The position numbers were made by a program, and so were the translations under genes. DNA of 62,042 nt, taken from Enhydrobacter aerosaccus. Lineage in GTDB: Bacteria; Pseudomonadota; Alphaproteobacteria; Reyranellales; Reyranellaceae. Below the pieces are notes generated by a model. The model was given only the letters and a program-made list of their open reading frames with translations. It ran no database searches and was not told the DNA's origin. The stretch covers positions 1 through 62,042 of the forward strand of contig CAIWTJ010000215.1 in assembly GCA_903915535.1 (NCBI GenBank), in the 5' to 3' direction. Shown piece after piece: positions 1 through 62,042 of the stretch. Each line of letters opens with the position of its first letter. The stretch's first letter is position 1.

Positions 1-1335
1 GGTCTGGACGTTCACGCAGAGCATGACGCCGAACCAGATCAGGGCCGCGTCGTGGCCGACCACCGGCTCCAGGATCTTCTGCGCGACCGGCGCCAGCATC
101 GGCACGATGATGAAGGCGATCTCGAAGAAGTCGAGGAAGAAAGCCAGGAAGAACACGAACAGGTTGACGACGACCAGGAAGCCCCAGACGCCACCCGGCA
201 GGTTCGACATCAGGTGCTCGACCCAGCGATTGCCGTCGACGCCCTGGAAGGTGATCGAGAAGCAGGTCGCGCCGACCAGGATGAAGGCGACCATCGCGGT
301 GATGCGCATCGTGGCCTGGAACGCCTGCACGATCAGGTCGTGCAGGGCCTTGTCCTGCCAGGCCCGCCAGCACAGCCAGACGATGGCAGCGAACATGATC
401 GTGAAGGCGATCTTGAACGGGATCGACTTGAAGGCGACCAGTCCGATCAGGAAGCCGGCGCCGGCGGCGAGGCAGCCGCCCACGAACATGAGCTTGTCGA
501 ACCTTGTCAGCGGGGCGTTGCGCACGACGGCGAGCACGATCGCGCCGATCGTGCCCATGGCGCCCGCCTCGGTGGGCGTCGCCAGGCCCATCATGATCGT
601 GCCCAGCACGAGGAAGATCAGGATGGCGGCCGGGATGATGCCCCAGGCGCACTTGACCAGCAGCGCCTTGCCGAACAGCGTGCGCGGCACCGGCGGCATC
701 GCCTCCGGCTTCACGATCGAGACGTAGAAGGTGTAGATCGCGAACAGCGCGATCTGCAGCAGCGAGGGCCCCCAGGCGCCGAGATACATGTCGCCGACCG
801 AGCGGCCGAGCTGGTCGGCCAGCACGACCAGCACCAGCGACGGCGGCACGAGCTGCGTGATCGTGCCCGACGCCGCCAGCACGCCCGTGGCGTAGCGCAT
901 GTCGTACTTGTAGCGGATCATGATCGGCAGCGTGATCAGCGCCATGGCGATGACCTGCGCCGCCACCGTGCCGGTGATCGCGCCCAGGATGAAGCCCACG
1001 ATGATCGTCGAGTAGCCGAGGCCGCCGCGGATCGGGCCGAACAGCTGTCCCATCGACTCGAGCATGTCCTCGGCCAGTCCGCATTTCTCCAGGATCGCGC
1101 CCATGAAGGTGAAGAACGGGATGGCGAGCAGCAGCTCGTTGCTCAGGATGTTGCCGAAGACGCGGCCGGGGATGGCCTGCATGAACGGCATCGTGAAGTA
1201 GCCGAAGTCGATCGACAGGAAGCCGAAGAAGAAACCGACCGCCGCCAGCGAGAAGGCGACGGGGTAGCCGATGATCATGAAGACCACGAGGCCGCCGAAC
1301 ATCAGCGGCGGCATCCACTCCAGAGGGATAATCAT
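1..1335 (-). CDS. dctM: TRAP transporter large permease DctM (3' end cut off by window)
   Basis: The frame is open from an ATG at 1335 to base 1, so at least 445 residues are present and the C-terminus lies outside the window. Reading in, there is a chain of long hydrophobic segments with the typical large-subunit stretches, for example GAITGTVAAQ and TPTEAGAMG. In this family the subunit forms the sodium-driven membrane channel that moves a carboxylate-type solute delivered by a periplasmic DctP protein. The start overlaps the dctQ stop (ATGA), so the two are translationally coupled. No dctP is visible on this side; it may lie beyond the left edge. The substrate cannot be told. Confidence 0.93.
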   Translation of the reverse strand, partial: MIIPLEWMPPLMFGGLVVFMIIGYPVAFSLAAVGFFFGFLSIDFGYFTMPFMQAIPGRVFGNILSNELLLAIPFFTFMGAILEKCGLAEDMLESMGQLFGPIRGGLGYSTIIVGFILGAITGTVAAQVIAMALITLPIMIRYKYDMRYATGVLAASGTITQLVPPSLVLVVLADQLGRSVGDMYLGAWGPSLLQIALFAIYTFYVSIVKPEAMPPVPRTLFGKALLVKCAWGIIPAAILIFLVLGTIMMGLATPTEAGAMGTIGAIVLAVVRNAPLTRFDKLMFVGGCLAAGAGFLIGLVAFKSIPFKIAFTIMFAAIVWLCWRAWQDKALHDLIVQAFQATMRITAMVAFILVGATCFSITFQGVDGNRWVEHLMSNLPGGVWGFLVVVNLFVFFLAFFLDFFEIAFIIVPMLAPVAQKILEPVVGHDAALIWFGVMLCVNVQT

Positions 1336-1877
1336 TGCGTCGGCCTCTCGTAGTGCGCCTCGAGACTGTCGACGGGGTAGTCGTTCAGGAAGGCCACGCG
1401 CTTGATCAACTCGCTGAGGCCCTGGAGCGCCACGAGCCCGAAGCCCAGCGGCAGCACCAGCTTGATCGGCCAGCGCAGCAGGCCGCCCGCGTTCGAGGAG
1501 TGCTCATTCACGTTGTAGGCCTGCATGAAGAACGGCCAGGAGAGCCATGCCAGGATGGCGCATGTCGGCAGCAGGAAGAAGATCGTGCCCAGGATGTCGA
1601 CCCAGAGCTGGCCGCGGCGGCTCAGCGTCATGTAGAACAGGTCGACGCGCACATGCTCGTTGCGCTTCAGCGTGTAGGACGCGCCGAACATCACGATGAC
1701 GGCGAACATGTACCATTGCACTTCGAGCCAGGCGTTGGAGCTCTGGTCGTAGGCATAGCGGACCATGGCGTTGCCGCCGCTGACGATGCACGCCAGCAGG
1801 ACGAGCCAGTTGCAGACCACCCCGATCTTCTCGTTGATCGCGTCGATGGCCGTGCTGAACGACAGCAAAAGGCGCAT
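1332..1877 (-). CDS. dctQ: TRAP transporter small permease DctQ
   Basis: A 181-residue protein starting MRLLLSF. This start is preferred over in-frame codons further upstream because GGGGAG lies five bases before it. The chain has four hydrophobic segments (near residues 18-36, 53-68, 88-108 and 128-148) and the conserved middle EVQWYMFAVIVMFGASYTL followed by HVRVDLFY, which mark the DctQ subunit. It scaffolds the large permease DctM, whose start codon overlaps its stop. It sits 117 bases downstream of bpt on the same strand, with an inverted repeat between that may separate the two transcripts. Confidence 0.93.
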   Translation of the reverse strand: MRLLLSFSTAIDAINEKIGVVCNWLVLLACIVSGGNAMVRYAYDQSSNAWLEVQWYMFAVIVMFGASYTLKRNEHVRVDLFYMTLSRRGQLWVDILGTIFFLLPTCAILAWLSWPFFMQAYNVNEHSSNAGGLLRWPIKLVLPLGFGLVALQGLSELIKRVAFLNDYPVDSLEAHYERPTQ

Positions 1878-1960
1878 TCGTCTCCCCAAATCGCGAGTTC
1901 TTGTGGTTTTACGGCACGCCCGCTCTCGCCGCGGGCATGGTTTCATAACGTGATCTGCGA

Positions 1961-1979
1961 AACGGCGCTAGCGTCCGTT
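1961..1979 (-). terminator. Inverted repeat between bpt and dctQ, terminator-like
   Basis: On the minus strand AACGG and CCGTT flank the self-complementary CGCTAGCG, with one unpaired base, giving a compact GC-rich hairpin 15 bases after the bpt stop. It is followed by only a short T run (CGTTTCG), so termination is likely weak. It could equally be an operator for the dctQM genes. Confidence 0.35.
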
Positions 1980-1994
1980 CAGCGGCATTTTTGC

Positions 1995-2729
1995 CTACTC
2001 CGTAGGCAGTTCGGTCCAGCCTTCGGGGCCGAAGAACTCGAGCGGCCGGAAGGCGCGCTTGTAGGCCATCTTGGAGGAATCGGCGATCCAGTAGCCGAGA
2101 TAGACGTAGGGCAGGCCGCGTTTGGCGGCCGCCTCGGCCAGCCACAGGATCATGTAGGTGCCGAGCCCGCGCCGCGGGTCCTGGGGATCGAAGAAGCTGT
2201 AGACCGCGGAGACGCCGCTCGACAGCCAGTCGACCAGGCAGGCGCCAACCAGCCGTCCATCGGCCGAGTCGTCGCGAAACTCGATGATCGCCGTGTCGAC
2301 AGGGCTTTCCTCGACCATGGCGCGGTAGTCGTCGAAATCCATGTCGGCCATGTCGCCGTCGCGATGGCGCGCCATCACATAGCGTGAGAACAGCGCATAC
2401 TGCTCGCCGGTCGCCAGCGCCTGGACCTCGGTCGCATGAACGTGCTCGTTGCGGCGCTGAATGCGGCGCTGCATGCGGCTGGTATCGAAGTCGCGTACGC
2501 GGATGCGAACCGGCACGCAGGCGCGGCAGCCGTCACACAGCGGCTTATAGACGAAATGGTGCGACCGCCTGAAGCCTGCGTCGGTCAGCGTGTCGTGCTG
2601 GGTGATCGCATCCGGGCCAGACAGCTCGGTCACGAGCTTGGTTTCTAGCCGGTGCGGCAGATACGGACAGCGCATCGCCGGCGTGGTGCGGAAGAATCGC
2701 AGGGTCTGGATGTTCTGGCGGATGAACAT
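1995..2729 (-). CDS. bpt: Aspartate/glutamate leucyltransferase (Bpt)
   Basis: A 244-residue protein, the usual length for Bpt. These enzymes transfer leucine from leucyl-tRNA to N-terminal aspartate or glutamate, creating an N-degron for ClpS/ClpAP. Family marks seen are the N-terminal PCPYLPHR-like element (residues 21-27), the Cys cluster CDGCRACVPVRI (about 65-76), and the C-terminal GNAT-like half with YSFFDP, RGLGTYMILW and YLGYWI. It is cytoplasmic, stands alone, and is read away from the DUF4126-recR-dnaX group on the same strand. The start ATG is the only reasonable one for the conserved N-terminus. Confidence 0.95.
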   Translation of the reverse strand: MFIRQNIQTLRFFRTTPAMRCPYLPHRLETKLVTELSGPDAITQHDTLTDAGFRRSHHFVYKPLCDGCRACVPVRIRVRDFDTSRMQRRIQRRNEHVHATEVQALATGEQYALFSRYVMARHRDGDMADMDFDDYRAMVEESPVDTAIIEFRDDSADGRLVGACLVDWLSSGVSAVYSFFDPQDPRRGLGTYMILWLAEAAAKRGLPYVYLGYWIADSSKMAYKRAFRPLEFFGPEGWTELPTE

Positions 2730-2780
2730 TGCGCCCAGAGTGTAGCGTGTTGCCCCCGATCAGGGGAAGCACAGGATGTG

Positions 2781-3383
2781 TCAGCTGCCCTGGCGGCGCG
2801 CTCTCAACCGGCGGAACGGCAGCAGCGCCAGCCGCACCAGCCTTGGTAGCAGCCAGACGAGTCCGGCGACGAAGAGCGCGAGCAGGCACAGAAATGTGAT
2901 GGGGTGCGTGAGCGCCAGGACGAGGCCGCCGATCGCCAGCGCATCGGTCGCGAGCGAGGCCGCGATGTTGCTGAACGGCTCGGGCGAGGTGTTGATCACC
3001 GCCCGCGAGCCGGTCTTGGCGAGGTGACTGCCGGCCGCGAGGGTGCCGCCCAGCAGCGCCGCGATCACCGCGACTTCGGGGCTCACCTGGTCGGCGGCGC
3101 CAAAGGCCAGCAAGGCGCCGGCGGGTATGCGCACGACGGTGTGCAGCAGGTCGTTCAGGCTGTCGACGTAGGGAATCTTGTCGGCGAGGAAATTGAGCGC
3201 GAACAGCAGTGCGGCCGCGGCCAGGACCGGAAGCCCGCCCAGGACCAGCAGGTCGTGCGGCAAAGCGATGAGCCCCAGCCACTGACCCACGCCCAGCACC
3301 AGCACCGCGGCATAGACATTGAGGCCGCTCGCCCAGCCGGCGCCGAGCGCGATCGCCAGTGCCGCCAGGGTGGTGCTTGCCAT
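2781..3383 (-). CDS. DUF4126-family membrane protein
   Basis: A 200-residue, strongly hydrophobic protein. The pattern GWASGLNVYAAVLVLG near the N-terminus, ADKIPYVDSLNDLLHTVVRIPAGALL in the middle (positions about 67-92) and GSHLAKTGSRAVINTSPEPFSN (about 117-138) match the DUF4126 family of inner-membrane proteins, whose role is not known. There are about five membrane segments and a basic tail (RRLRARRQGS). The start codon directly abuts the recR stop, so it is co-transcribed with recR. The link with recombination may be only positional. Confidence 0.8.
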   Translation of the reverse strand: MASTTLAALAIALGAGWASGLNVYAAVLVLGVGQWLGLIALPHDLLVLGGLPVLAAAALLFALNFLADKIPYVDSLNDLLHTVVRIPAGALLAFGAADQVSPEVAVIAALLGGTLAAGSHLAKTGSRAVINTSPEPFSNIAASLATDALAIGGLVLALTHPITFLCLLALFVAGLVWLLPRLVRLALLPFRRLRARRQGS

Positions 3384-3977
3384 CTAAAGCGCTCGCCGGG
3401 CCTTGAACGCGGTCGCCAAGGTGCCATCGTCGAGCCAGTCGAGCTCGCCGCCGACGGGCACGCCATGCGCCAGGCGCGTGACCGGAATCTCGAGATCGGC
3501 CAGGCGCTCGGCGAGATAGTGCGCCGTGGTCTGGCCGTCGACGGTGGCGTTGGTCGCCACGATCACCTCGCGCACGGCGCCGACCTTGGCGCGTTGCACG
3601 AGGCCCGCGATATTGAGTTCGTCCGGCCCGATGCCGTCGAGGGCGGAGAGCGTGCCGCCCAGCACATGATAGCGGCCGGTGAAGATCTTACCGCGTTCCA
3701 TGGCCCACAGGTCGGCGACATCCTCGACCACGCAGATCAGACCCGCATCGCGCTTGGGATCGCTGCAGATCGAGCAGGGGTCGACGGTATCGAGATTGCC
3801 GCAGGCGCTGCACGGCTTGATCGCAACGGCGGCGTCGGCGAGCGCGGCGCTGAGCGGCTGCATCAGGGTCTCGCGCTTCTTCAGCAGATGCAGCGCCACG
3901 CGGCGTGCCGAGCGCGGCCCGAGGCCGGGCAGGCGGCCCAGCAACTGGATCAGCCGCTCGATCTCGGGACCGATCAT
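3384..3977 (-). CDS. recR: Recombination mediator protein RecR
   Basis: A 197-residue protein of normal RecR length. The order is a helix-hairpin-helix ([17 protein letters not shown], about residues 16-32), a C4 zinc motif (C56, C59, C68, C71), then a Toprim domain from about 80 with VVED and the late [11 protein letters not shown]. With RecF/RecO it loads RecA at gaps. It lies six bases after ybaB and is part of the conserved dnaX-ybaB-recR block, so it probably shares the dnaX transcript. Confidence 0.97.
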
Positions 3978-3983
3978 GAGATG

Positions 3984-4313
3984 CTAGAGCTTGAAGCCGG
4001 GCGGCAGCGGCAGGCCGCCGGTGATCGACTTCATCTGCTCCTGCACGGTCGCCTCGACCTTGCCGCGCGCGTCGTTGCAGGCGGCGGCGACCAGGTCTTC
4101 GACCACGCCCTTGTCCTCGGGCTTGAACAGGGAGGAGTCGATCTCGACGCGGCGGGTCTCGTTCTTGCCGTTGACCGTCACCTTCACCAGGCCGGCGCCG
4201 GAGGAACCCACGATCTCCAGCCGCTCGAGCTGGTCCTGCAGCTCCTTCATCTTCTGCTGCATCTGCTGGGCCTGGGCCATCAGCCCGCCGAGATCCTTCA
4301 ACTTGTCGAACAT
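3984..4313 (-). CDS. YbaB/EbfC family nucleoid-associated protein
   Basis: A 109-residue protein with an N-terminal helix rich in Gln, Lys and Glu ([19 protein letters not shown]), the strand pattern [19 protein letters not shown] and the C-terminal [11 protein letters not shown], all diagnostic of YbaB/EbfC. These dimers bind DNA non-specifically. Its start overlaps the last base of the dnaX stop region, as is common for this pair, and recR follows at once. The gene symbol ybaB is customary, but function in alphaproteobacteria is inferred. Confidence 0.95.
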
Positions 4314-6097
4314 CAGAACTCTTCACCTTCCGGTATGTCGCCGTCGTCGGCGGGATATTCCTCGGGCAGGGGGGCCTCGTCGGCGAGTGGCGCGTCGCTC
4401 GCGAGGCCCGCGACCATCGATGTCTGCTCGCTCTTGCGCCGCACCGTCTCGAGCTTGGCTCCGGGGAAGGTCTTGAGGATGGCCTGCACCGTCACGTTGT
4501 TTTCGGCAGCGCTGCGCAGCGCGTCGCCCTTGGCGGATTTCTGCTCCATCAAGGTAGGCTTGCCCGCGGCGGACGAGACCGAGGCGATCCAGCGACGGCC
4601 GGTCCATTGCGACAGCAGAGCGCTGACCTTGGCCGCGAGATCGCCAGGCGCCTGCGCCTCGGGACGGAACTCGATCAGGCCGGGTTCGCACCGTACCTCG
4701 TGGACGTGATGCATCAGGTGATGCACCAGGCGCGGCTCGCGACGCGTCTCGAACAGGGCCACGACCTCGGTGAAGTTCTTGGGCACCGGCTGGGCCGCGG
4801 CGGGCTGGGGCGCGACCGCGTTGGCTGGCTGCGAGGCGAGCCGCGCCGCGGCGCCGCCGCCACCGTTGCCGCGCGGCGCAGGCGCACCACCGTTCGCGCC
4901 GGGAGCCGCGCCATTCTGCAACGCCTTGATCGCGTCGGAAGGCGACGGGAGGTCGGCGACATAGCAAAGCCGGATCAGCGCCATCTCGGCGGCGCGCAGC
5001 GGCGAGGGCGCGGTCAGCGTCTCCTGCAGGCCTTTCATCAGCAGGGTCCAGGCGCGTGTGAGCGACGCCATGGCGAGCTTCTTCGACATCGCAATGCCTT
5101 GGGCCGCATCGGAATCGGCGGTGCTGGCGGCGGCATCGGGCGCCACCTTGAGGCGCGTCACCCAATGCGTGAGCTCGAGCAGGTCCTGCAGGATGACGAC
5201 CGGATCGGCGCCCGAATCGTGCATCTCCCCCAGCGACGCCACCACGGCGGCGGCATCGCCCTTCATCACCTTCTCGAACAGGTCGAGCACGCGGCTGCGG
5301 TCGGCGAGGCCCAGCATGTCGCGCACTTGCGCGGCATCGACCACGCCTCCGCCGTGCGCGATCGCCTGATCGAGCATGGAGAGGCCGTCGCGCACCGAGC
5401 CGTCGGCGGCACGCGCGATCAGCGCCAGCGCCTCGGGCGAGATCTCGACCTTCTCGGTCTCGGAGATTTTCGCGAAGTGCGCGACCAGCACGTCGTGCGG
5501 CACGCGCTTGAGATCGAATCGCTGGCAGCGCGACAGCACCGTCACCGGCACCTTGCGGATTTCCGTGGTCGCGAACAGGAACTTCACATGCGGCGGCGGC
5601 TCTTCCAGCGTCTTCAGCAGCGCGTTGAACGCCTTCTCCGACAGCATGTGCACTTCGTCGATGATGTAGACCTTGTAGCGCGCCGAGACCGGGCGGTAGC
5701 GCACGCCCTCGATCAGCTCGCGCACGTCGTCGATGCCGGTGCGGGAGGCCGCATCCATCTCGATCACGTCGACATGGCGGTCCTCGGAGATGGCCTTGCA
5801 GTTGTCGCAGACACCGCACGGATCGACGGTCGGTCCGCCCTTGCCGTCGGGGCCGACGCAGTTCAGCGCCCGGGCGATGATGCGGGCGGTCGTGGTCTTG
5901 CCGACGCCGCGAACGCCGGTGAGCATGAAGGCGTGCGCGATGCGGCCGGTGGCGATGGCGTTGCGCAGGGTGCGCACCATCGCTTCCTGGCCGACCAGCG
6001 TGGTGAAATCGACGGGGCGGTATTTGCGGGCGAGGACGCGATAGGGAAGGGCTGTGTCGGCTGCTTCGCCAGCGACGTCTTTGGTGGCTTTCGCCAT
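4313..6097 (-). CDS. dnaX: DNA polymerase III subunit gamma/tau
   Basis: A 594-residue clamp-loader ATPase. I start it at [11 protein letters not shown] (6097); the open frame continues upstream but runs into the SRP RNA. Visible are RKYRP, Walker [12 protein letters not shown], four zinc cysteines around [10 protein letters not shown], the Walker B/DExx stretch [10 protein letters not shown], the SRC sensor at [12 protein letters not shown], and a Pro/Ala-rich linker at about residues 400-440 before the tau C-terminal domain. I looked for a slippery A-rich frameshift site that would make a short gamma form and found none. It loads the sliding clamp in replication. Confidence 0.96.
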
Positions 6098-6189
6098 GCT
6101 GTCACCCGCTTCCCGCGCCGTGCCCCTTAGAGCCCGGCGGTCATCGCGCCCGGGCGTCCCGGCTTCGCCCGCGGCGCGCGGGAAAGGGT

Positions 6190-6287
6190 CGGGTGAGAGA
6201 CCAGCATGACCCGAAACGAATTCGTTACGGCTGCTTCCTTCCGGATCTGACCGGGTTGGCGACTGCTCCGCCCACACTGGCCCCTCG
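6190..6287 (-). ncRNA. ffs: Signal recognition particle RNA (4.5S, small bacterial type)
   Basis: On the minus strand the invariant SRP apical region GGAAGGAAGCAGCC (about 6244-6231) is preceded by GGTCAGATCC and enclosed by long complementary arms. The outer helix closes with CCAG near 6280 against CTGG near 6204, giving an RNA of roughly 97 bases. It binds Ffh to target nascent membrane proteins. The ends are estimated from helix closure, not mapped. It lies about 93 bases upstream of dnaX, a common position in alphaproteobacteria. Confidence 0.93.
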
Positions 6288-6503
6288 GGGGCGTTATATC
6301 AGGAGTAGGGGCCTCAGGCACAAGGGGAAGAAGCGCGAGATTTGGAGCCGAAATTATCGCGCGATTTCAATTGTCTGCGGCCTATTGGACGACGACCCGC
6401 CCGCGCAACATTATTGCGCACATCGTGACGAGATTGCTGACCGTTGAAGCCGCCTTCGGGTAAGATTCGGACTGTGAACCGAAGCCCGCAATTCTGGGAA
6501 AAT

Positions 6504-7064
6504 ATGACCGTGGTCGGCCCGGTGGGCTCCCTCGCGACAATGCTGGTCTTTGGCCGGGTGACGGGGCTCTTCGACCTCCCGCTTGTCGGTCAGGACGTCT
6601 CGCCGCTGCAGGGCTTCACGATCCTGGCGATCATGTTGTTTCCGGTTGCGGCCTGGTTCTTTGCCGGCGTCCGGCGCGACGTGGCGTTGTCGCAAATCAG
6701 CCGGTCCTGGCCGACCGTTCCCGGTGTCCTTGAACAACGCAGCATCGACCAACGCTCGACACTGAGAGGCAATACCTATGCGATCAGTCTCAGCTACTCC
6801 TACGAGGTCGGCGGCCGGAAATATCATGGCGATCGGCTGGCCTTCGCGCCGTCGCGTCTCGATGCCGGTGCCTTGCTCGATGGACTGCTCGCCAAATATC
6901 CGCCCAACGCCGCCGTCACGGTCCACTACAATCCCATCGATCCAGAGGATTCCGTTCTCGAGACCGATGATGCGCCGGCGCGTCAGCGCATGGGGCGCGT
7001 GATCATGCTGCTGCTGCTGCCGATCGGTCTGGCGCTCCTGCTCATCGTGCGGATGGCCTTTTAG
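6504..7064 (+). CDS. DUF3592-family membrane protein
   Basis: About 186 residues from the ATG at 6504, which has GGGA five bases upstream. TTG at 6444 and GTG at 6474 are in-frame alternatives. Two hydrophobic segments near the N-terminus flank a short loop, then comes an extracytoplasmic-like domain with the DUF3592 pattern WPTVPGVLEQ, YSYEVGGRKYHGDRL and VTVHYNPIDPEDSVLE, and a final membrane helix (IMLLLLPIGLALLLIVRM). The function of the family is unknown. Its stop codon shares four bases with that of the convergent hydrolase gene. Confidence 0.75.
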   Translation: MTVVGPVGSLATMLVFGRVTGLFDLPLVGQDVSPLQGFTILAIMLFPVAAWFFAGVRRDVALSQISRSWPTVPGVLEQRSIDQRSTLRGNTYAISLSYSYEVGGRKYHGDRLAFAPSRLDAGALLDGLLAKYPPNAAVTVHYNPIDPEDSVLETDDAPARQRMGRVIMLLLLPIGLALLLIVRMAF

Positions 7065-7903
7065 AGACCGAGTGCCCGGCTGAGCAGTGCTGTCATCTCC
7101 TGCCACGCCGCAGTGTCGGCGGCCTCATCATATTCGAGATGGTGTCCGAGCAGCGTTCTCGGCCGCTCGCGCAGGCTGCGCGAATTGAAGCTGTGATAGG
7201 CGTTGGGATAGACGACCAGCTTCAGCGGTGCGCCTTCGCCCGTGCGTCTCGTCATCATTGCCTGGCAATCGCGCGCCGGAGTCCAGTCGTCCCGTTCCCC
7301 GATCAGGATGAGGGTAGGTACCGTGAAGGCACCGTCACGATCCGAGCAGCTCGGGTAGTAGGCGACCGCCACCGCGAAATGTCGCTCCAGCTGGGTTTCG
7401 ACTCCCTGGACCGCCACGGCCGAGAGGGCCGCCATGGCGCCTTGCGAGAATCCAACGACGCCGATGCGGTCGGGTTTCACGAATGACAAATTCGCGAGAT
7501 AGTCGAGGCCGCCATAGGCATCCATGACTCTGTCCGGTATGCGTTCGCCTCCGGTGCAGGCTGTCGTCAGTCCGCGTGTGGCGAAGCTGTCGACGATCAA
7601 CGTCACGTAGCCCAGTTCGACGTATCGTGCCGCTGCAGCGTCTTCCCAAACCCCCGGGGATCTTCCATTGCAGCCATGCAGCAGCACGACCGCGGGGAAC
7701 GGCCCGGCACCACCGGGCCGGTAGAGCTCGCCGACGAGATCGTCGCCCTTGCGTCTTTCGACCGTCTCGCTGCGTTCGCGCGCGAGGCGCTCCTGCAGCG
7801 GTGTCGGAGGCACGGTCCCACTCGGAAAATGAACGGTCTCGGCACGAGCCGCGGCGGACGCGAGGATCAGCGCCGCAGCCATCGTGCAGAGGAAGGTCTT
7901 CAT
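7061..7903 (-). CDS. Secreted dienelactone hydrolase-like alpha/beta hydrolase
   Basis: A 280-residue protein with a signal peptide ending near AAARA (residue 21). The alpha/beta hydrolase core shows VVLLHGCNG (oxyanion region), nucleophile elbow GFSQG with Ser153 rather than the Cys of true dienelactone hydrolases, Asp205 in GERDDW and His237 in NAYHSF. It should be a periplasmic esterase or lactonase; the substrate is not evident. The start overlaps the stop of the upstream flavin monooxygenase (ATGA), so both probably act on the same type of compound. Confidence 0.82.
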   Translation of the reverse strand: MKTFLCTMAAALILASAAARAETVHFPSGTVPPTPLQERLARERSETVERRKGDDLVGELYRPGGAGPFPAVVLLHGCNGRSPGVWEDAAAARYVELGYVTLIVDSFATRGLTTACTGGERIPDRVMDAYGGLDYLANLSFVKPDRIGVVGFSQGAMAALSAVAVQGVETQLERHFAVAVAYYPSCSDRDGAFTVPTLILIGERDDWTPARDCQAMMTRRTGEGAPLKLVVYPNAYHSFNSRSLRERPRTLLGHHLEYDEAADTAAWQEMTALLSRALGL

Positions 7904-9195
7904 TTTCCGATGTTCGTCAGTCCGAGATGGTCGCGCAGCATACCCCCGGTGTAGTCCCTGCGAAACAGGCCACGCTCCTGCAGGATCGGCACGACCTGGT
8001 CGGCAAAGGCGTCGAACTGGCCGGGGAAGAAGGGCGGCATGACGTTGAAGCCGTCGGCGGCGCCGGCCTTGAACCAGTCCTCCAGCACATCGGCGATCTG
8101 CGTGGGACTGCCGACCAGCAGCAGGTGGCCGCGCGCGGCGGCGACGCGATGATAGAGCTCGCGCAGGGTGAGTTTGTCGCGCCGCGCCATCTCGATCAGC
8201 AGCGCCGCGCGGCTCTTGAGATGCTCGGTCTCGGGCAGCTCCGGCACCGCTGCGTCGAGCGGATAGACCGACATGTCCGTGCCGAGGCGGTCCGAAAGAA
8301 CGGTGAAGGCTTGCTCCGTGTGGATGCGGCTGTTGAGCTCGGCGAAGATCTCGCGCGCCTCCTTCTCGGTGCGGCCGACGACCGGAAAGACGCCGGGCAT
8401 CACCAGCACGCCTGCGGGATCGCGCCCGAAGCCCGCGACCTGCGCCTTCAGCCCGTCATAGAAGGCCGCCGCCTCGCGCCTGTCGTTCTGCGCCGTGAAC
8501 ACCACGTCGGCGATGCGTGCGGCCAGTGCCTGGCCGGGACCGGAGGAGCCGGCCTGGATCAGCACCGGATGACCCTGCGGCGCGCGCGGCACGTTGAGGC
8601 CGCCGGTCACGGTGAAATATTTTCCGTGGAAGTCGGGCTGGTGCAGGCTGCCTGGCTTCACGAACTTGCCGCTGGTCTTGTCGCCGATGAACGCGTCGGC
8701 GTCCCACGTATCCCACAGCAGCCGGCAGGCCTGTACGAACTCCTCGGCCATGGCGTAGCGCTCTGCGTGTGGCGGATGCGGGCGGCCGAACACGGCGCCT
8801 GATTTGGCATAGGCCGTCGTCACCACGTTCCAGCCCGCGCGACCACCCGAGATATGGTCGAGCGAAGCGAAGCCGCGCGCCACGTGATAGGGCTCGGCGT
8901 AGGTCGTGGACGCCGTGGCCGCGAGGCCGAGATGCTTTGTGCCCATGGCGAGCGCCGACAGGAGCGAGATCGGCTCGAACTTGCCGATGGTCGAAGGGTG
9001 CTCGCTGTAGCCTGTGGCGAACCCGTCGCCCAGGAAGAACATGTCGAACTTCGCGCGCTCGGCGGTGGCGGCGATGTGCTGCATCAGGCCGAGGTTCGGC
9101 CAGCCCTTCGTCTCGGCATCCGGATGCCGCCACCCGGCCACGTGATGCCCGGGCGTCTGCACGAAGACGCCGAGGCGCATTTGCTTGGCACTCAT
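7900..9195 (-). CDS. LLM-class FMN-dependent monooxygenase (NtaA/SnaA/DszA type)
   Basis: A 431-residue luciferase-like TIM-barrel protein. Characteristic are GVFVQTPGHHVAGWRHP near the N-terminus, DMFFLGDG, STTYAEPYHVAR, LDHISGGRAGWNVVTT (about residues 113-128) and PVLIQAGSSGPGQALAAR, which mark the NtaA/SnaA/DszA/SoxA monooxygenases. These use FMNH2 from a partner reductase to attack nitrilotriacetate, sulfones or similar. No flavin reductase gene is next to it. It is translationally coupled to the downstream secreted hydrolase and is divergent from the P-loop gene at 9292. Confidence 0.88.
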   Translation of the reverse strand: MSAKQMRLGVFVQTPGHHVAGWRHPDAETKGWPNLGLMQHIAATAERAKFDMFFLGDGFATGYSEHPSTIGKFEPISLLSALAMGTKHLGLAATASTTYAEPYHVARGFASLDHISGGRAGWNVVTTAYAKSGAVFGRPHPPHAERYAMAEEFVQACRLLWDTWDADAFIGDKTSGKFVKPGSLHQPDFHGKYFTVTGGLNVPRAPQGHPVLIQAGSSGPGQALAARIADVVFTAQNDRREAAAFYDGLKAQVAGFGRDPAGVLVMPGVFPVVGRTEKEAREIFAELNSRIHTEQAFTVLSDRLGTDMSVYPLDAAVPELPETEHLKSRAALLIEMARRDKLTLRELYHRVAAARGHLLLVGSPTQIADVLEDWFKAGAADGFNVMPPFFPGQFDAFADQVVPILQERGLFRRDYTGGMLRDHLGLTNIGK

Positions 9196-9231
9196 GGCGC
9201 TTAATGGCCGACGCTTCAGCTAATACGCAAT

Positions 9232-9278
9232 CGAGAAATTCTCGCGGCTGCAAACGCGGCGAGCAATTGTCGATTGCT
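9232..9278. promoter_or_regulatory. Two palindromes in a divergent promoter region
   Basis: CGAGAAATTCTCG (9232-9244) is a perfect 13-base palindrome with a central A. AGCAAT and ATTGCT (9262-9278) form a second inverted repeat around TGTCG. Both sit between the monooxygenase start (9195, minus) and the P-loop gene start (9292, plus), where an operator is expected. No regulator gene is adjacent. Confidence 0.35.
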
Positions 9279-9291
9279 ATACAATGACTGG

Positions 9292-9864
9292 ATGATCGTG
9301 AAGAACGTGTTCGTCTATCTCATCGGATTTGCCGGAGTGGGAAAGCTCACGACCGCACGGAAGCTGGCCGGGCTCCTGGACGCACGCGTCGTCGACAATC
9401 ATTGGATCAACAATCCGATCTTCGGACTGATCGACAGAGACCACGGCGTGCGGCTGCCGCCGTCGGTCTGGGAGCAGACCCGGAAGGTGCGCCACGCCGT
9501 CCTCGAGACGATCGCGACGCTTTCCTCCCCGCAGGCGAACTTCATCCTGACCAACTCGCTCGCCGAAGACGATTCCGAGGATAGGCGAATCTACGAAGAG
9601 CTGCGGACCACGGCGGAGCGCAGGAACGCGCTGTTTGTCCCGGTGCGGCTGCTGTGCGACGAAGAGCAGTTGATGAAGCGCGTGGTATCGCCTGACAGGG
9701 CTGCTCACATGAAGCGGATGAATCCGGTCGCCGCGACCGAGGAATTGCGAACGAAGACGCTGCTCTTTACCCATCACGCAAACGAGTTGACGCTGGAAAC
9801 GTCGGCGAGCACGCCCGACACAAGTGTGCGATTGATCTTCGACCATATCGGCAGGATCTCGTAG
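9292..9864 (+). CDS. P-loop kinase-like protein
   Basis: About 190 residues from the ATG at 9292; a TTG at 9274 would add six residues. The N-terminus carries a Walker A variant GFAGVGKLTTA right after a beta strand (VFVYLI), followed by LDARVVDNHWINN. There is no clear Walker B, but EELRTKTLLFTHHANEL near the end resembles the lid/C-terminal helix of small gluconate/shikimate-type kinases. Proteins of this shape are annotated as AAA-family or shikimate-kinase-like, with unknown substrate. A GNAT gene follows six bases later, so the two form a small operon. Confidence 0.7.
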   Translation: MIVKNVFVYLIGFAGVGKLTTARKLAGLLDARVVDNHWINNPIFGLIDRDHGVRLPPSVWEQTRKVRHAVLETIATLSSPQANFILTNSLAEDDSEDRRIYEELRTTAERRNALFVPVRLLCDEEQLMKRVVSPDRAAHMKRMNPVAATEELRTKTLLFTHHANELTLETSASTPDTSVRLIFDHIGRIS

Positions 9865-9870
9865 GCCCGC

Positions 9871-10416
9871 ATGGCAAGCAAAGTGACCTTGACCGGGGCC
9901 CGCCTGGTTCTCAGGCCGCCCCGCGCCGGTGACGTCGAAGAGCGCCTTTCCCTGGGCAATGCGCCGGAGATCATGCGCATGTTCGGCGTCGATCCGGCCA
10001 CGCTTCCCGTCTTCACGATCGATGCTGCGGAAAAGGACCTGCAAAGGGTGGCGGATCACCCCCACGCATGGGTCATCGAACATGACGGCAGGTATCTTGG
10101 CGAGATACGGCTCCACGGTCTCGATGCTCACGACCGACGCGCGCGTCTTGCCATCGCCCTTTATGATAGCCGCAAACTCGGGGGTGGATTGGGCAGGGAG
10201 TCCGTTTCGTTGGTCCTGGATCACGCCTTTGGAGCGCTTGGCCTCCATCGCGTCAGTCTGCGCGTCATCGCCTACAACGAACGGGCGATCCGATGCTATC
10301 GGGCGTGCGGGTTCAAGGAGGAAGGCCGGGAGCGCGAAGCAGCCTGTGTCGGCGGCAAGTGGTTTGACGACGTGATGATGGGGGTGCTCGCGAGCGACCG
10401 CTGCCGGGAAGAATAG
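9871..10416 (+). CDS. GNAT-family N-acetyltransferase (RimJ/RimL type)
   Basis: A 181-residue protein with the Acetyltransf_3 pattern: GARLVLRPPRAGDVEE at the start, WVIEHDGRYLGEIRLHGLD, the acetyl-CoA loop GGGLGRESVSLVLDHAFGALGLHRVSLRVIAYNERAIRCYRACGF split over residues about 103-147, then EEGREREA. Such enzymes acetylate N-terminal amines of proteins or small molecules. It lies six bases after the P-loop kinase-like gene and is probably co-transcribed with it. Target unknown. Confidence 0.88.
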   Translation: MASKVTLTGARLVLRPPRAGDVEERLSLGNAPEIMRMFGVDPATLPVFTIDAAEKDLQRVADHPHAWVIEHDGRYLGEIRLHGLDAHDRRARLAIALYDSRKLGGGLGRESVSLVLDHAFGALGLHRVSLRVIAYNERAIRCYRACGFKEEGREREAACVGGKWFDDVMMGVLASDRCREE

Positions 10417-10422
10417 CGGATA

Positions 10423-10460
10423 AATCAATTCATGGGTCCCTGAGGGAATGTGGGTTGATT
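10423..10460. terminator. Stem-loop after the GNAT gene
   Basis: AATCAA (10423-10428) pairs with TTGATT (10455-10460), and inside it CAT/ATG and TCCC/GGGA pair around TGA. The hairpin begins seven bases past the GNAT stop and precedes the GFA gene. No clear T run follows, so it may be a weak terminator or an operator. Confidence 0.35.
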
Positions 10461-10511
10461 GGCCGATGCGCTCCTCTAAAGGATCGCCTCCCGAGATAAG
10501 TGGAGACAAAA

Positions 10512-11033
10512 ATGGCGCGTCATGAAGGCGGATGCCTGTGCGGCGAAGTGCGGTTCGTGGTGGATACGGAGCCGATGCGCGTCACGGTCTGTCACTGTCG
10601 CTTCTGCCAGCGCACAACGGGCACGGCGTATCTCGTCGAGCCAATCTTCGCCAAGACCGAGTTTCACGTCACTGCAGGGACGCCCAAGACCTACGACCTG
10701 ATCTCCGCGGGAAGCGGCAAACGCGTGACCATCCACTTTTGCGGCAGGTGTGGCGCTAGGGTGATGCTGGGCTTCGAGCGCTTTCCCGACCACGTCGGTA
10801 CATTCGCCGGATCCTTCGACGAGCCGGGAAAACTCGGCCTCGCCTCGGGCATCGTGCGGCACCTGTTCACAGGGGCGGCGCAAGACGGCACCGTCCTTCC
10901 GGCGGGCGTGCCGCTGTACCATGAGCATGCCTTCCGTCCAGATGGCTCGCTGAACGAGGCCAAGGTCCTGACCGAGCCGGGCGATTCAGCCCGGGGTGCA
11001 ATTCAGCGCCAGTCGCGGACACCCGTACGTTAG
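10512..11033 (+). CDS. GFA (glutathione-dependent formaldehyde-activating) family protein
   Basis: A 173-residue zinc protein starting MARHEGGCLCGEVRF; GGAG lies before this ATG, so I reject the GTG at 10500. Cysteine motifs follow the GFA/CENP-V fold: CLCG (residues 8-11), CHCRFCQR (about 28-35) and CGRCGAR (about 78-84). Members bind zinc and sometimes glutathione; most are not proven formaldehyde enzymes. The last about 15 residues (ARGAIQRQSRTPVR) look poorly conserved. Single gene with no functional partner adjacent. Confidence 0.87.
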   Translation: MARHEGGCLCGEVRFVVDTEPMRVTVCHCRFCQRTTGTAYLVEPIFAKTEFHVTAGTPKTYDLISAGSGKRVTIHFCGRCGARVMLGFERFPDHVGTFAGSFDEPGKLGLASGIVRHLFTGAAQDGTVLPAGVPLYHEHAFRPDGSLNEAKVLTEPGDSARGAIQRQSRTPVR

Positions 11034-11118
11034 CGGACGCTCCATCGCCTCCGTTCTTTTTTCGCTCCCACGCCCTGTGCTAGGTACGGTTCATTGCTTG
11101 GGGGCTGGGGAGCCGGAA

Positions 11119-11547
11119 ATGACGAAGAGAACGACGTTCGCCGTATGGGCGGGGATGGCTTTGTGCGCGATGGGATTCGGCCCGATGACGGCCGCGCCGG
11201 CGCAAGCGGAGGCACGGTTCGGCTGTGCCTGCCTGCACAACAAGACGGAGCATCGGATCAATTTTCGCTACAAGTGGGGCAACAAGGACTGGACCGCCGA
11301 TTACCTGCGCAGCGGCAACCAGGAGACGCTGTGCTGGAGGTATGCCGAAGGGTCGACTTCGTCTCCCGAACTGACATTCCAGATCGATGTCGACCTGACG
11401 GGCGGCGCTGCCTGGACGACCTATGCGCTACCGCGCGTGCAAGCCAACAGCAACAGCTGCGAGGCCGTGGCTCACAACTTCCACTACGAGGTGAATTACA
11501 AGCCCAACACGAACCGGCAGTACCTGTACATGACGCGGCGGCCGTAG
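11119..11547 (+). CDS. Small secreted protein, function unknown
   Basis: A 142-residue protein starting MTKRTTFAVW, with a hydrophobic signal segment ending around PAQAEA (residue about 31), so likely exported. The mature part has CACLHN, a single LCW and SCEAV, giving four cysteines that could pair, and is rich in aromatic residues and Asn near the end (NYKPNTNRQYLYM). I do not recognise the family. Neighbours are unrelated: a GFA gene upstream and a convergent DUF1835 gene 34 bases downstream. Confidence 0.7.
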   Translation: MTKRTTFAVWAGMALCAMGFGPMTAAPAQAEARFGCACLHNKTEHRINFRYKWGNKDWTADYLRSGNQETLCWRYAEGSTSSPELTFQIDVDLTGGAAWTTYALPRVQANSNSCEAVAHNFHYEVNYKPNTNRQYLYMTRRP

Positions 11548-11581
11548 AGCGCCGTCCCGGGCTTTCGCGCGTTCACGGTTC

Positions 11582-12304
11582 TCACCTTGGTCGCGCGATG
11601 CGCGTTTTGCTCCAGTCCCGGGGATCGCCATCGGCCACGAGCTTGCCGGCCTCCACCAAGGCGACGACGCGCGCGATGAGCAGCACGTTGCCGACTTGGC
11701 CGTCGGCATCGATGACCATGACTTCGCTCACGACGCGGATGATCCGCTCGCCTTCGATGGGTGTTCGCTGCAGGAGGAACGCATCGAAGCAATCGATCGG
11801 CGCGGAGATCAACCCGTCGGGCGTATTGAGCCGGAAGGCCGCGTTCTCCGCCTTCAGAATCCGCCAGCGCTCGCGTGCTTGCAGGCGCGCCTCGGCCGAA
11901 AGCGGCCGCTCGCTGCCGATGAGCGGTCGCAACCTCTCGCCCCGCAGATGGCTCACCCGCAGCTTTCCCGGTGTGACGTCGATCACCCGATAGGGGCGGT
12001 CGCCCAACCGGTCGACGCAGGCGAGGAAACAGGCGTGCTCCTGCGCGCAGAGACGGCTGGTCCAGAGCACCAGCCTTTCGCTCGTGCCGGTCACGCGTTC
12101 CCAGAAGAGCGCCAGCTGGCCGTCGTCTGCGTCCTCGTGATAGCGCGCCCACCAGGCAACACGCGCCGCCGGATCGTCGGTCGAGATGGGCCCGCAACTG
12201 AGATCGTCCCGGCAGGCCAGCACCTCGTCCTCGAGACCGGCCAGGGCGATCGCTTCCCGCAAGGAGCCGCCGGCAGAATCGCCCGGCGCAATGTGGAGAG
12301 TCAC
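11582..12304 (-). CDS. DUF1835 domain-containing protein
   Basis: A 240-residue protein starting with GTG (VTLHIAPGDSAGGSLREA). The N-terminal pattern HIAPGDSAGGSL, then LACRDDLSCGPI and WERV at about 60-70, matches DUF1835. The C-terminal part has a helical segment (RPLIGSERPLSAEARLQARERWRILKAENAAFRL, about 135-168) and a predicted strand region. The start overlaps the stop of the upstream 278-residue gene (GTGA), so the two are made together. Biochemical role unknown. Confidence 0.72.
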   Translation of the reverse strand: MTLHIAPGDSAGGSLREAIALAGLEDEVLACRDDLSCGPISTDDPAARVAWWARYHEDADDGQLALFWERVTGTSERLVLWTSRLCAQEHACFLACVDRLGDRPYRVIDVTPGKLRVSHLRGERLRPLIGSERPLSAEARLQARERWRILKAENAAFRLNTPDGLISAPIDCFDAFLLQRTPIEGERIIRVVSEVMVIDADGQVGNVLLIARVVALVEAGKLVADGDPRDWSKTRIARPR

Positions 12305-13137
12305 GGCACGATCTCCTCGGCGATGCCGCCGTCCAGTACCAGATCGTCGTTCGCGTGCATCAGCCATAGTCGGTCGACCGTGTAGCGCAGGATCGGCCGC
12401 TCCCACCATCGTTCGATCAATGCGCCCAAGGCGGCCGCCTCCTGCGCATCCAGGTCGTCTTTCAGATTGTAGAGGCCCACGACGTATAGATCGGTCTCGC
12501 GGCGGCCAAGCGCGCGCTGCAGTACCCGAAAAAGATTCTGCCCGTCGCGGCACTCCGGGTAGACGCGCAAATAAAGCCGGCCGACATTGATGTCGCCCGA
12601 GAAGATGCCGCGCAACTCGACCGCCACAGGCGTAAGTCTTCGCACTTCCCGGCGTGCACGCTCCGCGATGTCGTGCGCGGCGTCGCCAATTCCGTTGCAG
12701 AGCGTGGCGTGCAGCCTGTCGCGCCGGCGCGGAAGAATTTCCCAGGCGATCTTGGAAGCGAAAGGAAGCGTTCCTATTTCTCCGGCGAGTTCCCGAAAGG
12801 CCGGCGACGCTTCGAGCTGGTCGGGATCGACCGGCAGGCCGAGAGAGAAGGCCGTCGGGTGCCGGCCCATGACATAAGGCTTGCCTTCGCGGGACGCGAT
12901 CACGCGCGGATGGTCGGGTGCAACAAGCGGCAGATGGGCGAGGCGGTAGGACTCGTCGAGCAGCAGGCCGCGGCCGCGCTCGAAAATTGTTCGGCTCCGC
13001 TGGTAACCGAGGTCAGACTCGGCGCAGAAGACAGGGCTCTGTTTCACCCCGGCATACATTTCAGCTTCAGTAACGACCGTAATCGCTGGTTGGAGTTGCG
13101 CGGCTGTAGAATAGGGGCATGGGACTTCGCCTGCCAT
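12301..13137 (-). CDS. Conserved-looking protein of unknown function, possible 2H-phosphoesterase fold
   Basis: Up to 278 residues from the ATG at 13137; a second ATG at 13059 is possible. I do not recognise the family with certainty. A single HxT element (RLHATLC, about residue 143) followed by a later LYLRVYPE strand and VDRLWLMHAND is reminiscent of LigT-like 2H phosphoesterases, but the second HxT is missing, so this is only a hint. It is translationally coupled to the DUF1835 gene and preceded by three palindromes at 13154-13220, which suggests a regulated two-gene operon. Confidence 0.6.
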   Translation of the reverse strand: MAGEVPCPYSTAAQLQPAITVVTEAEMYAGVKQSPVFCAESDLGYQRSRTIFERGRGLLLDESYRLAHLPLVAPDHPRVIASREGKPYVMGRHPTAFSLGLPVDPDQLEASPAFRELAGEIGTLPFASKIAWEILPRRRDRLHATLCNGIGDAAHDIAERARREVRRLTPVAVELRGIFSGDINVGRLYLRVYPECRDGQNLFRVLQRALGRRETDLYVVGLYNLKDDLDAQEAAALGALIERWWERPILRYTVDRLWLMHANDDLVLDGGIAEEIVP

Positions 13138-13153
13138 CCGCTCGCTATTTTTT

Positions 13154-13220
13154 CGCTAATTTAGCGGTTACTTTTGGTAACGTTTTTATTCCCGTATTTA
13201 AAAGCGTTACTTTTCGTAAC
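13154..13220. promoter_or_regulatory. Cluster of three palindromes upstream of the DUF1835 operon
   Basis: Three symmetric elements lie in 67 AT-richer bases: CGCTAATTTAGCG (13154-13166, perfect), GTTAC-TTTTG-GTAAC (13167-13181) and GTTAC-TTTTC-GTAAC (13206-13220). The two GTTAC copies start 39 bases apart. They sit immediately upstream of the minus-strand gene at 13137 and just after the hyuB stop (13230). Repeated, equally built sites fit operators for a dimeric regulator; weak terminator activity for hyuB is an alternative. Confidence 0.5.
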
Positions 13221-13229
13221 CGATCCTCG

Positions 13230-15020
13230 TCAGCGGCTCGCACGCGCCTTCTCCGTGGCCGCGACGTCGACGACGCCCTTGGCCGAGATCACGACACCGT
13301 AGTCTCGCAACGCGGTCTCGACCGAGATCACGCCGTCCAGCACGTCGTCGACGACGTCGGCGGGGTCGCGTTCGAGCGGATTGCCGTAGCCGCCGCCGGC
13401 CGGGCCGTAGCAGATGAAGCGGCCGTCCTTGGCGATGTTCATGTGCGGCACCTTCGAGGGCAGCGCGCGCGTGGTGCCGCCCGTCTCGAGGTCGAGCTTG
13501 GCGGGCGCGCCTTCGCTGCCGCCCAGGAAGCCCCACGGGCGATAACGATGGCCTTCGCCTTCGACCGAGGCGCCGCCGTCGCTGAGGAAGGTGAACTCGC
13601 GCACCGAGCCCAGGCCGCCGCGCCACTTGCCGGCGCCGGTCACGTCCTCGCGCAGTTCGTAGCGCAGCACGCGCAGCGGCAGATGCGTTTCGATGTCCTC
13701 GATCGGGTTGTTGCGCGTGTTGGCGTAGAGCGTGTCGACGGCGTCCATGCCGTCCTTGCCCTGCCGGCCGCCATAGGAGCCCTCGAAGATCTCCATGTGC
13801 ACCCAGTGCGTCTCGTCCTTGAGACCGGAGAAGGCGATGACCTTGAGATTGCCGATGCCGGCCGAGACATTGTTCGGCATCGCCGCCGACAGCGCCTTCA
13901 TCACGGTGTCGGCGAGCTGATTGCCGGGGCAGAAGCGCGCGATGGTGGGCGCGGGGAAGGTCGGATTCGCGAGGCAGCCTTTGGGCGCGATGATGGTGAT
14001 CGGCCGGATCAGCCCCGCGTTCACCGGGATGTGGCCGTGGATTTCGGTGTCGAGCAGCACCGAACGGATGGTGAGCCAGATCGCGATGTCGGCGGTGCCC
14101 TCGAGCGGCATGTTGATCGGACGGTCGGGGACCTGCGGCGCGGTGCCGGTCAGGTCGACGATCAGGCTGTCGTCCTTCTTGGTGATGGTGACGACGATCG
14201 GCAGTTCCTTCTTGTTGGCGTCGGGACTGTCGAGGTAGCCGTCGATCGCCGTCTCGGCGCGATAGACGCCGTCGGGCAGCTTGGCGATGGCCTGGCGCAT
14301 CAGCCGCTCGGCATGATCCATCAGCGCGCCGCAGGCCATGTCGAAGGTCTCGACGCCGTAGCGCTCGATCAGCTCCACCAGACGCTCCGCGCCGATGCGG
14401 GCGGCGGCGACCTGGGCATCCATATCTCCGACCACGAGATCGGAGGCGCGGATATTGTCGCGCACGATCTGCCACACGGCATCGTTCCGGACGCCGCGGT
14501 CGTAGACCTTGATCGCCTTGAACTGCAGGCCCTCGGCATAGGCGTCGATCGCCTCGACGATGCCGCAGGAGCCGGGCGACAAAGCACCGATATCGAGATG
14601 GTGCGCCGTGGTGGCCGCGAAGGCGATCAAACGGGTGCCCACGAACACCGGCACGACGAAAGCCACATCCGGCCCGTGGCTCGCGCCGGAGTAGGCGTCG
14701 TTGTGCATGATGACGTCGCCGGGGCGGATGGCCTCGCCGCGGTCCGCCAGCGTTTTCAGGATGCCGCGGATATAGCCCGGGATGGGGCCGGACTGCAGCG
14801 GCGTCGATTGCGCCGATTCAGCGAGGCCGCGTCCTTCGGCATCGACCAGCGCCGCCCCGAAATCCTCCGACTCGCGAATGATCGAGGAGTAGCTCATGCG
14901 CATCAGCTTGTAGCCCATCTCGATCGCGATATTCTCGAGCGCGCCCTGGATCACGCTGGTCGTGATCGGGTCGATGCGGTCGGGCTTGGGGACCGGCTGG
15001 CGGAGAGGGGCGGGGGTCAT
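13230..15020 (-). CDS. hyuB: Hydantoinase B/oxoprolinase family protein (HyuB)
   Basis: About 596 residues from the ATG at 15020, chosen over the ATG six bases upstream because GGGAGA is then properly spaced. Family marks are the N-terminal DPITTSVIQGALENIAIEMGYKLMRMSYSSIIRESEDFG region (about residues 16-55), GDVIMHNDAYSGASHGPD and PGSCGIVEAIDAYAEG. With HyuA it forms an ATP-dependent amidohydrolase that opens hydantoins, 5-oxoproline or similar cyclic amides. It follows hyuA on the same strand with a palindromic repeat between them. The exact substrate is not determinable. Confidence 0.93.
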   Translation of the reverse strand: MTPAPLRQPVPKPDRIDPITTSVIQGALENIAIEMGYKLMRMSYSSIIRESEDFGAALVDAEGRGLAESAQSTPLQSGPIPGYIRGILKTLADRGEAIRPGDVIMHNDAYSGASHGPDVAFVVPVFVGTRLIAFAATTAHHLDIGALSPGSCGIVEAIDAYAEGLQFKAIKVYDRGVRNDAVWQIVRDNIRASDLVVGDMDAQVAAARIGAERLVELIERYGVETFDMACGALMDHAERLMRQAIAKLPDGVYRAETAIDGYLDSPDANKKELPIVVTITKKDDSLIVDLTGTAPQVPDRPINMPLEGTADIAIWLTIRSVLLDTEIHGHIPVNAGLIRPITIIAPKGCLANPTFPAPTIARFCPGNQLADTVMKALSAAMPNNVSAGIGNLKVIAFSGLKDETHWVHMEIFEGSYGGRQGKDGMDAVDTLYANTRNNPIEDIETHLPLRVLRYELREDVTGAGKWRGGLGSVREFTFLSDGGASVEGEGHRYRPWGFLGGSEGAPAKLDLETGGTTRALPSKVPHMNIAKDGRFICYGPAGGGYGNPLERDPADVVDDVLDGVISVETALRDYGVVISAKGVVDVAATEKARASR

Positions 15021-15037
15021 CGACATTCTCCCTGTGG

Positions 15038-15148
15038 CCCATCCTTCGAGACGCGGCCCTTCGGGCCGCTCCTCAGGATGAGGTTGTGCGGCTGGCTCAA
15101 AGATAACCTCACCCTGAGGAGGCGCGTAGCGCCGTCTCGAAGGGTGGG
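15038..15148. repeat. Palindromic repeat between hyuA and hyuB
   Basis: Two arms (15038-15084 and about 15105-15148) are inverted copies of one another over about 44 bases, beginning CCCATCCTTCGAGACG and ending CTCAGGATGAGGTT on the left. Each arm carries its own small hairpin (GCGGCCC-TT-GGGCCGC left, GGCGC-GTA-GCGCC right). This build is like the dispersed extragenic palindromes of alphaproteobacteria. In the hyuAB transcript it would form a large stem-loop. Confidence 0.8.
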
Positions 15149-15161
15149 CAACAGACGCGCC

Positions 15162-17249
15162 CTAGCCATCGCTCTTCCGGATGATCAGGTTGCCCGCGGT
15201 ATCGGCCTCGAAACTATGTTGCGGCGGCACCACGGTCGTCGAGTCCATCTGCAGCACGATCGCGGGGCCCGCGATGCGCTCGCCCACGGGCAGCAGATCG
15301 CGGCGATAGAAGGTCGTCGGATAGTCCGAGAGCTTGGTGCCGACCCGGAACGTGCCGATGCCGTCGCGCACCTTGGCGGCGGCGAGCGACTTGGCGGCCC
15401 CCACGGCGGGTTTGGCGATCTTGGCGGCGCTCGCGGCGCCCACGAGCCGCAGGTTCACGATCTCGATGGCGCTGTCGGCGAAGTGATGCCCGTACTCGCG
15501 TTTGTGCACCTCGTGGAACGCGTCGAAGGCCTTGGCGAGGGCCGCCGCGTCGATTGGGCCGTCAGGGAAGGGCACGCGCAGCTCGTAGCCTTGGCCCACA
15601 TAGCGAAGGTCGCCGCGGCGTTCGAACGTCACCTTCGACAGGTCGATGCCGTCGGCGGTGAAGCGCTCGCCCAGTTCCTTCGCCATGGCGGCGAAGTCGG
15701 CGTTGATGCGGGCGAGATCGGCCGCGCCGGAGATCTGGAACGAGGTGCGGATCGCGTCGTAGCGCAGGTCGGAGATCAGCAGGCCGACGGCAGAGGTGAT
15801 GCCGGGATGCGGCGGGATGATCGTCTCGGGGATGCCCAGCATGTCGGCCACTTCGGCGCCATGCAGCGGACCCGCGCCGCCGAACGCCACCAGCGCGTAA
15901 TTGCGCGGATCGATGCCTTTCTGGACGGTGCGCGAGCGGATGGCGTTGGCCATGTTGGCGTTGATCACGGTGATCACGCCTTCCGCCGCCTCGAGGTCCG
16001 ACAGGCCGAGCTGCTTGGCGAGTTCGCCGATCACGCGGCGCGCCGCCACTTCATCGAGCGACATGCTGCCGCCCAGGAAATTGCCGCGGTCGAGGCGGCC
16101 CAGAACGACGTTGGCATCGGTGACGGTGGCCCGCGTGCCGCCGCGGCCGTAGGCGGCGGGGCCCGGCACGGCGCCCGCCGAACGCGGGCCGACCTTGAAA
16201 GCGCCGGCTTGGTCGACGAAGGCGATAGAGCCGCCGCCCGCGCCGATCGTGTGCACGTCGATCATCGGCACCATGACAGGGAAGCCCGCGATCCAGGTGT
16301 CGCGCGCGGTCGCCTCGCCGAAGCCGCCGTCGGTCACGATGCCGATGTCGGCCGAGGTGCCGCCGATGTCGAAGGTGATGAGGTTGCGCTTGCCCGAGAG
16401 GCCGCCTGCCCAGTCGCCGCCGATCACGCCCGCCGCCGGGCCGGAAAGAAGCGTCAACACCGGACGCTCGGCCACCATGGCCGGCGTGGCGACACCGCCG
16501 TTCGACGCCATGATGCGCAGGTCGGCCTTGAAGCCCGACTTCTCGATGTCGCTTTCGAGCTTGGTGACGTAGTTGCGCACCTTGGGACCGACGAAGGCGT
16601 TCATCGCCGTGGTGGTGAAACGCTCGAACTCGCGGAACTGCGGCGACACCGACGACGAGGTGGTGGCGAAGCAGTCCGGATATTCCTCGCGCACGATTTC
16701 CATGGCGCGTGCCTCGTGCGCGGGATCGAGATAGGAAAAGAGGAAGCAGATAGCGATTGCCTCGACGCCCGCGTCCTTCAGCTCGCGCACGGCGTCACGG
16801 ACTCCCTGTTCGTCGAGCGGTTCCAGCACGTCGCCGCGCGGGGGCACGAGGCGCTCCTTCACCGTCTTGCGATGGCGGCGCTTCACCAGCGGCCGGTCCT
16901 GCCAGGGAATGTCCTGCATGATCGAATAGTGCTGCGGGCGCTGGTGACGGCCGATGTGCAGGATGTCGCGATAGCCGCCGGTCGTGATCATGCCGGTCAC
17001 GGCGCCGTCATGCTCGAGGATCGCGTTGGTGGCGATGGTCGTGCCGTGGAACACGGTATCGATGGTCTCGCGCGGGATGCCGTACTTGTCGCAAAGGGCG
17101 GTGAGGCCTTCGACCACGCCGCGCGACGGGTCGTCGGGCGTCGTCGAGATCTTGTGCACGCCAATCTTTACACCCGTGTCGGCCGCCTCGGTGTCGGCAT
17201 AGACCAGGTCCGTGAAGGTGCCGCCCACATCAACGCCGATCAGCCGCAT
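15162..17249 (-). CDS. hyuA: Hydantoinase A/oxoprolinase family protein (HyuA)
   Basis: A 695-residue protein starting MRLIGVDVGGTFTD, with GGGGGAGA before the ATG; the open frame upstream is ignored. The N-terminal GVDVGGTFTD is the sugar-kinase/actin-like phosphate loop; the centre has TFDIGGTSADIGIV, IGAGGGSIA and VPGPAAYGRGG, and the C-terminus GQGYELRVPFP. It supplies the ATP-binding half of the HyuAB cyclic-amide hydrolase. It is divergent from the polyketide synthase gene at 17356. Confidence 0.94.
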   Translation of the reverse strand: MRLIGVDVGGTFTDLVYADTEAADTGVKIGVHKISTTPDDPSRGVVEGLTALCDKYGIPRETIDTVFHGTTIATNAILEHDGAVTGMITTGGYRDILHIGRHQRPQHYSIMQDIPWQDRPLVKRRHRKTVKERLVPPRGDVLEPLDEQGVRDAVRELKDAGVEAIAICFLFSYLDPAHEARAMEIVREEYPDCFATTSSSVSPQFREFERFTTTAMNAFVGPKVRNYVTKLESDIEKSGFKADLRIMASNGGVATPAMVAERPVLTLLSGPAAGVIGGDWAGGLSGKRNLITFDIGGTSADIGIVTDGGFGEATARDTWIAGFPVMVPMIDVHTIGAGGGSIAFVDQAGAFKVGPRSAGAVPGPAAYGRGGTRATVTDANVVLGRLDRGNFLGGSMSLDEVAARRVIGELAKQLGLSDLEAAEGVITVINANMANAIRSRTVQKGIDPRNYALVAFGGAGPLHGAEVADMLGIPETIIPPHPGITSAVGLLISDLRYDAIRTSFQISGAADLARINADFAAMAKELGERFTADGIDLSKVTFERRGDLRYVGQGYELRVPFPDGPIDAAALAKAFDAFHEVHKREYGHHFADSAIEIVNLRLVGAASAAKIAKPAVGAAKSLAAAKVRDGIGTFRVGTKLSDYPTTFYRRDLLPVGERIAGPAIVLQMDSTTVVPPQHSFEADTAGNLIIRKSDG

Positions 17250-17355
17250 CGCCTGTCTCCCCCGCGACGATTTTGTCGAAAGTTTGCAAAAGCCACGCCA
17301 AACCCTCTCGTGCTTGTGATGTGGCAACGATTGCGCAGAGCATACGTTGACCTGC

Positions 17356-18423
17356 ATGGATGGCATAGAATTTCGTTCCGGCGGCGCGCGCCTGCTGTCG
17401 ATGGCCAGCGCCGTTCCACCCCACCGCATGAACCAGTCCGACGCTGCGCAGATGGCCTGCAAGGTCTTTTCGGGCCGCTTCGGCAATTACGAGCGTATGG
17501 CGCCGGTGTTCGAAACCGCAGGCATTCGCACGCGCTACACGGTCGAACCGGCGGAGTGGTACCTGTCGGGCAAGCTGGGCTGGCCTGAGCGCATGAAGGC
17601 GTATCTCAAGGGCGCCGAAGCGCTGTTTATCGACGCCGCAACCCGCGCGCTCGATGCAGCCGGTCTGGCGGCGAGCGAAATCGACGCGATCGTGACGATC
17701 TCCTCGACCGGTATCGCGACGCCCAGCCTCGAAGCGCGGGTCGCCGCGCGCATGGGCTTTCGTAGCGATATCGAGCGCGTGCCGGTGTTCGGCCTGGGCT
17801 GCGCGGGCGGCGTATCCGGCTTGGCGGTCGCGAGCCGGCTGGCAGCGGCCCGTCCGGGGGCCAACGTGCTGATGGTCGCCGTCGAGGTCTGCACCGTGGC
17901 ATTCCGCGGCGATCAGCCCACGAAAGCGAACATCGTGGCCTCGGCGCTGTTCGGCGACGGTGCGGCGGCCTGCGTGTTGCGGGCAGGAGAGGGCGGTCTC
18001 GCCCGGGTCGAAGGGTCCGGCCAGCACATGTGGCCCGACACGCTCGACATCATGGGCTGGGACGTCGATGCCAACGGGCTCGAGGTGATCTTCGATCGTT
18101 CCATCCCGCCGTTCGTCGAAGAGAAAGTGCGGCCGGCGGTCGAGGGTATCCTGGAGCGGATCGGCGTCGACCCGTCGTCGGTCGACCGCTTCGCCTGCCA
18201 TCCCGGCGGCGCCAAGGTGATCACGGCGCTCGAGTCCGCCTTGCGTCTGCCGCAGGGCACGCTCGATCACGAACGGGACGTGCTGTCCGACTACGGCAAC
18301 ATGTCCGCGCCCACCGTCATCTTCGTCATGGAGCGTCTGCTCAAGGCCGGCCTGCCGTGCCGCACGGTGATGACCGCGATGGGGCCGGGCTTCTCCTGCG
18401 CGGCGCTGTCGCTGGCGGCATGA
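17356..18423 (+). CDS. Type III polyketide synthase
   Basis: A 355-residue chalcone synthase-fold enzyme from ATG 17356 (TTG at 17347 is an alternative). The catalytic triad is visible: Cys149 in GLGCAGGVSG, His282 in FACHPGG and Asn315 in YGNMSAPT. The Cys motif and length fit bacterial alkylresorcinol/alkylpyrone synthases that extend fatty acyl-CoA starters with malonyl-CoA. The next gene, ten bases on, encodes an ICMT-like methyltransferase, the classic partner that methylates such lipids. Product type is inferred. Confidence 0.9.
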   Translation: MDGIEFRSGGARLLSMASAVPPHRMNQSDAAQMACKVFSGRFGNYERMAPVFETAGIRTRYTVEPAEWYLSGKLGWPERMKAYLKGAEALFIDAATRALDAAGLAASEIDAIVTISSTGIATPSLEARVAARMGFRSDIERVPVFGLGCAGGVSGLAVASRLAAARPGANVLMVAVEVCTVAFRGDQPTKANIVASALFGDGAAACVLRAGEGGLARVEGSGQHMWPDTLDIMGWDVDANGLEVIFDRSIPPFVEEKVRPAVEGILERIGVDPSSVDRFACHPGGAKVITALESALRLPQGTLDHERDVLSDYGNMSAPTVIFVMERLLKAGLPCRTVMTAMGPGFSCAALSLAA

Positions 18424-18433
18424 GGACGACGAC

Positions 18434-18919
18434 ATGACGCTCGCGATCCTGGTCCTGGGTTTCGTGACGCTGCAGCGGCTGGGCGAGCTGGTTCTCGCTC
18501 AACGCAACACCGTCCGCCTTCGTGCGAGGGGCGCGCAGGAAGTGGGGGCCGTTCACTATCCGCTGATCGTGGCCCTGCACGCAGCCTGGTTGGCGGGGCT
18601 CTGGTTCCTGGCCTCGTCTTCGCCGGTGAACGTCATTTGGCTCGGCGTCTTCATTCTCCTGCAGGCCGCGCGCGTCTGGGTGATCGCAACCCTGGGCGAA
18701 CGTTGGACGACGCGCATCATCGTCCTGCCCGGCGCGCCGCTGATCGCCAGCGGTCCCTACCGCTTCGTGTCCCACCCCAATTACTGCGTTGTGGCAGCCG
18801 AGATCCTGGTATTGCCGCTGGTGTTCGGGCTGGTCTGGTATGGACTCGTCTTCTCGCTGCTGAACGGCCTTGTGCTTTGGCTGCGCATCCGGACGGAGGC
18901 TGCAGCTCTGCAACTGTGA
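18434..18919 (+). CDS. Isoprenylcysteine carboxyl methyltransferase-like membrane methyltransferase
   Basis: A 161-residue membrane protein with four to five hydrophobic segments and the ICMT signature GPYRFVSHPNY (about residues 114-124), followed by EILVLPLVF and a terminal LRIRTEAAAL. Proteins of this type next to type III synthases methylate phenolic or pyrone hydroxyls of alkylresorcinols and alkylpyrones, as in the known srs and bps/ypbQ gene pairs. GAGGA overlapping the synthase stop serves as its ribosome site, so the two are co-expressed. Confidence 0.85.
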   Translation: MTLAILVLGFVTLQRLGELVLAQRNTVRLRARGAQEVGAVHYPLIVALHAAWLAGLWFLASSSPVNVIWLGVFILLQAARVWVIATLGERWTTRIIVLPGAPLIASGPYRFVSHPNYCVVAAEILVLPLVFGLVWYGLVFSLLNGLVLWLRIRTEAAALQL

Positions 18920-18965
18920 ATAGCGAGTTTTACGACCGTGGCACGGGGATTGCTTTCTCCTCTCC

Positions 18966-19982
18966 ATGGCGAAGAAGCCCGACATCGAACTGGTGGCCCT
19001 GACCAAGCGCTATGGCGCAACGGCGGCCGTGGACTCGATCAATCTCAAGATTCCCGCAGGCTCCTATTGTTGCCTGCTCGGCCCGTCCGGCTGCGGCAAG
19101 ACCACGACACTCCGCATGATCGCGGGTCACGAGGACGCGACTGAAGGCGACGTGATCCTGGGCTCGGAGAACATCACCGGCCTGCCGCCCGCGGCGCGCG
19201 GCACGGCGATGATGTTCCAGAGCTACGCGCTGTTTCCTCACCTCGATTGCACCGACAACGTCGCGTTCAGCCTGAAGATGCGCGGCGTCGACAAGGACAC
19301 GCGTCGCGCGCGCGCCGTCGAGATGCTGAAGCGCGTGCAGATGGAGCTTTTCGCCAAGCGCCTGCCGTCACAGCTCTCGGGCGGTCAGCAGCAGCGCGTG
19401 GCGCTCGCCCGCGCGCTGATCACCGATCCACAGGTGCTGTTGCTCGACGAGCCATTGTCGGCACTCGATCCGTTCCTGCGCATCAAGATGCGCGAGGAGC
19501 TGAAAGGCCTGCAGACGCGGCTCGGCATCAGCTTCATCCACGTGACGCACAGCCAGGATGAGGCGATGGCGCTCGCCGACCTCGTCGTGGTGATGAACGC
19601 GGGCAAGATCGAGCAGGCGGCGTCCGCGCGCGAGGTCTTCAACAAGCCCGCGTCGGCTTTCGTGGCCAAGTTCATCGGGGGACACAACGTCATTCCCGCC
19701 GCCGTCGCGCGGGCCAACGCCGAGGGCGCGATGGTGGCGATCCGCGCCGATCGCATAACCGTCCAGCCCGGCTCGGCGCCGACCGACGCCTCGTCGCTGA
19801 GCGGCGTCGCGCGCTCGGTCGAATATCTCGGCGCCACGGTCCAGGTCGGCATCGACGTCGCGGGCCTCGAGCCGATGTCCGCCGTGATTTCCGAACAGCG
19901 CTTCGATGCCGCTCCGGTCGTGCCGGGGCAGGCGGTGACTTTGTCTTGGATGCCCGGGGACGTGCACGTCCTCGGTCGGTAG
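18966..19982 (+). CDS. ABC transporter ATP-binding protein, spermidine/putrescine (PotA) type
   Basis: A 338-residue ATPase with Walker A GPSGCGKTTT (residues 39-48), Q-loop MMFQSYALFPH, signature LSGGQQQR, Walker B LLLDEPLSALD and H-loop VTHSQDEA, then a C-terminal TOBE-like domain. It is the first gene of a run continuing with a Tat-exported binding protein, two permeases, a ring-opening amidohydrolase and a PLP enzyme. The class imports polyamines or other small cationic solutes; here the linked enzymes suggest a nitrogen heterocycle or ureide instead. Confidence 0.93.
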   Translation: MAKKPDIELVALTKRYGATAAVDSINLKIPAGSYCCLLGPSGCGKTTTLRMIAGHEDATEGDVILGSENITGLPPAARGTAMMFQSYALFPHLDCTDNVAFSLKMRGVDKDTRRARAVEMLKRVQMELFAKRLPSQLSGGQQQRVALARALITDPQVLLLDEPLSALDPFLRIKMREELKGLQTRLGISFIHVTHSQDEAMALADLVVVMNAGKIEQAASAREVFNKPASAFVAKFIGGHNVIPAAVARANAEGAMVAIRADRITVQPGSAPTDASSLSGVARSVEYLGATVQVGIDVAGLEPMSAVISEQRFDAAPVVPGQAVTLSWMPGDVHVLGR

Positions 19983-20025
19983 CGGGAGGCGGCACCCAGC
20001 CGTCGAATCGAGAAGGAGTAGAGAG

Positions 20026-21306
20026 ATGGCAAAACTGAATGGCGGTGTCGGACGCCGCAAGATCCTGAAGGGCGCGGGCGTCATGGCCGGCGCGGCACTC
20101 GGCAGCACGGTCGGCGCGCCGATGATCTGGGCGCAGAACAACAAGAACATCGTCCTGCGCCAGTTCGGCACCGGCGTGTCGAACCTCAACGAGGTGGCCG
20201 AGAAGTGCAAGGCCGACACCGGCCTCACCATCCAGATGACGGCGCTCGACTCGGACGCCTGCGTGCAGCGCGCGGTGACGCAGCCCAACTCCTACGACAT
20301 CGCCGACATCGAATACTGGATGATCAAGAAGATCTGGCCGTCGAAGGTGCTGCAGCCCTTCGATACCAAGAAGCTGACCTACTATGACAAGATCGTTCCG
20401 CTCTTCAAGACCGGCAAGCTGAAGCCCGACAGCGTGATCGCGCAGGGCACCGCGCCGCACACCGTGGGCTTCGTCGAGAAGCAGGACGCCACGACCTTCG
20501 CCAAGGGCGAGACGCAGTGGTTCACGATGGTGCCGACCATCTACAACGCCGACACGCTGGGCATCCGCCCCGACCTGGTCGGCCGCGAGATCTCGAGCTG
20601 GAAGGACATCCTCGACCCCAAGTTCAAGGGCAAGACCTCGATCCTGAACATCCCGTCGATCGGCATCATGGATGCTGCGATGATCTGCGAGTCGGCCGGC
20701 ATCGTGAAGTACGGCGACAAGGGCAACATGACCAAGGCCGAGATCGACAAGACGATCGAGTTCCTGATCAAGACCAAGAAGGATGGCCAGTTCCGCGCCT
20801 TCTGGAAGACCTTCGACGAGTCGGTGAACCTCATGACCTCGGGCGAAGTCATCATCCAGTCGATGTGGTCGCCGGCAGTGGCCGCCGTCCGCTCGAAGGG
20901 CGTCGCCTGCAAGTATCAGCCGCTGAAGGAAGGCTACCGCTCGTGGGGCGACGGCCTCGCGATCGCCGCGCACCTCAAGGGCCCGCAGCTCGATGCGGCC
21001 TACGAATACATCAACTGGTACCTGTCGGGCTGGACCGGCGCCTTCCTCAACCGCCAGGGCTACTACTCGGCCGTTCTCGACACGGCGAAGAAGTTCATGT
21101 CGGAAGACGAGTGGGGCTTCTGGATGGAGGGAAAGCCCGCCAAGGGCGACATCATGAGCCCGCAGGGCAAGGTGATGGAGAAGGCCGGCACCGTGCGCGA
21201 CGGCGGCTCGTTCGACGCCCGCATGGGCGCCGTGGCCTGCTGGAACGCCGTGATGGATGAGGACCGCTACATGGTCCAGAAGTGGAACTCCTTCATCGCC
21301 GCCTGA
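20026..21306 (+). CDS. ABC transporter substrate-binding protein (PotD-type, Tat-exported)
   Basis: A 426-residue protein with a twin-arginine signal (GRRKILKGAGVMAGAALG) ending near MIWAQ, and GGAG before the ATG. The mature part has the extracellular solute-binding pattern of the PotD/PotF group, for example PNSYDIADIEYWMIKKIW, TVGFVEKQDATTF and NADTLGIRPDLVG. It should capture the ligand in the periplasm for the two permeases that follow. A perfect hairpin separates it from the first permease and may raise its relative expression. Confidence 0.92.
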   Translation: MAKLNGGVGRRKILKGAGVMAGAALGSTVGAPMIWAQNNKNIVLRQFGTGVSNLNEVAEKCKADTGLTIQMTALDSDACVQRAVTQPNSYDIADIEYWMIKKIWPSKVLQPFDTKKLTYYDKIVPLFKTGKLKPDSVIAQGTAPHTVGFVEKQDATTFAKGETQWFTMVPTIYNADTLGIRPDLVGREISSWKDILDPKFKGKTSILNIPSIGIMDAAMICESAGIVKYGDKGNMTKAEIDKTIEFLIKTKKDGQFRAFWKTFDESVNLMTSGEVIIQSMWSPAVAAVRSKGVACKYQPLKEGYRSWGDGLAIAAHLKGPQLDAAYEYINWYLSGWTGAFLNRQGYYSAVLDTAKKFMSEDEWGFWMEGKPAKGDIMSPQGKVMEKAGTVRDGGSFDARMGAVACWNAVMDEDRYMVQKWNSFIAA

Positions 21307-21324
21307 CCTCAACGATTGAAAGGT

Positions 21325-21350
21325 GGGGGCGCCGTATCCGCGGCGCCCCC
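21325..21350 (+). promoter_or_regulatory. Intercistronic perfect hairpin
   Basis: GGGGGCGCCG (21325-21334) and CGGCGCCCCC (21341-21350) form a perfect ten-pair stem with loop TATCCG. It starts 18 bases after the binding-protein stop and ends eight bases before the permease start. There is no T run, so it is more likely an RNA-stabilising or translation-limiting element than a terminator. Confidence 0.6.
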
Positions 21351-21358
21351 GTCCTGTC

Positions 21359-22213
21359 ATGACGCGTATCTCCCGCTGGACCACGTACTTTCAGATCACG
21401 CCGCTCGCGGCGATCTTTCTGCTTTTCCTGGTGGTTCCCATCGCCACGATCGTCGTGGTGAGCTTCTTCGACTACACGACGACGTCGATCATCCCGGCCT
21501 TCATCCTCCAGAACTACGAGGAGCTGCTGCTGTCGCCGGTGACCTGGCAGACCTATCTGCAGACCGTCGAGTTCGCCTTGATCACCTGGGTGCTGACGCT
21601 GCTGATCGGCTTTACGCTCGCCTATTTCCTGGCATTCCACGTCCGCTCGGCCACTTGGCAGCAGGTGCTGTTCCTCGTCTGCACCATCCCGTTCTGGACC
21701 TCCAACGTCATCCGCATGATCTCGTGGATCCCGTTCCTCGGGCGCAACGGGCTCGCCAACATGACGCTGATGAAGATGGGCCTGATCCACCAGCCGCTCG
21801 AGTTCCTGCTCTATTCGAACTTCGCCGTCGTGCTCGTCTACGTGCACCTCTACACGCTGTTCATGGTCGTGCCGATCTTCAACTCGATGATGCGCATCGA
21901 CCGCAGCCTGCTCGAGGCCTCGCTCGATGCCGGCGCCACGGGCTGGCAGACGCTGACCAACGTCATCCTGCCGCTGTGCAAGCCCGGCATCGCCATCGGC
22001 TCGATCTTCGTCGTCACCATCGTCATGGGCGACTTCGTCACCGTGCGCATGATGAGTGGCGGCCTCAGCGCCTCGGTCGCGCTGATGATGGCCAACGCCA
22101 TGTCGCTGCTGCAGTACCCCGCCGCCGCCGCCAATGCGGTCGTGTTGCTGATCGTGGTGCTGATGATCGTCGTGGGCATGATGCGGGTGGTCGACATCCG
22201 CAAGGAGCTGTGA
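21359..22213 (+). CDS. ABC transporter permease (PotB type)
   Basis: A 284-residue inner-membrane protein starting MTRISRW; earlier in-frame codons fall within the hairpin and are rejected. It has six predicted helices and the cytoplasmic EAA-like loop LEASLDAGATGWQTLTNVILPLCKPG (about residues 183-208) that docks to the ATPase. It is the first membrane subunit of the importer encoded from 18966. The ribosome site would lie in or beside the stem-loop, which could restrain translation. Confidence 0.92.
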   Translation: MTRISRWTTYFQITPLAAIFLLFLVVPIATIVVVSFFDYTTTSIIPAFILQNYEELLLSPVTWQTYLQTVEFALITWVLTLLIGFTLAYFLAFHVRSATWQQVLFLVCTIPFWTSNVIRMISWIPFLGRNGLANMTLMKMGLIHQPLEFLLYSNFAVVLVYVHLYTLFMVVPIFNSMMRIDRSLLEASLDAGATGWQTLTNVILPLCKPGIAIGSIFVVTIVMGDFVTVRMMSGGLSASVALMMANAMSLLQYPAAAANAVVLLIVVLMIVVGMMRVVDIRKEL

Positions 22214-22214
22214 C

Positions 22215-23057
22215 GTGAAGCACGGCAGGCGCGGTCCGGCATTCTGGCTTCTCGCGGCCTTCTTCACGCTGTTCGTGATGTTCCTCTACGGTCCCACCCT
22301 CACGATCCTGGTGCTGTCGTTCCAGGGGCCGACGGGAGGGCTCACCTTCCCGCTGGTCGGCCTGTCCACGCACTGGTTCTACAATCTGTTCGAGACCCAG
22401 CTTGTGGGCGACATCGCGGGTGCGCTGAAGCGGTCGCTGATCCTGGGCGTCGTGGTGATGATCGTCACCATGGTGATCTCCTTCTCGGCAGGGCTGGCCT
22501 TTCGCTCGCGCTTCCGCGGCTCGTCGGTGCTGTTCTATCTCGCCATCGCCAGCCTGATCGTGCCGTCGATCCTGATCAGCCTCGGCATCGGCCTGCTGTT
22601 CCGCGTGCTCGGGCTGGATCCGACCTGGTACACCTCCGCTTTCGGCGCGCACCTCACGTGGACGCTGCCGTTTGGCGTACTGATCATGCTGGCTGTCTTC
22701 AATCGCTTCGACCGCCGCTACGAGGAGGCTGCGCGCGATCTGGGCGCGACGCCGTGGCAGACGATCCGTCACGTCGTGATCCCCATCGTGCTGCCCAGCC
22801 TGATCGGCGTCGGCCTGTTCGGCTTCACGCTCTCCTACGACGAGTTCGCGCGCAGCCTCTATACGGCCGGCACTTTCAACACCCTGCCGCTCGAGATCTA
22901 CGGCATGACCACCAACATCACCACGCCGGTGCTCTATGCGCTGGGCAGCGTGACCACTGGCGTGTCGTTCCTGGTGATCGCGGTAGCGCTGGTCTCGCTC
23001 GCCTGGGTGCGCCGCCGCCGCGCGCGGCACGGCAGCGACGCCGGCAAGGCTGCCTGA
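22215..23057 (+). CDS. ABC transporter permease (PotC type)
   Basis: A 280-residue permease with a GTG start one base after the previous stop. Six membrane segments are visible, along with the EAA loop [27 protein letters not shown] (about residues 171-197). It forms the second half of the membrane channel with the preceding gene. The next gene, the ring-opening amidohydrolase, starts one base after its stop, so transporter and enzyme are one transcription unit. Confidence 0.92.
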
Positions 23058-23058
23058 G

Positions 23059-24090
23059 ATGGCGCGGCGGGCGAAGGTGCTGCGGCTGGCCACGGCCGGG
23101 CCACACGACACCAGCGCGCTTGAAGCGGCTATCGCTGACGGCGAGGTCGATCCCGCGAAGATCGTGGCGATCGTCGGCAAGACGGAGGGCAATGGCTGCG
23201 TGAACGATTTCACGCGCGGCTACGCGACCCTGGCGCTGAAGCTTCTCCTGAAGGACTGGCGCGTCGCCGTCGTGATGTCGGGCGGCACGGAAGGCGGACT
23301 GTCACCGCATCTGCTGGTGTTCAGTACTGAAGAAGCGCCGGCGCCGGCGACCGAGAAGCGGCTGGCGATCGGTGTCGGCTTCACCCGCGCCTTCCGGCCC
23401 GAGGAGATCGGCCGCGCCGCTCAGATCGAGGAAACCTCCGCAGCGGTGACGCTCGCGATGCGTGACGCGGGCATCACCTCGCCGTCGGACGTTCACTTCG
23501 TGCAGATCAAGTGCCCGCTGCTCACCAAGGAGCGCATCGAGGAAGCCGCGCGGCGCGGCCAGAAGACCGCGACCGAAGACACCTACTACTCGATGGGTGT
23601 CTCGCGCGGCGCCTCGGCGCTGGGCGTCGCGCTCGCGCTGGGCGAGATCAAGGACGCGCCCGAAGCGGCGATCTGCAAGGACTGGTCCCTCTACTCGGGG
23701 GTCGCCAGCACATCGGCGGGCGTCGAGCTGTTACGCAACGAGATTGTCGTGCTGGGCAACGCACACGGCTGGGGCGGCGACCTGGTCATTGGCCACGACG
23801 TCATGAAGGACGCCATCGACGCCGAGGCCGCGCGCCGCGTTCTGGCCGCGCTCGGCGGCGAGACCGTGGCCGTGCTGGCCAAGGCCGAAGCCGCGCCGAC
23901 CGGCGAGATCCGCGGCCGGCGCCACACCATGCTCGACGACAGCGACATCCACTCCACCCGCCACGCCCGCGCGCTGGTGGGCGGCGTGCTGGCGGGCGTC
24001 ATCGGCGACACGATGCTCTACGTGTCGGGTGGCGCGGAACATCAGGGGCCGGCGGGCGGTGGGCCGATCGCGATCATTGGGCGGGTCTGA
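23059..24090 (+). CDS. Ring-opening amidohydrolase (cyanuric acid hydrolase/barbiturase family)
   Basis: A 343-residue enzyme of the rare AtzD/TrzD/barbiturase fold, which opens cyclic imide or ureide rings. Three Ser-Lys dyads expected for the triplicated fold can be placed: Lys41 (GKTEGNG) with Ser74 (MSGGTEGG), Lys151 (QIKCP) with Ser219 (TSAGVE), and Lys275 (LAKAEA) with Ser323 ([10 protein letters not shown]). SRGASALG (182-189) is also typical. Whether it acts on cyanuric acid, barbiturate or another ring cannot be decided. It directly follows an importer and precedes a PLP enzyme, a setting unlike the atzDEF operon. Confidence 0.92.
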
Positions 24091-24112
24091 CGAGGTAGGC
24101 TAAGCTTGTCGG

Positions 24113-25288
24113 ATGACCGCATCCGATCCCTACGAAAGTCTCGGCGTTCGCCGCCGCATCAATGCCGCCGGCGCGCTGACGCGGCTGGGCGGCGCCGTGA
24201 TGGCGCCGGAAGTCGTGGCGGCAATGGCCGCCGCGTCGCAAGCCTCTGTCGACATCGGCGAATTGCAGGATGCCGCAAGCGGGCGCATCGCGGAGGCGAC
24301 GGGCGCCGAAGCGGGTCTTGTCACGACAGGCGCTGCGGCCGCGCTTACGCTCGCCGCCGCGGCGTCGATCGCGCGCTGGGACGTGGCCAAGATGGCAGCA
24401 CTGCCGCACGCCGACGCGTTTCCTCACGACATCCTGATCCCGCGCACGCATCGCACCGGCTACGCCCACGCCCTCGCGGCCTCGGGCGCGCGGCTGGTCG
24501 ATATCGGCCACAACGATCGCGGTACCGGCGCCGGCGTGCGCGGCCTCGAATCCTGGGAGATCGAGACGGCGCTCACGCCCTCGGTCGTGGCCATGGCCTT
24601 CTCGGTCAATGCCACCAGCATTGTCGATCTGCCGACGGCGATCGCGGTGTGTCGCGCCAACGGCGTGCCGCTGATCGTCGATGCGGCCGCACAGCTTCCT
24701 CCAAAGGAAAACCTGGGCCGCTTCATCGCCATGGGCGTCGATCTGGTGGCCTTCTCCGGCGGCAAGGCGCTGGGCGGCCCGCAGGCCTCGGGCATCCTCG
24801 CCGGCCGCCGCGATCTCGTGGCATCCGCGCTGCTGCAGCAGCTCGACATGGATGTGGCGCCAGAGACCTGGATGCCGCCCAAGCTGATCGACCGTGCCAA
24901 TCTGCGCGGCGTGCCGCATCACGGCATCGGTCGCGGCTTCAAGGCCGGCAAGGAGGAGATCGTGGGCCTGCTCACGGCTCTCGATCGCTTCGTGAAGGCC
25001 GACGACGGAAAGGCCAATGCGGTGCTCGAGGTGCGGTTGAAGGCGATCGCGGCCGCGCTGGAGGGGCTCGACGTGAAGCTGGTGCCGGCGTCGGTCACCG
25101 GCCGCACGCCGGTTCTCGAAATCGCGGTCGCGGATGCGCTCGCGATGAGCGCGCGGCTCCAGCGCGGAGATCCGCCGGTGCATCTCTCCGAGCGGCATTC
25201 GGCGCGCGGCGTGCTGACGCTCGATCCACAGGTCCTGTTGCCGGAGCACGACGGGCCGCTCGCAGCGGCAATCCGCACCGCCGCTTAA
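24113..25288 (+). CDS. SelA-fold PLP-dependent enzyme (DgaE/aminotransferase class V-like)
   Basis: A 391-residue fold-type I PLP protein. The N-terminal INAAGALTRLGGAVMAPEV resembles SelA and D-glucosaminate-6-phosphate ammonia-lyase relatives; ATGAEAGLVTTGAAAAL forms the cofactor phosphate region, LIVDAAAQLPP holds the PLP-binding Asp, and FSGGKALGGPQASG contains the Schiff-base lysine (about 222). Members perform eliminations or ammonia releases on small amino compounds. It lies 22 bases after the ring-opening enzyme, suggesting that it processes the opened product. Its stop shares four bases with the convergent ABC gene. Confidence 0.82.
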   Translation: MTASDPYESLGVRRRINAAGALTRLGGAVMAPEVVAAMAAASQASVDIGELQDAASGRIAEATGAEAGLVTTGAAAALTLAAAASIARWDVAKMAALPHADAFPHDILIPRTHRTGYAHALAASGARLVDIGHNDRGTGAGVRGLESWEIETALTPSVVAMAFSVNATSIVDLPTAIAVCRANGVPLIVDAAAQLPPKENLGRFIAMGVDLVAFSGGKALGGPQASGILAGRRDLVASALLQQLDMDVAPETWMPPKLIDRANLRGVPHHGIGRGFKAGKEEIVGLLTALDRFVKADDGKANAVLEVRLKAIAAALEGLDVKLVPASVTGRTPVLEIAVADALAMSARLQRGDPPVHLSERHSARGVLTLDPQVLLPEHDGPLAAAIRTAA

Positions 25289-26391
25289 TCGACGGCGCTG
25301 CCCTCGTCGCGATAGGCCCAGCATGCCTCGGGCGGCAGGGTGAGGGCGATCTCGCCGTCGGTGCCGTGACGGGCCGCGGTACCGAGCTCGAGCGCTTCCA
25401 GTTTCTGGCCGCCCAGCTCGACGTCGTAGACGGTCTGCATGCCCTGGTAGCGCCGCTCAATGACTCGGCCCGAGAAGCCGTTGGTGGCGCCACGTTCGCC
25501 CAACCGTACGTTCTCGGCACGCAAGGCAACGCGGGCCTTGTCGCCGGCGGCGAGCGATTGCGGCGTCCAGGCCTCGATGCGGCCGGCGGCGCCCAAGTCG
25601 ATGGTGGCGCGGCCGCCGGTGCAGGCCAGCACCTTGCCGAACAGCGCGTTCGAGGCGCCAGTGAAGTTGGCGACGAAGGAGTCGGCCGGCTTGTTGTAGA
25701 TCTCGTCGGGCGAGGCCATCTGCAGGAGCTTGCCGTCCTTCATGACGCCGATGCGGTCGCCCAGTACGACGGCTTCGGACTGGTCGTGCGTCACGTAGAG
25801 GCCGGTCATGCCGGTCATCTTCAGGATGCGGCGCAACTCGTCGCGCAGGCGGATGCGGAGCTTGGCGTCGAGGTTGCTGAGCGGCTCGTCGAGCAGGATG
25901 AGCTGCGGGCGATAGACCAGACTGCGCGCGAGAGCGACGCGCTGCATCTGGCCGCCCGACAAGGAGACCACCGGTCGCTCGGCGTATTCGCCGAGACCCA
26001 CGAGTTCCAAGGTTTCGTTGACCTTGGTGTCGATGTTCCCGCCGCCGGACTTCTTCCGGTACTTGAGCGGATAAGCCACGTTCTGGCGCACCGTCATGTG
26101 CGGCCACACGGCGTAGGACTGGAACACCATGCCGATGTCCCGCTCGCGAGGGCTCACCAGCGTGCCGCGCGCGGGCTCGGAGACGATCCTGCCACCGATC
26201 GAGATGCGGCCACCGGTCGGATGTTCGAGGCCCGCCACGCAGCGGAGCGTCGTGGTCTTGCCGCAGCCCGACGGGCCCAGCAGCACCACGATCTCGCCCG
26301 GCGGCACGTCGAAGCTCACGCCGTCGACAGCCGGCCGGACGCCCGGCGCGAACCGCTTCTCGAGTTGTTCGATGAGGAGCGCAGAACTCAC
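25285..26391 (-). CDS. ABC transporter ATP-binding protein, Fe3+/FbpC-like
   Basis: A 368-residue ATPase beginning with GTG that overlaps the binding-protein stop (GTGA). It has Walker A GPSGCGKTTT (about residues 38-47), Q-loop MVFQSYAVWPHM, signature LSGGQMQR, Walker B LILLDEPLSNLD, H-loop VTHDQSEA and a C-terminal TOBE region (LRAENVRLGERG). Last gene of a permease, binding-protein, ATPase operon. The architecture is that of ferric iron or phosphonate/2-aminoethylphosphonate importers; the ligand is not shown by sequence. Confidence 0.92.
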   Translation of the reverse strand: MSSALLIEQLEKRFAPGVRPAVDGVSFDVPPGEIVVLLGPSGCGKTTTLRCVAGLEHPTGGRISIGGRIVSEPARGTLVSPRERDIGMVFQSYAVWPHMTVRQNVAYPLKYRKKSGGGNIDTKVNETLELVGLGEYAERPVVSLSGGQMQRVALARSLVYRPQLILLDEPLSNLDAKLRIRLRDELRRILKMTGMTGLYVTHDQSEAVVLGDRIGVMKDGKLLQMASPDEIYNKPADSFVANFTGASNALFGKVLACTGGRATIDLGAAGRIEAWTPQSLAAGDKARVALRAENVRLGERGATNGFSGRVIERRYQGMQTVYDVELGGQKLEALELGTAARHGTDGEIALTLPPEACWAYRDEGSAVD

Positions 26392-27413
26392 TGGCGATAC
26401 CCGTAGGTCTTGTTCCAGTCATCGAGCCACTTGTCGCGCAGCGACTCGAACTGCTTGAACTCCGGCACCCAGACCTTGATCACCTTCGGGTCCCAGCCCT
26501 TGGGCAGTGACGGCGGCTCCTTCATCGAGCTGATGTTGCCGAGCTTCTCGATCTGGAAGGCCTGGCCTTCCTTCGACAGGCGCCAGTTCATGAACAGCTT
26601 GGCCGCGTTCGGGCTCTTCGACGTCTTGGGAATGCCGTCGGCATAGGGCACGATCGGCACGCCTTCGGGTGCGAAGATCGCTTCGGCCGGCGCTCCCTCG
26701 ACGATCTTGGTGTAGATGATGTTGTAGAGCAGCGGCGCGATCGAGATTTCGCCGCGCACCAGAGAGTCGGAGGTCGGCGCGCCCGAGGGGTAGAGCGTGA
26801 CGCCGAGCGCGGCCTGCTTTTTCCAGTAGTCCTCGCCCAGCACCTGGCGCTCGAACATGACGCGGGTCCAGGTCGTGCCTCCCGAGGGGCCGACCACCTG
26901 GCCGATCTGCTTGCCCTTGTATTCGTCCTTGGTGAGATCCATCCAGGTCTTGGGCGCGTTCTTCACCAGCTGCGTGTTGTAGGCGATGCACCAGCCCAGG
27001 GTGACGCCCGGCCAGAACTTGGGCGAGACGAGCGCATCGGGCCGGTAGTCGGCGGCATTCGGCGGCGTGTAGTCCTGGAACATGTCCTGCAGCTCAAGCA
27101 TCAGGCCGCGATCGGAATGGTTCACCACGTCGGCGGCGAGCTTGCCGGCGGCCGCTTCGGTCTTGATGCGGGTGATCAGCTGACCGCCCGGAGCGCGCAC
27201 CATCGCGATCTTGATCTTGGGGAAACGCTTGTTGAAGGCCTTGATGACCTCCTGCTCGGTCTCGGCGAAGTTCGCGGTGTAGTAGGTGAGCGCGCCTTCC
27301 TTCTCGGCGGCATCGACCAGATCCTTGGGGCCGAATTCGCTCTGTGCCGAGGCCGGAAGGGCCCAGCTTGCGGCCGCGCCGGCAATGCCGGTCATCATGG
27401 TTCTGCGCTTCAT
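26388..27413 (-). CDS. ABC transporter substrate-binding protein, Fe3+-type (FbpA-like)
   Basis: A 341-residue protein with a signal peptide ending about PASAQ and an ideal GGAGGA before the ATG. The mature domain shows AAEKEGALTYYTANF, GGQLITRIKTEAAAGKLAADVV and ALVSPKFWPGVTLGWCIAYNTQLV, the pattern of family 1/FbpA-like solute-binding proteins. The paired tyrosines of genuine FbpA ferric sites are not evident, so iron is not assured. It sits between the fused permease and the ATPase of the same operon. Confidence 0.9.
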   Translation of the reverse strand: MKRRTMMTGIAGAAASWALPASAQSEFGPKDLVDAAEKEGALTYYTANFAETEQEVIKAFNKRFPKIKIAMVRAPGGQLITRIKTEAAAGKLAADVVNHSDRGLMLELQDMFQDYTPPNAADYRPDALVSPKFWPGVTLGWCIAYNTQLVKNAPKTWMDLTKDEYKGKQIGQVVGPSGGTTWTRVMFERQVLGEDYWKKQAALGVTLYPSGAPTSDSLVRGEISIAPLLYNIIYTKIVEGAPAEAIFAPEGVPIVPYADGIPKTSKSPNAAKLFMNWRLSKEGQAFQIEKLGNISSMKEPPSLPKGWDPKVIKVWVPEFKQFESLRDKWLDDWNKTYGYRQ

Positions 27414-27440
27414 GGTTTCCTCCTGTTTGTCGTTGGTGCG

Positions 27441-29204
27441 TCAGCCCGTGCGTGCGGCGCTCTGCGCGGCGCCGCGGGAAAGCCAGCTGGTGATGCCGAG
27501 CAGCACGCCCAGAATGACGGTCTGCACGAGGCTGAAGGCGGCAGTCTTGCCGGTGTTGCCGCCCTCGTAATAGTCGAGCAGCAGCACCGCCATCACGGTG
27601 CTGTCACTGGTATAGAGGAAGAGAGACGAGCCAAGCTCGCGCACCGCCAGCACGAACAGCAACGTCATCGACGCCACGACGCCCGGGCGGGCGAGCGGCA
27701 GGACGATGGTGAAGATCGTGCTCAACATGCCGCGGCCGCTGATCCAGGCCGCCTCCTCAAGTTCCTTGTGGATCTGCAGGAACGAGGTCGAGAGCGCCTT
27801 GACCGTGTCGGGCATGAAGCGCGCGACGAAGGCCAGCGCAAGGATCCAGATCGTGCCGTAGAGACCGCCGGGCAGGCCGATCCAGGCCCAGAGATAGGCG
27901 ACGCCGATCACGAGGCCCGGAATGGCGACCGGGATCGTGGCCAGCAGGTCGATCGACTTGCGGCCCTTCACGTTGGTGCGGTTCACCGTGTAGCCGATCG
28001 CGAAGGCCAGCGCGCCGCCCAGCACGGCGGTGATGACGCCGACCTTCAGCGTGTTCCAGATCGACAGCATGGTCAGCGGATTGTCGAACACCGCGTTGAA
28101 GTGCCAGAGGCCATAGGCCTTGCTGTCGAAGATCGCGTCGAAATCCTTGAAGAACAGGAAGCGGCGAAACGAGGCGATCAAGAGCGCGAGCGTCGGCAGC
28201 ACCACGACGACGAAGAGATAGATCAGCGCCAGGCCGAAGGTGAACCAGCGCCACGGACCGAGATTGAGACTGCGTGGCCGGAATGCCTTGCCTGCCACGG
28301 TGGCGAAGCTCTTGCCGACGAGCACGCGCTGCTGCGCCCAGACCAGGATCGCCGTCACGATCATCAGCAGGATCGCGACTGCGGCTGCGGTGTTGTAGAG
28401 CGGCGGGCTCCAGGCCGTGAGCTTGAAGATGTAGGTCGTGAGCACGCTGATGTTTGCGGGTGCGCCCAGCGCCGCCGGCACGCCGTAGATGCCGAGCATG
28501 ACGACGAAGGACAGCAGCGTGCCCGCCAGGATCGCCGGCGCGATCAGCGGGAAGGTCACGGTGAACAGGGTCGTGAAGGCCGAGGCGCCAGCGACTTCGG
28601 AGGCCTCCTCGAGGCTGGGATCCATGTTGCGCAGCGCCGAGGACGTGAACATGTAGACGTAGGGCGCGTAGTAGATTCCGAACACGACGATCAGGCCCGA
28701 CATCGAATAGAAGTCGAAGCGGAAGTCGATGTTCATCCACTTCAGTACGATGTTCAGCAGGCCGGTCTTGGGCGAGCCCAGGATGCCCCAGGCGACACCG
28801 GCCACGAGCGGCGGTACGAACAGCGGGATCATGCTGGCGCCCGCGATGAAGCGGCGGAACGGCGTGTTGGTGCGCACGACGATCCACGAGAAGAAGAGCC
28901 CGATCAGGACGGCGAGCACCGTGCCACCCCCACATGCGACCAGGGCATTGAAGAAGGCGAGGTGGACGTTCTCGTTCTTCAGCACTTCCTTGAAGTGGGT
29001 CAGGGCTGGGCGGAAGGTGCCGAAGCCGTCGACGACCGGGTTGGAATCGCTGAGCGCGCCGAACACCAGCATCGACAGCGGATAAAGCACCAGGAACGTG
29101 AGCAGGATCAGCAGCCCGCCGACCCAAAGGGGCGCAATCAGCCGCCGCGCCGAAGGGGCGCGGCCTGTGGACGTGATCAATCCGGCAGCAGTGGTCGCCG
29201 TCAA
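27441..29204 (-). CDS. ABC transporter permease, two fused membrane domains (FbpB-like)
   Basis: About 587 residues if started at TTG 29204, which has GGGAGG ten bases upstream; a GTG at 29252 would add 16 residues but would lie across a hairpin. Twelve hydrophobic segments and two EAA loops (SLEEASEVAGASAFTTLFTVTFPL at about 190 and ELEEAAWISGRGMLSTIFTIVLPL at about 480) show that two permease domains are fused, as in FbpB. First gene of the importer operon, divergent from the deacetylase at 29301. Confidence 0.9.
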   Translation of the reverse strand: MTATTAAGLITSTGRAPSARRLIAPLWVGGLLILLTFLVLYPLSMLVFGALSDSNPVVDGFGTFRPALTHFKEVLKNENVHLAFFNALVACGGGTVLAVLIGLFFSWIVVRTNTPFRRFIAGASMIPLFVPPLVAGVAWGILGSPKTGLLNIVLKWMNIDFRFDFYSMSGLIVVFGIYYAPYVYMFTSSALRNMDPSLEEASEVAGASAFTTLFTVTFPLIAPAILAGTLLSFVVMLGIYGVPAALGAPANISVLTTYIFKLTAWSPPLYNTAAAVAILLMIVTAILVWAQQRVLVGKSFATVAGKAFRPRSLNLGPWRWFTFGLALIYLFVVVVLPTLALLIASFRRFLFFKDFDAIFDSKAYGLWHFNAVFDNPLTMLSIWNTLKVGVITAVLGGALAFAIGYTVNRTNVKGRKSIDLLATIPVAIPGLVIGVAYLWAWIGLPGGLYGTIWILALAFVARFMPDTVKALSTSFLQIHKELEEAAWISGRGMLSTIFTIVLPLARPGVVASMTLLFVLAVRELGSSLFLYTSDSTVMAVLLLDYYEGGNTGKTAAFSLVQTVILGVLLGITSWLSRGAAQSAARTG

Positions 29205-29214
29205 AACGCTTCTT

Positions 29215-29245
29215 CCTCCCAAGAGCCGCGGCTGGTTCCGCGGCT
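29215..29245 (-). promoter_or_regulatory. Leader hairpin next to the Shine-Dalgarno of the fused permease
   Basis: AGCCGCGG and CCGCGGCT (29224-29231 and 29238-29245) form an eight-pair perfect stem with loop CTGGTT. On the minus strand it ends three bases before the GGGAGG ribosome site (29220-29215). A stem so close to the site could affect translation of the operon. It might also end rightward or leftward read-through. Confidence 0.4.
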
Positions 29246-29300
29246 TCTTCACCTTGTCTGCAACCTAGCCTATCGACCTTCGGGACGCTACGTTTTGGTG

Positions 29301-30191
29301 ATGAAGCTCCGAAGTCACGATCGCTACGCGTACAGCCCGCTGCGGGGGCGCCCGAATTACACCTGGCCCGATGGGAAACGTCTGGCGGTCTATTTCGCCC
29401 TGAACCTCGAGCACTTTGCCTATGGCGAAGGGCTCGGCGCCGAGCTTGCGCCGGGCGGGCCGCAGCCCGACATCCTGAACTTCGCCTGGCGCGACTACGG
29501 CAACCGGGTCGGCGCCTGGTACATGCTCGACGCCTTCGATGCGCTGAACCTGCCGATGGCGGCGCTGGTGAACAGCGCGATGTACGACTATGCGCCGCAG
29601 CTGGTCGCGGCGTGCCGGGCGCGCGGAGACGAGATCGTGGGGCATGGCCGGACCAACACCGAGCGGCAGGGCGTCCTGAGCGAATCCGACGAGCGTGCGT
29701 TGATCGCGCAGGCGACGGAGCGGCTCGTCAAGGAAGAGGGCCGTCCGCCCGAGGGCTGGCTCGGTCCGTGGATATCGCACAGCCATGTCACGCCCGATCT
29801 TCTGGCGGAGCAGGGCTATCGCTACCTGCTCGACTGGTGCATGGACGACCAGCCTGTCTGGTTCCAGTGCCGCGGCGGAAAGAAGATCATGGCGGTGCCG
29901 TACCCCCAGGAGATCAACGACATTCCCGCGATCGCCGCGCGCAAGGAGAACGCCTCCGACTTCGCCGACATGATCGTCGATCAGTTCGACGAAATGCGCG
30001 AGCTGTCGGCCGAGCGCCCTCTGGTCATGGGCGTGGCGCTGCACGCCTACATCGTGGGTCAGCCGCACCGCCTGCGGCATCTCAAGCGCGCTCTGAATCA
30101 CATCGCCCAGCATCGCGACGCCATCTGGCTCACCACGCCGGGTGCGATTGCCCGTCATTGCGCCGGCCTGCCGGCCGGCACCGTTCCCTGA
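29301..30191 (+). CDS. Polysaccharide deacetylase family protein, PuuE-like
   Basis: A 296-residue protein starting MKLRSHDRYAYSPLRGRPNYTWPDGKRLAV (residues 1-30), the N-terminal form typical of PuuE-type allantoinase relatives. The NodB fold shows EIVGHGRTN (metal histidine region, about 113-121), GWLGPWISHSHVTPDLLAEQGYRYLLDW and VALHAYIVGQP. The first metal motif reads LNLEHF rather than a canonical Asp-Asp, a PuuE-like feature. It probably hydrolyses a cyclic amide or N-acyl group and is read together with the M81 peptidase gene nine bases on. Confidence 0.82.
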   Translation: MKLRSHDRYAYSPLRGRPNYTWPDGKRLAVYFALNLEHFAYGEGLGAELAPGGPQPDILNFAWRDYGNRVGAWYMLDAFDALNLPMAALVNSAMYDYAPQLVAACRARGDEIVGHGRTNTERQGVLSESDERALIAQATERLVKEEGRPPEGWLGPWISHSHVTPDLLAEQGYRYLLDWCMDDQPVWFQCRGGKKIMAVPYPQEINDIPAIAARKENASDFADMIVDQFDEMRELSAERPLVMGVALHAYIVGQPHRLRHLKRALNHIAQHRDAIWLTTPGAIARHCAGLPAGTVP

Positions 30192-30199
30192 GGATTCCC

Positions 30200-31672
30200 A
30201 TGCGTCTGTTCACCGCCACGCTCGCCACCGAGACCAACACCTTCTCGCCGCTGCCGACCAGCCTGCAGAACTACAAGGAGTCGGTCTTCTTCCGGCCGGG
30301 CGAGCATCCGACCGATGCGCCGCGCATGTGCACCGCGCCGCTGATGGTCGGCCGCGCGCGTGCCAAGAAGGAAGGATTCGAGTTGATCGAAGGAAGCTGC
30401 TTTGCTGCCAGCCCCGCGGGCACGACCAACCGCGCCGACTACGAGCTGATGCGCGACGAGATCCTGGGCCAGCTCAAGGCGGCTATGCCGGTCGATGGCC
30501 TGCTGCTGGGCCTGCACGGCGCGATGGTGGCGCATGGCTATGACGACGTCGAAGGCGATATCATCGAGCGCTGCCGCGCGATCGTGGGCCCGAAGTGCGT
30601 GATCGGCGTCGAGCTCGACCCGCATTGCCATCTCACGATGAAGCGCGTGTCCTTGTCCGACATCATCGTGCTCTACAAGGAGTTCCCGCACACCGACGTG
30701 GTCGAGCGTGCCGACGACGTGCTGACCCTGGTGCTCGCCACCTTGCGCGGCAAGATCAAGCCCGTGATGTCGGTCTACGACTGCCGCCAGATCCAGAGCT
30801 ATCCCACGACGATCCAGCCGATGCGCGGCCTGGTCGACCGCATCATGGCGATGGAAGGCAAGGACGGCATCCTCTCCGTCTCGATCGCGCACTGCTTCCC
30901 GTACGGCGACGTGGCGGAGATCGGCACGCGTGTGCTGGTGATCGCCGACGGCGACAAGAAGAAGGCCGACGCGCTCGCGACCACGCTGGGCGAGGAGCTG
31001 GTCAGCTTGCGCGGCAAGACGCGGCCGCAGTATTTCGACGTGAAGAGCGGCATCGCCGAGGGCGTGGCGTTCAACGACCTGCCGGTGGTGATTGCCGATC
31101 CGGCCGACAACGCCGGTGGCGGCGCGCCCACGGACAATACCGACATCCTGCACCACATGATCGAGCGCAAGGTCGAGGAGGCCTGCCTCGGCCCCATCTG
31201 GGACCCGATCGCGGTGCGCATCTGCTTCGACGCAGGGCTCGGCGCGAGGATCAACCTGCGCTTTGGCGGCAAGATCGCCGTGACCTCGGGACCGCCGGTC
31301 GACGCCGAAGTCGAAATCATCGGGCTGAAGCGCGACGCCTGGCAAAGCTTCGGGCCAACGCAGGTGCCGGTCGGCAACACCGCGGCGATTCGGCTGGGTG
31401 GGATCGACGTGGTGCTGATCGACAATCGCACGCAGGCGCTCGGCCTTGAGCTCTTCACCAATGTCGGCATCGATCCCACGCAGAAGAAGATCGTGGTGGT
31501 GAAGTCGACCAACCATTTCATGGCGGCGTTCGGTCCGATCGCCAAGAAGGTGATCTATGTCGATTCCAACGGACCGCTGAAGCGCGACCCGGCCAAGATT
31601 GCCTACACCAAGATCGAGCGGCCGATCTGGCCGATCGATGCCGACGCGAAGCCTCGTGGGCTTATTTTCTAG
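30200..31672 (+). CDS. M81 family metallopeptidase (MlrC-like)
   Basis: A 490-residue protein starting MRLFTATLATETNTFSP, the hallmark start of the microcystinase C/MlrC group. Further marks are LLLGLHGAMVAHGYDDVEGDII (about 94-115), GVELDPHCHLT with likely metal histidines, YKEFPHTDVVERA, VIADPADNAGGGAPTDNTDIL and VVKSTNHFMAAFGPIAKK. MlrC cleaves short linear peptides, but relatives linked to dipeptide importers have unknown substrates. It precedes a complete dipeptide-type ABC operon by 54 bases, which suggests that it processes the imported compound. Confidence 0.92.
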   Translation: MRLFTATLATETNTFSPLPTSLQNYKESVFFRPGEHPTDAPRMCTAPLMVGRARAKKEGFELIEGSCFAASPAGTTNRADYELMRDEILGQLKAAMPVDGLLLGLHGAMVAHGYDDVEGDIIERCRAIVGPKCVIGVELDPHCHLTMKRVSLSDIIVLYKEFPHTDVVERADDVLTLVLATLRGKIKPVMSVYDCRQIQSYPTTIQPMRGLVDRIMAMEGKDGILSVSIAHCFPYGDVAEIGTRVLVIADGDKKKADALATTLGEELVSLRGKTRPQYFDVKSGIAEGVAFNDLPVVIADPADNAGGGAPTDNTDILHHMIERKVEEACLGPIWDPIAVRICFDAGLGARINLRFGGKIAVTSGPPVDAEVEIIGLKRDAWQSFGPTQVPVGNTAAIRLGGIDVVLIDNRTQALGLELFTNVGIDPTQKKIVVVKSTNHFMAAFGPIAKKVIYVDSNGPLKRDPAKIAYTKIERPIWPIDADAKPRGLIF

Positions 31673-31726
31673 CGTGTCCCGCAGTCGTCGCATACGCTGT
31701 GCGCTGGTCTTGCTTAAGGGGAAAGC

Positions 31727-33298
31727 ATGAAACTCCGAATTCTCGCGGGCTTGCTCGCGCTCGTATTGCCGCTGCACGCCATGGCGCAGGAAAAGGTGCT
31801 GCGCGCCGTCATGCATGCGGATGTGCGGGTCATCGATCCGATCTGGACCACCCAGACCATCGCCGGCATCCATGGCGCCCTGGTCTACGACACGCTGTTC
31901 GGCAACGACGCCGACCAGAAGCCGCAGATGCAGATGGTGGGCAAGTACGAAGTCAGCGCCGACCGCCTGAACTACAGCTTCACGCTGCGGGACGGTCTCA
32001 AGTTCCATGACGGCACGCCCGTCACGACCAAGGATGTCATCGCCTCGCTGAAGCGCTGGGGCGCCAAGGACGGCGTCGGCCAGCGCCTGATGGGATACGT
32101 CACCGACATGAAGGCGGTCGACGACAAGACCTTCACCATGACGCTCAAGGAACCCTACGGCATGGTGCTCGAGTCGCTGGGCAAGAGCGGTACCTCGATC
32201 GCGGCGATCATGCGCGAGAAGGATGCGCTCACCGATCCGCAGCAGCAGGTGAAGGAGTCGGTCGGCTCGGGGCCGTTCGTCTTCGCCAAGGACCAGTGGG
32301 TGCCGGGCAGCAAGGCGATCTACCTCAAGAACAAGGACTACATCCCGCGCACCGAGGCGCCCTCGGGCTTCGCCGGTGCGAAGATCCCGGGTGTCGACCG
32401 TATCGAGCTGATCTGGATGGCCGATCCGCAGACCGCGATGCAGGCGCTGATCAACGGCGAAATCGACTTCTGGGAGAATCCCAACAACGACTTCCTGCCG
32501 ATCCTCGAGAAGGCCAAGGGTGTGAAGCTGTTGAAGACCGGCAAGCTCGACAGTACCCAGGGCATGATCCGGCTCAACCATCTCGTGCCGCCGTTCGACA
32601 ACATCAAGATGCGCCAGGCGATGTACCTCCTGATCAACCAGGAGGACTATCTGCGCGCGATCGTGGGCGATCCGAAGTACTACAAGGTCTGTCCCGGCCT
32701 GCTGACCTGCGGCGGCGCCTACGAGAACGACGGCGGCACGCAGTGGATGAAGGAGTACAATCCCAAGAAGGCCCTGCAGCTCATGAAGGACGCGGGCTAC
32801 AAGGGCGAGCCGATCACCGTGCTGGCGGCCACCGACCACAACACCATCACGCCCGCCACGCAGGTCTTGATCGAGGCGATGCGCCAGGCCGGACTCAATG
32901 TCGACGTGCAGTCGATGGACTGGGGCTCGGTCGTGTCGCGGCGCGCCAAGCGCGAGCCGCCGGCGCAGGGCGGCTGGAACATCTTCGTGACGACGTCGGG
33001 CGGTGTCGGCTCGGCCAATCCCGTGCTGCACACCTGGATCGGGGCCGCCTGCGAGAAAGGCCTGTTCGGATGGCCCTGCGATCCGGAGATCGAGAAGCTG
33101 CGCAATGCCTTCGGCATGGCGTCCGACGAGGGTGAACGCAAGAAGATCTCGAAGGAGCTGCAGAGCAGGGCGATGGACGACGTGGTCTTCCTGCCGTTCG
33201 GCCAATGGGACACGCCGCTCGCCTATCGTGGCGACCGCATCGACGGCATCGTGCCCAATACCGGCCTGACCGTGCTGTGGGGCATCACGAAGAAATGA
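31727..33298 (+). CDS. ABC transporter substrate-binding protein, peptide/nickel type (family 5)
   Basis: A 523-residue protein with a clear signal peptide ending PLHAMAQ and AGGGGAAAG before the ATG. SBP_bac_5 features include RAVMHADVRVIDPIWTTQTI, YSFTLRDGLKFHDGTPVTTKDVIASLKRW (about 84-112), and MRQAMYLLINQEDYLRAIVG. It should bind a peptide-like ligand in the periplasm. It starts the dpp-like operon whose permeases follow after a palindromic repeat. Confidence 0.93.
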   Translation: MKLRILAGLLALVLPLHAMAQEKVLRAVMHADVRVIDPIWTTQTIAGIHGALVYDTLFGNDADQKPQMQMVGKYEVSADRLNYSFTLRDGLKFHDGTPVTTKDVIASLKRWGAKDGVGQRLMGYVTDMKAVDDKTFTMTLKEPYGMVLESLGKSGTSIAAIMREKDALTDPQQQVKESVGSGPFVFAKDQWVPGSKAIYLKNKDYIPRTEAPSGFAGAKIPGVDRIELIWMADPQTAMQALINGEIDFWENPNNDFLPILEKAKGVKLLKTGKLDSTQGMIRLNHLVPPFDNIKMRQAMYLLINQEDYLRAIVGDPKYYKVCPGLLTCGGAYENDGGTQWMKEYNPKKALQLMKDAGYKGEPITVLAATDHNTITPATQVLIEAMRQAGLNVDVQSMDWGSVVSRRAKREPPAQGGWNIFVTTSGGVGSANPVLHTWIGAACEKGLFGWPCDPEIEKLRNAFGMASDEGERKKISKELQSRAMDDVVFLPFGQWDTPLAYRGDRIDGIVPNTGLTVLWGITKK

Positions 33299-33302
33299 CT
33301 CT

Positions 33303-33411
33303 CCGTCATCCCGACCGGAGCCGAGCAAAGCGAGGCGTAGCGGAGGGATCTCTCTTGTGATCGCAAGAAGAGAGGCCCTTCGGCTCCGCTGCGCTTCGCT
33401 CAGGGTGACGG
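33303..33411. repeat. Palindromic repeat, relative of the GIY-YIG element ends
   Basis: The left arm begins CCGTCATCCCGA and runs to GGAGGGATCTCTCTT; the right arm is its imperfect inverted copy, ending CAGGGTGACGG at 33411. Outer and inner ends match the terminal repeats at 43.0-43.4 kb (CGTCATCCCGAGCGGAGC and GAGGGA), but no gene lies inside. It fills the gap between the binding protein and the first permease of the operon. Confidence 0.8.
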
Positions 33412-33421
33412 CGTTGCCGCC

Positions 33422-34363
33422 ATGACTGCCTACATCGCCCGCCGCGTCTTCGCCGTCCTGCCGGTCATGGCAGTGGTGGCGTTGTTCGTCTTCTTCCTGT
33501 TGCGCTTCGCGCCGGGCGATCCGGCCGCGATCATCGCGGGCGACGACGCCACCAGCGAGGCGATCGCCGCCGTGCGGGCAAAGCTCGGCCTCGATCGGCC
33601 TATGGCCGAGCAGTTCGGGCTGTGGCTCTGGGGCCTGCTGCACGGCGACATGGGCGTGTCGATCTTCTCCAACCTGCCGGTGACGCGGCTGATCGCGCAG
33701 CGGCTCGAGCCGACGGCGGCGCTCACCCTTGCTACCCTGTTCGTATCGGTGGCGATGGCCGTGCCGATCGGCGTCGTAGCGGCCTGGAAGGCCCGCAAGC
33801 TGGTCGACCGGCTGGTCATGGGCTTCGCCGTTCTGGGCTTCGCGGTGCCGGGCTTCGTGCTGGCCTACGTGCTGATCTACTTCTTTGCCGTACAGTGGCA
33901 GATGCTGCCGGTGCAGGGCTATCGGCCGGTGGGCGAAGGTCTCTGGCCTTTCGTCGAGGGTCTGATCCTGCCCTCGGTCGCGCTCGGCATCACCTACATG
34001 GCGCTGATCGCCCGCATCACGCGCGCGTCGATGCTCGAAGTCCTGCAGCAGGATTACATCCGCACCGCCAACGCCAAGGGGCTGGCGACCGACCGCGTGC
34101 TGTTACTGCATGCGCTGAAGAACGCTGCGGTGCCGATCGTCACCGTGATCGGCATCGGCATCGCGCTCTTGATCTCGGGCGTGGTGATCACCGAAACCGT
34201 GTTCAACATTCCGGGCCTGGGCAGGCTGACGGTCGACGCCGTGCTGAAGCGCGACTACCCGATCGTGCAGGGGCTCATCCTGGTTTTCGCGGCGGCCAAA
34301 GTGTTCCTCAACCTGCTGATCGATATTTCCTACGCCTTCCTCGATCCCCGGATTCGGTACTGA
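33422..34363 (+). CDS. ABC transporter permease, DppB type
   Basis: A 313-residue membrane protein with the DppB N-terminus (ARRVFAVLPVMAVVALFVFFLLRFAPGDPA, about residues 5-34), six helices, and the EAA-like loop SMLEVLQQDYIRTANAKGLATDRVLLLHALKNA (about 200-232), which contacts the ATPases. It follows the family 5 binding protein after a repeat and precedes the DppC-type permease by one base. Imports peptides or related compounds; ligand not known. Confidence 0.94.
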   Translation: MTAYIARRVFAVLPVMAVVALFVFFLLRFAPGDPAAIIAGDDATSEAIAAVRAKLGLDRPMAEQFGLWLWGLLHGDMGVSIFSNLPVTRLIAQRLEPTAALTLATLFVSVAMAVPIGVVAAWKARKLVDRLVMGFAVLGFAVPGFVLAYVLIYFFAVQWQMLPVQGYRPVGEGLWPFVEGLILPSVALGITYMALIARITRASMLEVLQQDYIRTANAKGLATDRVLLLHALKNAAVPIVTVIGIGIALLISGVVITETVFNIPGLGRLTVDAVLKRDYPIVQGLILVFAAAKVFLNLLIDISYAFLDPRIRY

Positions 34364-34364
34364 C

Positions 34365-35230
34365 ATGGTAGCGGTCACCGACGATCTCCCCCTGCCGGCC
34401 CGGCGCTTCTCGCTGGGCACCGCGATCCGACGCAACCCGACGATCGCCATCGGGACCGTGCTGCTGCTGATCCTGGTCGCGATCGCCATTGTCGGCCCGT
34501 ACTTCGTCGGCAACCCGCTCAAGATCGCCCCGGTCAACCGCCTGCGCCCGCCGTCGGAGCGCTGGTGGTTCGGCACCGACCAGTTCGGCCGCGATGTCTT
34601 CGCGCGCACCATCTGGGGCTCGCAGGTCTCCCTGATCGTCGGACTCTCCGTTGCCGCCATATCGAGCACGCTCGGCCTCGCCATCGGCCTCGCCTGCGGA
34701 TATTTCCGCCGCATCGACGGGCTGGTCATGCGGATCATGGACGGCGTGATGGCGATCCCGTCGATCCTGCTCGCGATCGCGCTGATCACGCTCACGCGGC
34801 CGGGCCTTGGCATCGTGATCGTGGCCATCGTCATTCCCGAAGTGCCGCGCATCGTGCGCGTGGTGCGCGCCGTGGTACTGTCGATCCGCAGCCAGCCCTA
34901 TATCGAAAGCGCCATCGCGGGCGGCACGCGCAACACCAAGCTGCTGCTGCGCCATGTCCTGCCCAACACGCTGGCGCCGCTGATCGTTCAGTCGACCTAC
35001 GTCTGCGCCTCGGCGATGCTGATCGAGGCGGGCCTCTCGTTCCTGGGCGCGGGCGTCCCGCCCGAAATCCCGAGCTGGGGCAACATCATCGCTCAGGGCC
35101 GCACCTTCTTCCAGATCGCGCCCTGGACGATCCTGATCCCGGGTGCCTTCCTCGCCACGACCGTGCTCGCCGTGAACCTGCTGGGCGACGGCCTGCGCGA
35201 CCGGCTCGATCCGCGCCTGGCGAGGCGCCT

Positions 35231-35234
<4 letters not shown>
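34365..35234 (+). CDS. ABC transporter permease, DppC type
   Basis: A 289-residue permease. The N-terminal [25 protein letters not shown] helix, the [27 protein letters not shown] segment (about 66-92) and the loop [31 protein letters not shown] are standard for DppC/OppC. The stop overlaps the ATG of the DppD-type ATPase gene (ATGA), so synthesis is coupled. Confidence 0.94.
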
Positions 35235-36225
<991 letters not shown>

Positions 36226-36229
<4 letters not shown>

Positions 36230-37200
36230 CCGTGCCCGTGAGCGTTCTCGACGTCAGCGATCTCGTGAAGCATTTCCCGATCCACGGCGGGCTGCTGCAG
36301 CGGCAGACGGGCGCGGTGAGGGCGGTCGACGGCGTGAGCTTCTCCATTGCCAAGGGCGAGACGCTGGGGCTGGTGGGCGAGTCCGGCTGCGGCAAGTCGA
36401 CGATCGGCAAGACCGTGCTGAAGCTGATCGAGCCGACGTCGGGCAAGATCGTGCTGGGCGGCGAGGACATCACCGCGCTGAAGCCCGCCGCGATGTGGCC
36501 GCACCGCAAGCGCATCCAGACGATCTTCCAGGATCCGTACTCGTCGATGAATCCGCGCCTGCCCGCGGGCACGATCGTGGGCGAGCCGCTCGAGAATTTC
36601 GACATCGCCCGCGGCAAGGAACGCGACGAGCGGGTCGCGAAGCTGTTCGAGAGGGTAGGACTGCGGCCTGACGCCATGCGCAAGTACGCGCACGAATTCT
36701 CGGGCGGTCAGCGCCAGCGGCTGGGCATCGCCAAGGCGCTGTCGGTCAACCCCGACGTGATCGTGGCCGACGAGCCCGTCTCGGCGCTCGACGTCTCGGT
36801 GCAGGCGCAGGTGCTGAACCTCCTGATCGACCTGCAGGAGGAGCTGGGCCTGGCCTATCTCTTCATCAGCCACGATCTCGCGGTGATGCGCCACATCAGC
36901 CACCGCATCGCGGTGATGTATCTCGGCCGCATCGTCGAACTCACGGACAAGCGCACGCTGTTCTCGACGCCGCTCCATCCCTACACCGAGGCGCTCCTGG
37001 CGGCTGCGACCGCGCCCGATCCGCGACGCGCACGCCGCAAGAAGGCGATCGTGCAGGGCGACGTGCCCAGCCCGGCCAATCCGCCCTCCGGCTGCCACTT
37101 CCACACGCGCTGCCCCTACGCGACGGCCGAGTGCAAGGTCGTGTCGCCGCCGCTGCGCGAAGTATCGCCCGGCCATCACGTGGCCTGCCTGCTGCGCTAG
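36226..37200 (+). CDS. ABC transporter ATP-binding protein, DppF type
   Basis: A 324-residue ATPase beginning [18 protein letters not shown]. Walker [13 protein letters not shown] (about 54-65), Q-loop [13 protein letters not shown], signature [10 protein letters not shown], Walker [14 protein letters not shown]-loop ISHDLAVM and the C-terminal HPYTEALL plus [14 protein letters not shown] cluster all fit DppF. It closes the importer operon; beyond its stop the sequence becomes less GC-rich and holds inverted repeats. Confidence 0.94.
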
Positions 37201-37228
37201 CGGCGAAGAGATTTTTCTTCCGGGCCGC

Positions 37229-37254
37229 CCATTAAACAAATGGGAATTTAATGG
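37229..37254. terminator. Inverted repeat after the dpp-like operon
   Basis: CCATTAAA (37229-37236) pairs with TTTAATGG (37247-37254) across CAAATGGGAA; a competing CCCATT/AATGGG pairing overlaps it. It lies 28 bases past the last stop of the operon. There is no T run, so termination is tentative. Confidence 0.35.
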
Positions 37255-37413
37255 CACCGATTTCCAGAACTGAGTTGTTTCAAGGAGTTAGTGGATAGGG
37301 TCGCTGACCCCAAATGGGACCCGCGCGCGCCACGCTCGATCTGCCCCACAGTGCAGCGTCTCCCGTGGCCCCCGCGCTTCAGCCGCAGCCCAGGGTCCGG
37401 GTCCCCGCAAGGG

Positions 37414-37436
37414 AATATTGCGTATTACGCATTATT
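37414..37436. repeat. 23-base near-perfect palindrome at the edge of an AT-richer insert
   Basis: TGCGTATTACGCA (37419-37431) is perfect around a central T. The flanks AATA and TATT also pair after one mismatch on each side, giving symmetry over 37414-37436. It sits between the convergent ends of the dpp-like operon and the nucleotidyltransferase gene. It may be an operator, a recombination site remnant or a bidirectional terminator; nothing nearby decides. Confidence 0.4.
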
Positions 37437-37470
37437 TGTCAAGTCCGCCTACGCAAGCCAGCCCTCGGGC

Positions 37471-38073
37471 TCAGGTCGAGCAGGAGCGGGTGCCGAGCCA
37501 GTTTACGAAAGCGGTCTTATCCCGCACCCCCCAATCGACAACCGCTTCGTAGACGAGGGCACTGGAGGCGATTGGCGGGGCCTCTCGTGGAGATCTTTCC
37601 AGTTCTCTTTTGATGGTCAAGATCGCTTCACGATGCTCATCGGTTATTCTCGGCAGCAAGGTGCGCAAGTGTGCGAGATCGGGTTGCCGATCAGGCTCAT
37701 CGATGAACCAAACATCGAGGTTCCAATCTTCGCCGCTGAGGGTGCGGGCGCATATTCCCAAGTAGAGGCCATCAGGATATTCCGGCTCATTGGCTTTCCA
37801 ATCAGCACTATCGTTTCTGAAACGAACGCCGCCGACATGGTCAGTCGTGATTAATAGTGCAGCGAGACCGGCAATGGAATGGCGAGTGGCTTCATCAAGG
37901 GCTTTGCAAATGACCGTAATGTCGATGTCGCGGCGAACCATCAATCCCATTGCCGAACTTCCGACCCGAACGGGACGACCGACTCGCTCAAGCATCGGCA
38001 AGAGGCCAAGCAATTCAACAACGCTGTCGGCCTTCTTTTGCAGCAAATCTTGGTCAGCCAATGATTTCGACAT
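37471..38073 (-). CDS. Nucleotidyltransferase-fold protein, function unknown
   Basis: A 200-residue protein starting MSKSLADQDLLQKKAD. VGSSAMGLMVRRDIDITVI (about residues 38-56) gives the GS...DxD pattern of the polymerase-beta-like nucleotidyltransferase fold, and LDVWFIDEPDRQPD (about 129-142) could hold the third acidic residue. It may be a stand-alone antibiotic or nucleotide modifier or a MNT-like protein; no HEPN partner gene is adjacent. Its base composition is visibly less GC-rich than the flanking genes, which points to transfer. It ends in an intergenic stretch with palindromes. Confidence 0.7.
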   Translation of the reverse strand: MSKSLADQDLLQKKADSVVELLGLLPMLERVGRPVRVGSSAMGLMVRRDIDITVICKALDEATRHSIAGLAALLITTDHVGGVRFRNDSADWKANEPEYPDGLYLGICARTLSGEDWNLDVWFIDEPDRQPDLAHLRTLLPRITDEHREAILTIKRELERSPREAPPIASSALVYEAVVDWGVRDKTAFVNWLGTRSCST

Positions 38074-38099
38074 GGTCGCCGTTCGTTCGGGCCGATAAT

Positions 38100-39296
38100 T
38101 TAGGCTTGCCGCGCGCCCGGCGCGGTGTCGCGCAGATAGGTGAGGGCAGCCTGCACACCACCCGCCTTGTGCGGCACCTTGGCGAGGCCCAGCGCCATCT
38201 CGACGCCGCTCAGCGCCCCCATCAGCATCAGGTCGTTGAAGTCGCCGAGATGGCCGATGCGGAACACCTTTCCCGCGACCTTCGACAGGCCCTGGCCGAG
38301 CGACATGTTGAAGTTCTCGAGCGCGATCTTGCGGAAGGCGTCGGCGTCGTGGCCTTCGGGCATCATGATCGCGGTGAGGGAGCCCGAGTAGGCCTTGGGA
38401 TCGCTGCACAGGATCTCGAGGCCCCAGGCGGTGACGGCGATGCGCGTGGCCTCACCGTGGCGCGTGTGGCGCGCGAACACCGAGTCGAGGCCTTCCTCGA
38501 GCAGCATGTCGCAGGCCTCGCTCAGGCCGTAGAGCAGGTTGGTGGCGGGCGTGTAGGGGAACCAGCCATTCGCGTTGACGGCCAGCATGTCGTCCCAGCT
38601 CCAGAACGACTTCAGCATCTTGGAATTCTTCGAGGCCGCGATCGCCTTCTCGCTCACGGCATTGAAGGAAAGACCGGGCGGCAGCATCAGGCCCTTCTGC
38701 GAGCCCGCCACCGTCACGTCGACGCCCCAGGCGTCATGGCGATAGTCGACTGAGCCCAGCGACGAGATCGTGTCGACCAGCAGCAGGGCGGGGTGCTTGG
38801 CGGCATCGATGGCGCGGCGCACCGCACCGATGTCGCTCACCACGCCGGTCGAGGTCTCGTTGTGCACGATGCACACGGCCTTGATCGTGTGGCCGGTGTC
38901 CTCCTTCAGGCGCTTCTCGATGGCGGCCGGATCGGCGGGCTTGCGCCAGTCGCCGCCCATGAACTCCGACTTGATGCCGAGCTTGTCGGCCATCTTCTTC
39001 CACAGCGAGGCGAAGTGACCGGTCTCCCACATCAGCACCAGGTCGCCGGGCGACAAAGTGTTCACCAGGGCCGCTTCCCACGCGCCCGTGCCGGACGCCG
39101 GATAGACGATGACCGGCTGCTTGGTCTGGAAGACCTGGCGGACGCTGCGCAGGACCTTCTTGGCCAGCGCGTTGAACTCGGGCCCGCGGTGATCGATCGT
39201 CGGGTTGTCCATGGCGCGCAGGATGCGGTCGGGGACGTTCGTCGGTCCCGGGATCTGCAGGAAGTGCCGGCCGCTCGGATGTGAATTCAGGCGCAT
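38100..39296 (-). CDS. Class V aminotransferase, serine-glyoxylate type
   Basis: A 398-residue PLP enzyme starting MRLNSHPSGRHFLQIPGPTNVPDRIL (residues 1-26) with GGGGACA before the ATG. Marks are MDNPTIDHRGPEF, PASGTGAWEAAL, VDTISSLGSVDYRHDAWGVDV and the Schiff-base lysine in AGSQKGLMLPPGLSF. The family uses serine or alanine with glyoxylate, giving glycine. Located divergently from a GntR regulator whose next gene is a D-lactate/glycolate-type dehydrogenase, it fits C2 metabolism. The start was set by the conserved IPGPTN region. Confidence 0.93.
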   Translation of the reverse strand: MRLNSHPSGRHFLQIPGPTNVPDRILRAMDNPTIDHRGPEFNALAKKVLRSVRQVFQTKQPVIVYPASGTGAWEAALVNTLSPGDLVLMWETGHFASLWKKMADKLGIKSEFMGGDWRKPADPAAIEKRLKEDTGHTIKAVCIVHNETSTGVVSDIGAVRRAIDAAKHPALLLVDTISSLGSVDYRHDAWGVDVTVAGSQKGLMLPPGLSFNAVSEKAIAASKNSKMLKSFWSWDDMLAVNANGWFPYTPATNLLYGLSEACDMLLEEGLDSVFARHTRHGEATRIAVTAWGLEILCSDPKAYSGSLTAIMMPEGHDADAFRKIALENFNMSLGQGLSKVAGKVFRIGHLGDFNDLMLMGALSGVEMALGLAKVPHKAGGVQAALTYLRDTAPGARQA

Positions 39297-39372
39297 TGTC
39301 TGTCCCCTCGCATAGTCAGGCCCTTCGACGTCGCTTAGGGCAACAGCGCACCAAGAACTGCGCTGTTGCATT

Positions 39373-39382
39373 TTGTATACAA
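39373..39382. promoter_or_regulatory. Operator-like palindrome TTGTATACAA
   Basis: A perfect ten-base palindrome lies in the 105-base divergent region between the aminotransferase and the GntR gene. Many FadR/FCD-type GntR regulators bind TTGTATACAA or close variants, so autoregulation plus control of the aminotransferase is the simplest reading. It is 19 bases before the GntR start. Confidence 0.6.
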
Positions 39383-39401
39383 CATGCCAAAGTGAGTCCA
39401 G

Positions 39402-40067
39402 ATGGATGGCTCACATTTTCCGATCGCCCGGCAGGCGCTGCCCGAGGCGGCCGCCGAACGTCTGCGCAGCCTTATTATCGAAGGCGAGCTGGCGCCCGGC
39501 GCGCGCCTGAACGAGCGCGAACTCAGCGAGCGCCTGGGCGTCTCGCGCACGCCGTTGCGCGAGGCCTTTCGCATGCTGGCGGCCGACGGCCTGCTGGTCC
39601 AGCTCCCCAACCGCGGCGCGCAGGTGGTGGCCTTGTCGCGGGACGACGTGCGCCATGCCTTCGAGGTGATGGCCTCGCTGGAAAGCCTGTCCGGCGAGCT
39701 CGCCACGCAGCGCGTGACCGACGCCGACATCGCCCAGCTGCGCGCGATGCAGGCGGAGATGGAAGCGGCCCACGCCGCGCACGACCTGCCGAACTACTAT
39801 CGCGTCAATCGCGCGATCCACGACCGCATCAACGCGATCGCCGGCAACCCGATCCTGACCCAGACCTTCAGGACCCTGAACATGCGACTGCATGCGCTGC
39901 GCTTCCGCTCGAACCTGGTGCCGGCCAAGTGGGATCAGGCCGTGGGCGAGCATCGCGACATGATCGATGCGCTCGCCACGCGCGATGGTGCGCGGCTGCG
40001 CGACATCCTCGCCCGGCACCTGAAAGCCAAGCTGCAAGCCGTCCTCGAAACCATGGATACGCCGTGA
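39402..40067 (+). CDS. GntR-family transcriptional regulator (FCD type)
   Basis: A 221-residue regulator. The N-terminal winged helix shows IIEGELAPGARLNERELSERLGVSRTPLREAFRMLAADGLL (about residues 25-65); the C-terminal half is a FadR-like FCD ligand domain with metal histidine candidates in NRAIHDRI and GEHRDM. It is divergent from the aminotransferase gene and overlaps the FAD/Fe-S dehydrogenase start by GTGA, so it probably senses a 2-hydroxy or oxo acid and governs both. Confidence 0.93.
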   Translation: MDGSHFPIARQALPEAAAERLRSLIIEGELAPGARLNERELSERLGVSRTPLREAFRMLAADGLLVQLPNRGAQVVALSRDDVRHAFEVMASLESLSGELATQRVTDADIAQLRAMQAEMEAAHAAHDLPNYYRVNRAIHDRINAIAGNPILTQTFRTLNMRLHALRFRSNLVPAKWDQAVGEHRDMIDALATRDGARLRDILARHLKAKLQAVLETMDTP

Positions 40068-42988
40068 GCGATCTCGAACAGACTCTGCGCCGCACGATCA
40101 AGGGTGATGTGCTCTTCGACCGCGCCTCGCGCGGCCGCTATTCGACCGATGCCTCGATCTATCAGATCGAACCGGTCGGCATCGTGATCCCGCGCGACGA
40201 GGGCGATCTGGCGCTGGCGCTCGACGTGGCGCGCGACGCCAAGGCCGCGATCCTGCCGCGCGGCGCCGGCACATCGCAGTGTGGCCAGACGGTAGGCAAG
40301 GCGCTGGTCATCGATTTCTCGCGCTACATGCGGGAGATCGTGGGCTTCGACAAGGATCGCGCCGAGGTCACCGTGCAGCCGGGCGTCGTGCTCGATCAGC
40401 TCAACGCCTGGCTGAAGCCGCACGGCCTCTGGTATCCCGTCGACGTCTCGACCTCGGCGCAATGCACCCTGGGCGGCATGGCGGGCAACAATTCCTGCGG
40501 CAGCCGGTCGATCCGCTACGGCAACATGGTGCACAACGTGGCGGCCATCGATGCCATCCTGGCCGACGGCACGCGCGCGCGCTTCGATTCCCGGCGCCCC
40601 GAGGACATGCAGCCCGCCGTGCGCGCCATCGCGGACCGGGTGGCGGCGCTCGCCGTGGCCGAGCAGGACGAGATCGTGCGCATGTACCCCAAGGTGCTGC
40701 GGCGCGTGGGCGGCTACAACCTCGATATCTTTTTCCCGCAGTCGGAACGGCCGTACACGACCGACAATTCGGTGAACCTGGCGCACCTGCTGGTCGGCAG
40801 CGAAGGAACGCTCGCGGTTACCGAGCGCATGACGCTCAAGCTCTCGCGCCTGCCCAAGCACAAGACCCTGGGCGTCGTGAACTTCAACTCGTTCTACAAG
40901 GCGATGGAGTCTGCGCAGCACATCGTGAAGCTGAAGCCCACGGCCGTGGAGCTGGTCGACCGCACCATGATCGAGCTGGCGCGCGCCAATCCCGCGTTTC
41001 GGCCGGTGATCGAGCGGGCGCTGATCGGTAAGCCCGAGGCGATCCTGCTGGTCGAGTTCGCGGGCGAGGAGCGCGAGGCGCAGGTCCAGGACCTCAAGCG
41101 GCTCGTCGAGCTGATGGCCGATCTCGGCCTGCCGGGCAGTGTCGTGGAAATGCCGGAGCCCGGCCCGCAGGCCGCGCTCTGGGAAGTCCGCAAGGCCGGG
41201 CTCAACATCATGATGTCGATGAAGGGCGACGGGAAGCCCGTCTCGTTCATCGAGGATTGCGCCGTGCCGCTCGAGCATCTGGCCGATTACACGCAGCGAC
41301 TGACCGACGTCTTTACCAAGCATGGCACGAAGGGCACCTGGTACGCCCACGCCTCTGTCGGCACGCTGCATGTGCGGCCGATCCTCGACATGCGCCGGGA
41401 GGGCGCTACCAAGATGCGTGCGATCGCCGAGGAGGCGTCGGCGCTGGTGCGCGAATACAAGGGCGCCTACTCGGGGGAGCACGGCGACGGCCTGGTGCGC
41501 TCGGAGTGGGTGGGCTGGCAGTTCGGTCCGCGCATCACCAAGGCGTTCGAGACGATCAAGGACCTGTTCGATCCCACCGGCAGGCTCAATCCGGGCAAGA
41601 TCGTGCGGCCGACCAGGATGGACGACCGTTCGCTGTTCCGCTTCTCGCCGGAGTACAGGAATCCCGAGCACAAGCCCGCGCTCGATTGGTCGGCGTGGGA
41701 CGTGCAGAACGATCCGCTCACCGAGGAATTGACCGAGCCCGGCACCGGCGGCGACGCGACCGGCGGCTTCGCGAAGGCCGTCGAGATGTGCAACAACAAC
41801 GGCCATTGCCGGAAGTTCGATGCCGGGACGATGTGCCCCAGCTTCCGCGTGACGCGCGACGAAGTGCATCTGACACGCGGCCGCGCCAATACGCTCCGGC
41901 TGGCGCTCTCGGGCCAGCTTGGATCGCAGGGGCTGCTGTCGGAAGCGGTCGCCGAGGCGATGGATCTCTGCGTCTCGTGCAAGGGCTGCAAGCGCGACTG
42001 CCCGACCGGCGTCGACATGGCGCGCATGAAGATCGAGGTGAAGTCGGCAAGGCGCATGTCGAAGGGCCTGTCGCTGCGCGACAAGCTGATCGGCAACCTG
42101 CCGGAGATGGCGCCCTGGGCCCGCCGCGTGCCGTGGCTGTTTAATCTCGCGAGCTTCGTCCAGCCGCTGCTGGGCTTCGCCAAGGAGCGCTCGCTGCCCA
42201 GGTGGCGCGGCGATACGTTCCTGGCCACGACCGAAGTCGATGACGTCGATGCGACGGTCGTGATCTTCGCCGACACCTTCTCGAACAATTTCGAGCCCGA
42301 GATCCTGCATGCCGCGCGGCGGGTGCTGGTGGCGGCTGGACACAGGGTCGCCGTCGCCTGGCCTGCGCTGGGCTCGCGCGCGCTCTGTTGTGGCCGCACG
42401 TACCTGGCAACCGGACAGGTCGGCAAGGCCACGGAAGAGGCCGAGCGTGTGCTCGAGGCACTGGCGCCGTTCGTCGAGCGCGGCGTGCCGGTAATCGGGC
42501 TGGAGCCTTCATGCCTTTTCACGCTGCGCGATGAATTCCTCGCCCTGGGATTGGGCGAGGCGGCGCGCAAGACGGCGGACAATGCCTTCCTGTTCGAGGA
42601 GTTTCTGGTGCGGGAAAAGAAGGCGGGGCGGCTCACGCTCGACCTCAAGCCGCTGCCCCAGAAGTCCGCGCTGCTCCACGGTCATTGCCACCAGAAGGCG
42701 TTCGGCGCGATGAGCGCGGTGCAGGAGGCGCTGGCTCTCGTGCCCGATCTCGCCGTCAGCGCCATCGAGTCGAGCTGCTGCGGCATGGCGGGCAGCTTCG
42801 GCTACGAAGCCGAGCATTATAGGACATCGATCGCCATGGCCGAACTCTCGCTGCTGCCGGCCGTGCGCAAGGCCGACGAGGCGGCGCTGGTCGTCGCCGA
42901 CGGCACCTCCTGCCGCCACCAGATCGCCGACGGCGCCGATCGTCAGGCGCTGCATGTGGCGCAGGTTCTTGATCGGGCACTCGCATAG
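40064..42988 (+). CDS. FAD- and Fe-S-containing dehydrogenase (GlcD/GlcF-like fusion, D-lactate dehydrogenase type)
   Basis: A 974-residue two-part enzyme starting GTG (VSDLEQTLRR). The N-terminal part is a VAO-type FAD domain (PRGAGTSQCGQTVGKALVIDFSR at about 65-87, GMAGNNSCGSRSIRYG at about 140-155, GSEGTLAV), ending with the catalytic-type region GEHGDGL. The C-terminal part has two Fe-S motifs, CNNNGHCRKFDAGTMCPSF and CVSCKGCKRDCP, then two CCG-like domains (ALCCGRTY, SCCGMAG). Such proteins oxidise D-lactate, glycolate or D-2-hydroxyglutarate, feeding electrons to the respiratory chain. Coupled to the upstream GntR gene. Confidence 0.92.
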   Translation: MSDLEQTLRRTIKGDVLFDRASRGRYSTDASIYQIEPVGIVIPRDEGDLALALDVARDAKAAILPRGAGTSQCGQTVGKALVIDFSRYMREIVGFDKDRAEVTVQPGVVLDQLNAWLKPHGLWYPVDVSTSAQCTLGGMAGNNSCGSRSIRYGNMVHNVAAIDAILADGTRARFDSRRPEDMQPAVRAIADRVAALAVAEQDEIVRMYPKVLRRVGGYNLDIFFPQSERPYTTDNSVNLAHLLVGSEGTLAVTERMTLKLSRLPKHKTLGVVNFNSFYKAMESAQHIVKLKPTAVELVDRTMIELARANPAFRPVIERALIGKPEAILLVEFAGEEREAQVQDLKRLVELMADLGLPGSVVEMPEPGPQAALWEVRKAGLNIMMSMKGDGKPVSFIEDCAVPLEHLADYTQRLTDVFTKHGTKGTWYAHASVGTLHVRPILDMRREGATKMRAIAEEASALVREYKGAYSGEHGDGLVRSEWVGWQFGPRITKAFETIKDLFDPTGRLNPGKIVRPTRMDDRSLFRFSPEYRNPEHKPALDWSAWDVQNDPLTEELTEPGTGGDATGGFAKAVEMCNNNGHCRKFDAGTMCPSFRVTRDEVHLTRGRANTLRLALSGQLGSQGLLSEAVAEAMDLCVSCKGCKRDCPTGVDMARMKIEVKSARRMSKGLSLRDKLIGNLPEMAPWARRVPWLFNLASFVQPLLGFAKERSLPRWRGDTFLATTEVDDVDATVVIFADTFSNNFEPEILHAARRVLVAAGHRVAVAWPALGSRALCCGRTYLATGQVGKATEEAERVLEALAPFVERGVPVIGLEPSCLFTLRDEFLALGLGEAARKTADNAFLFEEFLVREKKAGRLTLDLKPLPQKSALLHGHCHQKAFGAMSAVQEALALVPDLAVSAIESSCCGMAGSFGYEAEHYRTSIAMAELSLLPAVRKADEAALVVADGTSCRHQIADGADRQALHVAQVLDRALA

Positions 42989-43034
42989 GTAGTAGATCCG
43001 ACAACAAATAGCCAAAATTATCCTATACGACTCT

Positions 43035-43080
43035 CCCGTCATCCCGAGCGGAGCGAAGCGCAGCCGAGGGACCTATTTTT
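43035..43080 (+). repeat. Left terminal inverted repeat of the GIY-YIG element
   Basis: Starts CCCGTCATCCCGAGCGGAGC and ends CCGAGGGACCTATTTTT. Compared with the reverse complement of the right arm it differs by an A/C and a C/A exchange inside GCGAAGCGCAGCC and by one additional A in the final T run. Confidence 0.85.
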
Positions 43081-43091
43081 GGAAGAGCGTA

Positions 43092-43379
43092 GTGAGACAG
43101 CCTGTCGTTTACATGATGGCTAGTGCCACGGGTCGAGCGCTCTACATCGGCGTCACGACTGACATGGCTCGCCGATTGGCGGAACACCGAGCGGGGCAAG
43201 TCGCGCATACCGCTAAGTACAGGATCAACCGTCTTATCTTCGTCGAGCACTTCGAAACGGCGCCCGAGGCCATCGCTCGCGAGAAGCAGCTGAAGGGTTG
43301 GCGGCGGAGCAAGAAGATCTTCCTAATCAATCAGGCCAATCCTGACTGGCGAGATTTGTCCGGCGAGATCGGAAGCTGA
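43092..43379 (+). CDS. Single-domain GIY-YIG nuclease
   Basis: A 95-residue protein, nearly all of it the GIY-YIG fold. The first strand reads VVYMMAS (the GIY position), followed by ALYIGVT (YIG), the catalytic-type Arg in MARRLAEHR, His in the same helix, Tyr in KYRINRLIF and Glu in AREKQLKGW. GTG at 43092 is preceded by GGAAGAG; ATG at 43113 would cut into the first strand. It is related to YhbQ/UvrC-N-like nucleases of unknown role. It stands alone, enclosed by inverted repeats that begin about 12 bases before the start and directly after the stop. Confidence 0.92.
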   Translation: MRQPVVYMMASATGRALYIGVTTDMARRLAEHRAGQVAHTAKYRINRLIFVEHFETAPEAIAREKQLKGWRRSKKIFLINQANPDWRDLSGEIGS

Positions 43380-43423
43380 AAAAAGGTCCCTCGGCTTCGC
43401 TGCGCTCCGCTCGGGATGACGGG
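43380..43423 (-). repeat. Right terminal inverted repeat of the GIY-YIG element
   Basis: Begins with an A run and GGTCCCTCGGC immediately after the nuclease stop and ends CTCGGGATGACGGG. It is the inverted partner of 43035-43080. On the transcript it could also act as a terminator arm for the nuclease gene. Confidence 0.85.
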
Positions 43424-43476
43424 CATTTTCATTGATTTAATTGCAGCAGGACCCTCCCTGTGGCACCGTCGCGCGC

Positions 43477-44409
43477 ATGCAGCAACGATCCAGAAACCCC
43501 TATTCCAGCGCTGAAATCGACCGGTCGAGCCTCGAGCGCGACAATGAAGAGCGGATGATCGAACTGGCCTCGTCCGGCGAGGCGCGATTTGTCCCGATCG
43601 ATTCCGAAAAGAACCTCGTAAAGTCGGGCGGGATGCCCGAGGCGGTGTTCCTGCAGGGCATGATGGGCCGTGCCGTCGCGGGCGCCGCCGACCACCATAT
43701 CTTCCTGGGGTACGTCGATGGCGCGCCGTACTTCGCCGTCGATGTGACCGGCAAAGACACGCCGGTGTCGACCCTGGGCGACTTCGTCGACCTGCGCCAG
43801 GTGGGGGCGCTGCTGTTCGCCAAGGAAGGGTCGATCCTGGCCTATGCGCGCGGCATGACCTACTGGCATCGCCGCCACAAGTTCTGCGGCGTCTGCGGGT
43901 CGATCACCACGGTGGCCAAGGGCGGACACGTCCGCCGTTGCACCAACGAGAGCTGCAAGACCGAGCATTTCCCGCGCACCGATCCCGCGGTGATCATGCT
44001 CGTCCATCACGGCGACAAGTGCCTGCTGGGACGCGGCAAGCAGTTTCCACGCGGCATGCATTCCACGCTCGCGGGTTTCGTCGAGCCGGGCGAGAGCTTC
44101 GAGGATGCGGTCGCGCGCGAGGTCTACGAGGAAGTGAAGGTGAGGGTGAAGAACGTCACCTATCGCTCGTCGCAGCCGTGGCCGTTCCCGGCGTCGGTGA
44201 TGATCGGCTTCCATGCCGAAGCGGAGTCGCTCGACTACGAGGTCAATCTCGACGAGCTGGCCGAGGCACGCTGGATGAGCCGCGACGACCTCAAGCCGGA
44301 GAACATGCCCAAGGACGGTTCGTTCTTCATGCCGCGGCGCGATTCCATCGCCCGCCGCCTGATCGAGGAATGGCTCGGCCACGAGGCGGGCCCATCCATC
44401 AGCGGCTAG
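43477..44409 (+). CDS. nudC: NAD(H) pyrophosphatase NudC
   Basis: A 310-residue protein from ATG 43477 (TTG 43441 is possible). It has a C4 zinc ribbon (CGVCG and CTNESC, about residues 138-162), the Nudix box GFVEPGE...REVYEE, and the NudC-specific SQPWPFPASVM after it. NudC splits NADH and removes NAD caps from RNA. An oddity is the Nudix box glycine after REVYEE, which is Lys here (EEVKV instead of EExGU). The gene is followed by an old yellow enzyme 23 bases on. Confidence 0.93.
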   Translation: MQQRSRNPYSSAEIDRSSLERDNEERMIELASSGEARFVPIDSEKNLVKSGGMPEAVFLQGMMGRAVAGAADHHIFLGYVDGAPYFAVDVTGKDTPVSTLGDFVDLRQVGALLFAKEGSILAYARGMTYWHRRHKFCGVCGSITTVAKGGHVRRCTNESCKTEHFPRTDPAVIMLVHHGDKCLLGRGKQFPRGMHSTLAGFVEPGESFEDAVAREVYEEVKVRVKNVTYRSSQPWPFPASVMIGFHAEAESLDYEVNLDELAEARWMSRDDLKPENMPKDGSFFMPRRDSIARRLIEEWLGHEAGPSISG

Positions 44410-44432
44410 CGTAGCGTTTCGGGGGAGTAACC

Positions 44433-45566
44433 ATGGCCAAGCTTTTTTCACCGGTCGATCTGGGCGGCGTCACTCTGCCCAACCGTATCGTCGTGTCGCC
44501 GATGTGCCAGTACTCGGCCGTCGACGGCAGCGCGCAGCCCTGGCATCAGGTGCACTACGGCATGCTCTCGATGTCGGGGGCGGGCCTGTTGTGCCTTGAG
44601 GCCACCCATGTCGAGCGCGAAGGCCGCATCACCCAGGGTTGCCTCGGACTCTACAGCGACGAGAACGAAGCGGCGCTGAAGCCGGTCGTCGAATGGGTCC
44701 GTGGCTGGATGCCCAACGTGAAGCTCGGCATTCAGCTGGCGCATGCCGGCCGCAAGGCCTCGGCGCAGAGGCCGTGGAAGGGCGGCGGTCCGCTGACGCA
44801 GGCCGACGCGCCCGATCTCCCCTGGACGACATTCTCGGCGTCGGCGCTGCCGTACGATCCGGTGGCCAAGTGGCACACGCCGGTGCCGCTTGATGGCGTC
44901 GGCCTTGCGCGGGTGAAGCAGGCCTTTGTGTCCGGTGTCGAACGTAGCCTGCGGCTGGGCTTCGACGTGATCGAACTGCACGGCGCGCACGGCTATGGGC
45001 TGCACCAGTTCCTCTCGCCGCTCAGCAACGTTCGTACGGATTCGTACGGAGGGACGATGGAGAAGCGCCGGCGCTTTCCGCTCGAGGTCTTCGAGGCCTG
45101 CCGCAAACTCGTGCCGGCCGACAAGGCGCTGGGGATGCGGCTGTCCGCGACCGACTGGGTCGAGGGCGGCCTCACGATTGAGGATACGGTCGAGACGGCC
45201 AGGCAATTGAAGGCGCTGGGCTGCGATTTCATCGACGTGAGCTCGGGCGGCAACTCGCCGGCCCAGAAGATCACCGTCATGCCGGGCTATCATGTGCCGT
45301 TCGCGGCACGCGTGCGCAAAGAGGCCGGCATCAAGACCTGGGCGGTGGGCGTCATCACCGAACCGCAACAAGCCGAGCAGATCATCGCCGCCGGCGAGGC
45401 CGACTGCACCGCGCACGCCCGCGCCTTCCTGCTCGATCCGCGCTGGGGTTGGAATGCAGCCCGCGCGCTCGGTGTGGATACGCCACCCTTGCCTCTGCCC
45501 GCGGCGCGTGCGACCACTATATTGCCGTTCAAGCCTCAGCCCGCGTTGCCGAGAGCGGCCGAATAG
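44433..45566 (+). CDS. NADH:flavin oxidoreductase, old yellow enzyme family (YqjM/NamA class)
   Basis: A 377-residue TIM-barrel flavoprotein. LGGVTLPNRIVVSPMCQYSAVDG near the start, QLAHAGRKAS (about 100-109), VIELHGAHGYGLHQFLSPLSNVRTDSYGG (about 182-210) and the late CTAHARAFLLDPRW mark the thermophilic-like YqjM class. It reduces activated C=C bonds with NAD(P)H through FMN. Single gene between nudC and a response regulator; the physiological substrate is unknown. Confidence 0.94.
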   Translation: MAKLFSPVDLGGVTLPNRIVVSPMCQYSAVDGSAQPWHQVHYGMLSMSGAGLLCLEATHVEREGRITQGCLGLYSDENEAALKPVVEWVRGWMPNVKLGIQLAHAGRKASAQRPWKGGGPLTQADAPDLPWTTFSASALPYDPVAKWHTPVPLDGVGLARVKQAFVSGVERSLRLGFDVIELHGAHGYGLHQFLSPLSNVRTDSYGGTMEKRRRFPLEVFEACRKLVPADKALGMRLSATDWVEGGLTIEDTVETARQLKALGCDFIDVSSGGNSPAQKITVMPGYHVPFAARVRKEAGIKTWAVGVITEPQQAEQIIAAGEADCTAHARAFLLDPRWGWNAARALGVDTPPLPLPAARATTILPFKPQPALPRAAE

Positions 45567-45573
45567 GAGACGC

Positions 45574-45933
45574 ATGTCGAGCGTTCTGTTGGCTGAGGAC
45601 GAATTTCTAATCCGCGCCGTTCTGGTCGATGCCCTCGGTGAGCTGGGCATGACGTGCATCGAGGCGTCGACGGGGCAGGAAGCCCTGGACGCCATCGCGA
45701 GCGGCACGCCGCTCGGAGCGATCATCGTCGATATCGGCCTCCCCGACATGTCGGGCGAGAAAGTGATCGCAGCCGCGGTCCAGCACCGGCCGGGAACGCC
45801 GGTCATCCGCTGTTCGGGCGCGTCGGGCGCGGTGCCGGACGTTGGCCAGAAGATCCACGTCTTTCCCAAGCCCTATAGCGCGACGGAACTTTCGAAGTTC
45901 GTGGCGTCGTTGATTTCCCAAGCCAGCCCCTGA
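45574..45933 (+). CDS. Single-domain response regulator
   Basis: A 119-residue receiver domain only, starting MSSVLLAEDEFLIRAVL with AGGAGA before the ATG. Acid pocket D9/E10 region, phospho-acceptor Asp53 (IIVDIGLPDMSG), the Thr/Ser position in RCSGAS and Lys in VFPKPYS are all present, so it should be phosphorylatable. It has no output domain and lies eight bases before a hybrid histidine kinase gene, its likely partner in a phosphorelay. Confidence 0.9.
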   Translation: MSSVLLAEDEFLIRAVLVDALGELGMTCIEASTGQEALDAIASGTPLGAIIVDIGLPDMSGEKVIAAAVQHRPGTPVIRCSGASGAVPDVGQKIHVFPKPYSATELSKFVASLISQASP

Positions 45934-45941
45934 CGGCGGCG

Positions 45942-48116
45942 ATGCGGCGGCTTCTCAAACTGCGGACGTGGACATTCCGGGGCACCGATGCGGCCGAATC
46001 TTCCATGGTCGTGGCGGTCGCCTGCCTGGTCATGCCGCTCGTGCTCTTTGCCGGCGCAAGCTGGCTCGCCCACGGTGAAGTGCAGCAGCAGGCCGAAGAG
46101 CGCATGGCGCGCACGCTCGACCTGCTTTACATCAACGTTCGCGCGACGTTCGAAACCGAATATCTCGTCGCGTCGAACGTCACCGAGGTGATCGACGAGT
46201 ACTCGAATGCAGATATTCGGAAGAATGAACAGAAAGTACATGTCGCCCTCGAGCGTCTGATAGATCCCCTGCCGCAGGTCGAGAACGTGTGGGTGCTGGA
46301 CGAGGACGGTAAGCCCCTTGTCACAGCCAAGGTGTATCCGGCACCTGTGGGCGTCGACTATGCCGACCGTGCCTATTTCATCGCCCACCGCGATGGAAAT
46401 ATGCAGCGCTACGTGAGCGAGGCGCTGCGCGGCAAGGTCAGGGGGACCGAGTTCTTCCAATACAGCGAACGGCGGCAGAAGCCCGGAGGCAGCTTCAACG
46501 GCGTGATCGCTGTGTCTATTTCGCCATCCTACTTCACCGCCCAATTCTCCCGCGCATCCAGCGACAAGGATTTCACGGCGTCGATCATTCGTGCCGATGG
46601 CGAAATCCTCGCCCGCTTTCCTGCGGGCGGTCCGGGCCGGCTGGGGCCGGAGACTGGCTTCATGCGAACGACCGCAGTCGAACCGGATCAGGGTCGATAT
46701 GTCGTCGATGCCGGCGCCATCGATGGCATCGCGCGCATCTTCGTGTACCGCAAGCTGCCGGGAGTGCCGATCTACGTCGTGCACGGCGTGACGACGGCGA
46801 GCATCCGGAGCGCCTGGTTCTCGCGCATGGCGTCGCATCTGATCTTCGGCGTGCCGGCCACTCTCGGCCTCTTCCTGCTCGCCGTGCTGGCATCGCGCCG
46901 GGCCCGGCAGGAAGGTGCGGCCCTGGCGAGCCTGCGGGAGGAGAAGCAGCGCCGCGAGACCGCGGAGGAAAGCCTGCGGCAGTCGCAGAAGATGAATGCG
47001 ATCGGCCAGCTGACCGCCGGCATCGCGCACGACTTCAACAATCTGCTGACCGGCATCGGAGGCGCCGTGGAGATGGTCGGGCGCCGGGTGCCGCAGCCGT
47101 CGGCGGAGGTCACGCGCTTTCTCGATCTGGCACGCTCAGGTGTCTCGCGTGCGGCGACGCTGACGCAGCGTCTGCTGGCCTTCTCGCGGCAACAGCCGCT
47201 CCAGATCGAGGCTGTCGACGCCAACAAACTCGTGTCGGGCATGTCCGAGCTGCTGCGCCGGACCTTGGGTGAAAAGGTTCAGGTCGAGACGGTCCTGGCC
47301 GGCGGCCTGTGGCGCGCCCGGGCCGACGCGGCCCAGCTCGAAGGGGCGGTGCTAACCCTCGCCATCTATGGCCGGGACGCCATGCCGGCCGGGGGCACGC
47401 TCACCATCGAGACCGCCAACGCCCATCTCGACGACGCCTATGCCCGCGCCAACGCCGAGGTGACGCCGGGCCAATATGTGCTGGTGGCCGTGTCCGATAC
47501 CGGCTCCGGCATGGATCCGGAAGTGATCGCGCGTGCCTTCGAGCCGTTCTTCACCACCAAGCAGCGCGGGCAGGGCACCGGCCTCGGTCTCAGCATGACC
47601 TTCGGGTACGTGAAGCAGATCGGCGGCCACCTCAAGATCTACAGCGAGATCGGCCGCGGCACGACGGTGAAGGTCTATCTGCCGCGGGCGCTGGCCGAAG
47701 GGACCGCCGCGGCAGAGGCGACGCCGGAGCATGCCACGGCGATTGCCGGCAGCGGGCCGGTGGTGCTGGTGGTCGAGGACGATCCGGTGGTGCGCGAGTT
47801 CGCGATCTCCGCCTGCCGCGAGATCGGCTGCACCGTGTACTACGCGGAGAATGGCGCCCAGGCGCTGGCCCAGCTCGAGGCGCATGACGACATCGTCCTG
47901 CTGTTCACCGACGTCGGGTTGCCGGGCGACATGAACGGCCGCCAGCTGGCGGCTCTCGCGACCGACCGCTGGCCCGCGCTGAAGGTGCTGTTCACGACGG
48001 GCTATACGGCCAACGCCATCGTCCATCATGGCGTGCTCGACCATGGCGTGAATTTCATCGGCAAGCCGTTCTCGATTTCCGCCCTGGCCGCGAAGATCAA
48101 AAGCATCGGCTTCTAG
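45942..48116 (+). CDS. Hybrid sensor histidine kinase with degenerate N-box
   Basis: A 724-residue membrane sensor. Helix one (about 22-42) and helix two (about 298-318) enclose a Cache-like periplasmic domain (DYADRAYFIAHRDGN). Then come a short coiled coil, HisKA with His363 (GIAHDFNNLLTGIGG), an HATPase domain and a C-terminal receiver with Asp657. The G1 (DTGSGM), F (FEPFFTTK) and G2 (GTGLGLS) boxes are intact, but the N-box reads LEGAVLTLAIYGRDAM, where relatives have LENALLNLAINARDAM, so all three asparagines are gone. Kinase activity is therefore doubtful. Confidence 0.9.
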   Translation: MRRLLKLRTWTFRGTDAAESSMVVAVACLVMPLVLFAGASWLAHGEVQQQAEERMARTLDLLYINVRATFETEYLVASNVTEVIDEYSNADIRKNEQKVHVALERLIDPLPQVENVWVLDEDGKPLVTAKVYPAPVGVDYADRAYFIAHRDGNMQRYVSEALRGKVRGTEFFQYSERRQKPGGSFNGVIAVSISPSYFTAQFSRASSDKDFTASIIRADGEILARFPAGGPGRLGPETGFMRTTAVEPDQGRYVVDAGAIDGIARIFVYRKLPGVPIYVVHGVTTASIRSAWFSRMASHLIFGVPATLGLFLLAVLASRRARQEGAALASLREEKQRRETAEESLRQSQKMNAIGQLTAGIAHDFNNLLTGIGGAVEMVGRRVPQPSAEVTRFLDLARSGVSRAATLTQRLLAFSRQQPLQIEAVDANKLVSGMSELLRRTLGEKVQVETVLAGGLWRARADAAQLEGAVLTLAIYGRDAMPAGGTLTIETANAHLDDAYARANAEVTPGQYVLVAVSDTGSGMDPEVIARAFEPFFTTKQRGQGTGLGLSMTFGYVKQIGGHLKIYSEIGRGTTVKVYLPRALAEGTAAAEATPEHATAIAGSGPVVLVVEDDPVVREFAISACREIGCTVYYAENGAQALAQLEAHDDIVLLFTDVGLPGDMNGRQLAALATDRWPALKVLFTTGYTANAIVHHGVLDHGVNFIGKPFSISALAAKIKSIGF

Positions 48117-48125
48117 GCCGGCCGG

Positions 48126-49025
48126 ATGACGCCTGCTCCGTCGACGCCGCCCGCCGACCGCATCCTGCGGGCAATCCTGTCGACCGTCGTGGCGATGACG
48201 TGCTTTGCCATCCTGAACGGCATGTCCAAAACGCTCTCGACCTCGGGCTATCCGGTGATCGAGGTCATCTGGTCGCGGTATTTCTTCGCCTTCATCTTCA
48301 TGATGGTGATGTTCCTGCCGGGCAACGGGCGCCAGCTCTTCACCATCCGCCGACTCGACACCCAGATCGTGCGCGGGATGCTTCTGTTCTTCTCGTCGTA
48401 CCTGTTCTTCCACGGCGTGGTCTACCTGCCGCTCGCCACGGCGTCGTCGATCTCGCTGACCAGCCCGATCATCGTCACGGCGCTGTCCTCTCGCCTGCTC
48501 GGCGAGAAGGTGGGCATGCACCGCTGGATCGCCGTCGGCATCGGCTTCATCGGGGCGCTGATCGTGGTGAGGCCCGGCCACGCCGATTTCGACTGGCACG
48601 TGCTGCTGATCGTGGGCAGCACGATCTCGAGCTCGTTCTACCAGCTCTTCTCGCGCCGCTACGGCCAGACCGAGCGGCCGGACGCGTCGGCGACGGTCGC
48701 CACGATCGTCGGCACGATCGCGGCAACCCCGTTCCTGCCGTTCGAATGGGTGACGCCGGCCTCGACGTGGCATCTGGCGCTCTTCGTCGGCATGGGAATC
48801 ATGGCGGGGACAGGTCACTACTTCCTGACCATCGCCTACAGCCAGGCGCCGGCCGCGGTGGTCTCGCCGTTCAACTACACGCAGCTCATCGGCGCCACGA
48901 TCATGGGGTACCTGGTGTTCCACGACTTCCCAGACATGTGGACGTGGATCGGGGCTGCCGTGATTATCAGCTCGGGGCTTTACATCGGCTACCGCGAGCG
49001 GCTGCGGTATCGCGGCAAGGCCTGA
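48126..49025 (+). CDS. DMT-superfamily transporter (EamA domains)
   Basis: A 299-residue protein with ten predicted membrane helices arranged as two EamA repeats. Typical pieces are VVAMTCFAILNGMSKTLS at the first helix, ATASSISLTSPIIVTALSSRLLGEKVG (about 102-128), and the second repeat's AAVVSPFNYTQLIGATIMGYLVF. It follows the kinase by nine bases on the same strand. Members export amino acids or metabolites or take up small solutes; direction and substrate unknown. Convergent with the TRAP operon five bases away. Confidence 0.9.
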   Translation: MTPAPSTPPADRILRAILSTVVAMTCFAILNGMSKTLSTSGYPVIEVIWSRYFFAFIFMMVMFLPGNGRQLFTIRRLDTQIVRGMLLFFSSYLFFHGVVYLPLATASSISLTSPIIVTALSSRLLGEKVGMHRWIAVGIGFIGALIVVRPGHADFDWHVLLIVGSTISSSFYQLFSRRYGQTERPDASATVATIVGTIAATPFLPFEWVTPASTWHLALFVGMGIMAGTGHYFLTIAYSQAPAAVVSPFNYTQLIGATIMGYLVFHDFPDMWTWIGAAVIISSGLYIGYRERLRYRGKA

Positions 49026-49030
49026 GCCGC

Positions 49031-50374
49031 CTACTTGATGATCTTGTCCGGCAGCCACATGGCGATCTCCGGCAAGAAGCAGAGCACCACGACGGCCAGC
49101 ATCATCAGGAGGACGAAGGGCACCACGCCCCACACGACGTCGCTGAGGGGGATGTCGGGCGCGATGTTCTTGATCACGAAGAGGTTGAGGCCGACCGGCG
49201 GATGGATCAGGCCCATCTCCATGACGATGGTCATGATGACGCCGAACCACACGAGGTCGAAGCCGGCGGCGCGCAGCGGCGGCAGGATGATCGGCGCGGT
49301 CATCAGGATGATCGACACCGGCGGCAGGAAGAAGCCCAGGATCACGACCATCACCAGGATAGCCGCCAGCAGGATCCAGCGCGACAGATGCTGCGCCACG
49401 ACCCATTCGGCCGCCGACTGGCTGATGTGGAGATAGCTCATCACGTAGGAGTAGAAGAGCGACATGCCGATGATCAGCATCAGCATCGAGCCTTCGCGGA
49501 TCGTGTTCTCCATGATCGGCCTGAGCTGTGCAGGCCGCCACACGTTGTAGATGACCGCAATCAGGATCAGGGCCATCAGCGCGCCCAGGCCCGCCGTCTC
49601 GGAGGGCGTGGCGTAGCCGCCGTAGAGCGCGAACATGACGCCGGTCAAAAGCAGGACGAACGGCAGGACGCGCGGCAGGGCGGCGAACTTCTGCGCAAGC
49701 GTAAAGGTCTCGCGGTCGAGCAAGGCGGAGTCCACCCCGCCACCGTCGTGCGTTGCCTGCGCCTTGCGCGTTTCGTGCTGGTAGCGCCAGGCCGCATAGG
49801 CCGCGAAGAAGAACACAAGAAGCAGGGCCGGGCCGATCCCGGCCAGGAACAGTTTGCCCAGCGACTGTTCCGACGCCACGGCATAAAGGATCATCGTGAT
49901 CGAGGGCGGCAGCAGGATGCCCAGTGTGCCGCCGGCGGCAATGAGGCCGGCGGCGAAGCCGGCCGGATAGCCGCGCTTGCGCATCTCCGGAATGCCGGCC
50001 GAGCCGATCGCCGAGCAGGTCGCGGGGCTGGAGCCCGCCATCGCGGCGAACAGGGCGCAGGCAAAGACGTTGGCGATGCCAAGGCCGCCCGGCACCTTGC
50101 TCATCCAGACATGCAGTGCCGAGTAGAGATCGCGGCCGGCGGGCGAGCGCCCGATCGCGGCGCCCTTCAGGATGAACAGCGGGATCGACAGCAGCGTGAT
50201 CGCCGACATTTCCTCGTAGACGTTCTGCGTCACGGTATCGAGGGCCGACGGTGGCATGAAGAAGATCATGAACACGGTCGCGACGGAGCCCAGCGCGAAC
50301 GCGATGGGCATGCCCGAGAACATGACAAGCAGCGTGGCGCCGCCGAAGAGCAGGCCGATCTGGACGATACTCAT
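49031..50374 (-). CDS. dctM: TRAP transporter large permease DctM
   Basis: A 447-residue protein starting MSIVQIGLLFGGATLLVMFSGMP (residues 1-23) at an ATG overlapping the dctQ stop (ATGA). Twelve or so membrane stretches, with the family motifs AGSSPATCSAIGSAGIPEM (about 144-162) and SETAGLGALMALILIA. It forms the sodium-coupled channel of the DctPQM system encoded here in the order P-Q-M. Confidence 0.94.
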   Translation of the reverse strand: MSIVQIGLLFGGATLLVMFSGMPIAFALGSVATVFMIFFMPPSALDTVTQNVYEEMSAITLLSIPLFILKGAAIGRSPAGRDLYSALHVWMSKVPGGLGIANVFACALFAAMAGSSPATCSAIGSAGIPEMRKRGYPAGFAAGLIAAGGTLGILLPPSITMILYAVASEQSLGKLFLAGIGPALLLVFFFAAYAAWRYQHETRKAQATHDGGGVDSALLDRETFTLAQKFAALPRVLPFVLLLTGVMFALYGGYATPSETAGLGALMALILIAVIYNVWRPAQLRPIMENTIREGSMLMLIIGMSLFYSYVMSYLHISQSAAEWVVAQHLSRWILLAAILVMVVILGFFLPPVSIILMTAPIILPPLRAAGFDLVWFGVIMTIVMEMGLIHPPVGLNLFVIKNIAPDIPLSDVVWGVVPFVLLMMLAVVVLCFLPEIAMWLPDKIIK

Positions 50375-50832
50375 GGCTTGCGGAAAACCTGCAGGAAGAT
50401 CTGGAGCGTGAGAAGAGTCATGCCGAACGACATGGCGACATAGGGGATCCACAGCGGCGGCGCCCAGGCGGTCGCGCTGGTGTAGCCGTCGACCCAGGCC
50501 TCGTGGAACAGGGTCCACGACTTCCAGGCGAAGAAGGCGCAGAACGCCGCGCTGAGCAGGTCGACGATCGCCTGGCGCCAGCGATCGATATGAGGCGGCA
50601 GGATCGCCTTCAGCGCCTCGATGCCGATATGGCCGCGCTGCGACTGAACCCAGGCTGCGGAACCGAAGGTGACGCCGACCAGGAGGAAAACGGACAGTTC
50701 ATCCTGCCAGTCGGTCGGCTGATGCGTGAAATAGCGCAGGACGACCGAATAGGTGAGAACGCCGGCGGCAAGAACAAGGGCGATCGCCGAGAAGAAGACG
50801 ATCGCCCTGTTGATCAGGTCGAGAGGTTTCAC
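50371..50832 (-). CDS. dctQ: TRAP transporter small permease DctQ
   Basis: A 153-residue protein with a GTG start overlapping the dctP stop (GTGA). Four membrane helices and the DctQ segments DWQDELSVFLLVGVTFGSAAWVQSQRGHIGIEAL (about 47-80) are seen. It links DctP-delivered substrate to DctM and is co-translated with both neighbours. Confidence 0.92.
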   Translation of the reverse strand: MKPLDLINRAIVFFSAIALVLAAGVLTYSVVLRYFTHQPTDWQDELSVFLLVGVTFGSAAWVQSQRGHIGIEALKAILPPHIDRWRQAIVDLLSAAFCAFFAWKSWTLFHEAWVDGYTSATAWAPPLWIPYVAMSFGMTLLTLQIFLQVFRKP

Positions 50833-51857
50833 GAGACCTGCTGGCTGAGCTTCAGGAACTCCGCATTGCTCGCGTTCTTCGCGGCATATTCCTTCCAACA
50901 CGTCTCCATGGCGATGGCCTTCCACTTGTCGGCCTGCGCCTGGTTCATGTCGGCGGCCTTGATGCCGCGCTTGGCATAGACGTTGGCGACCTCGTCGTCG
51001 TCGGCCTTGGCCTTGTCCTCGCCGAACTTCTCGAGTTCGGCGCCGATGTCCATGATCGCGGTCTGCTGGTCCTTGGGCAGCGCATCGAACACCTGCTTGG
51101 ACATCAAGAGCGGTTCGAACACGAAGAAGAAACCCTTGTCGCGGCCGGTGGTCAGGCTCTTGGCGATCTCTTCCAGGCGGAACGAGATCAGGCTCGACGA
51201 GGTGGTCATGGCGACGTCCATCGTGCCGGTCTGCATGGCGGCGTAGAGTTCGTTCGACGGCATCGAGACGACCGAGGCGCCGGCGCCGATCAGCATGAGG
51301 TCCATCTCGCGGCTGCCGCCCCGGACCTTCTTGCCCTTCACGTCTTCCGGCACGAGGACGGGCGTGGTGCTGCGGCTGGCGACACCGCCGGCCTGCCAGA
51401 GCCACGTGACGAGGACCGCGCCCTTCTCGGCCATCAGGGCGGTCATCTTCTTGCCGATTTCGGCCTTCTTCCAGGCGTAGCCCTGGGCATAGGAGCTGAT
51501 CACGCCGGGCATGAAGCCGATGTTGTATTCGCCCACTTCGCCACCGGCGTAGTTCAGCGGATAGAGCGTCATGTCGAGCGCGCCTTTGCGGATCGCCGAA
51601 TACTGCGCCACCGTCTTGACCAGCGAGGAATTGGGATAGACCTCGCCGCCCAGCGCGCCCTTGGTGCGCTTCTCGAGCTCGATCGCGAAGCGGCGGCACA
51701 ACTGGTCGCGGAAATCGCCCGAATCGGCCGTGCCGCCGGGGAATTGATGGGAGATCTTGAGTTTCTTGGTCTCGGCCCGGGCCGTGCCGGCGATCCAGGG
51801 AGCGGCGAGGGGGGCAGCCGCAGTGGCAGCCAGAATCCGGCGGCGGGTGATCGTCAT
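50829..51857 (-). CDS. dctP: TRAP transporter solute-binding protein DctP
   Basis: A 342-residue periplasmic protein with a twin-arginine-like signal (TRRRILAATAAAPLAAPWIAGTARA split at about residue 28). DctP features are SHQFPGGTADSGD, RFAIELEKRTKGALGGEVYPNSSLVKTVAQYSAIRKGALDM (about 54-95), and the arginine region RSTTPVLVPEDVKGKKVRGGSREMD. It binds an organic acid, but residues do not reveal which. Opening gene of the operon; its promoter lies in 51858-52190, shared with the divergent sigma-54-controlled operon. Confidence 0.93.
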   Translation of the reverse strand: MTITRRRILAATAAAPLAAPWIAGTARAETKKLKISHQFPGGTADSGDFRDQLCRRFAIELEKRTKGALGGEVYPNSSLVKTVAQYSAIRKGALDMTLYPLNYAGGEVGEYNIGFMPGVISSYAQGYAWKKAEIGKKMTALMAEKGAVLVTWLWQAGGVASRSTTPVLVPEDVKGKKVRGGSREMDLMLIGAGASVVSMPSNELYAAMQTGTMDVAMTTSSSLISFRLEEIAKSLTTGRDKGFFFVFEPLLMSKQVFDALPKDQQTAIMDIGAELEKFGEDKAKADDDEVANVYAKRGIKAADMNQAQADKWKAIAMETCWKEYAAKNASNAEFLKLSQQVS

Positions 51858-51968
51858 GGTCGTTCCTCCAGTGCGAAGCAGATGCTTGTTCGTTGGGCCG
51901 GATTGGGATTCATCTGCCCTGTAAAGTCAATCGGTCCGGAGGTCGCGACAGGGCGCGCCGGGCAGGTT

Positions 51969-51987
51969 TTGAGCAATTGTTGTTCAA
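51969..51987. promoter_or_regulatory. Palindrome, candidate upstream activator site
   Basis: TTGAGCAA-TTG-TTGTTCAA is symmetric apart from one base pair and lies 63 bases upstream of the sigma-54 element, a usual distance for an enhancer-binding activator. A further TTGAGC half-site follows at 51991. It does not look like the NtrC consensus, so another activator is likely. Confidence 0.5.
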
Positions 51988-52049
51988 CTTTTGAGCGCGT
52001 GCACTGCAGCATTGAAGCTGCGCGGCAGACACGGCGTGCTGCCAAACGG

Positions 52050-52065
52050 TGGCACAGGCTTTGCA
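52050..52065 (+). promoter_or_regulatory. Sigma-54 (RpoN) promoter
   Basis: TGGCACAGGCTTTGCA matches the -24/-12 consensus TGGCAC-N5-TTGCA exactly, with GG and GC ten bases apart. Transcription would begin near 52077, about 115 bases before the binding-protein start at 52191. Confidence 0.8.
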
Positions 52066-52190
52066 CCTGTGTTGGCCAGCGCAGGCCGCGCGAGCGGTTC
52101 TCTTCGGTTGGCGTGCCGATGGAGCAAGTCTGGGCCCAGCACCGACCATCAGATCCCATTCCCACCACTCTTCGCTGGAGGAGACGCATC

Positions 52191-53273
52191 ATGTGTGATC
52201 GCATTGGCTGTACGCATTTCCCCAACCTCACCAACGTCGACCTGTCCGGCGCCTCGGCCTCGCGCCGCAGGTTCCTGAAGGGCGCTGTGGCAACCACGGC
52301 CATTACCATGGCGGCGGGGCCCGGCATGATGATGGGCGGGGCGGCGCATGCAGCCGCCGGCATCAAGTCCACGCACGGTTCGGGCTTCTGCAATCTCAAC
52401 ATCTTCCTCGCCCACTCGCGCCAGTACTCGAAACAGGCGGGTGTGGAGCTCGAGTTCATCAACACGCCGACCTCGGCCGAGATGGTGACCTTCCTCGGCA
52501 TGGGCCAAGTCGACGTCGGCCTGATGCCCTACACCAGCTTCATGGCGCTCTACGATGCCGGTGCGCCGGTCAAGATCGTGGCCGGCGGCGGGATCCAGGG
52601 CTGCGCAATCGTGGCCCAGCCAGGCCTCGACAAGCCGGAGAAGCTGAAGGGCAAGACGCTCGGCACCTTCCAGCTCGATACGCTCGAAGTGATGCCGTAC
52701 GACTATCTGAAGAAGCACGGCGTCTCCTTCAAGGACGTAAAGGTCCGCTACATGGGCAACACGCCCGAGGCCGTCGAGGCCTTCAAGGCGGGTGCGCTTG
52801 ACTGGATCTGCACGATCGAGCCCTACGCTTCGGCACTCGTGGCCGACGTGAAGGGCGCCGTCATGCTGACCGACGGCATCGATCTCTACGGCCCGGGCTA
52901 TACCGACTGCGTGCTGGCCGCGCGCGCCAGCATCATGAAGGACAATCCCGCAGGACTGAAAGCCATCATCAAGGCGATGTTTCAGGCGCAGTACGATGCC
53001 GAGCAGAAGCCTGACGAGGTTCTCACCGAACTGGTCGGCAAGTACTACAAGACCTCGATGGAGAACGCTAAGATCGCCAAGGGCAAGCAGCCGGCCGTGG
53101 TCGACGCGCGCAGCCAGACGCAGTTCATCCTCGATCGCACCGACAGCGTGATGGAGATGGGCTACATCAAGAAGAAGCCCGGCCGCGACGCCATTGACTG
53201 GACGCTGCTCGAAGAGGTCATCAAGGAAAATCCCGACCTCTACGCCAAGCTGAAATACAAGTCGGCAGCCTAA
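52191..53273 (+). CDS. ABC transporter substrate-binding protein, NitT/TauT type
   Basis: A 360-residue protein starting MCDRIGCTHFPNL with GGAGGAG before the ATG. A twin-arginine signal comes after a 28-residue lead (ASRRRFLKGAVATTAITMAAG), cleaving near AAHAA. The mature domain has TPTSAEMVTFLGMGQVDVGLMPYTSF (about 96-121) and VAQPGLDKPEKLKGKTLGTFQLDTLE, typical of nitrate/sulfonate/pyrimidine-type binding proteins. A Cys-bearing segment before the Tat motif is unusual. It opens an operon with permease, ATPase and an amidohydrolase, under a sigma-54 promoter. Confidence 0.9.
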   Translation: MCDRIGCTHFPNLTNVDLSGASASRRRFLKGAVATTAITMAAGPGMMMGGAAHAAAGIKSTHGSGFCNLNIFLAHSRQYSKQAGVELEFINTPTSAEMVTFLGMGQVDVGLMPYTSFMALYDAGAPVKIVAGGGIQGCAIVAQPGLDKPEKLKGKTLGTFQLDTLEVMPYDYLKKHGVSFKDVKVRYMGNTPEAVEAFKAGALDWICTIEPYASALVADVKGAVMLTDGIDLYGPGYTDCVLAARASIMKDNPAGLKAIIKAMFQAQYDAEQKPDEVLTELVGKYYKTSMENAKIAKGKQPAVVDARSQTQFILDRTDSVMEMGYIKKKPGRDAIDWTLLEEVIKENPDLYAKLKYKSAA

Positions 53274-54212
53274 ATGGCCGTCGTCGCGCCCCCTGACGTA
53301 TCCAGTGGGGTCGCCGCCGCCGGAGCATCCCGCCCGGCGGCGGTTGTGCGCCTCTTCGCGACCATGGCCGGCGAAAGCCTGGCGGCGAAGATCCTATGGA
53401 CCTGTCTGTCCGTCGGGTTGTTCGCCGGGCTGTGGGAACTGTGCTGGTTCTTCGGCTGGGCCGATCCCAAGCTGCTGCCGCCCCCACACATTTTCCTGGG
53501 ATCGATCGTCGACCAGGGCAAGTTCTTCAACACCGCGACGCGCTGGCAGGTGGGCAAATCGATGACCGACGGTCCGTCGGCCTTCGAGTCGGTGATGGTC
53601 ACCATCGGCGCCACCACCATGCGCGTGTTCTCCGGGCTGGCGATCGCCTCGGTGCTGGGCGTCGGGGTGGGCGTGCTGATCCGCTACAATGCGCTCTTCG
53701 ACAAACTGGTGCTGCCGACGATCACGCTGCTCTCGCCGGTGTCGCCGATCGCCTGGTTGCCCGTCGCGATCTTCATCTTCGGCATCGGCAATGGGCCTGC
53801 GATCTTCATGGTCGTGGTGGCGCTGTTCTTCCATATGGTGCTGGCTACCGTGACCCAGATCGACGGCGTCGCGCCCAACTTGATCAATGTCGCGCGCACC
53901 ATGGGCGCCAGCAAGCGCCAGATCTATGGGCGGGTGATCGTGCCCGCCATCCTGCCCGGCATGCTGGCGGTGCTGCGCATGAACCTGTTCGGTGCCTGGA
54001 TGGTCGTGCTGATCGCCGAGTCGACGGGTGTCGGCTACGGCATGGGCCAGGTCATCATGCTGGCGCGCAACACCTTCAATCCGTCGCTGGTGTTCTTCAC
54101 CATCGCCGTGATCGGCGTGCTGGGTTTCAGCTTCGACTGGCTGCTGCGTCAGGCGCAGCGCCGCATCCTCTATTGGCTGCCCGACACCAAGGAGAAACTG
54201 CGTGGCCTTTGA
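53274..54212 (+). CDS. ABC transporter permease, NitT/TauT type
   Basis: A 312-residue permease whose ATG directly follows the binding-protein stop. After a soluble stretch of about 30 residues come six helices; the EAA-like loop is NLINVARTMGASKRQIYGRVIVPAILPGMLAVL (about 201-233), and LFGAWMVVLIAESTGVGYGMG follows, as in SsuC/TauC. It shares 11 bases with the ATPase gene. Confidence 0.93.
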   Translation: MAVVAPPDVSSGVAAAGASRPAAVVRLFATMAGESLAAKILWTCLSVGLFAGLWELCWFFGWADPKLLPPPHIFLGSIVDQGKFFNTATRWQVGKSMTDGPSAFESVMVTIGATTMRVFSGLAIASVLGVGVGVLIRYNALFDKLVLPTITLLSPVSPIAWLPVAIFIFGIGNGPAIFMVVVALFFHMVLATVTQIDGVAPNLINVARTMGASKRQIYGRVIVPAILPGMLAVLRMNLFGAWMVVLIAESTGVGYGMGQVIMLARNTFNPSLVFFTIAVIGVLGFSFDWLLRQAQRRILYWLPDTKEKLRGL

Positions 54213-55026
54213 CGCGCCGACGTTCTCGTCGAAGGACGCCGTGGTCTGCCGCGGCGTGGGCAAGACCTGGGCGGCCGGCACGCGACGGGCGCACGAAGCA
54301 TTGCGCGAGATCGACCTCGATGTCGCGCCCGGCGAATTCGTCGTCTTTCTCGGGCCTTCGGGCTGCGGCAAGAGCACGCTGCTGTACCTGATCGCGGGGC
54401 TCGAGGACGCGACCGACGGGACCGTCTGGTCTTTCAGCGACAAGGTCGAGGCGCCGTCGCCCGAGCGAAGCCTGATCTTCCAGGAAACCTCGCTCTTTCC
54501 CTGGCTTACGGTGTGGGAGAACGTGAGCTTCGGCCTGTCGATTCGCGGCGCCTCCAAAGCGGAGCGCCGGCTCGTTGCCGAAGAGGCGTTGCATCGCGTG
54601 GGCCTGAAGGCAGCCATGGAGAAGCGGCCGGATGAACTCTCCGGCGGTATGCGCCAGCGCGTGGCGGTCGCCCGAGCGCTTGCGATGCGGCCCAAAGTGC
54701 TCCTGATGGACGAGCCGTTCGCGGCGCTCGACGTCCAGACTCGCGCGCGCATGCAGGACTTCCTGCTCGATGTCTGGAGACAGAGCGGCGCGTCGGTACT
54801 TTTTGTCACCCATCACATCGACGAAGCCGTGGCGCTGGCCGACCGGGTCGTGGTTTTCACGTCGCGGCCAGGCCGCATCAAGACCATCGTGCCGATCGAT
54901 CTGCCGCGGCCGCGCAATCTCTTTTCTCGCGAGGCGGAAGCCTTGCGCATCCAGCTCACCGACCTGTTGCGCGACGAAGTTGACCGCGCCTTCGCCGAAC
55001 AGGAAGCTCTTTCCGCCACCGCCTGA
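54202..55026 (+). CDS. ABC transporter ATP-binding protein, NitT/TauT type
   Basis: A 274-residue ATPase starting at GTG (VAFDAPTFSSKDAV) with AAGGAG upstream inside the permease gene. Walker A GPSGCGKSTL (about 51-60), Q-loop LIFQETSLFPWLTVWENV, signature LSGGMRQR, Walker B VLLMDEPFAALD and H-loop VTHHIDEA are complete. It energises the importer; the amidohydrolase gene follows after 19 bases. Confidence 0.94.
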   Translation: MAFDAPTFSSKDAVVCRGVGKTWAAGTRRAHEALREIDLDVAPGEFVVFLGPSGCGKSTLLYLIAGLEDATDGTVWSFSDKVEAPSPERSLIFQETSLFPWLTVWENVSFGLSIRGASKAERRLVAEEALHRVGLKAAMEKRPDELSGGMRQRVAVARALAMRPKVLLMDEPFAALDVQTRARMQDFLLDVWRQSGASVLFVTHHIDEAVALADRVVVFTSRPGRIKTIVPIDLPRPRNLFSREAEALRIQLTDLLRDEVDRAFAEQEALSATA

Positions 55027-55045
55027 CCCCAAGGGAGAAGCCACA

Positions 55046-56587
55046 ATGGCCACCAGCCTGATCCGAAGCCGCGCCACCATCACCGGCGTGAACGACCGCT
55101 TCACCTGGAACGAGATCAAGGACGGCGCCGTCCTGCAGGAGGATGGCGTGATCGTGGCCGTCGGCACCTATGACGACCTGCACCGCAAGCACCCGACCGT
55201 GCCGGTGATCGGCAACGGCAAGGAAATTCTGCTGCCGAGCTTCGTCAACGGCCACCACCATGTCGGCCTGACGCCGGTGCAGCTCGGTTCGCCCGACATG
55301 CCGCTCGAGCTGTGGTTCATCACCCGCATGGTGATCCGCAATGTCGACCTCTATCTCGACACGCTTTACTCGGCATTCGAGATGATCGGCTCGGGCATCA
55401 CGACCGTGCAGCACATCCAGGGCTGGATGCCGGGCACGCTGCCCGACGTCGAGAAGCGCGCCAACGACACGATCCGCGCTTACGAGGATATCGGCATGCG
55501 GGTCAGCTACTGCTACGCCGTGCGCGACCAGAATCGGCTCGTCTACCAGGCCGACGAGGAGTTCGTGGCGTCCTTGCCGAAGGAACTGCAAGGACCGATG
55601 CAGCGCTGGTTCGACCGGTTCAAGATGAGCCTCGACGACGCGATGGACATGTTCAAGTCATTCCATTCGCAGCACCACAACAAGCGCCGCGTGAAGATCC
55701 AGCTGGCGCCAGCGAACCTGCACTGGTGCTCCGACAAGGCGCTGACCAAGCTCAGCGACGCGTCGTCTCAATACAATGCGCCGATGCACATGCATCTGAA
55801 CGAGACGGCCTACCAGAAGGAATATGCCTGGCGCCGCGGCAACTGCACGGCGCTCGAGTACCTCGATCGCTTCGGCATGGTGAACGAGCGGCTGACCCTG
55901 GGGCATGGCGTGTGGTTGAGCGAGAAGGATATCGACCGGCTGGCAGCAGCCAAGGGCTGTGTCTGCCACAACTGCTCGTCCAACTTTCGCCTGCGCTCCG
56001 GCGTCGCCGCGCTCAATTACTTCGAAAAGAAGGGCGTCAATACCGCGATCGGCCTCGACGAAGCCGGTATCAACGACGACCGCGACATGCTGCAGGAGCT
56101 GAAACTGGTGCTGCGTGCCCATCGCGTGCCGGGCATGGTCGAGGCCGACGTGCCGACGATGTCACAGGTGCTGCGCATGGCAACGGTCGGAGGCGCCAAG
56201 ACCACGTCGTTCGGCACGCACCTTGGCACCCTCGAGGTGGGCAAGGCCGCCGACATGGTCCTGATCGACTGGGACAGCGTCGCTTATCCTTATCTCGACG
56301 AACTGACACCGACGCTCGATGCCGTCATCCAACGCGCCAAGCAGCAAGCCGTGACGATGACGATGTGCGACGGCGAGGTGATCTACCAGGACGGCAAGTT
56401 CACCAAGGTCGATCGCACGGCCGCGCTGAAGGCGCTGCATGACGATCTCGCCAAGGCGTTCAGCAGCGACGAGATGGAACGCCGAAACCTGTCGAAGGCG
56501 CTGCTGCCGCACGCACGGAAATTCTATTCCGAATACATCGACACCTCGAAGCACGTGCCGTTCTACCGGCCGAGCTCGATGGTCTAG
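55046..56587 (+). CDS. Amidohydrolase, TrzA/AtzA/guanine deaminase type
   Basis: A 513-residue metal hydrolase starting MATSLIRSRATITG with GGGAGA before the ATG. Metal-site positions are visible: HxH at 70-72 (NGHHHVGL), His248/His250 and Glu253 (MHMHLNE), His287 (LGHGVWLSE) and Asp338 (IGLDEAGIND). The last differs from the usual SD or TD context of this group. Members remove amino groups or chloride from triazines, pterins and purines. The importer in front suggests an external heterocycle. The stop shares CTAG with the convergent rsmB gene. Confidence 0.88.
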   Translation: MATSLIRSRATITGVNDRFTWNEIKDGAVLQEDGVIVAVGTYDDLHRKHPTVPVIGNGKEILLPSFVNGHHHVGLTPVQLGSPDMPLELWFITRMVIRNVDLYLDTLYSAFEMIGSGITTVQHIQGWMPGTLPDVEKRANDTIRAYEDIGMRVSYCYAVRDQNRLVYQADEEFVASLPKELQGPMQRWFDRFKMSLDDAMDMFKSFHSQHHNKRRVKIQLAPANLHWCSDKALTKLSDASSQYNAPMHMHLNETAYQKEYAWRRGNCTALEYLDRFGMVNERLTLGHGVWLSEKDIDRLAAAKGCVCHNCSSNFRLRSGVAALNYFEKKGVNTAIGLDEAGINDDRDMLQELKLVLRAHRVPGMVEADVPTMSQVLRMATVGGAKTTSFGTHLGTLEVGKAADMVLIDWDSVAYPYLDELTPTLDAVIQRAKQQAVTMTMCDGEVIYQDGKFTKVDRTAALKALHDDLAKAFSSDEMERRNLSKALLPHARKFYSEYIDTSKHVPFYRPSSMV

Positions 56588-57876
56588 AGGGTCACCCGCG
56601 CAATATAGAAGCCGTCGATGCCGCCGCGCTCTGCCCACATGGAGGGCAGGGTGCGGACGTCGCCCGCCTGGGTAATGGCGTCCGTCAGTTCCGGCATCTC
56701 TTCGGCCGTTACCGGTACGCGCTTCACGCGACTGTCGCGCGAGAGCAGTCCCTCGATGCGGGCCGCGCCTTCGTCTTCCTGCAGGGAGCAGGTGACGTAG
56801 ACGAGCGTTCCGCCGGGCTTCAACAGGTCGACCGCACGCTGCAACAGGCGGTCCTGGGTCACAGTAAGCCTCGCCACATCGTCTTCGTCTTTCAGCCAGG
56901 CAATGTCCGGATGTCGGCGCAAGGTGCCGGTGCCGGAGCAGGGTGCATCGAGCAGGATCGCGTCGAACTTCTCCGTTGTTTCCCATTTTGAGACATCGGA
57001 GGTCACCAGCTCAGCGGTGAAGCCGGCGCGCGCGAGGTTCTCGCCCAGGCGGTTCATGCGCCGGCCGGAGATGTCGACGGCGGTGACGTTGGCGCCCGAG
57101 GCGCAGAGCTGGAGCGTTTTGCCGCCGGGCGCGGCACAGAGATCGGCGACCTTTTTGCCGGAAATGTCGCCCAGCAAGCGGGCCGGGATCGCAGCGGCCG
57201 CGTCTTGAACCCACCACGCGCCTTCGGCGAAGCCCGGCAGGTCGGGAATGTTGCCGCCGGACGGCCGGCGGATCGTGCCGGTGGGCAGCAACTCGCCGCC
57301 GAGCTGGCCTGCCCAGAATTCGGCGTCGGCGCGGACCGAGAAGTCGAGCGGTGCCTCGATCAGATGGGCGGCGGCGATCGCACGCGCGGCCTCCTCGCCA
57401 TAACTTTCGGACCAGGAGGTCCAGAGCCAGGCGGGTGCATTGAGGTGCGCGGGATCTCGGTCGCCCAGCAGTGCCGCGCCTTCGCGCGCGATGCGGCGCA
57501 GCACGGCGTTGACCAGACCTTTCACGTGCGGAAGTCCTGCCTGCTCGACCAGCCGGACAGAGGTATCGACAGCGGCGTGGGCCGGCGTGGCGAGGAAGAG
57601 GAGCTGGGCAGCGCCGATGCGCATCGATTGCAGGGCCACGCTGCCCGAGTCGTCGAGCGGCCGCTCGATCAGGGCGCCGAGGACGCCGTCGATCTCGCCC
57701 AGCCGCCGCAGCGTTGTCGCCAGGACCATGCGGACAAAGGCGCGATCGCGCGGATCGAGCTTGGGAAAGCCCTGGTGCTGGGCGAGCGCGTCGTCGAGCG
57801 GCTGGCCCTTGTCGAGGCATGCGACCAGTACGTCGAGAGCGACTTGGCGGGGGGCGAGGTAGGCTGAAGCATCCAT
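56584..57876 (-). CDS. rsmB: 16S rRNA (cytosine-967-C5)-methyltransferase RsmB-like
   Basis: A 430-residue enzyme. The N-terminal NusB-like domain has PRQVALDVLVACLDKGQPLDDAL and LDPRDRAFVRMVLATTLRRLGEID (about 41-64); the C-terminal SAM domain has VADLCAAPGGKTLQL (motif I, about 244-258), DAPCSGTGTLRRHPDI with catalytic Cys, and VYVTCSLQEDEGA with the second conserved Cys. It makes m5C967 in 16S rRNA. The tail ends SMWAERGGIDGFYIARV, as is usual. Confidence 0.95.
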   Translation of the reverse strand: MDASAYLAPRQVALDVLVACLDKGQPLDDALAQHQGFPKLDPRDRAFVRMVLATTLRRLGEIDGVLGALIERPLDDSGSVALQSMRIGAAQLLFLATPAHAAVDTSVRLVEQAGLPHVKGLVNAVLRRIAREGAALLGDRDPAHLNAPAWLWTSWSESYGEEAARAIAAAHLIEAPLDFSVRADAEFWAGQLGGELLPTGTIRRPSGGNIPDLPGFAEGAWWVQDAAAAIPARLLGDISGKKVADLCAAPGGKTLQLCASGANVTAVDISGRRMNRLGENLARAGFTAELVTSDVSKWETTEKFDAILLDAPCSGTGTLRRHPDIAWLKDEDDVARLTVTQDRLLQRAVDLLKPGGTLVYVTCSLQEDEGAARIEGLLSRDSRVKRVPVTAEEMPELTDAITQAGDVRTLPSMWAERGGIDGFYIARVTL

Positions 57877-58116
57877 TGTGCGGGCGCTATAAACCCCGTT
57901 GGGCCTCGTGTCATCGGGCAGCCCGATAAACCTGCATGAGCCACGAATACTCCGTACATAAAATACAATAAGGGGCAGGGCTAATTGGCCGCACCTCGGT
58001 AGAATTCGATCGAGCCGTTTCAGGCTCGTCGACGAGAGCAGGTTCCGTCCACCCCCAGATGGCCGGGATTTGGCAAAGGGCTATTCGAAACAAGGCAATT
58101 TGATTTGGAGATACAG

Positions 58117-58281
58117 ATGCTGTCCATTTTCCGCCAATTGATGAAGAACAGCGATGGCGCGACCGCCATCGAGTACACGCTGATCGTCTCGCTGATCGCC
58201 GTCGCCGCGATTACGGCCATGGGCAAGGTCGGCGGCAAGATCACCAACGTGCTGACCAACGTCTCTAACGCGATGACCTGA
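58117..58281 (+). CDS. Flp-family type IVb pilin
   Basis: A 54-residue prepilin, too short to stand out among longer frames. A short lead MLSIFRQLMKNSDG ends in the cleavage Gly (14), followed by ATAIEYTLIVSLIAVAAITAMG with Glu at +5 and the Tyr of the Flp motif, a hydrophobic helix, and a short polar tail. TTGGAG lies upstream. Normally such pilins need tad assembly genes, but none is near, so it is an orphan copy. A strong hairpin follows. Confidence 0.9.
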   Translation: MLSIFRQLMKNSDGATAIEYTLIVSLIAVAAITAMGKVGGKITNVLTNVSNAMT

Positions 58282-58316
58282 TTTCTCCTCCTGCTTACCG
58301 GGGGAGAGACAGCGAG

Positions 58317-58347
58317 GCGGGCGGTCCGGCAACGGGCCGCCCGCTTT
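58317..58347 (+). terminator. Terminator after the Flp pilin gene
   Basis: GCGGGCGG (58317-58324) pairs with CCGCCCGC (58337-58344), extended by a T-G and two C-G pairs around loop GGCAAC, then TTT. It starts 36 bases past the stop codon, fits Rho-independent termination and would keep the pilin transcript short. Confidence 0.75.
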
Positions 58348-58379
58348 GCGTTCGGGCGCTTCGTAAGGTTACTGTGGGG

Positions 58380-60116
58380 ATGAAAGGATTTCCCCGCATG
58401 AAGAGAGTTGGTTCGTTCCTCGGCGACTGGTGGAGCCTGGTCGTCCCTTATTTCAGGTCGGAGGACTGGCGTTGGGGCATTCCGCTGCTGTTCGGGGCAA
58501 TCGCACTCACCTTCACCGGGGTCGGCCTGGAGGTGCTGTTCAACGAATGGAACCGGCGCTTCTACGACAGCCTGCAAAACAAGAACGAGGCGGTGTTCTG
58601 GCAGGAGATCGTGGTCTTCTCGTGGCTGGCGGCGCTCTTCATCATGAATGCGGTCGCGCGCGGTATCGTCAGTCCCTACCTGCGCCTGCGCTGGCGCCGT
58701 TGGCTGACCAACCATTACATCGCCCACTGGCTCGACGGCCGCGGCTACTACCGCATCGAGCTGCAGCGCTCCGTCGATAACGTCGACCAGCGCATCGCCG
58801 AGGACCTGAATTACCTCGGGCAGTACACGATGCAGCTCTTCCTGGGCTTTCTGAGCGCCGTGGCGACATTGCTTTCGTTCATCGTCATTCTCTGGCAGCT
58901 CTCGGGCCCGCTCCATCTTGGCTTCATCGGCCTCGACGTCACGGTCCCTGGCTACATGGCGGTCGCGGCATTGGCGTACGCGGTGGTGGGTTCGTTCCTG
59001 GCCAACCTCGTCGGCCGCCGCTTGATCCCGCTCAACTTCCTGCGCCAGCGCTACGAGGCGAATTTTCGTTTCTCGCTGGTGCGCGTGCGTGAGAACGCCG
59101 AAGGTATCGCGCTTTACAACGGCGAGGCAGACGAGAGAAAGACCCTGCTCGGGCGTTTCGCCGACGTCTTCAGCAACGGATGGCAGGTGCTGTTCACGCA
59201 GGTGCAGCTCGCGTTCTATCAATCGGGCTACGCCCAAGCCGCCATCATTTTTCCCTTCCTGGTTACCGCGCCGCGCTTCTTCGCCGGCGCTATTACCCTC
59301 GGCGTCATGATGCAGACGGCCTCTGCGTTCGGCCAGGTCCAGAGCGCGTTGTCGTTCTTCGTCGACAACTACACCTCGCTCGCGGAGTTGCGGGCCGTCA
59401 TGGATCGTCTGAAGGGCCTGCGGGCCGCAGTCGACGAGCGGCCACCGGCGGCGATCGACGTTGAGCCCGAGTCGGGTCGCACCGATGTGGCGACCGAAGG
59501 CCTGACGCTTGCCCTGCCGACCGGTCAGGCGCTGCTCGAGAACCTCAATCTCAGCCTGAAGCCCGGCGTCGCGACGCTGGTTTCGGGCGAGAGCGGCTCG
59601 GGCAAGAGTACCTTGTTCCGCGCGCTGGCCGGCATCTGGCCGTTCGGCCAGGGCAAGGTCCACATACCCGCGGGCGCCCGCGTGCTGTTCCTGCCGCAGA
59701 AGCCTTACATCCCGATCGGCACGTTGCGCGACGCGGTGAAATATCCCGACGAGCATTCTGCCGCGACCGATGCGGAGATCGTGACGGCACTGGAGGCGGC
59801 GCAGCTCGGTGCCCTCACGGGGCGTCTCGACGAGACGGCACACTGGACCAACATGCTGTCGGGTGGCGAGCAGCAGCGGTTGGCGATTGCCCGCGCGATG
59901 ATCTTCAAGCCCGACTGGCTGTTCATGGACGAGGCGACGGCGTCACTCGATGTGCCCAACGAGGCGGCAATCTACCGCGAGCTGAAGGCACGCCTGCCGA
60001 ACATGACCCTGATCTCGATCGGCCATTCGCCGGCGCTGAGGCAGTGGCACGAGCGCACCATCGAGCTGCAGCGCAAGTCCGGCGAGGTCGGAAAGCTGGT
60101 GGAGAAGCCAGCCTAG
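58380..60116 (+). CDS. ABC transporter, fused membrane and ATPase domains (SbmA/BacA-YddA type)
   Basis: About 578 residues from ATG 58380 (GTG 58374 and ATG 58398 are options). The N-terminal 330 residues form the SbmA/BacA-like membrane domain with GVGLEVLFNEWNRRFYDSLQNKNEAVFW (about 47-74), DQRIAEDL and FRFSLVRVRENAEGIALYNGE. The C-terminal ATPase has Walker A GESGSGKST (about 407), QKPYIPIGTLRDAV, LSGGEQQRLAIARA, Walker B LFMDEATASLD and H-loop IGHSPALR. Relatives export or take up peptides, long-chain acyl or vitamin-type compounds. Its stop shares CTAG with the next, convergent gene. Confidence 0.9.
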   Translation: MKGFPRMKRVGSFLGDWWSLVVPYFRSEDWRWGIPLLFGAIALTFTGVGLEVLFNEWNRRFYDSLQNKNEAVFWQEIVVFSWLAALFIMNAVARGIVSPYLRLRWRRWLTNHYIAHWLDGRGYYRIELQRSVDNVDQRIAEDLNYLGQYTMQLFLGFLSAVATLLSFIVILWQLSGPLHLGFIGLDVTVPGYMAVAALAYAVVGSFLANLVGRRLIPLNFLRQRYEANFRFSLVRVRENAEGIALYNGEADERKTLLGRFADVFSNGWQVLFTQVQLAFYQSGYAQAAIIFPFLVTAPRFFAGAITLGVMMQTASAFGQVQSALSFFVDNYTSLAELRAVMDRLKGLRAAVDERPPAAIDVEPESGRTDVATEGLTLALPTGQALLENLNLSLKPGVATLVSGESGSGKSTLFRALAGIWPFGQGKVHIPAGARVLFLPQKPYIPIGTLRDAVKYPDEHSAATDAEIVTALEAAQLGALTGRLDETAHWTNMLSGGEQQRLAIARAMIFKPDWLFMDEATASLDVPNEAAIYRELKARLPNMTLISIGHSPALRQWHERTIELQRKSGEVGKLVEKPA

Positions 60117-60409
60117 GAGAAGGCGACGAAGCCCAGGCAGCCGATCAGAAGAAGGACGACGACCCACAGGCCGGTGAGCGCGGTGCCGGCCCGTCGGCCT
60201 CCGTCGCGCAGGATCAGCCAGATGCCCGCGATGGCGCCCAGCAGCAGGCCCGCCATGCCACCCATCTCGGCGACGCCCATTGCGGTCCAGCCGGCATGAG
60301 CGCTGGCGGGCGTGTGCATCAGGATCTGAGCGGCGATCATGCCGATGACCGTGCCGCCGATCAGAGCGCCAGCCAATCCACCCATCAGTATGAACAAAAG
60401 GCGGATCAA
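60113..60409 (-). CDS. Small membrane protein, unknown function
   Basis: A 98-residue protein with three hydrophobic stretches: residues 3-30 (GGLAGALIGGTVIGMIAA), 47-66 (GGMAGLLLGAIAGIWLIL) and 78-97, the first two rich in glycine. A short basic loop (RDGGRRAG) precedes the last. I do not recognise a family. It overlaps the ABC gene stop by four bases and lies 37 bases downstream of the oxidoreductase beta gene on the same strand. Confidence 0.6.
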   Translation of the reverse strand: MIRLLFILMGGLAGALIGGTVIGMIAAQILMHTPASAHAGWTAMGVAEMGGMAGLLLGAIAGIWLILRDGGRRAGTALTGLWVVVLLLIGCLGFVAFS

Positions 60410-60446
60410 CTCGCTCTCTCGCGGCTACGCGCCCAGCGGGTCCGGG

Positions 60447-61502
60447 CTAGCGCAGGCTGGCGTTGATCCGGTCGAGCGCCGAGGAGCCGGGGCAAAGATC
60501 GCGGGTGCCCAGCGTGTTGAGCGGCACATCGACCGTGTTCAGGTGATGATGCATGTCCTTCGGAGTCGGGTCGACGTAGAGCAGGCCGGTGACGACCTCG
60601 CCCGCGGCGAGGCCTTCCTGGACGCGCTTCATGGCGGCGATCTTGTCGGACGGATCGTATTCCTCGCCGAGCTTGTTGAGGCGCAGGATCGATCCGTCGT
60701 GCTGGCGGACCACTGTCGTGGTGCCGGGATCGTACTGCGTGGTGATCTCCTCGCGGCCCTCGATGAAGTCGATGCGGTTCAGCGACTCGTTGTGCTCGCG
60801 CACATAGTCGTAGCTCTTGGTCGAGCCGGGATGGTTGTTGAAGGCCACGCAGGGGCTGACGACGTCGAGGAAGGCTGCACCCTTGTGCGCCATGGCCGCC
60901 TTGATCAGCGGCACGAGCTGGTGCTTGTCGCCGGAGAAGGACCGGCCCACGAAGGTGGCGCCCATCAGGATCGCGAGCGAGACCATGTCGATCGCCTCGT
61001 CGGAATTGGCCGCGCCCTTCTTGCTGATCGAGCCCTTGTCGGCGGTCGCCGAGAACTGGCCCTTGGTGAGGCCGTACACGCCGTTGTTCATGACGATGTA
61101 GGTCATGTTCACGCCGCGGCGCATCGAGTGCGCGAACTGGCCGAGGCCGATCGAGGCGGAATCGCCATCGCCCGACACGCCCATGTACATCAGATCCTTG
61201 TTGGCGAGGTTGGCGCCGGTCAGCACCGACGGCATGCGGCCGTGCACGGTGTTGAACCCGTGGCTGGCGCCCACGAAATAGGTCGGGGACTTCGACGAGC
61301 AGCCGATGCCCGAAAGCTTGGCCACCTGGTGCGGCAGGATGTCGAGTTCGTAGCAGGCCTGGATGATCGCGGCGCTGATCGAGTCGTGGCCACAGCCCGC
61401 GCAGAGCGTGGAGACGGCGCCTTCGTAGTCGCGGCGGGTGTAGCCCGCCTTGTTCTTGACCAGCGACGGATGGTGGAGCTTGGGCTTGGCGATATAGGTC
61501 AT
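60447..61502 (-). CDS. 2-oxoacid:ferredoxin oxidoreductase subunit beta
   Basis: A 351-residue thiamine-diphosphate subunit. LCAGCGHDSIS gives Cys34 and Cys37 and IGCSSKSPTYF gives Cys68, the [4Fe-4S] ligands; GDGDSASIG (111-119) is the thiamine-diphosphate/Mg site; AFNNHPGSTKSYDYVREH and DPTPKDMHHHLNTVDVPLN close the C-terminus. It oxidises 2-oxoglutarate or pyruvate to acyl-CoA with ferredoxin as acceptor. Its ATG overlaps the alpha-subunit stop (ATGA). The beta-only length fits the two-subunit KorAB type. Confidence 0.94.
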   Translation of the reverse strand: MTYIAKPKLHHPSLVKNKAGYTRRDYEGAVSTLCAGCGHDSISAAIIQACYELDILPHQVAKLSGIGCSSKSPTYFVGASHGFNTVHGRMPSVLTGANLANKDLMYMGVSGDGDSASIGLGQFAHSMRRGVNMTYIVMNNGVYGLTKGQFSATADKGSISKKGAANSDEAIDMVSLAILMGATFVGRSFSGDKHQLVPLIKAAMAHKGAAFLDVVSPCVAFNNHPGSTKSYDYVREHNESLNRIDFIEGREEITTQYDPGTTTVVRQHDGSILRLNKLGEEYDPSDKIAAMKRVQEGLAAGEVVTGLLYVDPTPKDMHHHLNTVDVPLNTLGTRDLCPGSSALDRINASLR

Positions 61503-62042
61503 GACGCGGCCTTCTCGAACGGGACGACCTTGAACTGGGCGAGTTTCTTGGCGATGTCGCCGGCGATGAAGCGGGCGGTGATCGGCGTGCCGTCGTAGTG
61601 CAGCACGGGCACGAGCTTGCGGGCGTCGAGGGTGAACTCGTTCATCACCATCGAGCGCAGCTGGCCGTCACGGTTTTGCTCCACGATGAAGACCTTGTCG
61701 TGCTCGTGGATGAAGTCCTCGACCGCCTGGCTGAACGGGAAGGACCGGACGCGCAACGCATTCACGTGATGGCCGTCGGCCTCGAGATGATCGAGCGCCT
61801 CGGCCATCGCCGGGCTGGTCGAGCCGAAGTAGATCACGCCGTACTTGGTGGGCTTGGGAGCTGAATAGCGCAGCGGCTGCGGCGCGATCTTCGCGGCAGT
61901 GAGGAACTTCTTCTGCAGCCGCTCCATGTTGCGCACATAGACGGCGCCTTCCTCGGAGTAGCGCGCATATTCGTCCTTGGTCGTGCCGCGGGTGAAATAC
62001 GAGCCCTTGGTCGGATGCGTGCCGGGGTAGGTTCGATAGGGA
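61499..62042 (-). CDS. 2-oxoacid:ferredoxin oxidoreductase subunit alpha (5' part outside window)
   Basis: The last about 180 residues of the alpha subunit; the frame is open to the right edge, so the ATG at 61936 is internal. Reading in, the chain has YPGTHPTKGSYFTRGTTKDEYARY, a linker with MERLQKKF, then a domain-II-like fold (VIYFGSTSPAMAEALDHLE, VFIVEQNRDGQLRSMVMNE) and LHYDGTPITARFIAGDI. In this class the alpha subunit includes fused gamma and alpha parts. It is co-translated with the beta subunit. Confidence 0.92.
   Translation of the reverse strand, partial: PYRTYPGTHPTKGSYFTRGTTKDEYARYSEEGAVYVRNMERLQKKFLTAAKIAPQPLRYSAPKPTKYGVIYFGSTSPAMAEALDHLEADGHHVNALRVRSFPFSQAVEDFIHEHDKVFIVEQNRDGQLRSMVMNEFTLDARKLVPVLHYDGTPITARFIAGDIAKKLAQFKVVPFEKAAS

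Follow-up and report, generated by a model that had tools for sequence, protein, structure and literature searches.

GIY-YIG nuclease genes lie between inverted CGTC-tagged REP palindromes in probable Reyranella genomes, with arm type tracking nuclease clade

A gene for a small GIY-YIG nuclease lies between two inverted REP palindromes in the window, by which we mean the whole stretch of 62,042 nucleotides that was analysed. The arrangement recurs in the genus, very likely Reyranella, and in other taxa, and the type of the arms tracks the clade of the nuclease. The unit is probably a minimal composite element, in which the nuclease is the partner of CGTC-tagged REPs and its gene fills the spacer of a head-to-head REP dimer. 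The window holds the following features:

43035..43079, + strand: left arm, a CGTC-tagged REP (type A) with outward head (repeat search; type-A tail pattern match at 43062)
43092..43379, + strand: GIY-YIG nuclease gene (Slx1/UPF0213-like), 95 aa, GTG start (ORF list, Pfam, fold)
43379..43423, - strand: right arm, the inverted REP (type A) with outward head (repeat search; type-A tail pattern match at 43384)
33304..33409, no strand given: type-A-like REP head-to-head dimer without a gene, a candidate non-autonomous form (sequence search)
15037..15149, no strand given: type-C REP pair, tail to tail, about 100 bp apart (type-C pattern search)

The packaging of a GIY-YIG gene between inverted repeats of about 45 bp, as put forward in the original prediction, was confirmed by a repeat search that returned arms of 45 nt each with 93% complementarity and a spacing of 299 nt around the ORF at 43092-43379. 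The arms sit just outside the start and stop codons, as had been described: the start codon lies 12 bases past the end of the left arm and the last base of the stop codon is the first base of the right arm. They differ much as first noted, by two exchanged bases (GAAGC/GCAGC, order swapped) and one base beside a T run. Local alignment of the two flanks scored 37.5, compared to no more than 12.5 in 100 shuffles. The claim that the unit holds nothing but the gene also stands, since the ORF list has no second ORF of at least 60 aa wholly contained in the interior on the + strand. A search of 42900-43600 gave no known RNA family at gathering threshold. No target-site duplication is visible at the window, and flanks adjoining the junctions fail to align between relatives.

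The window protein matched a single Pfam family, GIY-YIG (E 3.7e-16), and left PF01797, the Y1 HUH transposase family, unmatched. Its PDB relatives by sequence are two UPF0213 proteins (1zg2 and 1ywl), both labelled hypothetical. A structure search with the AlphaFold2 model (mean pLDDT 90.3) ranked 1zg2 first (E 2e-4, TM 0.57), followed by At-HIGLE and Slx1 chains (E 0.04-0.17) and then by UvrC domains. Among 165 stop-free relatives Y7 was kept in 161, Y18 in 163, R28 in 164, H32 in 163 and E64 in all 165, and these five we take to be the catalytic residues of the GIY-YIG family. By its fold and the conserved Y, Y, R, H and E the window protein is a member of the Slx1/UPF0213 GIY-YIG family, and structure-specific cleavage is predicted from this likeness. 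Anti-phage defence models matched neither the window protein nor the type-C protein, a phage collection left the window protein unmatched at E 1e-5, and NCBIfam has no model for any of the three nuclease proteins of the own genome.

Two of these three are further homologs, 73% and 42% identical to the window protein. Both likewise lie between inverted arms, one with the general REP type of the window and the other with arms of another type (CCTCATCCTGAGGAG...CTCGAAGGATGGGC). Pattern searches found 40 type-A, 13 type-B1, 50 type-B2 and 68 type-C sites in this genome, to be read against reversed patterns that gave 10 sites for A and none for B1, B2 and C. When the neighbours of these sites were analysed (A 40/40, B1 13/13, B2 50/50, C 65/68), 41 pairs no more than 3 kb apart were head to head, as opposed to 10 tail to tail; the dimers are thus mostly head to head, as in CGTC REPs. 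The spacing was 15-71 bp in 38 of the 41 pairs, and the remaining three, at 319, 322 and 358 bp, contain precisely the three nuclease genes of the genome. Since the only head-to-head pairs spaced by more than 71 bp contain nuclease genes, the unit is best described as a REP dimer with the gene as its spacer. Multiple copies had been expected from the window, and arms and gene are both present several times. The REPs do occur genome-wide, the situation in which a lack of enrichment at GIY-YIG genes was held to count against the prediction, but the gene-length head-to-head brackets in this genome enclose nuclease genes only. Type B accounts for 63 sites here, yet zero B nucleases were detected.

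In the genus, nuclease homologs occur in 54 of 61 genomes, with up to 11 matches per genome, some of which are stop-containing or shortened. We examined 92 loci among the matches listed, own genome included and most of the weakest or fragmentary ones left out, and the flanks were long enough in 90. Bracketing was defined as an IR score of at least 16, a score which counts any inverted repeat whatever its sequence. It was reached by 81 of the 90 loci, as compared to 0/168 same-geometry control windows elsewhere in the loci (control maximum 15.5); nine loci scored below it. The tags observed on the arms are CGTC, TGTC or CCTC. A GTC pattern, which is blind to the CCTC tag of type C, pointed outward in the left arm of 54 of the 81 bracketed loci, was inward only in one and absent from 26. 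The arms of types B1 and B2 are one compensated base pair apart in the REP stem (C-G to T-A). At the B1 loci the nuclease reading frame terminates within the right REP arm, so that the C-terminal residues (..PSLRSG in L094 and L101-L104) are encoded by the REP itself.

The co-occurrence of GIY-YIG clade and arm that had been foreseen was borne out on the protein tree, where the arm labels A, B1, B2 and C require 7 changes, with 4 the least possible and a mean of 41.6 after shuffling; the tree comprises 77 stop-free proteins, four of its rows are unlabelled, and its columns are few, the last B1 columns being possibly REP-encoded. In a Mantel-type test, protein and arm were correlated within the genus (r 0.635, 64 loci), and the correlation outside the genus was weak (r 0.275, Spearman 0.064, 46 loci). 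Cognate REP number was also higher in genomes with the nuclease. With four arm copies discounted and phylogeny ignored, the comparison across 61 genomes gave 30 type-A REPs where the A nuclease was present vs 8 where it was absent (p 0.0022), 40 vs 13 for B1 (p 9e-5), 47 vs 18 for B2 (p 9e-4) and 32 vs 11 for C (p 0.0065). Clades were assigned by protein in these tests, A and C from the homolog match table (some C matches unfetched) and B1 and B2 from fetched loci, with fragments counted as present. Non-cognate combinations gave p of at least 0.07 in 11 of 12 cases, the exception being the C nuclease with B1 REPs (p 0.009). Independent pairs drawn on a tree of 30 genomes tend in the expected direction (A 1.9:0, B1 4.7:2.5, B2 3.7:0.4, C 3.2:0.1), none of them significantly. 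One fragment, in genome G011, combines a B1-like protein with B2 arms.

Hairpin structure differs between the types. Arms of type C and of the named taxa fold far better than shuffled sequences (z -3.2 to -4.7), whereas those of types B and A, including the arms of the window, fold no better (z -0.8 to 1.2). In centroid folds the tag is unpaired in arms of type B, type C, Azospirillum, Neisseria, Sinorhizobium and one sphingomonad. Covariation supports the stems of types B and C, in counts that include sites from related loci: the outer pairs of type C are Watson-Crick in 60/60 sites (41 T-A and 19 C-G), as are 142 of 144 stem sites of type B, and the central type-C stems, with 25 different sequences, form at least 4 bp in 50 of 60. 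A GNA triloop closes 40 of these 50 stems. Such a loop is a preference of DNA, not of RNA, and single-stranded DNA is therefore the probable substrate. Types B and C and the named arms are small palindromes with an unpaired CGTC, TGTC or CCTC end tag, the anatomy of the CGTC REP superfamily. A stem of 8-9 bp with a loop of 4-5 nt is present in the Azospirillum, Neisseria and Sinorhizobium arms, and type A of the window is a longer, weaker and imperfect palindrome.

A wider sample combined named genomes (best 80 of 568) with a class-wide draw (289 genomes, 132 of them matching, best loci only). Inverted arms with an IR score of at least 16 were present at 54 of 91 of these loci vs 1/492 control windows, and 37 loci fell below that score. 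The bracketed loci belong to Alphaproteobacteria and to MAGs or isolates titled Acidobacteria, Gemmatimonadetes, Chloroflexi, Clostridiales, Bifidobacterium, Treponema and others; among the Bacteroidota none of six loci reached the score. The GTC tag of the left arm was outward in 42 of the 54, inward only in eight and missing from four. Among 33 records from a plasmid collection, ten loci were examined, of which seven were strongly bracketed, one (Planktothrix) weakly and two not at all; the loci of R. tumorigenes and Sinorhizobium K101 had no arms. Four of the seven, namely a chromosome-sized Neisseria gonorrhoeae record, N. aromaticivorans, S. meliloti and A. lipoferum, belong to taxa that PMC3733652 lists, by species or genus, as CGTC carriers; it equates the REP kind of the N. 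gonorrhoeae record with dRS3. Among the matches listed, the A. lipoferum arm is found at no fewer than 47 places, spread over five of its replicons. On the Planktothrix agardhii plasmid the GIY-YIG gene is flanked by a type IIL MmeI-like gene and DISARM drmA.

The distribution of the units suggests mobility. The 92 genus loci fall into 53 flank clusters, 32 of them singletons, a number which is approximate because two clusters contain loci from more than one clade. Empty sites in relatives had been anticipated, and corresponding sites without the unit do occur in close relatives. At nudC, the site of the window unit, a unit is present in 8 of 30 examined loci; genome G036, 94% identical over nudC, is without it, but most of the intergenic region is gone as well, and what is seen there is an absence rather than a precise junction. 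At htrA a unit is present in G000 and G001 and missing from G036, with no CGTC REP by eye. The unit shared by G022 and G037 has an entire REP dimer on either side and is absent from G010, again with no CGTC REP by eye; the same site is occupied in G035 by a type-C dimer, in G023 by a type-C pair and in G038 by a fused type-C-like palindrome. In G044 it carries a pair of the RAYT-type repeat (L330, about 1950-2030), and REPs of different systems thus occur at one and the same intergenic site.

Comparable absences are evident in other genera. A. lipoferum 4B has a dimer-gene-dimer arrangement between sufB and sufC, and it is the only one of 12 Azospirillum records to span the whole stretch from sufB through the unit to sufC. 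A. ramasamyi (96% DNA identity), A. oryzae (95%) and A. sp. B510 (95%) have the site without unit and without CGTC REP by eye, B510 holding another palindrome. Sphingobium TomMM7A has a unit at a site where TomTYG72 shows no CGTC REP by eye and another palindrome, and Sphingobium TomTYG74 and Sinorhizobium K101 each have one fused palindrome, of cognate type, at the vacant site. This fused palindrome may be a scar of excision by the nuclease, but deletion between short direct repeats within palindromic arms would give the same product. On pSymB of S. meliloti Ak57 an internally deleted copy, REP to REP and without most of its gene, adjoins a full unit (L366, about 1150-1330), and deletion of the gene between two REPs is thus a possible route to gene-less dimers; the fused palindrome of Sinorhizobium K101 lies at the corresponding site.

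These sites also bear on the question of whether the gene invaded pre-existing REPs. A free-standing gene of the homing-endonuclease type could have used the arms as homology, with the REPs moved by other means, and its position between the two REPs of a head-to-head dimer would suit such an origin, as would the REP-like DNA at five vacant sites (other REP types in G035, G023 and G038, a fused cognate palindrome in TomTYG74 and K101). GIY-YIG enzymes are known as homing endonucleases (PMC1564403). We nevertheless regard homing as unlikely. None of the vacant sites examined holds an intact cognate dimer, no CGTC REP was seen by eye at the A. ramasamyi, A. oryzae, B510, TomTYG72, G036 htrA and G010 sites, and homing leaves unexplained that genome-wide REP number follows the cognate clade.

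The nuclease could instead process or maintain REPs, trimming or resolving their hairpins or regulating itself through them, while another, perhaps lost, enzyme spread them. Its nearest folds, UPF0213 and Slx1-type structure-specific nucleases, are compatible with such a role, and several species keep some of the sites. Furthermore, seven of the 61 genomes have REPs and no detected nuclease (for example G049 with 161 type-A, G052 with 103 type-B2 and G015 with 84 type-C sites), from which it follows that REPs outlive the nuclease or move otherwise. We find processing doubtful, however, since the many flank clusters, the decayed copies and the site-specific absence from close relatives look mobile, and since the nuclease is accompanied by more cognate REPs, not fewer.

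The original prediction likened the unit to the REP/RAYT pairing with a nuclease of a different fold, and the parallel is apt. RAYTs themselves are present in the genus, PF01797 giving 53 matches in 31 of 61 genomes, and it could be argued that these HUH transposases move the REPs in trans while the nuclease genes hitchhike. This is very improbable: the other 30 genomes have no PF01797 match, yet type-B2 REPs occur in 61/61, and none of 30 examined RAYT loci (of the 53) has A, B or C REPs within about 600 bp, while 24 have inverted repeats of other sequence with an IR score of at least 16. These other repeats at the genus RAYT loci (L334-L363) are of at least two kinds (GGACCGC... and GGAGCGCGCCACTCC...). 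Two REP systems therefore coexist in the genus, and the part of PMC3733652 available to us records no RAYT flanked by CGTC repeats. Chance or an annotation artefact, for which one may note that REPs are common enough to bracket some gene, has a negligible probability given the two sets of control windows and the restriction of gene-length brackets to nuclease homologs in the own genome.

A partnership between nuclease and REP is thus the preferred reading, in which each nuclease clade would be paired with one REP type. The nuclease would most likely recognise its own REP by hairpin and tag in single-stranded or extruded DNA, and binding would be followed by nicking or cutting of the cognate hairpin. 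Mobilisation may then result from host replication and repair, which would place copies of the REP dimer, alone or together with the gene, at new intergenic sites; gene-less dimers would represent the non-autonomous form, as REPINs do for RAYTs. Cutting and copying of the cognate hairpin is favoured because the fold, the hairpin covariation, the match between clade and REP type, and the gene-less dimers all agree with it.

If this reading is correct, it offers a role for genes annotated merely as 'GIY-YIG nuclease family protein' or 'excinuclease ABC subunit C'. On this view the nuclease would be the partner so far missing for one of two large bacterial REP palindrome families. In a broader form, towards which we lean only slightly, mobilising the CGTC REP superfamily would be the dedicated task of GIY-YIG nucleases in many bacterial phyla. 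They would then form a second class of REP system, independent of RAYTs, whose enzyme is a simple hydrolytic hairpin nuclease that has no transposase chemistry and relies on host repair to spread its own hairpin dimers. No report of a link between REPs and GIY-YIG proteins was recognised among the matches listed in open-licence PubMed Central, a scope that excludes bioRxiv and most subscription journals.

Among known systems, the UPF0213 or prokaryotic Slx1-like proteins (1zg2, 1ywl) are alike in sequence, fold, size and conserved residues, and the available text of PMC1564403 mentions no repeat association for them. GIY-YIG homing endonucleases share the nuclease fold and a selfish-looking distribution, but the present unit has its own terminal REPs and its protein is without an extra DNA-binding domain. 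The CGTC-tagged REPs described by Di Nocera in 2013 (PMC3733652) include Neisseria dRS3 and occur in five phyla and every alphaproteobacterial order; they share the tag, the mostly head-to-head dimers and the taxa with the REPs described here. Their loops are of 4-5 nt, whereas those of Reyranella types B and C are often three-base GNA. That survey, as far as available, reports no associated transposase and leaves the mode of spread open (PMC3733652), and here a nuclease gene is found between such REPs in Azospirillum lipoferum, Sinorhizobium meliloti, Novosphingobium aromaticivorans and Neisseria. With a matching nuclease between CGTC REPs in the same taxa, their spread is open to direct test using a protein of 95 residues and a 30-45 nt hairpin.

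The REPtron or REPIN-RAYT system, in which TnpA_REP, a Y1 HUH transposase, acts with GTAG-tagged REPs, shares with the nuclease unit a single nuclease gene between inverted REPs, genome-wide cognate REP dimers and the anatomy of tag plus hairpin. It differs in having an HUH nuclease and a GTAG tag in place of GIY-YIG and CGTC, TGTC or CCTC, and the unit described here is often present in several copies per genome. GIY-YIG enzymes cleave by hydrolysis, and no covalent enzyme-DNA step is expected, unlike in the REPtron. The nuclease itself can therefore not rejoin strands as HUH enzymes do, and this would be the main mechanistic difference between the two systems.
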